Positions 1 to 27,678 of a stretch of DNA of 27,678 nt are shown here, one piece after another. The stretch's first letter is position 1. Each line of letters starts with the position of its first letter. The notes under the pieces are model-generated. The model saw only the letters and a list, made by a program, of their open reading frames with translations, made no database searches and had not been told where the DNA came from. Source of the stretch: a virus; the IMG/VR virus record IMGVR_UViG_3300028553_002317, positions 1 to 27,678 of that record. One strand, written 5' to 3'. The translations under genes were made by a program, and so were the position numbers.

Positions 1-162
1 CACACCACCATTGCGGCAGCTGCCACCCAGAATGGCATTCAGAGCATAACACCCTGTATCAAACCATTCATCCACTTTGCTGAGTGCATTTTCATTTAAC
101 ATACTAGCTTCACTGTTGAGCTTGTCCAAGGAAGCAAATACTTGTTTAAGATCTTTATTCAT
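1..162 (-). CDS. uvsX: UvsX/RecA-like recombinase, N-terminal fragment
   Basis: The first 54 codons of a gene cut by the window edge, starting at ATG 162. The piece ends in the glycine-rich run ALNAILGGSCRNGGV, which in T4 UvsX and phage RecA homologues lies just before the Walker A loop (the loop is outside the window). UvsX forms filaments on ssDNA and drives strand exchange for recombination-dependent replication, with UvsY as loader; a UvsY homologue is at 10300-10692. A promoter-like pair (TTGTTT, 16 nt, TATACT) ends 6 nt before the ATG. The family assignment rests on a short fragment plus the replication-gene context, and no catalytic residue is visible. Confidence 0.7.
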   Translation of the reverse strand, partial: MNKDLKQVFASLDKLNSEASMLNENALSKVDEWFDTGCYALNAILGGSCRNGGV

Positions 163-168
163 AGATCC

Positions 169-196
169 AGTATATATGAAATGAATTTAAAAACAA
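169..196 (-). promoter_or_regulatory. Early-type promoter candidate for uvsX
   Basis: On the minus strand TTGTTT (191-196), a 16-nt spacer and TATACT (169-174) are followed by 6 nt and then the uvsX ATG at 162. This would place transcription start on or next to the start codon. No Shine-Dalgarno sequence is present. Pattern-based only. Confidence 0.4.
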
Positions 197-202
197 GTAA
201 AA

Positions 203-955
203 TTATACATTTTCTTTGTTTTTTCTGAAAAATGTCTCGTAGGGATACTGATCCGAGTCTTCCATGAATTTGTACATGTGTGGCGAAAAGGACGTAAAGA
301 TTTTGGGGTTATCTGCTGGCTTGTACTTAGGTCCAAACCTACCCACTAAGAACTCATGATTGAATTCAGAATATTTGCCAAATGAGTTACGTACATTATC
401 ATCTCGCACACCACTTGTGATGTTATGAATTCCATGCATAGACACATTACTAACGTCCTTGTTTAACATTTCAATGTGTCTGTACATCATGTCTCCATCT
501 TCGTGACCAAATCCTAGAAATCTTTCATCAAAATATTTGAGTTTTTCTAGCAATTGCTTGGTTACTATGTAATGTGAGAAGCTGCCATTTAATATGGTTA
601 TTGTTTCTGATGTTTGCACGTTTGTGCCACCCAGCCACGTGAACAGATTGTTGCCTGTAATTTCTATGTCGTCATTCATTATGCATAATAAATCGTTTTT
701 ACTGTGTATAGCTATGGTGTTCCACATTTTTGGCAAACCTCTGAATTCAGTAAAGAATATTGGATAAACGTTGTCGTATTGCAAACAGAGAGTCAACACA
801 TCTTTCCTGTATTGATTGTTGAATTCGGACTTGTTGTCACCGTTTACAGCAATGATGACATCTTCAGAGGTGAACTGTCTGACTTGCTTTACTAATGTAG
901 TTAAGAAGTTTAACCGCTTGGAAAAGGTAGTAATACCTATGGTGTATTTGGTCAT
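203..955 (-). CDS. GT-A fold glycosyltransferase, family 2-like
   Basis: A 250-residue protein with the layout of a nucleotide-sugar glycosyltransferase: an N-terminal beta strand (YTIGITTFSKR), a DxD-like metal/sugar-nucleotide motif in LLCIMNDDIEI, and a later acidic motif (GFGHEDGDMMYRH) typical of the catalytic-base region. Donor and acceptor cannot be told. A TTG codon at 973 would add six residues, but ATG 955 is preferred: it lies exactly 5 nt after the late octamer CATAAATA, while the TTG lies upstream of that octamer. It sits between uvsX and a conserved small gene inside an otherwise early block, so it may be expressed late. It could modify DNA, virion proteins or host surface glycans. 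Confidence 0.75.
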   Translation of the reverse strand: MTKYTIGITTFSKRLNFLTTLVKQVRQFTSEDVIIAVNGDNKSEFNNQYRKDVLTLCLQYDNVYPIFFTEFRGLPKMWNTIAIHSKNDLLCIMNDDIEITGNNLFTWLGGTNVQTSETITILNGSFSHYIVTKQLLEKLKYFDERFLGFGHEDGDMMYRHIEMLNKDVSNVSMHGIHNITSGVRDDNVRNSFGKYSEFNHEFLVGRFGPKYKPADNPKIFTSFSPHMYKFMEDSDQYPYETFFRKNKENV

Positions 956-960
956 ATGGG

Positions 961-968
961 TATTTATG
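961..968 (-). promoter_or_regulatory. T4-type late promoter octamer (CATAAATA)
   Basis: Minus-strand CATAAATA matches the T4/cyanophage late consensus NATAAATA and ends 5 nt before ATG 955. It stands alone inside the replication block and argues for late expression of the glycosyltransferase and for the ATG start. Confidence 0.5.
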
Positions 969-987
969 GCCAAATCAAGCTATTTAG

Positions 988-1347
988 TTATTCGTCAAAC
1001 AACTTGATTACTTTTTCATCGCCCACATTGCCTGCAGTAGCAGCTGCTGTGGCAGCGAACAACTTGTTGTACTGATCCACCAATCTTGCATCATTGTCAA
1101 TATCTAAACCAAGAACGATTGATGCAAGGTTAAACTTCCAAACAGTTTCATTCTTTGATTTGTCGCCAATAAATTCACGAAAATAAAGTGGAATAGTTTG
1201 CACATTGAGTTGACCCTGTTGGGTGGGTTGCACATGAATAATGGCAGGGTTCTTCACTGTGAGAGTTGTCTTGTCAGAATCTATTTGTTCCGCAAGAATG
1301 GTTCTGCCAATGTGATCGATAAATGTAACTAAAAGTTGTTTGCTCAT
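988..1347 (-). CDS. Conserved T4-like phage protein of unknown function
   Basis: A 119-residue soluble protein with N-terminal segment LLVTFIDHIGRTILAEQI and a central PAIIHVQPTQQGQLNVQ stretch, then an alanine-rich C-terminal part (LFAATAAATAG). From memory it resembles a small gene that accompanies the polymerase region of marine T4-like phages; the function is not known to me. No signal peptide, membrane helix or catalytic motif is evident. It lies downstream of gene 43 with its own candidate promoter in the 37-bp gap. A DNA-metabolism role is only suggested by position. Confidence 0.6.
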   Translation of the reverse strand: MSKQLLVTFIDHIGRTILAEQIDSDKTTLTVKNPAIIHVQPTQQGQLNVQTIPLYFREFIGDKSKNETVWKFNLASIVLGLDIDNDARLVDQYNKLFAATAAATAGNVGDEKVIKLFDE

Positions 1348-1353
1348 ACAACT

Positions 1354-1381
1354 AATTTAAAATATAAAAAAAGAAAATCAA
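1354..1381 (-). promoter_or_regulatory. Early-type promoter candidate for the 119-residue gene
   Basis: Minus strand TTGATT (1376-1381), 16-nt spacer, TAAATT (1354-1359), then 6 nt to ATG 1347. The spacing equals that upstream of uvsX, folE and queD, although the second box is a poor TATAAT match. The spacer is T-rich. Confidence 0.3.
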
Positions 1382-1384
1382 CTG

Positions 1385-3991
1385 TTAAATGGCCAGCAGG
1401 TCAAACAAATCTGTCTGCACTTGTGTTCCTGGTGTTTGCAGTTTCCAACTAACAGCTTCATAAAATCTTTCAATGACAGAAAAGATGATCTTCTCAAACA
1501 TCAATTCGTAGTTCAATTCAAACACACCATGGAACTCCTTGGGGTAGTCATACTTGTATCCAATGACAGAAATTCCAAATTTATTGGGCTGTTGAGTATA
1601 GAAGTATCTCACTTTGTCGCCAGATGATATCTTTTCATATTTTTTACCGGTGTTGAACCTGTCCAATAGTATGTTGTGATAATAAGCAGATTTGACATGA
1701 ATTGGCATGTGCTTTGCTGTGTTGAAACCATCACACTGTGCAGCATATTTTTCATATCCTTTGATGCCCATGACAAAAGCCACATCCTGAATGGGCAGGT
1801 TTTTGAAGATGTCGTATGTTTCATTGAACAGTTTGTTTGTAGTGACCAGATCTTTGGTGAGAAGCATGGTCTCAATGATCTTTTTCACATATGGCTTGAT
1901 GGGTGCTGGCATTGTGGTGCGCACCACCTCTACTCCAGTATATTTGAATTTATCACATGGAATGCCTTCATCATCCAAAACGTGCAATACATATCTTTTT
2001 TTCTGTAAAAATAGTCCCACATCAGCAATGGCTTCACGCTTGAATACAAACCGGCAATCAATGGATCCAAGTGCTTGCTGTCCCCATGTGATGATATGCT
2101 TGTTGAGATAGTCTTCTATGTCTTGCACTTGTTTGTAATATTCAGGTGTTATTTTTCCCTTCTTGTCCAGCATGCTAATGCCCAAATGCTTCACAATGTG
2201 CTTGATGGAGATGTATGAGCTGTCTGTATCATTGTAAATGATGGGTGTATCCTTTGCTAACTCTTCGCTTGTAAGATGCGCTCTCTCTTTGACATATTCC
2301 TCTAGTAATCTGTTTGATTCCTTGATAACAGCTTGTCCGGTTAATGTGATGGACTCAGCAAGCTCATCATCACCCAAGGGACTGTGCTTGTTGCCAAAGT
2401 ATCCATAGATTGTATTAATAAGGATTTTTATTGTATGCTGAGTGATGTTGAGCGTGTCAATCTCACGCTTTAATTCAATGTATTCTTTGGTACCTTTTAC
2501 CATGTGTACTATTTTTCTCTTTAATGAAGATAGGGCGCGCTTAATTTCTACCCGTTTTTTATAAAAATGATCCACTGTGAGAGGAATGATTCCTTTTTCT
2601 TTTTGTGTGAATAAAACTTTAGCTTTAGAAATTGCGATTTTTTCTTTCTTAATAAAATTAATAAAGTTATTATTGGTCAAAGTGAAAGTCTGTCCATTTA
2701 CATGCTGTATTGTTACACCTTTTTCATCCTTGTCAATTATTGTACCGACTTTAGTTTCTGGTGACAAGTTCAAAGTGATCATCACATTAGGATACAGACT
2801 ATTTGCATCAAATGAAATGATATCTTCTTGGAACCCTTTTTGCGGTTCACCCACATACGCACCAGCGTTTTGCTCATTGCTTTGTTCACCACTCTTGTTA
2901 AAAGTTGGTATGCGCTGGTCTCTTGTTCTGGCTCTGATTGCACACAGGCCAGTAATAACAGAGAGAGAGCCAAGTGCACCTTCAAATGTTGTGAGACCTG
3001 CATATGCAATCATGCGAAGCAACACCAGGTACTGTAGCTTTTCTTCCAGCCGTACAAGCAGATTTACGTCTTGAATGTTGTATTCAACAAATAGTTCCCA
3101 ATTATCATCAGCAAGGCTTGACAGGTTTGTGTCACCATAGTCCACTTTGTTCTGACTGAGCTCTGTTTCGCCAATAGCATCTAGCTTGTATGATTCGCGC
3201 AACACAGGGCAGAATCGCTTGTAGATGTCCAGATAATCCACGCAAGACACCCCTTCAATATGCCAGCGCACTTGCTCTCTACCAAACTTACCAGTAAAAG
3301 TGATGGGTCTGATGTAGCCCACAGGGGACAATCGCTTGGCTTCGTCTTCACCCAGAATACGCGCAATGCGATTTATAATATATGGTACATCAAAAAATTC
3401 ACTATTCCAACCAGATAAAATGTCTGGATAATCAGAACAGAAGTAATTGATGAACTTAGACAACAGGTCCTTCTCTGTCTTGCAGTATATGTATGTAACA
3501 TGTTCTGTTTTCTTATTATATGGCTTCAGTCCCCATGTTATGAAATGTTTTCTAATGGAGTCATACACAGTGATAATATTAATGGTATGCTGAGGATCGT
3601 CAGGCTTTGGAAACACATCAGGACTATACGTCTCAATATCAATAAACAATGTACGGATGGGGTGGTGTGTAAATTCAGGTTGTTCATTCTGCTCCCAAAA
3701 AGTATCAATGAGAAATTGTTGCTGCACATTAATGTTCTCAAAGATGCGTGTTACCTTGTTGTCTTTTAGATATCGTGAGCGTTCTGCTTGGTTGCGAAAT
3801 CGTTTTTTCTTTAATTTTGTATTAAAGATACTTGTGCAATCGGAATGATTGTTTGTCTCCAGGTAGATGTATGGTTCGCATGTAGTATCATATGAGATGC
3901 GTTTGCCGTCAGCATCCCATGTGAACAGACGCATCAATTGATCTTTTGGAAGATAAGCTACATTACGGTACACAAGACAATTATAGTACAA
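1385..3991 (-). CDS. 43: Family B DNA polymerase with 3'-5' exonuclease (T4 gp43-like)
   Basis: The replicative polymerase, 868 residues (T4 gp43 is 898). Exonuclease motifs: D118-I-E120 (LFIDIETYS), NSEFFD with D201, and YNIQD with D308. Polymerase motifs: A at 395-400 (DANSLYP), B at 522-530 (KILINTIYG), C at 588-590 (NDTDSS), and a KKRY motif after C. The C-terminus TDLFDLLAI resembles the sliding-clamp-binding tail of gp43. All catalytic residues seen are intact. The only start compatible with the N-terminal domain is TTG 3991, because an in-frame stop lies five codons upstream and the first internal ATG (residue 20) would cut into the domain. Clamp and clamp-loader genes (45, 44, 62), adjacent in T4, are not in the window. 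Confidence 0.97.
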   Translation of the reverse strand: MYYNCLVYRNVAYLPKDQLMRLFTWDADGKRISYDTTCEPYIYLETNNHSDCTSIFNTKLKKKRFRNQAERSRYLKDNKVTRIFENINVQQQFLIDTFWEQNEQPEFTHHPIRTLFIDIETYSPDVFPKPDDPQHTINIITVYDSIRKHFITWGLKPYNKKTEHVTYIYCKTEKDLLSKFINYFCSDYPDILSGWNSEFFDVPYIINRIARILGEDEAKRLSPVGYIRPITFTGKFGREQVRWHIEGVSCVDYLDIYKRFCPVLRESYKLDAIGETELSQNKVDYGDTNLSSLADDNWELFVEYNIQDVNLLVRLEEKLQYLVLLRMIAYAGLTTFEGALGSLSVITGLCAIRARTRDQRIPTFNKSGEQSNEQNAGAYVGEPQKGFQEDIISFDANSLYPNVMITLNLSPETKVGTIIDKDEKGVTIQHVNGQTFTLTNNNFINFIKKEKIAISKAKVLFTQKEKGIIPLTVDHFYKKRVEIKRALSSLKRKIVHMVKGTKEYIELKREIDTLNITQHTIKILINTIYGYFGNKHSPLGDDELAESITLTGQAVIKESNRLLEEYVKERAHLTSEELAKDTPIIYNDTDSSYISIKHIVKHLGISMLDKKGKITPEYYKQVQDIEDYLNKHIITWGQQALGSIDCRFVFKREAIADVGLFLQKKRYVLHVLDDEGIPCDKFKYTGVEVVRTTMPAPIKPYVKKIIETMLLTKDLVTTNKLFNETYDIFKNLPIQDVAFVMGIKGYEKYAAQCDGFNTAKHMPIHVKSAYYHNILLDRFNTGKKYEKISSGDKVRYFYTQQPNKFGISVIGYKYDYPKEFHGVFELNYELMFEKIIFSVIERFYEAVSWKLQTPGTQVQTDLFDLLAI

Positions 3992-3998
3992 CTGCTTG

Positions 3999-4187
3999 TC
4001 AAATCAAGTGAAATAATTTAAGCAACACAACTGAGGAACAGATGGCTGCAATGAAGCGCGTAATGGTTCTGAGTAGTTCGAGATTATGATTGTGATGATC
4101 GACCCATATTTCAACCAAGTCTCTCATGCGGCCTTCTTCTTTGAGTCTTTTAATTTCTTTTTTGCTTAATTTTTTCACTATCAACAT
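3999..4187 (-). CDS. Small protein with C-terminal membrane-type helix
   Basis: A 62-residue ORF, ATG 4187. The N-terminal half is strongly basic and helical (KKLSKKEIKRLKEEGR), and the C-terminal half ends in a hydrophobic stretch (FIAAICSSVVLLKLFHL) long enough for one transmembrane helix. It fits tightly between the GT-B gene (9-nt gap) and gene 43 (7-nt gap), so it is probably translated as part of that operon. I do not recognise the family. A small inner-membrane protein or a membrane anchor for a neighbour is possible; this is inference. Confidence 0.55.
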   Translation of the reverse strand: MLIVKKLSKKEIKRLKEEGRMRDLVEIWVDHHNHNLELLRTITRFIAAICSSVVLLKLFHLI

Positions 4188-4196
4188 TGTTAAAGA

Positions 4197-5411
4197 TTAT
4201 AAGCCATTTAGCGCATTGATTAATTTGCGCTCCTTTGAACCATAGGGATGAGAGTATAGTTCAACATATTTGTTTATATTGTCATCATTCTCTAGCCAGC
4301 GTGTTTCAGCAACTTTTCTAAATTTTGCAGAAAGATTCATGTATTTGCCTTTCTTAGCTAATGTCTCTTCAATGCAGCCTATCATTTCATCACCAGTCTT
4401 AAATTTGATTGGGGCTTCTTGATATGTGACTATGTCTTGGCATGCTATGGGCAGGCCGTAGCAACAGGCTTCAATATACTTGAGGTCACTTTTTGCCTTG
4501 TTGAAGGTGTTGTCTTGAAGAGGAGCCACCAGCATGTTGATGCGCAGATTGTAGATCTTCTCAGGGTATGAATAAAGCTGTTGCCATGTATGAAATTCTA
4601 GATCACCGTTGGCTATGTATGGATGCAATGGAAGAGGAAACGCGCCTAAGAATACCCACTTGTACTTGTGGCGGGTTTTAACTATGGCATTGCATACATG
4701 TGCAAAATCATCGTTTTGTCCGACACGATTGTCTACATCAAAATGTGCTCCTGATCCTGCATATAGTATGCGAGGCCGTTTGTCATTGGCATCAAAGTTT
4801 TCAGAGATTCGCTTTTCATTGTAAAAATTGCCCATCCACCACTTGGGCACATAATTGGGTAACACTGTGACATTCTTGTTGTTTGTTTTGTTGATATAGT
4901 ATTGCTTCATAAAATCACATGTCACTGTGATCTCATCACAAAGCTCCATTATTGTTTGTGCAGTTTTACGGATTTCAGGATCTGTAAAGGCAGGCTTGAA
5001 CTTGTTATATTCAGGAATATCTTCACTGAAGACCAAGTCATCGATTTCATATATCAATTTAAATCCGACTTTGCTACTCATTTCTTTGAGAAACTTGATA
5101 AACTGCAATTGTGAGGCTGTGGCTTGACGTTGAATGCGCACAGACTTGACACCCCGATAATAGTTGGGATCAAAACACATGACTGTACTGCCATGCACGA
5201 TTAATTTTTGATGTGCATTTAGCAGGTGCTCTGGCCAAATCATTCTCCAGAATCCACATCCACTATAATCTGCATAGTAATTCAGACAGCGTGACAGATC
5301 GAGCTCTGGTGGTCTAGGCACATTCTGTTGCGGGGAAGTAGTTGTAGTTTGCGAGGGAAAAGGTGATGGAAATGGCGAGACAAAAGGCGAGGCAAAAGGA
5401 CTGGGGTGCAT
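4197..5411 (-). CDS. GT-B fold glycosyltransferase (family 4-like) with Pro/Ser/Phe repeat N-terminus
   Basis: A 404-residue protein. Residues about 3-20 are a short repeat of SPF units, followed by a Thr/Pro/Gln linker. The body has GT-B features: LIYEIDDLVF, a second Rossmann-like half opening with RPRILYAGSGAHFD, WVFLGAF, and a C-terminal donor-site region KSDLKYIEACCYGLPIAC (the E...GLP pattern of family 4). Donor and acceptor are unknown. It lies directly downstream of gene 46 (9-nt gap) and upstream of gene 43. In T4 the DNA alpha-glucosyltransferase is also in this neighbourhood (between 47 and 55), so DNA glycosylation is a candidate role, as are surface or virion glycans. Confidence 0.78.
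   Translation of the reverse strand: MHPSPFASPFVSPFPSPFPSQTTTTSPQQNVPRPPELDLSRCLNYYADYSGCGFWRMIWPEHLLNAHQKLIVHGSTVMCFDPNYYRGVKSVRIQRQATASQLQFIKFLKEMSSKVGFKLIYEIDDLVFSEDIPEYNKFKPAFTDPEIRKTAQTIMELCDEITVTCDFMKQYYINKTNNKNVTVLPNYVPKWWMGNFYNEKRISENFDANDKRPRILYAGSGAHFDVDNRVGQNDDFAHVCNAIVKTRHKYKWVFLGAFPLPLHPYIANGDLEFHTWQQLYSYPEKIYNLRINMLVAPLQDNTFNKAKSDLKYIEACCYGLPIACQDIVTYQEAPIKFKTGDEMIGCIEETLAKKGKYMNLSAKFRKVAETRWLENDDNINKYVELYSHPYGSKERKLINALNGL
5349..5408 (-). repeat. Short tandem coding repeat (SPF units)
   Basis: About five degenerate units of 9-12 bp, seen on the plus strand as recurring GGCGAG/GGAAAAGG-like words, encode Ser-Pro-Phe-(Ala/Val/Pro). The run gives a flexible, extendable N-terminal tail to the glycosyltransferase. 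Unit number is likely to vary by slippage between relatives. Confidence 0.6.
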
Positions 5412-5420
5412 ATTATATTA

Positions 5421-7232
5421 TTAACTGCTATATTCGATATAATCAACTCGGCGGGTAATTCCGTTATTTTTCTCAAGGAAAATAATGTCGCCTGTAGCAG
5501 CTTTGATGCTTTCTTTTCTGTGACTGATTACCATGATGCATTCGTTGTATTTTTCTACACGCTCTTTTAATATACCAATCACCAGCTCCACACCTCTCTC
5601 ATCAAGACTTGAATCGAACAACTCATCATATATGCTGAAGTTAAAAGACACATCACCTTGCAGCCTTCTGATGTCCATGAATGTGAAGAGACAAGCCAGA
5701 TCCACGTTCTTGCGTTCAGCTCCACTGAAGTTGAAGTAAGAGCATGGCTTGCCTTTGTTATCCACAATTTCTTCTTCAAAATACTCATTGAATGTGCAGA
5801 TGCAATTAGCGTCCATCTTTTTAAGATAATAAGCAAGCTTGCTGTTGAAGAGTTGCAAGATTTTTTTAACAATGTAAGATTTTACACCTTCTTCAGAAAC
5901 GATAAACTTAACCACATCCAGAGTGCTGAGATGTTCTTTGAGTTTTTCTATCTCAGCTTTAACCACATCCAGACGATTGGTTTGCTCAGTAATAAGTGCA
6001 TCGTGAGTGTTGGTATCTGTCTCTAGATCCTTTAAGTCCTGCTCGAGCTCCACCTGCCATTGATTGAGCTGCTCAAGACGATCATTGAGATTTTGCTTTT
6101 CTGTGACCTTATGCTTGATGGAGTTAATACTGTCTTTTAAGCGCTGTATTTTTGTTTCTACTTTTGCTTGCAACTCAAGTAACTGCTTTTCTTCTTTCCT
6201 TAACTCAACAATCTTTGCTTCATGCACTTCTATCTCCACATTAATTTTCTTTTTTTCATTTTTAATATGATTACGATCAACATCTTCAATTGTTCTCAAG
6301 CAGGTGGGACAAACATCTTTCTCTGTGCCAACAGATGCAATTTTCTTATTGTTTTGATTGATTAGCGTCTGATTCTCACTAATGGAATACCTGGCATCTT
6401 GTATCTTTTTGTCTATCTTTGTGCTGCTTGTGTTGTATTCTTCTATGTCCCTTTTTAATTCGTTGGCGTCAGGTATCTCAAACTTTTCAAGTTTTTTAGT
6501 AATTTCTTTTATTTCCTTTATGTTACTTTCCTGCCGGCCAAGGTATTTGTCTTTTTTTCTGGCTCTTTCCTGTGAAACAGTTTCTTGCTGTTTCTTGTGT
6601 GTGAGTATGTTCTTCTCTATCTCATCATGCTTGATGGCTTCCATGTCAAACTGCTTTTTGTGTTCGCTTATATCTGTTTTGAGTAAATTTAACATGTCGC
6701 TGAATATGCTCAGGTTAAAAATGTCTTCAATAAATTTTCTCTTTTCTTGTTTTTTCTTGGCCATAAACGGAATAGTGTTGTTAATGGTCATGATCACACA
6801 GTTTTGAAATATCTCAGGTGTGCAATTAAATTTTGACATGATATAAGCAGTGGTATTGGTCATGCTATCACGTGTTTTATCTTCTTTATCGACATATATG
6901 AAACATTTGGAAGGCTCCAAGGTACGAATGATTTGTATTTGTTCTATTTTATCAAACTGCTGTATGGTCACATCCAGAATAACTTCACAATTCTTTTTAT
7001 TTACATTATTGACCACGTGTTCCTTTTTGAGATCTCTTAGCGTCTCTCCAAACACAGCAAAATAAACTGCATCAGCAATGGTGGATTTACCTACACCGTT
7101 CCTTCTGTCTTCCTTGTCCTTGTTGATGCCTGTGATCACATGTAGACCTTTCTTGAAGTCTACAATGACCGGTTGATTGCCTACAGATAAGAAATTCTTG
7201 ATGCTAATTTTATTGAAAGTGATGTTCTTCAT
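5421..7232 (-). CDS. 46: Recombination endonuclease subunit gp46 (SbcC/Rad50-like ATPase)
   Basis: A 603-residue SMC-like ATPase (T4 gp46 is about 560). It has a Walker A loop ending NGVGKST (residues 45-51), long charged coiled-coil arms (about 185-305 and 320-440), a zinc hook C308-P-T-C311 at the apex, an ABC signature (SGAERKNVDLA), a Walker B (FSIYDELFDSSLDERG) and an H-loop (VISHRKES). With gp47 it resects DNA ends and generates 3' ssDNA for UvsX. Its ATG overlaps the gp47 stop by 4 nt, implying translational coupling. All ATPase motifs are intact. Confidence 0.95.
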   Translation of the reverse strand: MKNITFNKISIKNFLSVGNQPVIVDFKKGLHVITGINKDKEDRRNGVGKSTIADAVYFAVFGETLRDLKKEHVVNNVNKKNCEVILDVTIQQFDKIEQIQIIRTLEPSKCFIYVDKEDKTRDSMTNTTAYIMSKFNCTPEIFQNCVIMTINNTIPFMAKKKQEKRKFIEDIFNLSIFSDMLNLLKTDISEHKKQFDMEAIKHDEIEKNILTHKKQQETVSQERARKKDKYLGRQESNIKEIKEITKKLEKFEIPDANELKRDIEEYNTSSTKIDKKIQDARYSISENQTLINQNNKKIASVGTEKDVCPTCLRTIEDVDRNHIKNEKKKINVEIEVHEAKIVELRKEEKQLLELQAKVETKIQRLKDSINSIKHKVTEKQNLNDRLEQLNQWQVELEQDLKDLETDTNTHDALITEQTNRLDVVKAEIEKLKEHLSTLDVVKFIVSEEGVKSYIVKKILQLFNSKLAYYLKKMDANCICTFNEYFEEEIVDNKGKPCSYFNFSGAERKNVDLACLFTFMDIRRLQGDVSFNFSIYDELFDSSLDERGVELVIGILKERVEKYNECIMVISHRKESIKAATGDIIFLEKNNGITRRVDYIEYSS

Positions 7233-8302
7233 GTACTATTGGCTCTCTTGTAAAGATCTGTACAATAACGCGACACATCATCTTTCTTTTCAATGTCTAG
7301 CAAAGTAACAAATTCATCAATAGCTTTGCTCATGTCAACACCTGACAGGTCATAAGCTTGTTCTTCATTCACAGTGATTGCATCGTTATACAATGAATAG
7401 TCAACTGACAGATTGAATGGCTTGTGTGAAGATATTTTCTGCAACAACAGATCAATGTTATCGCTTGTGATTTTTTTATCGACCACCAGTTTAATAATAT
7501 TATTGCCTACTGCTTGTCTTACTTCAGCTGCTGTAAGGGTTTTAAACGTGGTGAGATCAGTCAAAGAGAGTTTCTTGTGTTTAGGAGACAGCTCATTCTC
7601 ACAAAATACATAGCTAAGATCATTAAAATCGAGAATATAATATCCTTTCACTGATCCGGTGTCACCAAAGTCCATTTCAAAGGGATTGCCAACATATAGA
7701 ATGGTCTTGTTACCGTATTTTCTTTCATCTCTTAGATGAAAATGACCAGTCATGATTAAGTCTGCCTTGGCCAGTAGATCTGATGTTTTCATGCCATGAT
7801 CACAATGCTTGTGGCTGTTCATCTTGAAGCTTTCAATTTCTAAATGGCCAAAGATTACATCAGACTTCTCAACGTCTCTTACATCTGCACCCCAAGGCAA
7901 AAATGTGCATTGCTTGCCATAGATTGTATGCATCACTGGTTCACTTATGACCTGTATGTTTTTCCACCCATTGAGAATGGAGAGGGAATTGATGTCAGAC
8001 CTGTCCTTGTAGAATGCATCATGATTACCGACAAGAATGACAATATTAAACTCCTCCCACAGATTGAGAATTTGATTCACAACATGAATTGTATTCACAG
8101 CAATTTCATCACGGTAATGATACAAATCACCAAGTATAAAAATGTCTTTTATGCTCTTCTTGTTGAGGTCATCGCGCAGCCATGCAGCCCACTTGATGGC
8201 TGTTTCATGCCAAAAAATACTGTTCTGATGCACACCGATGTGTAGATCGGCAATGCAACAGACTTTGCTACTTTTTGTTGTTAATTCTTTTTTATTCTTC
8301 AC
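7229..8302 (-). CDS. 47: Recombination endonuclease subunit gp47 (SbcD/Mre11-like)
   Basis: A 357-residue metallophosphoesterase. The dinuclear-metal motifs occur in order: CIADLHIG (D19, H21), FILGDLYHYRDE, ILVGNHDAF and IMTGHFHLRDE. This is the Mre11-type nuclease partner of gp46. The start is GTG 8302, overlapping the gp55 stop as GTGA; the 3' end overlaps gene 46 by 4 nt. The chain 55-47-46 is therefore a tightly coupled operon. Catalytic residues look complete. Confidence 0.95.
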   Translation of the reverse strand: MKNKKELTTKSSKVCCIADLHIGVHQNSIFWHETAIKWAAWLRDDLNKKSIKDIFILGDLYHYRDEIAVNTIHVVNQILNLWEEFNIVILVGNHDAFYKDRSDINSLSILNGWKNIQVISEPVMHTIYGKQCTFLPWGADVRDVEKSDVIFGHLEIESFKMNSHKHCDHGMKTSDLLAKADLIMTGHFHLRDERKYGNKTILYVGNPFEMDFGDTGSVKGYYILDFNDLSYVFCENELSPKHKKLSLTDLTTFKTLTAAEVRQAVGNNIIKLVVDKKITSDNIDLLLQKISSHKPFNLSVDYSLYNDAITVNEEQAYDLSGVDMSKAIDEFVTLLDIEKKDDVSRYCTDLYKRANST

Positions 8303-8895
8303 TCTGAAGTGTTGTAATTGTCATCTGCAGGTTCAATGTATATATGAGCACCATTGACAACTTCTGGATCCATCATGAGATCAGTATATACTTTGTCGCG
8401 ATACTCATTCAACACAGCATGATGCTTGTTTTCTTTCTTGATGCGGTTAATGAAGGCATGGAAGGCAATGGTAGTGAAATATGAGAAAGGACTGAATCCT
8501 GTATCCAGTCTAAATTTTTGATTGCGCAATGCAGAGAACATCTTGACAATTGCATCACCAATCATGTCATCTTTGTAGGAGTAGTTAATAAAGTTTGGTG
8601 CAAAAGATAGTCCATTGGCAATTTTAGTTAAACTCTCTCCAAGCTTTTGTGTCACGTGACCTGACTTGTAGTATGCACGTATCTCTTCTTCGAACTCTTT
8701 GCCGTTCACATAGTGAACCTTTTCCTTGGGCTTGAGCTTTTTACCTGTAGGTGTTACTGCAGGGGTTGATATGACACCTTTTGAGATAATGGCTTTGAGC
8801 GTAGGATCACTCTCAATTGTCTTCTCTTTGGAAGGTTTAGCTTTCTTGAGCTTCACAGATTCTTTTGGCAGAGTATTTAATTTTTTCTTTTTCAT
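8299..8895 (-). CDS. 55: Late-transcription sigma factor (T4 gp55-like)
   Basis: A 198-residue homologue of T4 gp55 (185 residues). The conserved region runs from about residue 90 (GLSFAPNFINYSYKDDMIGD) through FSYFTTIAFHAFINRIKKE, matching the gp55 region-2-like segment that recognises the late octamer and binds the RNA polymerase core. A lysine-rich extension of about 55 residues precedes it. ATG 8895 is the only ATG before the conserved core, so the gene overlaps the end of uvsW by 59 nt. Its presence fits the NATAAATA octamers elsewhere in the window. The gp33 and gp45 coactivators are not seen here. Confidence 0.88.
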   Translation of the reverse strand: MKKKKLNTLPKESVKLKKAKPSKEKTIESDPTLKAIISKGVISTPAVTPTGKKLKPKEKVHYVNGKEFEEEIRAYYKSGHVTQKLGESLTKIANGLSFAPNFINYSYKDDMIGDAIVKMFSALRNQKFRLDTGFSPFSYFTTIAFHAFINRIKKENKHHAVLNEYRDKVYTDLMMDPEVVNGAHIYIEPADDNYNTSE

Positions 8896-10303
8896 AAAGT
8901 GCGCGACGTTTTTCCATATGAGCTAGACCATATTTGAAATTATCTGCGATGTCGAATATTATAAGCTTATCTTTATCCTTATGCAAGCGAAGACCTCTTC
9001 CAATGGATTGCACAGTTCTAATTTTAGCTTTACCTCCACATGCAAAAACAATGTAATGCAGGTTCTTAATGTTGATGCCTGTGGAGAAAATCCTGGAAAT
9101 GGCAACAACAACAATGTCAGTTCTCTTCTCCATGAGCTGTCTTATTTCATCTCTCTCAGCTACTTCCACATCACCGCGTATGAAATAGCATTGTTTTTCT
9201 GGACACTGTTCTGTTATTGCTTTGTAGAGCAATTCACCATGTTCAATGTGATCCACGAGAATTAAAGAATTGTTGGCAAGCTTGCACACAATCTTGCTTA
9301 TTACTGCATTTCTAAACTCGCTTCTCATTAAAAATCTTTGCTCTTCGCGATAAAGATTTGACGAGAATATGACTACATCTTTGAAGGGGTCATCTTTGTA
9401 GATTAGTTCTATGATTTGTATCTGCACATTGCTTACATAGCTTTCCAATCGGAGCTCGTAACTGTTCTTCTCATATATGACAGGGCCTATCTTTCCAATA
9501 ATATTCCACTGGTCCAATAAACTTTCAGGCATGGTGCCAGTGAATCCGAATCTGAAAGGTGTTTGTATTTTTTTAAGAATCTTATTAACTTCATTGCCTC
9601 TGCGTATCTTGTGGACCTCATCAACTATCAACACATCAATTGTTTCCAGCCAAGATAAGTCTGTATTTTTACTCTGTAATATTCCAAGATTTGCAACTGT
9701 GACGTTTGCTTCATTCTTTAATTCACAGCTCCCCGTCCATTTTCTGACTGAAAACGGCACATTGTAAGAAGAAAAATCTGAAGACGTCTGTTCCACCAAT
9801 CCCAGGTCTGGTACAATGTACAGGCAGTTAAATTTTGATCCATACAGTAAGAATAGTTTGGTAAGCAGAGAAGCAGCAGTGAGTGTCTTGCCACCTGCTG
9901 TGGCGAGAATAATTGTGCCACGGCCAATGGATAGGGCTTTTTTAACAATTTCTTCTTGATAATCTCTCAGCGGTAATTTGAGAGGTATGGGATCATATGA
10001 AAATCTTGTATCAGATTGAAGCTTTTTAACAGGCACAATCACTTCCAACAATGATTCATCTGTCTTCACTTCTCCAACATATTGATTGTTGTTGAGATAT
10101 TTTCTTATTTCAAAATACAGACCAGGATCAAATCTGCCTGTTGGTGTTATGGCATATGTTCTCTGAGGCATGAACCGCCCATATCTTTTTCTCATGAAAA
10201 AGGCAGCTTCATTTTTAACAGAAAATGCTTCTCTTATTTCTTCCAACTTATCACCAGAGACAATGCCAACACCTTTGGCAGGGTCGAATGAAAAATTAAT
10301 CAT
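8837..10303 (-). CDS. uvsW: UvsW-like SF2 DNA/RNA helicase
   Basis: A 488-residue SF2 helicase (T4 UvsW is about 500). After an N-terminal domain of about 110 residues come a Q-like motif (LRDYQEEIV), Walker A (ATAGGKTLTA), DEVH box (LIVDEVHKIRRG), motif III (FGFTGTMPES) and motif VI (QSIGRGLRLHK). UvsW unwinds R-loops and branched intermediates, helping the switch from origin-dependent to recombination-dependent replication. Its ATG overlaps the uvsY stop by 4 nt, and its last 59 nt overlap the start of gene 55 in another frame. All motifs are intact. Confidence 0.95.
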   Translation of the reverse strand: MINFSFDPAKGVGIVSGDKLEEIREAFSVKNEAAFFMRKRYGRFMPQRTYAITPTGRFDPGLYFEIRKYLNNNQYVGEVKTDESLLEVIVPVKKLQSDTRFSYDPIPLKLPLRDYQEEIVKKALSIGRGTIILATAGGKTLTAASLLTKLFLLYGSKFNCLYIVPDLGLVEQTSSDFSSYNVPFSVRKWTGSCELKNEANVTVANLGILQSKNTDLSWLETIDVLIVDEVHKIRRGNEVNKILKKIQTPFRFGFTGTMPESLLDQWNIIGKIGPVIYEKNSYELRLESYVSNVQIQIIELIYKDDPFKDVVIFSSNLYREEQRFLMRSEFRNAVISKIVCKLANNSLILVDHIEHGELLYKAITEQCPEKQCYFIRGDVEVAERDEIRQLMEKRTDIVVVAISRIFSTGINIKNLHYIVFACGGKAKIRTVQSIGRGLRLHKDKDKLIIFDIADNFKYGLAHMEKRRALYEKEKIKYSAKRICEAQES

Positions 10304-10692
10304 GTCATTTCAAGCTTAATGATATCAACGAGATTCTTAATATCATAAGATGTGGAGCTGAGTGTTCTTTCAGACTTTTCCAATAACTCAATGATGAGTT
10401 CTAATTCTTTTATTTGTGTGTCTATTTCAACAACCTCACTATGCTTTGCTGCAGTTCTTTCAATGATGGGTGTTGCTAATTTTACCGGGCTTTGTTCTTG
10501 TATTTTGTCTACTAGTGTGCGCTTTAGTAATTCGCGTTTTTTGCATAACTCATTGATTTGCAATTTGTGTCTGATGCATCTGCCGGCCCATTTGTGCTTG
10601 ATGCCTGGTAGTTTTAGCTGATAATCCTTGAGAATAAGCTCATCTATCTTCAAATCGTTTTCAAGTTCTTTTATGTAATCTTCTAGTAACAT
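10300..10692 (-). CDS. uvsY: UvsY-like recombination mediator
   Basis: A 130-residue helical protein, close to T4 UvsY (137). The N-terminus LEDYIKELENDLKID followed by a Lys/Arg-rich helix (HKWAGRCIRHKLQINELCKKR) follows the pattern of UvsY, which helps UvsX displace gp32 from ssDNA. The reading frame stays open to 10911, but the upstream part overlaps the opposite-strand gene at 10719 and is His/Cys-rich with no family resemblance, so ATG 10692 is chosen. It is the first gene of the minus-strand replication operon, and a candidate promoter is just upstream. Confidence 0.78.
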   Translation of the reverse strand: MLLEDYIKELENDLKIDELILKDYQLKLPGIKHKWAGRCIRHKLQINELCKKRELLKRTLVDKIQEQSPVKLATPIIERTAAKHSEVVEIDTQIKELELIIELLEKSERTLSSTSYDIKNLVDIIKLEMT

Positions 10693-10700
10693 TAACTTAA

Positions 10701-10728
10701 ATAATAGTATACAACCATATGAAATCAA
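10701..10728 (-). promoter_or_regulatory. Early-type promoter candidate for the uvsY-uvsW-55-47-46 operon
   Basis: Minus strand TTGATT (10723-10728), 16-nt spacer, TATTAT (10701-10706), then 8 nt to ATG 10692. The first box lies inside the start of the divergent gene at 10719. Only 26 bp separate the two start codons. Confidence 0.45.
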
Positions 10729-10979
10729 TGAGTTTATTTGAATCAAAATTTTGCAAGCTTCTTGAAGAAGACAATGTTGCAGGTGGCGCAGAGAGCGCTT
10801 TTGGCACTGGCACTTTGGCTCCCATAGGTGATTTTGGTAACCAATTTCCCTCACAAAATGATGATGCATATGCACCAGGTGATGCCAGAATGCCAAAAGC
10901 ATTGGGTGCAAAAAAAAGAAAAAAGAAAAAAGACAAATTCATAATACAGCGACGAGCACTACCAGGTCTTAGCATTTGA
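10719..10979 (+). CDS. Small basic-tailed phage protein, unknown function
   Basis: An 86-residue ORF; ATG 10719, or in-frame ATG 10728 (MSLFESKF). The N-terminus SLFESKFCKLLEEDN has the F..LLE pattern of T4-type capsid-targeting peptides. The middle is a glycine/acidic segment (GDFGNQFPSQNDDAYAPGD), and the C-terminus is very basic (KKRKKKKDKFIIQRR), suited to nucleic-acid contact. It starts the late-type plus-strand block. I recognise the architecture from marine T4-like phages but know no function; a head-internal or core protein is a reasonable guess. Confidence 0.6.
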   Translation: MKSMSLFESKFCKLLEEDNVAGGAESAFGTGTLAPIGDFGNQFPSQNDDAYAPGDARMPKALGAKKRKKKKDKFIIQRRALPGLSI

Positions 10980-10989
10980 TGGCTTGCTA

Positions 10990-10997
10990 GCTAAATA
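10990..10997 (+). promoter_or_regulatory. Late-promoter-like octamer (GCTAAATA)
   Basis: GCTAAATA differs from NATAAATA at one position and ends exactly 5 nt before ATG 11003. No Shine-Dalgarno lies in the gap. Confidence 0.35.
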
Positions 10998-11002
10998 CAC
11001 AC

Positions 11003-11416
11003 ATGGATCTTGGTCATTGGCTACTCTCTGAAGGCATTGTTGTGGATGAAAATACGTTTGGTTTCATTTACGAAATAACAAATGTAGTTACTGGCAAGAA
11101 GTACATTGGCAAAAAACAATGCAAATCCAAGCTAAAGAGAAAGCCATTGAAGGGAAACAAGAACAAGCGCATTGAGATAAAGGAATCTGATTGGAGAGCA
11201 TACACAAGCTCGTCCAATGTGTTGAATGAAGATATACTTAAATATGGCAAAGATAAATTTGTATTTAAAATCTTGCGTGCATGTGGCTCCAAATGGGAAT
11301 TGGCCTATTTTGAAATTAAAGAACAATTGCAGCAGAGTGTTCTGTTGAGAGATGATTACTACAATGGCATCATCAACGTGCGAATTGGCCGCCCTCCAAA
11401 GAATTTTCTTGATTAG
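11003..11416 (+). CDS. GIY-YIG-like nuclease domain protein
   Basis: A 137-residue single-domain protein. GFIYEITNVVTGKKYIGKKQ near residues 19-38 is the two-part GIY-YIG signature (here FIY...YIG), followed by basic segments, the WRAYTSSSNVLNEDI segment, and a downstream glutamate (ELAYFEIKEQ) in the place of the metal-binding Glu. The compact size resembles stand-alone phage GIY-YIG proteins rather than intron homing enzymes with a DNA-binding tail. In T4, GIY-YIG enzymes include DenA (host DNA degradation) and the Seg homing endonucleases; which role applies cannot be told. The late-type octamer upstream favours late expression. Confidence 0.72.
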   Translation: MDLGHWLLSEGIVVDENTFGFIYEITNVVTGKKYIGKKQCKSKLKRKPLKGNKNKRIEIKESDWRAYTSSSNVLNEDILKYGKDKFVFKILRACGSKWELAYFEIKEQLQQSVLLRDDYYNGIINVRIGRPPKNFLD

Positions 11417-11442
11417 CTTGTAATTTTCATTCATAATGTGGC

Positions 11443-12006
11443 ATGCTTAAAAAACTTGAGTTCAAGCAATACAATTTTCGCGTAATCGACTTTAACTCTA
11501 TTTTTATCAAGAAAATTGAAGTTGGTTTAATTAACGATCTGCATCGTTTTGATTTGTTCAAAGGCAGAATAACATCACATGCAAAAAAGTTTTTTTATCA
11601 TCATATGATCTTCAGTCTGTGTGAATTTTTATTGCATGACAAGTCAAAGGAGAAGACAATCATATATTTTAATAACACACAAATGTCGGATTTGGAGCTT
11701 TTCAACTATTTCAAAGAAGATGAAGTGCAACATGTTGTGGAGCAAGTAATGAGACGCATAAAGATCATATTGCCCATCAGAGTTTTTATTACAAACATTT
11801 CATATGATTTTCTGCAGCATCTCATGGATAAGAAGGATGGACGTGGTGTAGAGCTTGTTAATAGTCTTCGATCATATGTTGATAGTGTTGATTATGAAAA
11901 GTATACGTTTAACAGGGTGTTGACGTTTACAAAACGCAATGATCTGGTGTTTCTAAGCAAAGATTATTTTGATAAACTCAAAGCAAAACAACTTATGATT
12001 GTTTAA
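11443..12006 (+). CDS. Unrecognised protein, 187 residues
   Basis: A soluble, basic protein rich in aromatic residues and Lys, without signal peptide or membrane segment. Visible features are an N-terminal KKLEFKQYNFRVIDFNSIF, a His-containing segment (SHAKKFFYHHMIF), a strand-like KEKTIIYFNNTQMSD, and ILPIRVFITNIS, together suggesting an alpha/beta fold. I do not recognise the family. It lies between the GIY-YIG gene and a small putative head protein, all on the late strand. No known catalytic motif stands out. Confidence 0.6.
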   Translation: MLKKLEFKQYNFRVIDFNSIFIKKIEVGLINDLHRFDLFKGRITSHAKKFFYHHMIFSLCEFLLHDKSKEKTIIYFNNTQMSDLELFNYFKEDEVQHVVEQVMRRIKIILPIRVFITNISYDFLQHLMDKKDGRGVELVNSLRSYVDSVDYEKYTFNRVLTFTKRNDLVFLSKDYFDKLKAKQLMIV

Positions 12007-12009
12007 AGT

Positions 12010-12017
12010 AATAAATA
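12010..12017 (+). promoter_or_regulatory. T4-type late promoter octamer (AATAAATA)
   Basis: AATAAATA ends 5 nt before ATG 12023. A TTG-start alternative for the downstream gene would begin upstream of this octamer, so the octamer supports the ATG. Confidence 0.5.
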
Positions 12018-12022
12018 ATAAT

Positions 12023-12463
12023 ATGACCTTTAATGACCGCTTGATAAGATATAGATCTCTTCTGAATGAACAGGAACCAGTGCCACAGGATGCTGCTGCA
12101 CCTGCTCCACAAGCTGAACAACCATCAGCATTGCCTGCAAAAGCTGCACCAGTAGCTGTTCCACCTGAGGGTTATGTGGACATGGTGAGGTTGCTTGCCA
12201 AAGCATTGGTGATGAATGTGCCGGCTGGGTCAGTTGATACTCTGTTTACAACACCCATCACAAAGGAGAATGCATATGAAATGAGAGAGCAAATTGAAAA
12301 TGCCATTTCAACAAGTGAGAGTGCTGGTGATAATGATGCGAGGGTATCCAATCCTAACGTTTTAAAATTTGTGAATTCAATTAATGAGAAGAATTTCATG
12401 GTGAAGTACAAACAAATTCTTGACATGATGCAAAACTACAGCAACGATCCAAAGTTAAAATAA
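12023..12463 (+). CDS. Small head-type protein with Ala/Pro linker
   Basis: A 146-residue ORF. N-terminal MTFNDRLIRYRSLLNEQ resembles a capsid-targeting peptide with a prohead-protease-like LNE site. Next come a low-complexity Ala/Pro/Gln linker (residues about 20-50) and a helical C-terminal half (YVDMVRLLAKALVMNV ... FMVKYKQILDMMQNY). I do not know the family. The layout of targeting peptide, flexible linker and compact helical domain would suit an internal head protein. ATG 12023 is chosen over TTG 11999 because of the late octamer position. Confidence 0.6.
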   Translation: MTFNDRLIRYRSLLNEQEPVPQDAAAPAPQAEQPSALPAKAAPVAVPPEGYVDMVRLLAKALVMNVPAGSVDTLFTTPITKENAYEMREQIENAISTSESAGDNDARVSNPNVLKFVNSINEKNFMVKYKQILDMMQNYSNDPKLK

Positions 12464-12464
12464 C

Positions 12465-13571
12465 ATGCAAAAATATCGAAGCTTGCAGGATATTTATTTA
12501 AGCGAAAGTTTTGCAAAGTCGTTACCGCCTTTGCCTAGACAGACAATTAATTGGTTAATGGAAGCTATAGCTGATGCCCCGCCTCCTGCCCCAAATTCAG
12601 CTTATGTACAACTTTACGTAAAAGATCCTTCAAAAAATGAACAACAATTTGTAGGTAATATTGAAGTCGATTATTTTAATAAGATTGTTAAGCCCGTTCT
12701 GAGTAGAGGTTCTGAGAGTGCTATAGATACCAACCGGTTAATAGAAAAGAGATTAAAAGATGCAAATATTACTACAGAGAATCTTAATCCTATTTTTGAT
12801 TTTATTCAAGATACGCAGATGAAAATTACTACAGAAAACTTTGATAAGTGTCAGGGTATATTTAAAAGGTCTATAGCTGAAGAAGGGATTTTCTATATAT
12901 CAAATATTCTTTCGGAAAGCTTTAATACAGCTGTAGAGAATATTACCAATAAATCTGATGAGTTGTTAAATTTGATGAGATTAAGAGCACAAGGTGGATC
13001 TGCAGGGCATGGTAGTCGTAGTGAAGTGTCAGGTCCTGGTGAAGTTGTTCTCGCATTTTTTGGTAACGGTAGAAAAATGTCTATACAGAAAAGAAGAGGA
13101 ATGCCTTCAGAAAAAGGAGATGTGTCGTTAGGAGAGCTTAGAATAGAATTAAAAGGTACAGAAGCAAGAATACATCCTGTTACTGAAATTAGATATACTT
13201 CTGAACATGGTACAGCAAAAAAAGGAGATTTTTTTAAAAAAACTATTAAAACAGATCCAAAGAGTGCAATAAAATACATTGTTTTTGGAGAAGTAGGTCT
13301 GCAGAACAATAATTTTGATAATGAGTTAGATGTGGAATTAAAGACCGGTATTGACCCTGTTATTGTAGCAATAGGTCTTGCCTTAAGAGAGTATCAGGTA
13401 TTAGCTAACTTTAACTATTATTGTTTTATTGACTCAAACCGGGCGACAGGGCTTGGACTTACATGCTCGGGTAAAAAATTATCTGAAATTGGAAAATGGT
13501 TTACAACAAATGTTGGCAATTTACAATTTGACAGAGGTGGTCACAGGCTACCAGCAACCTTTAAGATATAA
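12465..13571 (+). CDS. Predicted PD-(D/E)XK nuclease-fold protein
   Basis: A 368-residue ORF of unassigned family. Residues 190-230 read GPGE ... KGD ... IELKG, i.e. E193, D219, E228 and K230. This order and spacing fit the metal-binding core of PD-(D/E)XK nucleases, where a GxGE helix precedes the GD and ExK strands. The N-terminus SLQDIYLSESF contains an LSE site like other putative head-targeted proteins here. Codon use is unlike its neighbours (TTA/CTT for Leu, GGT for Gly, GTA for Val, versus CTG/TTG/CTC and GGC next door), suggesting different ancestry. It could act on DNA in the head or in the newly infected cell, or be a structural protein with a degenerate fold. The nuclease call is an inference. 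Confidence 0.55.
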   Translation: MQKYRSLQDIYLSESFAKSLPPLPRQTINWLMEAIADAPPPAPNSAYVQLYVKDPSKNEQQFVGNIEVDYFNKIVKPVLSRGSESAIDTNRLIEKRLKDANITTENLNPIFDFIQDTQMKITTENFDKCQGIFKRSIAEEGIFYISNILSESFNTAVENITNKSDELLNLMRLRAQGGSAGHGSRSEVSGPGEVVLAFFGNGRKMSIQKRRGMPSEKGDVSLGELRIELKGTEARIHPVTEIRYTSEHGTAKKGDFFKKTIKTDPKSAIKYIVFGEVGLQNNNFDNELDVELKTGIDPVIVAIGLALREYQVLANFNYYCFIDSNRATGLGLTCSGKKLSEIGKWFTTNVGNLQFDRGGHRLPATFKI

Positions 13572-14791
13572 TGATGACGTTTAAACAGTTTCTGCTTGAG
13601 GGCGGAGTTGCTGGACATATGGCACATCCTTTTGATCTGCCTAATGTCAATAGCGGCAGAGATCTTATTAACATCTTCAATAAAATAGCCATCAGCTTGA
13701 CCAAAAAGCCGTCTGCAGTAAAAATTGATGGTGTGAATGCTTCCATCAAACTCATCACCAACAGCAAAGGCAATAAAGAATTTGCCATGGATCGTGGTTC
13801 CAACAAACCTGAGGACGTTGAAGGTGTTACCATTGACAAGCTTGCCTTGCGTTTTCCTGAGGGACATGGCATGAGAGACACAGGCAAGACAGTGTTGGAG
13901 ATTTTTAATCAAGCGCTTCCTTCTGTAGAAAAACAACTCAAACAGTTGAAGATGTGGGATAATAACACCATTCTTTTCAACATGGAGTTTGTCAAAGGTG
14001 CAACAAACGTGATTGGTTATGTGAATAATTTTCTTGCCATCCATGGATTGAATGAAATAGTGCAAGTGAAGAGCCCCATTCGCGGAAGTGTGAGTCGCGC
14101 TTCACGCGAAGTGTCGTATGATAAAAAGGCTTTGCAATCATTCATAGAAACTATCAAGCCCATTGCTAAGAAACATGGTTTTGATGTTGTTAATGAATTT
14201 GCTGTTACTTTGACAAACAAGATTGATTTTAATCCAGAATTAAATTCCAAGTTTTCTGTAAGTTATGATTCACGCAACATACAAGCACATCCTCTGAAGG
14301 ACTGGTTGAGCAAGGCAAAGAATCCTCGTGCTGACAAGATCAAGCTGGCATCTGGCAAATCCATTGGTGCAATGAGTTTGGAGAATTATAAGAGCATGTC
14401 TGCAGGTGTGCCTTTGAATCATTATCTGGGTGCAAATGACAAGGACTATCAAAAAGCCATTGATGGTGCAGTGATGGTGCATGCAACCATCATGATGGGC
14501 CAAAAGATAAAGGATGCAGCAACTTCAGAATTGGGCAGTGTGGGTACACAAGAGGGCATTGTTATCAGAGATGCAAACATATCAGTGAATCCATTGAAAA
14601 TAACAGGCAATTTTTTCACAGGCAAAGAGACAGGGCGCATCAAACAACTCAAAACACAGGAACAAGAAGAAGGCATCCGGGGTCAACTTGCAAACACCAA
14701 CCGAGTGCAAGACAGGACAAATTATCAGACAAATCCATTGGGTGGTAAGGAGGGTGGGCGAATGACATTGACACCAGGAATGAACATATGA
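13571..14791 (+). CDS. Nucleotidyltransferase-superfamily (ligase-like) protein with capsid-targeting-like N-terminus
   Basis: A 406-residue protein with motifs of the covalent nucleotidyltransferase superfamily (DNA/RNA ligases and capping enzymes): motif I K51-I-D-G54, R75 in FAMDRGS (Ia), E139 in ILFNMEFVKG (III), EGIVIRD at 328-334 (IV), and a candidate motif V lysine K343 (PLKITGNF). Related proteins occur in marine T4-like phages as families of unknown function. The N-terminus MTFKQFLLEGG closely resembles T4 internal-protein targeting peptides (MKTYQEFIAEA). It overlaps the previous stop by 1 nt (TAATG) and the next gene by 4 nt (ATGA). The substrate is unknown: nick sealing, RNA repair or protein/nucleotide adenylylation are all possible. 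Confidence 0.7.
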   Translation: MMTFKQFLLEGGVAGHMAHPFDLPNVNSGRDLINIFNKIAISLTKKPSAVKIDGVNASIKLITNSKGNKEFAMDRGSNKPEDVEGVTIDKLALRFPEGHGMRDTGKTVLEIFNQALPSVEKQLKQLKMWDNNTILFNMEFVKGATNVIGYVNNFLAIHGLNEIVQVKSPIRGSVSRASREVSYDKKALQSFIETIKPIAKKHGFDVVNEFAVTLTNKIDFNPELNSKFSVSYDSRNIQAHPLKDWLSKAKNPRADKIKLASGKSIGAMSLENYKSMSAGVPLNHYLGANDKDYQKAIDGAVMVHATIMMGQKIKDAATSELGSVGTQEGIVIRDANISVNPLKITGNFFTGKETGRIKQLKTQEQEEGIRGQLANTNRVQDRTNYQTNPLGGKEGGRMTLTPGMNI

Positions 14792-15441
14792 AATTTGATG
14801 TGCTAATAGAACAGATACTGCAACAACAAAAGAACAATCTGGTTGTTATTTTTCCGGGAAGATTTCAACCATTTCATGTGGGCCATAAGAAGCTTTATGA
14901 TGCTGCCAAGCAAAAATTTCCAGGTGCAGATTTTTATGTGGCCACAGCAGATGCAACACAGAGCAATGTCAAGGAGCCAGATCGTTATCCTTTTAATTTT
15001 GCAGAGAAAAAGCAGATCATCCAAGCCACAGGCATACCAGAGAATGAGATTGCACTCACACCACAACCTTACAGACCCATTGAAGTGTTGAAAAAATATG
15101 ATCAAAATGTTGCGAAAGTGGTTTACATTGTTGGTGAAAAAGACATGAGAGAGAATGCAAGATTTTCATTCAAACCAAAGAAGGATGGCTCTGCATCTTA
15201 TTTCCAGCCATTCAAAAGCTTGAATGAACTGGAGCCTTTCAAAGAACAAGGTGGGCATGGCTACATATATGCACCAGGCACTGTACAGTTCAATGTGGGT
15301 GGCAAGAGCATCACTAGTGCCACAGAATTAAGAAACATGTACAAGACAGCAGATGAAGCAACAAGGAAGCAATACATCAAAGACACATTGGGCAAGTACG
15401 ACCAGGGCATTTACAATTTATTCAATACCAAGCTGAGTTAA
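14788..15441 (+). CDS. HxGH nucleotidyltransferase (NMN/cytidylyltransferase-like)
   Basis: A 217-residue Rossmann-type nucleotidyltransferase. IFPGRFQPFHVGHKKL (residues 21-36) carries the H30-x-G-H33 signature, IVGEKDM is the mid-fold segment, and ITSATELR (175-182) matches the ISSTxLR motif that holds the triphosphate. Closest in pattern are NadM/NadR-type NMN adenylyltransferases; other cytidylyltransferases cannot be excluded. An extra N-terminal helix (MKFDVLIEQILQQQ) precedes the catalytic strand and contains LIE, again like a capsid-targeting peptide. Translationally coupled to the ligase-like gene (ATGA). Its 3' end overlaps the convergent gene by 4 nt. If it makes NAD, a link with NAD or ADP-ribose chemistry early in infection is conceivable. 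Confidence 0.78.
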   Translation: MKFDVLIEQILQQQKNNLVVIFPGRFQPFHVGHKKLYDAAKQKFPGADFYVATADATQSNVKEPDRYPFNFAEKKQIIQATGIPENEIALTPQPYRPIEVLKKYDQNVAKVVYIVGEKDMRENARFSFKPKKDGSASYFQPFKSLNELEPFKEQGGHGYIYAPGTVQFNVGGKSITSATELRNMYKTADEATRKQYIKDTLGKYDQGIYNLFNTKLS

Positions 15442-16010
15442 GTTTTGTTTTCAAGCAACACAATGGTCTCCATCAACACCTTTTCAAGTGTTTCTCTGGA
15501 TTCTTTTTTCAACACAGACCTCAACTGATTGACCAATGAATCCCCACCTTTTGCAATGGCTGCATACAGGTCTTCTTCATTGTTCTCTTCCACACCCATC
15601 ATTTCCATCTGACTGCGCGCTGCTTCATAATCTTTGTAATCAAAAACTGATTCCAGGTCATCATGTGCATTGGTGAGCTTGCTCAATACCCATGCTTCCA
15701 CCTCACCACCTTTGCGTATGATATCATGCAGCATTGCTGACAGTTTAAAAATTCTAAACAAAAGCTGTTTGGACATGTAATCATTCTTTTCTGTGTCTTC
15801 CAATCCATCTTGTGTTGCCATGGCACTATCGCATGATTCACAATCTTCACTCTCTCCATCACAATCTCTCTGCGGCACTTTGAAGCCCTGTATTTTTGTT
15901 GGTGAAGGTATTACATTCTCATTGTCTGCTTGTGGTCCAAGGCCAACACTTTCTTTGACAATCTGCAGATTGTAGATGTCATTCAACTGATGATAGTCCT
16001 TATGGAACAT
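15438..16010 (-). CDS. Acidic helical phage protein, unknown function
   Basis: A 190-residue acidic protein. N-terminal MFHKDYHQLNDIYNLQIV; a Cys-rich acidic patch (CDGESEDCESCD); then a helical segment DYMSKQLLFRIFKLSAMLHDII ... VEAWVLSKLTNAHDDLESVFDY. This second pattern (a helix followed by a Trp-containing LSKLTNA helix) recurs in several proteins of T4-like marine phages, whose function is not known to me. It runs against its neighbours on the minus strand and has its own late-type octamer 5 nt before the ATG, so it is probably virion or assembly related. No enzyme motif is seen. Confidence 0.65.
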   Translation of the reverse strand: MFHKDYHQLNDIYNLQIVKESVGLGPQADNENVIPSPTKIQGFKVPQRDCDGESEDCESCDSAMATQDGLEDTEKNDYMSKQLLFRIFKLSAMLHDIIRKGGEVEAWVLSKLTNAHDDLESVFDYKDYEAARSQMEMMGVEENNEEDLYAAIAKGGDSLVNQLRSVLKKESRETLEKVLMETIVLLENKT

Positions 16011-16015
16011 GTAAT

Positions 16016-16023
16016 TATTTATT
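16016..16023 (-). promoter_or_regulatory. T4-type late promoter octamer (AATAAATA)
   Basis: Minus-strand AATAAATA ends 5 nt before ATG 16010. It is divergent from the late-like octamer at 16051-16058. Confidence 0.5.
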
Positions 16024-16050
16024 CAAATACAATGAAATTATTGCCATTAT

Positions 16051-16058
16051 AATAAGTA
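16051..16058 (+). promoter_or_regulatory. Late-promoter-like octamer (AATAAGTA)
   Basis: One mismatch to NATAAATA, ending 5 nt before ATG 16064. It pairs with the divergent octamer 27 bp away. Confidence 0.35.
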
Positions 16059-16063
16059 TTACT

Positions 16064-16471
16064 ATGCAGCCATTCAAGGATTTCTACAATAAACCTGTGT
16101 TGGGTGTGGATGAAGTCATCGATGTGGAAGGATTGGGTGTGGTCAAAGCCAAGGTGGACAGTGGCAATGAAGCGTACAATGTGATCCATGGGGTGGATAT
16201 TTCACAAGAAGGTGAAAACGTCTCTTTTACAACTGTAGGTGGAAAAAAAATGACTGCACCTAGAGATGGTGAGATAAAGATACACATTGGCAGTGGTGTA
16301 AAGGAAGACAGGCCCACAGTGAAGCTCAACATCAAGATCAATGGCAAAGCATACAAAGATGTGACATTCAGTGTTGCTGATCGTTCAGAAAATCAAGATC
16401 CTATTCTCATTGGTGAACCGTTTCTGAAGCAACTGAATGCAGTGATTGATGTGAACAAGGAAATAAAATAA
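16064..16471 (+). CDS. Clan AA aspartic-protease-like (retropepsin fold) protein
   Basis: A 135-residue single-domain protein. VVKAKVDSGNEAYNVIHG contains the D-S-G catalytic triplet near residue 32, flanked by beta strands. The C-terminal PILIGEPFLKQLNAVIDV matches the hydrophobic-hydrophobic-G motif and final strand of retropepsin-like domains. One domain of this size would work as a homodimer. The family includes putative Asp/zinc-type proteases related to the bacterial domain linked with RimK. Here it lies one base before a fibre gene, behind a late-like octamer, so processing or folding of a virion protein is possible. Activity is not proven by sequence. Confidence 0.65.
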   Translation: MQPFKDFYNKPVLGVDEVIDVEGLGVVKAKVDSGNEAYNVIHGVDISQEGENVSFTTVGGKKMTAPRDGEIKIHIGSGVKEDRPTVKLNIKINGKAYKDVTFSVADRSENQDPILIGEPFLKQLNAVIDVNKEIK

Positions 16472-16472
16472 C

Positions 16473-17288
16473 ATGGCTGATGTAACTATAGATGCATTAC
16501 CGGCAGATTCACCAAGCAGCACAGCTTCTATACCATTTTCTGATGGTGGTGTAACAAAGAAAGTCAACCCTACAAATATTTTAGTTAATGCAGGTAATGT
16601 AGGTATAGGTACAGCTAGCCCTACGCAAAAATTAGATGTTGCTGGTGTTATAACTTCTGATTATTTAACTGTTAGAAAACAGAACGATGTAGGAGAAGGT
16701 GGTGAAATACAGTTGCAAGGTTCGGGAGGATTTGGCGGGGTTCAGATAGATAATTTAGGCGGTAACTGCAGAATACATACACTGGCTGCAGGTAAGCAAT
16801 TACAAGTAGTGGGCGGGGGTATATATGCGGAAGGGCCTATAACAGCCACCAGATTGAATGTAGCAGGCACAGTATTACAAGTTGTGTTTAATACAGCATC
16901 AACTGAAGTTAGACATGATTCCAACTATGCTAATATAATCTCTAATTCTATAACAACTAAGGGTGCCAATTCAAAGATACTTGTAACCATAAACCAGCAT
17001 ATTTTTACAGATCAAGACACAGGCTATGGTTTTCGCATTGTAAGAGACGCATCTGTCATATACACTGCTGTAAATGCTGGTGCCAGCGGATTTGGAGTAG
17101 GAGGGAGTGTCAACACACAGATATATAATTTTGTAACCTTTCAATGGTTAGACAGCGGAGCAACTACACAAAATCAAGCCTATACTTATTATGGTCAAGG
17201 CTGTCGAAATAATGGCGGTAGAGGATGCACTTCCAATCCTGGCAGCAACAGAACATCCACCATCACTTTGATGGAAATAGCAGGTTAA
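16473..17288 (+). CDS. Tail fibre / adhesin-type structural protein
   Basis: A 271-residue protein with three parts. An N-terminal anchor-like domain (MADVTIDALP ... FSDGGVTKKV, about 1-40) is followed by the GNVGIGTASPTQKLDVAG repeat-type motif common in phage fibres, then a Gly-rich beta region to about 125. The C-terminal domain (VLQVVFNTASTEVRH to the end) resembles a receptor-binding tip, with a SKILVTIN strand pair. The first residues are shared with the orphan ORF at 17982. Codon use favours GTA, GGT and TTA, unlike flanking genes, which fits frequent exchange of receptor-binding genes. It ends directly against folE (convergent, zero gap), with no obvious terminator hairpin. Confidence 0.75.
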   Translation: MADVTIDALPADSPSSTASIPFSDGGVTKKVNPTNILVNAGNVGIGTASPTQKLDVAGVITSDYLTVRKQNDVGEGGEIQLQGSGGFGGVQIDNLGGNCRIHTLAAGKQLQVVGGGIYAEGPITATRLNVAGTVLQVVFNTASTEVRHDSNYANIISNSITTKGANSKILVTINQHIFTDQDTGYGFRIVRDASVIYTAVNAGASGFGVGGSVNTQIYNFVTFQWLDSGATTQNQAYTYYGQGCRNNGGRGCTSNPGSNRTSTITLMEIAG

Positions 17289-17930
17289 TTAATTCTGCGC
17301 AAACTCTACAAACTTGTAGAACTCAGCTCTGGAATTGTCATTGTTATCCAAGAACGCACCAGACATTCTGGCTGTGCGCATGGTGGAATCATGACGGATG
17401 CCACGATTGGAACAACATGTGTGATTGGCTTCAATTAGCACTGCCACACCATTGTTCTTCTCACACACCAAATCAATGTGTGCATGAATTTGCATGGTGA
17501 GGTTTTCTTGCACCTGTGGACGACGAGCAAACCAATCCACCACCCGGTTGAGCTTGCTCAAACCAATGACCTTGCCTTCCTTGGATGGGATGTAAGCCAC
17601 ATGAGCCACTCCAGTGAAGGGTGCATGATGATGTGAACACAATGAAGTTAATTTGATGTTGTTTTGACACACCATGCCATCATATTGATCAATGTTATCA
17701 AAAGCGGTGATTTTGGGAGGCAAGCTGTAACAACCCCATGCAAAGTCTTCCACAAAAGCCTTGGCCACTCGGTGCGGAGTGTTGTCACTGTTAGGATCAT
17801 TTCTCCAATCATATCCTAAAGCATCCATGTAAGCTTCATAAGCCTTAGATGCTCTTTCAATGATTTGATCTCTTTCTTCTTGAGTATGAGGATGATTGTG
17901 ATTAGCGAAAGCAAGTTTTACATTGGACAT
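17289..17930 (-). CDS. folE: GTP cyclohydrolase I
   Basis: A 213-residue FolE (E. coli 222). It converts GTP to 7,8-dihydroneopterin triphosphate, the entry step shared by folate and 7-deazaguanine synthesis. Conserved elements: TPHRVAKAF (51-59), the CSHH zinc loop with C98 and H101, IGLSKLNRVVDWFARRPQVQE with substrate-binding residues, and NHTCCSNRGI with the third zinc ligand C172. All zinc and catalytic positions are present. It is on the minus strand between plus-strand structural genes, with its own promoter-like boxes 6 nt before ATG 17930. Together with QueD and QueE in this window it points to deazaguanine rather than folate production. Confidence 0.95.
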   Translation of the reverse strand: MSNVKLAFANHNHPHTQEERDQIIERASKAYEAYMDALGYDWRNDPNSDNTPHRVAKAFVEDFAWGCYSLPPKITAFDNIDQYDGMVCQNNIKLTSLCSHHHAPFTGVAHVAYIPSKEGKVIGLSKLNRVVDWFARRPQVQENLTMQIHAHIDLVCEKNNGVAVLIEANHTCCSNRGIRHDSTMRTARMSGAFLDNNDNSRAEFYKFVEFAQN

Positions 17931-17936
17931 ATATAT

Positions 17937-17964
17937 ATTATATGATAAGATGTAACCAGATCAA
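17937..17964 (-). promoter_or_regulatory. Early-type promoter candidate for folE
   Basis: Minus strand TTGATC (17959-17964), 16-nt spacer, perfect TATAAT (17937-17942), then 6 nt to ATG 17930, predicting a start at or next to the ATG. The first box directly abuts the opposite-strand late octamer at 17965-17972. Confidence 0.5.
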
Positions 17965-17972
17965 CATAAATA
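17965..17972 (+). promoter_or_regulatory. T4-type late promoter octamer (CATAAATA)
   Basis: CATAAATA ends 9 nt before ATG 17982. It adjoins the folE early-type promoter on the other strand, so the two polymerase forms would compete for the site. Confidence 0.45.
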
Positions 17973-17981
17973 ATATTACGT

Positions 17982-18146
17982 ATGGCTGATGTGACAATAT
18001 CCGCATTAGGTGATTTAATACCGACAACAGGTTTGTTCCTGCCTGTATCTGATGCATCAACCACTGGCAAAGTGACCTTGTCTCAAGTGCGCGTGGCCAT
18101 TAAGAATTTTGGCAATGAAGCAGTGTGCATATTCTATGATGTGTAA
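17982..18146 (+). CDS. Orphan fibre-anchor-like small ORF
   Basis: A 54-residue ORF starting MADVTISALGDLIP, with FLPVSDASTTGKVTLSQVRVAI after it. The first six residues and the overall pattern (MADVTI, A-L, a short loop, F/I-P-x-SD, a T/V-K-V strand) match the first 40 residues of the fibre protein at 16473. It then stops after GNEAVCIFYDV. It looks like an N-terminal fibre-attachment domain without the rest of the fibre: either a remnant of gene exchange or a small protein that occupies or caps the attachment site. A late octamer upstream suggests it is expressed. Confidence 0.6.
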   Translation: MADVTISALGDLIPTTGLFLPVSDASTTGKVTLSQVRVAIKNFGNEAVCIFYDV

Positions 18147-18153
18147 AGAAATA
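18146..18153 (+). promoter_or_regulatory. Late-promoter-like octamer (AAGAAATA)
   Basis: One mismatch to NATAAATA, ending 5 nt before ATG 18159. It overlaps the last base of the preceding stop codon. Confidence 0.3.
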
Positions 18154-18158
18154 ATGAT

Positions 18159-18596
18159 ATGAAATACAATTATGTAATATTAGAGAGCTTAAAGAAGACA
18201 GCTTTGAAACGCATACGCATCAAGGTGGATCCAGCACAAGTGAGTGCTGAAGCTGACTTCACAAAAGTGGATGGTTATGAAGGATATGTATTGGAAGAAG
18301 GCAAAGGTCATTTGAAGATTCTGGTGCTTTCCCCAGAAATGAGCATTGAGACAATTCCTATGGAATTCATTGAGGCCATAGCTGCAGAAGCAGATTATGA
18401 TTCATTTTGCTGCTTCAAAGAATACCTGATCAGGCAATTGCTTAAAGATGGAAAAATAATGAATGATCCCATCATAGCACAGATAAATAATACAAACAGC
18501 TTGTGTGATGTGGAGACCATCATTCGTCAATGTGGGTACACAGGAGACAAGCTGGCAGACTTATACAGAGGATTTTTATCAGATGAAGAAACTTGA
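18159..18596 (+). CDS. Unrecognised phage protein, 145 residues
   Basis: A soluble alpha/beta-looking protein. N-terminal KYNYVILESLKKTALKRIRIKV has an ILE triplet; DGYEGYVLEEGKGHLKILVLSP suggests a small beta domain; the rest is helical, with IDs such as FCCFKEYLIRQLLKDGKI. No catalytic motif or known family is recognised. It sits in a run of short late-strand genes and its last 14 nt overlap the start of the next gene, so the two are probably translated together. A structural or assembly role is guessed from position only. Confidence 0.55.
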   Translation: MKYNYVILESLKKTALKRIRIKVDPAQVSAEADFTKVDGYEGYVLEEGKGHLKILVLSPEMSIETIPMEFIEAIAAEADYDSFCCFKEYLIRQLLKDGKIMNDPIIAQINNTNSLCDVETIIRQCGYTGDKLADLYRGFLSDEET

Positions 18597-19170
18597 ATTT
18601 AACGATTTAGTGAGCGTCATTCTTAATGAAGATGGTTTTCTTCGCAAGATAGGCAAAGGCTTGATCAAGCCATCCAATTGGGTTGGTGCTGCAGCTGCAG
18701 CTGTGAATGCACCCAAAGCCATAACCACAGCTGTGATGGGCAGGGGGCAAATAGGCAGAGGGTTAAATGCATTGCAAGGTGGTCTAGCCAAGGGTGAAAA
18801 TCGCAGAGAAGAAGAACAAAAGAAGAAAGATGAAGAGCTTAAAAAGCAGCATGACAAAGTAGAACATTTTGACAAAACGTTTGTGGATACCCTTCTCATG
18901 AAATCCAGACCAGGCACACCGGCACAGCAGACAACGGCTGGCAGCATGCAAGCAGCCGGCACAGTAACTGGAGGCACAGCAACACCTGCTGGCAGCAGTG
19001 GCACCAGCTCAGGATCTGTGACAGCACCCATGTCACAAACACCTGCAGCTGCACCAGCAAATCCCAAGGAGGGTGAAGTGTTCTCCATAGTTAGTCAACA
19101 AGGTCGGGTGCAAAAATATAAGATTTTAAAGATTGACAAGGCTGTGGTAAGTGCAACACCAGTCATATAA
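18583..19170 (+). CDS. Ala/Thr/Gly-rich protein with capsid-targeting-like N-terminus
   Basis: A 195-residue ORF, ATG 18583. The frame is open from 18505 but the upstream part lies inside the previous gene and looks unlike protein. The N-terminus KKLEFNDLVSVILNEDGF resembles a head-targeting peptide with an LNE site. Next are an alanine-rich helix (VGAAAAAVNAPKA), a charged coiled-coil-like helix (RREEEQKKKDEELKKQHDK), a long Thr/Ala/Gly/Pro/Ser low-complexity stretch (about 110-160) and a short final fold (EVFSIVSQQGRVQKYKILKID). The composition suits a scaffold, internal or linker protein. Family not recognised. Confidence 0.6.
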   Translation: MKKLEFNDLVSVILNEDGFLRKIGKGLIKPSNWVGAAAAAVNAPKAITTAVMGRGQIGRGLNALQGGLAKGENRREEEQKKKDEELKKQHDKVEHFDKTFVDTLLMKSRPGTPAQQTTAGSMQAAGTVTGGTATPAGSSGTSSGSVTAPMSQTPAAAPANPKEGEVFSIVSQQGRVQKYKILKIDKAVVSATPVI

Positions 19171-19173
19171 ATA
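19166..19173 (+). promoter_or_regulatory. Perfect T4 late promoter octamer (TATAAATA)
   Basis: TATAAATA, identical to the T4 consensus, ends 5 nt before ATG 19179. It includes the stop codon of the upstream gene, so no extra space is used. Confidence 0.55.
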
Positions 19174-19178
19174 ACTGC

Positions 19179-19337
19179 ATGTCCAAGTTAACAAGTTTCA
19201 CCAAGAGAGGCTTCTACATTGTGAATGCAGATGGCAATGTCATCCTGAATGAGGCGCATATGCCTCTTATATTTGCCACAAAAGAAGCAGCAGAAGAGTA
19301 TTGCATGCAAAATAACATTCAAGGCACAGTCAAATAA
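19179..19337 (+). CDS. Small unrecognised ORF behind a consensus late octamer
   Basis: A 52-residue ORF: a basic N-terminus (SKLTSFTKRGFYIVNADGN), a short beta-type segment (VILNEAHMPLIFATK), then a helix with AAEEYCMQNN. The pattern hints at a compact domain that displays a residue-numbered tag-like strand, but I recognise no family. The case for a real gene is its position: the start lies exactly 5 nt after TATAAATA, in an otherwise gene-free slot. Codon use is like its neighbours. Confidence 0.5.
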   Translation: MSKLTSFTKRGFYIVNADGNVILNEAHMPLIFATKEAAEEYCMQNNIQGTVK

Positions 19338-19449
19338 CAGTTGATTTCCAGAAAAACACCCTTATAATAATACAGGATATAGAAAAGACAGTTACTACAC
19401 CTCATGCATTTGATGTTGATATAGTGATATTAAGGTATACAATAAACAT
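19338..19449 (+). other. 112-bp intergenic leader upstream of queD
   Basis: The largest non-coding gap in the window. It holds two promoter-like arrangements: TTGATT (19341-19346), 16 nt, TATAAT (19363-19368), which would give a leader of about 75 nt; and TTGATA/TACAAT close to the start (separate entry). I looked for a preQ1-type riboswitch fold and did not find a convincing one. Confidence 0.4.
19416..19443 (+). promoter_or_regulatory. Early-type promoter candidate for queD
   Basis: TTGATA (19416-19421), 16-nt spacer, TACAAT (19438-19443), then 6 nt to ATG 19450. Same geometry as uvsX and folE. It predicts a leaderless transcript. Confidence 0.4.
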
Positions 19450-20112
19450 ATGAAATACGAAAGTACAAAAATTATTGAATTGGGTAGTTGCGCTTTTAGA
19501 CAATGGAAGGCAGACAGTCACTGCAAATTTATACATGGATACAGACTAGTCGCGAAATTTCAGTTTGCATGCAATCGATTGGATGAAAGAAATTGGGTGG
19601 TTGATTTTGGTGGCTTAAAGGCTCTCAAGCAAGTATTTGCAAAACAATTTGATCATACATTATGCATTGCAGCAGATGATCCCTTGTTGGAAACATTCAA
19701 GCAATTGCATGCAACAGGTGCATGTGATTTGAGAGTCATGTCCAAAGGTGTTGGCATTGAAAGAACAGCAGAATATTGCTTTGATGTGGCTGATGCACAT
19801 GTGAGAGGCATTACAAACAATAGATGCTGGGTGGAGAGAGTGGAAGTGTGGGAACATGATAAAAACTCTGCCATTGTTTCTTTTGATTCTGTTATTACAC
19901 CTCAGCAAACAGGCAACACTGTGGCCACCACCATACAGGCACCCATCAATCAAGTGAAAGATTTCTTAGAAGATGTGGCTGCAGAAACAGGCATAAATGT
20001 GGCAAACATTCTCAAGAATGCTCCACCCCCTGCATCGCAAGGTGCACGTGTGGGTAACGTCACCACCACGAGTTATTCCAATTTGTTTGGAGGTACCAGC
20101 TGGGGCCAGTGA
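19450..20112 (+). CDS. queD: QueD/PTPS-family 6-carboxytetrahydropterin synthase
   Basis: A 220-residue protein; the QueD domain covers about residues 1-145 (E. coli QueD is about 120). SHCKFIHGYRL carries the catalytic Cys25 and His29; RNWVVDFGGLKALK and FDHTL (D68-H69) are the conserved core; VERVEVWEHDKNSAI gives the distal Glu. The usual HGH zinc pair reads HGY (Y31) and the earlier zinc His is not evident. From memory this HGY form also occurs in bacterial relatives, so it may be a true subfamily. A C-terminal tail of about 70 residues (VKDFLEDVAAETGI ... SQGARVGNVTTTSY) is extra. The family reaction turns dihydroneopterin triphosphate from FolE into carboxytetrahydropterin for QueE. Confidence 0.85.
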   Translation: MKYESTKIIELGSCAFRQWKADSHCKFIHGYRLVAKFQFACNRLDERNWVVDFGGLKALKQVFAKQFDHTLCIAADDPLLETFKQLHATGACDLRVMSKGVGIERTAEYCFDVADAHVRGITNNRCWVERVEVWEHDKNSAIVSFDSVITPQQTGNTVATTIQAPINQVKDFLEDVAAETGINVANILKNAPPPASQGARVGNVTTTSYSNLFGGTSWGQ

Positions 20113-20288
20113 TGGATGCAGAAACCAAGCAGCAGTTGTATGGTGGTGAGATAAGTGATTTTCTGCCCAAGAAAGCAGAAAAAGAATTAAAAGACGATTA
20201 CAAAGCTATTGAGGACATATATCTCAATTTGAAAAAGAAATCACTTAAATTTGATGCTCGCGATTACCTTGACAATAAACTTGAGTAG
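20112..20288 (+). CDS. Small acidic/basic ORF coupled to queD
   Basis: A 58-residue ORF whose ATG overlaps the queD stop (TGATG), so it would be translated by re-initiation. The protein is highly charged and helical (KKAEKELKDDYKAIEDIYLNLKKK). Its last 48 nt overlap the end of phoH on the opposite strand. No family recognised. The coupled start and the even codon pattern support it; the short length and the overlap leave doubt. Confidence 0.5.
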   Translation: MDAETKQQLYGGEISDFLPKKAEKELKDDYKAIEDIYLNLKKKSLKFDARDYLDNKLE

Positions 20289-20981
20289 CTTGCTTCTGGT
20301 TATGTCATCTTCAGTGAAATGAAATGCATGTATGCCATTGTCATGGCTTTGGTCTGTATCAAAAGCTTTCATGATGTTTGCAAATCCAGATTTTTGTATG
20401 TCAGATTGAAGTGAATCACCTATAACAAACAGTTTACAGTTTTTACCAAATCTCGTTAGAATAGTAACCAATTCGCTGTGCTCCAGATTTTGTGCTTCAT
20501 CCACTATCACCACATTGTTCATGAATGTGGCACCACGCAGAAAATTCACTGGTATGCTCTTCAAATAATCACTCTCAAATAACATTTCTGTTATTTGTTT
20601 ACCTACTAACTCATCACATTTCTCCACAAGAGGTATGCTCCATGGTTTGAACTTTTCATCCACTTCACCTGGTAGACTGCCCAATTTGCGTGTTGCAGAT
20701 TCCACAATGCTTCTGATGTACACAATTTCATCTATCTTTTTGTCCTTGAGCATGGTCAATGCTACATACACAGCTAGATATGTCTTGGAAGACCCTGCAG
20801 GTCCATCACAGAATAAAATTTGTGATGCTTCATCCATGGCTTTTTCAACGAAAGATTTGTGATGGTCATTTAAATGAAATTTCTGATCAATTCTAAAGTT
20901 AAGAAATATGTCATTTCTTATGATACCATTTTCATCTTTGGGTTTAACAGCTTTCTTGAGCTGTCTATTCTTTTTCGACAT
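20241..20981 (-). CDS. phoH: PhoH-family P-loop ATPase
   Basis: A 246-residue PhoH-like ATPase. Walker A is GPAGSSKTYLA (60-70), with K66 and T67; SLPGEVDEKFKPW is the PhoH-specific segment; VVIVDEAQNL is Walker B with DE; and LFVIGDSLQSDI is the sensor-type strand. PhoH proteins are common in marine T4-like phages. Their role is unsettled; RNA or phosphate-stress related functions have been proposed for relatives. The N-terminus is Lys-rich (KKNRQLKKAVKPK). A late octamer lies 7 nt before ATG 20981. The 3' end overlaps the small ORF at 20112 convergently. Confidence 0.93.
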   Translation of the reverse strand: MSKKNRQLKKAVKPKDENGIIRNDIFLNFRIDQKFHLNDHHKSFVEKAMDEASQILFCDGPAGSSKTYLAVYVALTMLKDKKIDEIVYIRSIVESATRKLGSLPGEVDEKFKPWSIPLVEKCDELVGKQITEMLFESDYLKSIPVNFLRGATFMNNVVIVDEAQNLEHSELVTILTRFGKNCKLFVIGDSLQSDIQKSGFANIMKAFDTDQSHDNGIHAFHFTEDDITRSKLLKFIVKVIASIKFK

Positions 20982-20988
20982 CTACATG

Positions 20989-20996
20989 TATTTATT
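20989..20996 (-). promoter_or_regulatory. T4-type late promoter octamer (AATAAATA)
   Basis: Minus-strand AATAAATA ends 7 nt before the phoH ATG at 20981. A nearer in-frame ATG at 20987 is followed at once by a TAG stop and cannot be the start. Confidence 0.45.
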
Positions 20997-21034
20997 CTGG
21001 ATAATCTTCTTTTATAACCTATATTATCAACATA

Positions 21035-21988
21035 ATGAACATTGTTGTTACAGGTGGCCTGGGTTTCATTGGTTCACACTTGATAGAAGTGCTCCTGCAA
21101 AAAACAGACGCAAATGTACACTGCTTTGATAATGAAACATATGCTGCAAATTTGCATTTTAAACAGAAAATGTCTCATAACATGCGCTTATTTTTTCATA
21201 AAGTGGACATATCCAAGAGTGAGCAACTGGCCTGTGTTTCACCATACATAGATAGCATTGATTACGTGATTCACTTGGCAGCTGAGTCGCATGTAGATAA
21301 CAGCATACATAGACCGGACATATTCGTTTTAACCAATGTTCTGGGCACTTTCAACATGTTGGAATTTGCCAGAAAAAGCAACATTAAGCGGTTTGTGCAT
21401 GTGAGCACAGATGAGGTGTATGGATCCATTGATAATTCAGAACAACAAGCTTTTGTAGAGACCACAACACTTGATCCAAGTTCTGTGTACTCCTCCACCA
21501 AAGCGTCGTCTGATCTCATTGTGAACAGCTACTTCAAAACTTACAATCTGGACACCTGCATTACCAGGTGTTGCAACAACTATGGATCCAGGCAAAATAA
21601 AGAAAAATTGCTCCCTAAGCTCATAACCAATGCATTAACAGATCAATTGATACCAGTTTATGGCAATGGCAGAAATGTGAGAGAATGGATTCATGTGGTG
21701 GATCATTGCAATGCCATCTTGTGTGTGCTCAACAAAGGCATTGCCGGTGAAGTGTACAACATTGGCACTGGTTGCACCGTGGCTAACATAGATCTGGTTG
21801 AACATGTCCTGAATAAATTAGGCAAAAGCAAAGATACAATTACATTTGTTGAAGACAGAAAGGGTCACGACTTGAAGTATGAAATTAATTCCAACAAAAT
21901 AAAGACCAAGCTGCTCTGGCAGCCTCAGATTGATTTTTTTGATGAAGGATTAGATTTAACTATTGATTATTATAAAAATACACTATAA
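21035..21988 (+). CDS. dTDP-glucose 4,6-dehydratase-like SDR enzyme
   Basis: A 317-residue extended short-chain dehydrogenase. NAD-binding VTGGLGFIGSH at the N-terminus; VHVSTDEVYGS with the T-D-E triad typical of 4,6-dehydratases; Y-S-S-T-K with catalytic Tyr and Lys; and CNNYGSRQNKEKLLPKLI, matching the RmlB substrate loop. It should convert an NDP-hexose to the 4-keto-6-deoxy sugar; dTDP-glucose is the likeliest substrate but not proven. No other rml genes are in the window. It lies upstream of queE and not far from the glycosyltransferase run, which could use the product. A TATTAT box ends 7 nt before the ATG, without a clear upstream box. Confidence 0.88.
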   Translation: MNIVVTGGLGFIGSHLIEVLLQKTDANVHCFDNETYAANLHFKQKMSHNMRLFFHKVDISKSEQLACVSPYIDSIDYVIHLAAESHVDNSIHRPDIFVLTNVLGTFNMLEFARKSNIKRFVHVSTDEVYGSIDNSEQQAFVETTTLDPSSVYSSTKASSDLIVNSYFKTYNLDTCITRCCNNYGSRQNKEKLLPKLITNALTDQLIPVYGNGRNVREWIHVVDHCNAILCVLNKGIAGEVYNIGTGCTVANIDLVEHVLNKLGKSKDTITFVEDRKGHDLKYEINSNKIKTKLLWQPQIDFFDEGLDLTIDYYKNTL

Positions 21989-21989
21989 T
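21963..21989 (+). promoter_or_regulatory. Early-type promoter candidate for queE
   Basis: TTGATT (21963-21968), 15 nt, TATAAT (21984-21989), then 13 nt to ATG 22003, giving a predicted leader of only about 6 nt. It overlaps the end of the preceding gene. Confidence 0.35.
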
Positions 21990-22002
21990 AGAGTACAAGC
22001 AT

Positions 22003-22740
22003 ATGAGTGATCAAACTATCTTCCTAAGCGACGACAAAATATTTTATACACTGGAAGGTGAAGGTGAATATGTTGGGTGTCCTTCAGTATTTATGCGTCT
22101 GTCCATGTGCAACTTGACATGCAAAGGTTTTGCATCTGCAGATGCACCCAATGGATGTGATAGTTTCATTAGCTGGTCAGTAAAAAATAGAATGACCTTT
22201 GATGAAGTATTTGATTACATGACGCAACGTGGTTATCAATGTCATTTAAGGGATGGTGCTATCTGGAAAATTACCGGCGGTGAGCCGCTTATTCAGCAGA
22301 AAGCCCTTCTAGAACTTGTAGATCAATATATTTTTAGATTCGGCTACGTACCAAAGATTGATTTTGAAACCAACGCAACAATATTACCTGATCAACAATG
22401 GAAAGACTGGGGTGCTACGTTTACTACATCACCAAAATTAAGCAACAATGGTGACCCTGTTGAAAAAAGATACAAACCGGAAGTGCTGAAGTGGCATGCT
22501 CAAAATAAGTCTGGATTTAAATTTGTTGTTAGCGGTGAAGATGAAGTGAATGAAATTCTCGAAAAATACGTGCAAGATTGTAAAGTACCAACAGATCGTA
22601 TTTGGCTCATGCCCTGTTGTGGCAGCAGAGATGAACACACTGAAAAATGTCCCATGGTTGCTGAGTTTTGCAAGAAACATAATTTTAAATTCAGCCCCAG
22701 ATTGCAGCTTGTAATTTGGAACAAAGCTCTTAAAGTATAA
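22003..22740 (+). CDS. queE: 7-carboxy-7-deazaguanine synthase (radical SAM QueE)
   Basis: A 245-residue radical SAM enzyme. FYTLEGEGEYVGCPSVFMRLS is the QueE substrate-binding start; the cluster cysteines are C36-x3-C40-x11-C52, followed by Asp as in the usual CxxxCxxCD(T); KITGGEPLIQ is the SAM-binding GGEP; and DFETNAT is a further QueE motif. The loop is about nine residues longer than canonical, in line with the known variability of this loop in QueE proteins. It converts carboxytetrahydropterin to 7-carboxy-7-deazaguanine. It sits one base before a P-loop kinase-like gene, and FolE and QueD are nearby. Confidence 0.88.
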   Translation: MSDQTIFLSDDKIFYTLEGEGEYVGCPSVFMRLSMCNLTCKGFASADAPNGCDSFISWSVKNRMTFDEVFDYMTQRGYQCHLRDGAIWKITGGEPLIQQKALLELVDQYIFRFGYVPKIDFETNATILPDQQWKDWGATFTTSPKLSNNGDPVEKRYKPEVLKWHAQNKSGFKFVVSGEDEVNEILEKYVQDCKVPTDRIWLMPCCGSRDEHTEKCPMVAEFCKKHNFKFSPRLQLVIWNKALKV

Positions 22741-22741
22741 C

Positions 22742-23482
22742 ATGAGAATCGCCATATCAGGTACATCTTGCCAAGGTAAAACTACGTTTATAAATGATTT
22801 TATAAAACACTGGCCTGCTTACAATCGTTCTCAGGAATCATACAGAAAAGTTCTCAAGGATGAAAAGCTTAACATTAATAAAAAAGTTGATAAGGATGGA
22901 CAATGGAAGATTTTGAACTGTCTCATTGATGACATTCAAAAAACATCCAAAGGTGACAAAATTATATTCGATCGCTGTCCACTAGATAATTTGGTGTATT
23001 CATTGTGGAGTGAAGAAAAACAAGCTTCAGATATTGATAAAAAATTTATTGACAAATGCATTCCTCTTGTGCAAGAAAGCATGCGCGCAATTGACATAAT
23101 ACTGTTCATCCCCATCACCAGAGCTGCACCGGTTAAGCTGGAAATAAAAGAAAACAGAGAGCTTGACAAAGAATTTATTGAGGAAATTGATAACATATTC
23201 AAAGCCATAGCACGCAACCTGATGTCCAAAGGTGTTTGTCCATTCATGAAAGAAGATGACAGACCGCCCATGATAGAAATCTTTGGCAATCCTGAGCAAC
23301 GCGTAGAAATGTGTAAACTTTACATTGACAATCAAGGAGATCTTATTGATGAGGGTAAGAGCATCTTGGACACAGAGAACTTGAGTAAAATGGAGCAACT
23401 CTTGAACATGCAAAAGGGTATCTTGAAAGATGAAAAATTTGAAGCGGCAGTCACAAAAAGAATCATCACTAGCCTTAAATAA
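22742..23482 (+). CDS. P-loop NTPase, nucleoside/nucleotide kinase-like
   Basis: A 246-residue protein. Walker A GTSCQGKTTF (7-16); IIFDRCPLDNLVYSLW resembles the DR(S/C)PLD segment of deoxynucleoside kinases and NadR-type kinase domains; DIILFIPI is a core strand; and a Lys/Arg-rich lid-like region follows. The C-terminal 60 residues are helical and charged. The substrate cannot be fixed from sequence: a (deoxy)nucleoside, a nucleotide or nicotinamide riboside are candidates. It follows queE by one base. The last 20 residues (FEAAVTKRIITSLK) look like a small helical tail. Confidence 0.7.
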   Translation: MRIAISGTSCQGKTTFINDFIKHWPAYNRSQESYRKVLKDEKLNINKKVDKDGQWKILNCLIDDIQKTSKGDKIIFDRCPLDNLVYSLWSEEKQASDIDKKFIDKCIPLVQESMRAIDIILFIPITRAAPVKLEIKENRELDKEFIEEIDNIFKAIARNLMSKGVCPFMKEDDRPPMIEIFGNPEQRVEMCKLYIDNQGDLIDEGKSILDTENLSKMEQLLNMQKGILKDEKFEAAVTKRIITSLK

Positions 23483-23486
23483 TAAC

Positions 23487-23699
23487 ATGGCACAGTTCAA
23501 TGACAAGTATGAAGAGCTTCTGGAAAGCTTCAAATACATCAAGACAGTTAAAAGAGAGTTTTACCCAAAAAACTTCAGATTATCAGAGACATTTGTCAAA
23601 GCTTTCAGAGCTGAGTACAAACGGCTACTTGATGAAGGCATACATCCTCGCAAAGCTTTGGTGAAGCTCAACAAAGCACTCTTATTCCACTCAAATTAA
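23487..23699 (+). CDS. Small helical basic protein
   Basis: A 70-residue ORF, ATG 23487; the frame is open from 23430 but that part overlaps the kinase-like gene. Helical and basic (EELLESFKYIKTVKREFYPKNFRL ... AEYKRLLDEGIHPRKALVKLNKAL). TTAAATA ends 5 nt before the ATG, one mismatch from the late octamer, and is shared with the upstream stop codon. The 3' end overlaps the convergent fibre-like gene by 9 nt. Function unknown; DNA or RNA binding is possible from charge alone. Confidence 0.6.
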   Translation: MAQFNDKYEELLESFKYIKTVKREFYPKNFRLSETFVKAFRAEYKRLLDEGIHPRKALVKLNKALLFHSN

Positions 23700-24377
23700 T
23701 TCCGAATAAAACACACGCCACAGCAAGGGTGTTTGATATTTGACGCGGTAACCGGTGCTTATTTTAAAAACCAAATTGTTGTGGATGTCGGCACTTATTT
23801 CTGTTACAAACGGCTGACTGGAGAGTGTGACAACAGGTGTGAAGAAGAAATGAAATGGCTTGAGCTCGCCCAATGTGAGACGAGGATTGCGTGTAAAAAA
23901 GCCGGATAATACATATGTTGCTGTGTTGGTGCTCTGTGAAACAGTCATATACTTCAAGCTTGGATTGATCCAATCAGAGCTGCTTGATTCATCAACTATG
24001 TATCTGTACAATGTGTTTTGATAAGTTGTGAGTGCTGACAGGGTGGTGGTTGTGAGCAACACATATTCTGGTGAACCGGTGACACTTGTGGATCTTGTAA
24101 TCATTCCACCGTTAATGGTGAATGTGTTGTTGAAATTTGCGCTTAAAGACACACCAGACAATCCATTTGCAAAGAATGTATTGCTTGTGATTGTATTTAT
24201 TGCAGAAAAAGATTCAATGTAACTGCTGTGTCCAGACAAGTTACCTACAGCCGTGGCATTTTTATTAACATCTGTCTTTAGGAGATTAATATTTGTAAAA
24301 TCAATAGCTTTAGTAAAATCACCAGATTGAATGACAAACAGGTCTCCGTCAACGACTTGTTCAACTCGAGAAAGCAT
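23691..24377 (-). CDS. Fibre-type structural protein, paralogue A
   Basis: A 228-residue beta-rich protein, paralogous to its upstream neighbour at 24382. Shared landmarks in the same order are GDL.(V/I)IQ, an IDF.N...(L/V)KTD segment, a G.LSG turn, FTINGG, a GSPEY, an ALTT.QNTLY, a VDESS, a GFF(T/S)R and a TGYRV followed by WR. It lacks about 14 N-terminal residues of the other copy. The repeated N-terminal GDL/IDF pattern is typical of phage fibre or baseplate-attached adhesins. It follows the neighbour by 4 nt, so both are on one late transcript. Confidence 0.65.
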   Translation of the reverse strand: MLSRVEQVVDGDLFVIQSGDFTKAIDFTNINLLKTDVNKNATAVGNLSGHSSYIESFSAINTITSNTFFANGLSGVSLSANFNNTFTINGGMITRSTSVTGSPEYVLLTTTTLSALTTYQNTLYRYIVDESSSSDWINPSLKYMTVSQSTNTATYVLSGFFTRNPRLTLGELKPFHFFFTPVVTLSSQPFVTEISADIHNNLVFKISTGYRVKYQTPLLWRVFYSELI

Positions 24378-24381
24378 TGTC

Positions 24382-25101
24382 TTATACTGTTGTATAAGTA
24401 TACAACAATCTCCAGTAAAACGATGTGTCCTGAGGCACCCTGTACCCGGTATTCACAGTAAATGTTAATCCATTCAGCCCATCATTAATGACATTATTAA
24501 CATATGGAAAGGTGGACAGTTGTGATGTTGTCATTAGCGTAAAATGTTGTGGTTGTATGGAACCTGGAGAAACAGTAGGATATCTGCTAAAGAACCCGGC
24601 AAGATAATATTGTTGTGATGCATTGTTTGCTAGAACAGTAACAAAATTTTGACCAGCATCTGTGCTTGATTCATCCACTACAATCTTGTAGAGTGTGTTT
24701 TGAAATGTAGTTAATGCAGGCAATACAGTGTTGTTTATGTGTTGGTACTCTGGTGAGCCTAGCACATATGATGCGCTGGTTACAATACCACCATTAATTG
24801 TGAATCTGTTATAATAATCAGTTGGAGCAAATATGCCTGCTTGATTGTTTGATGCATAGTTTAAACTGGCAACTGTGCACAGTGCATTAACGTTTGTAAA
24901 GTAACAATTTGTACCAGAGAGACTGCCTATGACAGTCGCGTTTCCTGAAGCATCAGTCTTTACAGCATTAAAATTCTCAAAATCAATGGTTTGCAGTCCA
25001 TTGTCTGTCTGTATGATTAACAAATCACCATTAACAGCTTCCTGTGTTTGTGGTAAATTTGTTATGCTTACTATGTTACTGTTTGAAGTATTGATTGCCA
25101 T
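24382..25101 (-). CDS. Fibre-type structural protein, paralogue B
   Basis: A 239-residue paralogue of the protein encoded at 23691-24377. N-terminal INTSNSNIVSITNLPQTQEAVNGDLLIIQTDN is longer than in paralogue A and resembles fibre anchor domains; the middle and C-terminus match A at all listed landmarks, with divergence in the exposed segments between them. This is the first gene after a perfect late octamer (TATAAATA, 6 nt before ATG 25101). Two tandem copies may form hetero-oligomers or offer alternative receptor-binding surfaces. Confidence 0.68.
   Translation of the reverse strand: MAINTSNSNIVSITNLPQTQEAVNGDLLIIQTDNGLQTIDFENFNAVKTDASGNATVIGSLSGTNCYFTNVNALCTVASLNYASNNQAGIFAPTDYYNRFTINGGIVTSASYVLGSPEYQHINNTVLPALTTFQNTLYKIVVDESSTDAGQNFVTVLANNASQQYYLAGFFSRYPTVSPGSIQPQHFTLMTTSQLSTFPYVNNVINDGLNGLTFTVNTGYRVPQDTSFYWRLLYTYTTV
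24388..24407. repeat. Perfect 9-bp inverted repeat at the end of a fibre gene
   Basis: TGTTGTATA, 2 bp (AG), TATACAACA, lying over the last codons of paralogue B, 11 nt before the start of paralogue A. The spacer is too short for an ordinary RNA hairpin loop without opening the inner pair, so a DNA palindrome bound by a dimer is as likely as a transcript structure. Confidence 0.4.
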
Positions 25102-25117
25102 CTCTGTTATTTATACT
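25091..25117 (+). promoter_or_regulatory. Early-type promoter candidate for the glycosyltransferase run
   Basis: TTGATT (25091-25096), 15 nt, TATACT (25112-25117), then 13 nt to ATG 25131. The geometry equals that of queE. It overlaps the minus-strand late octamer at 25108-25115. Confidence 0.35.
25108..25115 (-). promoter_or_regulatory. Perfect T4 late promoter octamer (TATAAATA)
   Basis: Minus-strand TATAAATA ends 6 nt before ATG 25101 of the fibre-type gene pair. Confidence 0.55.
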
Positions 25118-25130
25118 AATATATCTGAAT

Positions 25131-25931
25131 ATGCAAAAGATTGGAGTAGGTATAATTACATGCAATCGACCCAAGTTCTTTGTAAAATGCTTCAAATCAA
25201 TACCGCAAAACGTTGAGCTTGTTGTTGTTAATGATGGTGCTGACTTTGAAGATGTTGGAAGATTGCATAGCATGCGTAAATTCGAATACATTCACAACAA
25301 GGAAAACCTTGGTGTTGGCAAAACAAAAAACAAAGCATTCAAATATCTGCTTGAGCAAAATTGCGATCACATCTTTGTTATTGAAGATGATATTGTTGTT
25401 AAAGATCCTGCTGTTTTTGACAAATACATAGAAGCACGAAATTTAACAGGCATACAGCACTTTAATTTTGCCTATCATGGGCCTGCAAATAAAAATAACA
25501 TATCTGGTGGCAAACCAACTCCACGGTTTGTTGTTGACTATGGCAGCATAAAGGTGGCCATTAATCCTGCCAGTGTTGGTGCATTTTGCTATTACACCAG
25601 AGAAGTGCTTGAAAAGGTTGGTTTAATAGATGAGGATTTTCTCAACGCTTTTGATCATGTGGATCATGATTATCGTATATTCAGAGCTGGGTATTCTACA
25701 CCATACTGGAATTGGCCAGATCTGGCCAATAGCATGGATTACATAGATGAAATCGAATGTTCTGAAAAGAGTAGCACCATAAGGCCAAGAAAAGATTGGC
25801 AAGAAAACCTCACAAAAGGAGCTGAGTGGTTTAAGAAAAAACATGGATACATGCCTGCATGGCAAGGTTGTGTGCCAGATACGACCAAGGAAGATGTTGT
25901 CAAATTTCTTAGATCCATAAAACCAAAATGA
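25131..25931 (+). CDS. GT-A glycosyltransferase, family 2-like (first of four)
   Basis: A 266-residue protein; ATG 25131 is chosen because the preceding frame (from TTG 25095) overlaps the divergent gene and its promoter. KIGVGIITCNRPKFF is the first strand, VVVNDGA the second, NLGVGKTKNKAFKYLL a nucleotide-contact region, and IFVIEDDIVV holds the metal-binding acidic motif. AFDHVDHDYR may be the acceptor-side base region. Donor and acceptor unknown. It overlaps the next gene by 4 nt (ATGA), and the four glycosyltransferase-like genes look like one operon. Host-surface or virion glycan synthesis fits. Confidence 0.82.
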   Translation: MQKIGVGIITCNRPKFFVKCFKSIPQNVELVVVNDGADFEDVGRLHSMRKFEYIHNKENLGVGKTKNKAFKYLLEQNCDHIFVIEDDIVVKDPAVFDKYIEARNLTGIQHFNFAYHGPANKNNISGGKPTPRFVVDYGSIKVAINPASVGAFCYYTREVLEKVGLIDEDFLNAFDHVDHDYRIFRAGYSTPYWNWPDLANSMDYIDEIECSEKSSTIRPRKDWQENLTKGAEWFKKKHGYMPAWQGCVPDTTKEDVVKFLRSIKPK

Positions 25932-26680
25932 AAATAAGTTTGCTTGTACCAAGCAGAGAAAGATTGAATCTCAAGCTAACACTCATTAGCTCCATTATGA
26001 CCTCAGTGAGTGACATCAATAATGTGGAGCTTGTTTTTGGTGTTGATGAAGACGATCCCAAGCGAGACATTGTTCATAAAATTGCTCAAGCAATACCATT
26101 TGTACGTATTGTTGATATTAAAAATGATGGAAAGTTCATTGGTATTAATCGCATATGGAATATTTTAGCTGCTAATACAGACAATGAGCTGTTTGGTTAT
26201 GTAGGTGATGACATGATCTTCATGACACCAGATTGGGATAAAGAAATTTTGAAAGAGTTTAACAAAACAAATTGCCCTGCAGATAACATCAAGCTTGTGC
26301 ATTGCTATGACGGGCATCGCGATCGGGATGAAATATGCGTTAATGCTTTTGTACATAGAAAATATTATGAAGTGCTTGGTTATTTCTGCAAGGAAGACTT
26401 CTTAATCAATTGGTCTGATCAATGGATGTATCAAACGTTTAATGCATTTGACAGAATAAAGTACCGACGTGATATGCACATTCAACACAATCACTGGATT
26501 TACGGAGGCAGAAAAAAAGACAGCACAGCTGATAGAATGCTTTCAGATAATCACGACAGGATAAGTGATCAGCTTTGGCATGACCTTGCCCCCGAAAGAG
26601 TTGCAGCTGTAAAAAAACTAGGTAAATATCTCAACATTGACCCTGACTGGACAAAGGTCGATTGTGGTAAACAAAAATGA
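25928..26680 (+). CDS. GT-A glycosyltransferase-like protein (second of four)
   Basis: A 250-residue protein. ISLLVPSRERL opens the fold, VELVFGVDEDDPKRD is the second strand with an acidic cluster, and ELFGYVGDDMIFM is the DxD-like metal motif. Later acidic residues (INWSDQWMYQTF) sit where catalytic bases lie in family 2. It is translationally coupled to both neighbours (4-nt overlaps). Its C-terminus is rich in Asp, Arg and Lys. Substrates cannot be predicted. Confidence 0.75.
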   Translation: MKISLLVPSRERLNLKLTLISSIMTSVSDINNVELVFGVDEDDPKRDIVHKIAQAIPFVRIVDIKNDGKFIGINRIWNILAANTDNELFGYVGDDMIFMTPDWDKEILKEFNKTNCPADNIKLVHCYDGHRDRDEICVNAFVHRKYYEVLGYFCKEDFLINWSDQWMYQTFNAFDRIKYRRDMHIQHNHWIYGGRKKDSTADRMLSDNHDRISDQLWHDLAPERVAAVKKLGKYLNIDPDWTKVDCGKQK

Positions 26681-27279
26681 GCAAACACTCTCCAAAACCA
26701 AAGCTTTCCATCCTGATACCTTCCACACCCAACAGAGTGGCAGGCAAGATGCTTGAGTTGTTTAATTGTCTTGAAAAACAAGTTAATAAATTATCCAATC
26801 CTAATGATGTTGAGCTGCTAGTATTGCTGGACAATAAAAAACGCTCCATAGGATTCAAGCGCGAATCATTGCTATATATTGCACGTGGTGATTTTGTTGC
26901 TTTCATGGATGATGACGACATGGTACATGATTTTTATATTGAGGAAGCTGTGAGAGCAATTGACGCGCATCCTGAGGTGGACGTTATTACTTTCAAAGAG
27001 TATGTGTATATAAATGATTCACCGCGGTATGAATTGACCTTTGAACTTGGCTATCCGAAAAATGACGCTGTACAGATTCCAGATGCAAAGCGGCCACCAT
27101 GGCACTGTTGTTTCTGGAAGAGGACCTTGGCACAGAAGTACCACTTTCCAGACCTAATGTATGGTGAGGATTGGGCTTGGGCATCACAAATCAATCAAGA
27201 AGCAAAAACAAGCCATCACATAGATAAATTCATGAGAACTTACAAGTATAATGACACTGTCACAGAAGCCATTGAATAG
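26677..27279 (+). CDS. GT-A glycosyltransferase-like protein (third of four)
   Basis: A 200-residue compact family-2-like protein. LSILIPSTPNR first strand; KKRSIGFKRESLLYIARGDFVAFMDDDDMV gives the nucleotide-contact region and the DDDD metal motif; LMYGEDWAWASQ is the ED motif of the catalytic-base region. The size is minimal for the fold and no membrane segment is present. It overlaps the previous gene by 4 nt. Most similar in motifs to family 2 proteins that transfer single sugars. Confidence 0.8.
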   Translation: MSKHSPKPKLSILIPSTPNRVAGKMLELFNCLEKQVNKLSNPNDVELLVLLDNKKRSIGFKRESLLYIARGDFVAFMDDDDMVHDFYIEEAVRAIDAHPEVDVITFKEYVYINDSPRYELTFELGYPKNDAVQIPDAKRPPWHCCFWKRTLAQKYHFPDLMYGEDWAWASQINQEAKTSHHIDKFMRTYKYNDTVTEAIE

Positions 27280-27287
27280 CATAGTTA

Positions 27288-27678
27288 ATGAAGCGTATTG
27301 CTAATTTTACCCAAACATACAAGGGAAACTCACATTGGTCACCAGGCAGTGATGGTAAGAGCAGAGATTTTCTCATTGAAGCATTATGTAAAAATTCGGG
27401 AAAAATTAATGCTATGCAGTTGCTTGATTATCAAACACTCAATTTTCATAACATGGACGTTGAGCACTGCAAAACCTTAGCACAACAAATCAAAACCGTA
27501 TTACCAGACTGTGAATTTTTTGTTTATAAAAATATGAGTTTTGGAAGCACAATATTAAAGCACATGCATCATTTAAAAGAAAAAGGCATTTCTGATGTGT
27601 TGTGGGTGCAGGATGATGAATTCTTTACACATACAAATTTTAAAGATTTTGAAACGTTAATTACTTTCTACAGAAATA
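27288..27678 (+). CDS. Glycosyltransferase-like protein, N-terminal part (fourth of four)
   Basis: ATG 27288, open to the window edge (130 codons visible). It starts KRIANFTQTYKGNSHWSP, with a mid segment DCEFFVYKNMSFG and a metal-type motif VLWVQDDEFF near residue 110. The DDE placement is like that in the preceding genes, so a fourth glycosyltransferase is likely, but the first strand does not show the usual (I/V)(I/V)P motif. The catalytic-base region is beyond the edge. Confidence 0.55.
   Translation, partial: MKRIANFTQTYKGNSHWSPGSDGKSRDFLIEALCKNSGKINAMQLLDYQTLNFHNMDVEHCKTLAQQIKTVLPDCEFFVYKNMSFGSTILKHMHHLKEKGISDVLWVQDDEFFTHTNFKDFETLITFYRN

Follow-up and report, generated by a model that had tools for sequence, protein, structure and literature searches.

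Candidate late head-cargo genes with T4-type tags, including enzymes and a gp23 derivative, in a freshwater T4-like phage

In phage T4, a short N-terminal peptide (CTS) sends proteins into the head for injection together with the DNA. The T4 internal proteins IPI, IPII and IPIII (and Alt) are synthesised late and carry an N-terminal amphipathic (L/I)xE peptide, a conserved tag on diverse bodies. The internal proteins of T-even phages are a highly diverse set, conserved only in the CTS (PMC3012670). NMNAT-like enzymes have repeatedly been reported from purified cyanophage particles: proteins of this type were detected by others in virions of S-SM1, S-CREM2 and S-SZBM1, and were also reported for S-SCSM1 and S-CBWM1, with contamination left by the authors of the virion studies as a possible explanation.

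The window analysed here is a stretch of 27,678 nucleotides (IMG/VR record IMGVR_UViG_3300028553_002317). With a probability of roughly three in four, we consider that late phage-head cargo carrying T4-type tags is encoded by its plus-strand genes between 10719 and 15441, by those at 18159 and 18583 and by a few others. Through a short amphipathic N-terminal peptide, each protein would attach to the prohead's scaffold core, a gp21-family protease would cut after (L/I)xE, and the mature protein would remain inside the DNA-filled head and be injected at infection. An injected cargo, with a putative action on DNA ends, nicks or NAD, had been proposed by the original prediction. A late set of T4-type tagged proteins is supported by the gp23 homology of 10719, the tag of 12465, the late promoters and cyanophage virion proteomics, while for this phage we infer packaging, cleavage and injection. 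The locus resembles the T4 internal proteins in its N-terminal peptides, in its conserved tag on diverse bodies and in its predicted late synthesis; it differs from them in having a larger number of candidate carriers per genome, some of which are enzymes, in its several tag classes (KDxxLIxEAY, FDxLVxxILNE and LFExxFxxxLE), in the two successive sites of one protein, 12465, and in that packaging and cleavage are predicted. A freshwater T4-like phage family appears to encode a row of late-made tagged proteins, some of them enzymes and one a short partial copy of the capsid protein. Head-targeting tags would explain why enzymes recur in purified particles from related marine phages. The tag on NMNAT-like proteins would supply a mechanism together with a test at the sequence level, and would predict, for uncultured T4-like phages, which of their uncharacterised proteins enter the host at infection.

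Predicted cleavage sites and the background rate of the motif

The genes for gp21 (PF03420), gp22 and gp23 all lie on a 48-kb contig whose identity to the window is 99.98% over 19.4 kb. Similar sites are present in the phage's own gp22 (VLRE/A and ILTE/D, predicted cut after E) and gp23 (CFE/A, predicted cut after E).

The (L/I)xE motif was found where the original prediction had placed it in all seven N-termini, but the bare motif is near chance. It occurs within the first 25 residues in 31% of 232 clade protein families, compared with 21-25% of internal windows, and a conserved-column test of 108 families genome-wide gave 21% for N-termini versus 15%, which is not significant (p=0.06). These figures, and the drifting site of 14788 described below, favour an explanation by which (L/I)xE arises by chance in Leu/Ile/Glu-rich N-termini and the genes encode ordinary late cytoplasmic accessory enzymes. 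Such an explanation leaves unaccounted for, however, the conservation at the gp23-like junction of 10719 (36/39), the conserved tag on the hypervariable 12465 bodies, the N-terminal-only peptides common to unrelated proteins and the tagged homologues found in virions, and we regard it as improbable. Head-targeting tags remain the preferred reading of these N-termini, and a more restrictive pattern, in which a hydrophobic residue, 2-3 residues and a second hydrophobic residue precede [LI]xE and a small or polar residue follows it, was present at 5.0% of N-termini versus about 1.3% internally, an approximately fourfold enrichment. Unsupervised motif discovery over all N-termini found no dominant motif, so the CTS-like class is a minority that is not demonstrable in this way. 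KDxxLIxE(A/I)Y stands at the start of five unrelated families with no internal occurrences, and MITF(K/N)QF..E is common to unrelated bodies, namely the 13571 family and the small gp23-like protein of genome G019; within the clade of the window, the T4-type pattern is mainly that of 13571. When relatives were compared, the sites of 10719, 11003, 12023, 12465 and 18159 were strongly kept while the middle residue varied. Comparative evidence as a whole supports a candidate CTS in most of the listed set.

A gp23-derived small protein

The gene at 10719..10979 (+) encodes an 86-aa protein that matched gp23 of the relative G001 by BLAST (54% over 57 aa, E=6e-15), the match spanning the cleavage junction and N-arm. 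A CTS-like helix leads to predicted gp21 cleavage Glu codons E16/E17 at 10764..10769 (+; LLE/ED or LEE/DN), followed by a gp23 N-arm-like stretch, NVAGG...GNQFPSQNDDAYAPGDARMPKALG, at 10773..10907 (+), and by a lysine-rich tail, KKRKKKKDK, at 10911..10937 (+). Among 39 distinct homologues, 36 have [LI]xE before the junction, the middle residue being L, N, T, A, S, I, D or Q. The capsid fold is absent, as the 86 residues stop before the capsid domain; judged by its sequence, 10719 is a gp23 derivative and not a coat protein. Thus while the cleavage-junction region and N-arm are common to 10719 and the T4-type gp23 of the clade, 10719 is without the whole capsid fold and has a CTS-like helix first and a lysine-rich tail last. 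Across seven genomes, the mini-arm scored 0.72 with the gp23 arm of its own genome and 0.61 with those of others, uncorrected for relatedness; the signal is weak in G021 and G025, and we keep it as a hint of covariation. The virion protein gp160 of S-CREM2 likewise has a stretch resembling its own gp23 N-arm (GFTGAAAPxGPxAGxDP) and, behind it, a basic stretch; unlike 10719, it is 297 aa long and the rest of its sequence is unrelated.

By copying the junction and N-arm of the coat protein ahead of a lysine tail, the 10719 peptide would probably anchor at the inner shell or neutralise DNA, a separate idea on how the head retains small proteins. The reproduction of the gp23 junction and N-arm within 86 residues, and the annotated protease inhibitor of T4, Inh, would also suit a protein that is not cargo but, as a free copy of that junction, acts on the gp21 protease as a decoy or an inhibitor and so sets the timing of cleavage or buffers it. 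This possibility, which concerns 10719 only, seems rather unlikely to us, as the lysine tail fits a packaged protein better and the arm-like stretch in virion-detected S-CREM2 gp160 also favours one. We advance tentatively, at somewhat less than even odds, a broader proposal that aquatic T4-like phages have a modular head-delivery code of swappable N-terminal tags on many enzymes, along with a dedicated gp23-arm mimic that copies the coat N-arm, co-varies with it and tethers cargo, or the DNA, at the inner shell.

The 12023 to 15441 genes and their virion-detected homologues

The 146-aa protein encoded at 12023..12463 (+) begins with the CTS-like MTFNDRLIRYRSLLNE, cut before Q at a predicted site LNE/QE and followed by a Pro/Ala linker; [LIF]xE is kept in its relatives. 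The next gene, 12465..13571 (+), encodes a 368-aa protein with a conserved N-terminal tag on a hypervariable body, identity within the family being 67% over the N-terminal 25 residues and 21% over the bodies, the third largest difference among 99 families. Other top families in this ranking, 138178 and 146385 in G001, may on sequence grounds be tail proteins. The pattern is weaker in 18583 (34% versus 22%) and was not found in 12023 and 11003. Two successive sites are predicted in 12465, IYLSE/SF with its Glu at 12504..12506 (+) and WLME/AI with its Glu at 12561..12563 (+), the second reading ILGE/A, IFNE/A, ILKE/A or VLNE/Q in relatives (cut after E). Its earlier assignment as a PD-(D/E)XK enzyme has in its favour an invariant E228-x-K230, this E-x-K motif being the sole basis; Pfam, PHROG and PDB matches were not found, and the predicted structure (pLDDT 45) was too poor for a structure search.

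The 406-aa product of 13571..14791 (+) had been described as ligase-like. The motifs of a KxDG/EGIV nucleotidyltransferase are present, K51-I-D-G54 (motif I) and EGIV at 328 (motif IV, EGxV), and are invariant in 16 sequences, but the structural matches are weak: PDB hits to tRNA ligase and RNA editing ligase had E=0.03-0.2 and low TM. The model has a pLDDT of 77, and its viral structural relatives are fused to cytidyltransferases. The protein starts MMTFKQFLLE/GG, its family MITFKQFLLEG, to be compared with MKTYQEFIAEA of T4 ipII and ipIII. This site is kept in relatives, but within a generally conserved stretch, and because the Mel-JY01 counterpart of LLEGGVAGHMAHPFD is internal to a fused protein (IIAEGGLGGHMNHPFD), LLEGG may belong in part or in whole to the domain, or may mark an internal cut site.

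The identification of 14788..15441 (+) as an HxGH nucleotidyltransferase is solid. This 217-aa NMNAT/cytidylyltransferase-like protein scored above the cut-off for PF01467 (CTP_transf_like), has FHVGH at residue 29 and matched phrog_395 (E=2.8e-13), the profile of the cyanophage T4-GC190 cytidyltransferase/NMNAT-like virion protein. It adjoins the KxDG ligase-like gene, the same gene order as S-SM1 189/190. Compared with the cyanophage phrog_395 proteins it is shorter, with almost no tag-to-domain extension, and the tag has drifted in the window's clade: the Glu of its predicted site, MKFDVLIE/Q, shifts by one residue (LIE or LVE in the window and G001, VNE elsewhere), and across the clade this putative cleavage site shows poor conservation.

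The virion-detected cyanophage homologues begin MKKFSAFLNEA (S-SM1), MKNFSSFLTEA (S-CREM2) and MRFRQFIIEA (S-SZBM1), and NMNAT-like proteins elsewhere begin MKKFSAFLSEA (Syn9), MKSFSQFLTET (P-SSM2), MKSFKQFILEQ (G021) and MTFKRFLAEQ (G019); all seven carry a T4-type CTS, and the N-termini of the three virion-detected proteins are close to the T4 peptide. In S-CREM2, a CTS pattern fixed after seeing those sequences, though close to the T4 CTS, occurred in 6/26 non-structural virion proteins and 1/157 undetected proteins (p=3e-5), its carriers including a SAM hydrolase, a kinase and a nucleotidyltransferase. The same pattern in S-SZBM1 was found in one virion protein and one undetected protein, and the ligase-like homologue of that phage, gp141, is without a CTS and was not detected in virions.

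Late promoters and further candidates

A late-promoter-like box, CTTAAATA, lies at 10696..10703 (+) upstream of 10719 and is kept in relatives, and a promoter-like box, GCTAAATA, lies at 10990..10997 (+), 5 nt before the ATG of 11003. The late promoter AATAAATA at 12010..12017 (+), 5 nt before the ATG of 12023, probably drives 12023-15441. A late promoter 3-16 nt upstream was present for 50/63 CTS-like genes, 27/28 structural genes and 0/42 replication genes; counted by family, with the CTS-like families picked by eye, it was found in 11/12 CTS-like families versus 45/139 (p=8e-5). The CTS-like genes mostly share their promoter with the genes for head and tail proteins, and late expression is predicted for them. 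A promoter common to tail genes also suits peptides that dock proteins to the tail or neck, or to the scaffold during assembly only, as structural or assembly factors and not injected cargo, and so do the two possible tail protein families of G001. We find this very unlikely, as several tagged proteins have enzyme motifs, the S-CREM2 carriers include enzymes, and the peptides look like the T4 head CTS and like the sites in this phage's gp22.

tblastn against phage records gave no match for 13571, 12465, 10719, 18159 or 83824 of G001. The tag of 18159..18596 (+; 145 aa, predicted site ILE/SL) had been called weaker, but (I/V)xE followed by SLKK is well kept in its relatives with a variable middle residue. 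The 195-aa protein of 18583..19170 (+) has the CTS-like KLEFNDLVSVILNE, with a predicted cut before D; its bodies diverge among relatives, and the site (LNE/DG) is lost in one of them. At 16064..16471 (+), a 135-aa protein has an N-terminus that is degenerate in the window, while its distant orthologues start MKTFKQYIQE (G019) or contain MIKFKQYFQE (G021).

Three further CTS-like candidates, 11003, 15438(-) and 23487(+), were missing from the list in the original prediction. The gene at 11003..11416 (+) encodes a SegE-type GIY-YIG protein (PF19835, E=2e-29) whose orthologues conserve the N-terminus MDLGHW(L/I/V)LxE, with a predicted cut before G. The 190-aa protein of 15438..16010 (-), with a late promoter at 16016-16023(-), has a KDxxLLNExY-class N-terminus in its relatives, degenerate in the window (KDYHQLNDIY). 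The third, a 70-aa protein at 23487..23699 (+), begins with MAQFNDKYEELLE, with a predicted cut before SF.

N-terminal tags in the window and its relatives

The window polymerase displays ~30% identity to those of T4-superfamily phages, and the 27,678 b virus record represents an uncultured T4-like phage. A 48-kb contig (G011), 99.98% identical to the window across their common 19.4 kb, carries the head module gp21 (protease), gp22 (scaffold) and gp23 (major head protein). Relatives of 60 to 158 kb (G001, G002, G003, G005, G006, G007, G008 and G010) were also fetched, together with the distant relatives G019 (157 kb) and G021 (185 kb); as their genes were called by a simple script, start sites in them are approximate.

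The original prediction assigned capsid-targeting (CTS)-like N-termini with (L/I)xE to seven genes, named here by start coordinate (10719, 12023, 12465, 13571, 14788, 18159 and 18583), and all seven were confirmed in the window sequence. The bare [LI]xE motif was unspecific, however, occurring in 31% of family N-termini vs 21-25% of internal windows, and a conserved-column test at N-termini was not significant; the evidence as first given was thus thin. Stricter patterns were enriched approximately fourfold at N-termini, and comparison with relatives supported most tags. The best reading of most of these N-termini is that they are T4-type head-targeting peptides belonging to a predicted late cargo set. 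10719 and 12465 have the strongest case; that of 12023, 18159, 13571 and the additional candidate 11003 is good, and that of 18583 and, on the basis of its homologues, 14788 is moderate. The gp32-like SSB of G001 (79011-79859; L045:19014-19859(-)), a replication protein, starts MNTFTTSMFESIKGAL and fits a loose CTS pattern, a reminder that such patterns yield false positives.

Head-protein arms and shared tags

By alignment, 10719 (86 aa) is a gp23 derivative: it matches the stretch of clade gp23 that spans the cleavage junction and the N-arm (54% over 57 aa, E=6e-15) and ends in a lysine tail. [LI]xE precedes the gp23-like NVAGG in 36 of 39 distinct homologues (38 if F or V is allowed), a count biased towards the motif because, where two Glu were possible, the script picked a Glu that had a hydrophobic residue at -2; the middle residue is free (L, N, T, A, S, I, D or Q). 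The arm is nearer to its own genome's gp23 than to others' (0.72 vs 0.61; permutation p=0.002, seven genomes, kinship uncontrolled), a likeness not clear in G021 and G025. In cyanophage S-CREM2, the virion protein gp160 has a comparable copy of the gp23 arm together with basic residues. In cyanophage S-SM1, gp197 (152805-153353; L113:2805-3353(+)), annotated 'major head protein', contains ATGPNAGYDPVL, which resembles that phage's own gp23 N-arm and has a basic stretch after it.

The 12465 family (18 loci) keeps the N-terminal Y(K/R)SLxxIYLxESFAKPVPxLPRQ, followed by a second site at which Glu is invariant and the preceding residue free (ILGE|A, IFNE|A, ILKE|A, VLNE|Q, WLME|A). Identity is 67% in the tag and 21% in the body (rank 3 of 99 families); in its evolution the family resembles a T4 internal protein. 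By their sequences, the two families ranked above it may be tail proteins, so in general such a conserved N-terminus can fairly be taken for a docking segment. Of the PD-(D/E)XK enzyme proposed for 12465, the protein shows only an E-x-K.

Similar tags also open unrelated bodies: the small gp23 derivative of G019 starts MITFNQFCSE and the 13571 family MITFKQFLLE, while KDxxLIxE(A/I)Y opens five unrelated clade families and six G021 proteins and was not found internally. One of the five is the 15438(-) family, with a degenerate tag in the window's own copy. A 187-aa ORF between tagged genes (11443-12006(+)) has neither tag nor family match.

Cyanophage virion proteins and predicted enzymes

The nucleotidyltransferase prediction for 14788 was upheld by an FHVGH motif and membership of phrog_395, to which the cyanophage cytidyltransferase T4-GC190 is likewise assigned. 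T4-GC190 was found in purified S-SM1 virions (PMC3037559), cytidylyltransferases were detected in virions of S-CREM2 (PMC10665884) and S-SZBM1 (PMC9146016), and NMNAT-like proteins were reported for S-SCSM1 and S-CBWM1 (PMC9602691); the excerpts consulted make no mention of a targeting tag on these proteins. The virion cytidylyltransferases start MKKFSAFLNEA (S-SM1), MKNFSSFLTEA (S-CREM2) and MRFRQFIIEA (S-SZBM1), similar to MKTYQEFIAEA of T4 ipII and ipIII, and T4-CTS-like N-termini were also found on the Syn9, P-SSM2 and G021 homologues and an NMNAT-like protein of G019. In S-CREM2, [FYL]..F[LIMF].E, a pattern fixed only once the sequences had been read, occurs within the first 25 residues of 6/26 non-structural virion proteins (SAM hydrolase, annotated Cas9, kinase, cytidylyltransferase, gp13 and gp136) vs 1/157 undetected proteins (p=3e-5); in the S-SZBM1 proteome it gave one virion and one undetected match. 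The S-CREM2 virion protein annotated Cas9/Csn1 (OR473000; L114:7704-10313(-)) bears its T4-CTS-like stretch, KKPLRFASFMAEAA, near the N-terminus.

The ligase-like assignment of 13571 is based on KxDG and EGIV; its predicted model (pLDDT 77) matched viral proteins with a ligase-like domain fused to cytidyltransferase and, only weakly, RNA-ligase structures. Microcystis phage Mel-JY01 (L095:3920-5839) combines NMNAT-like and ligase-like domains in one protein with IIAEGGLGGHMNHPFD at the joint, and LLEGG of 13571 may therefore be domain sequence or a fusion-derived site; IIAEGGLGGHMNHPFD itself could be a protease site separating two cargo domains. Speculatively, were a 13571-type ligase NAD-dependent, ligase and NMNAT could jointly recycle NMN to NAD. 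Elsewhere in the window, the loci 17289-17930(-), 19450-20112(+) and 22003-22740(+) comprise GTP cyclohydrolase and QueD-like genes (both by profile) and a possible QueE-like gene (sequence reading), which would constitute a partial queuosine/7-deazaguanine pathway.

A putative late promoter

The position of NATAAATA peaks exactly 5 nt before ATG (window 12010-12017; many genes in G001-G011). A relaxed box lies upstream of 50/63 CTS-like genes (those with an upstream gap), 27/28 structural, 0/42 replication and 111/372 other genes. Counted by family, it precedes 11/12 CTS-like vs 45/139 other families (p=8e-5). The CTS-like families in these counts had been picked by eye beforehand. Shine-Dalgarno-like sites score low for many genes of this group, and if NATAAATA is a T4-type late promoter, their late mRNAs may be leaderless. 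In the window the box precedes 10719, 11003, 12023 and 15438(-); 12465, 13571 and 14788 follow 12023 with gene ends overlapping or nearly so, and probably share its transcript.
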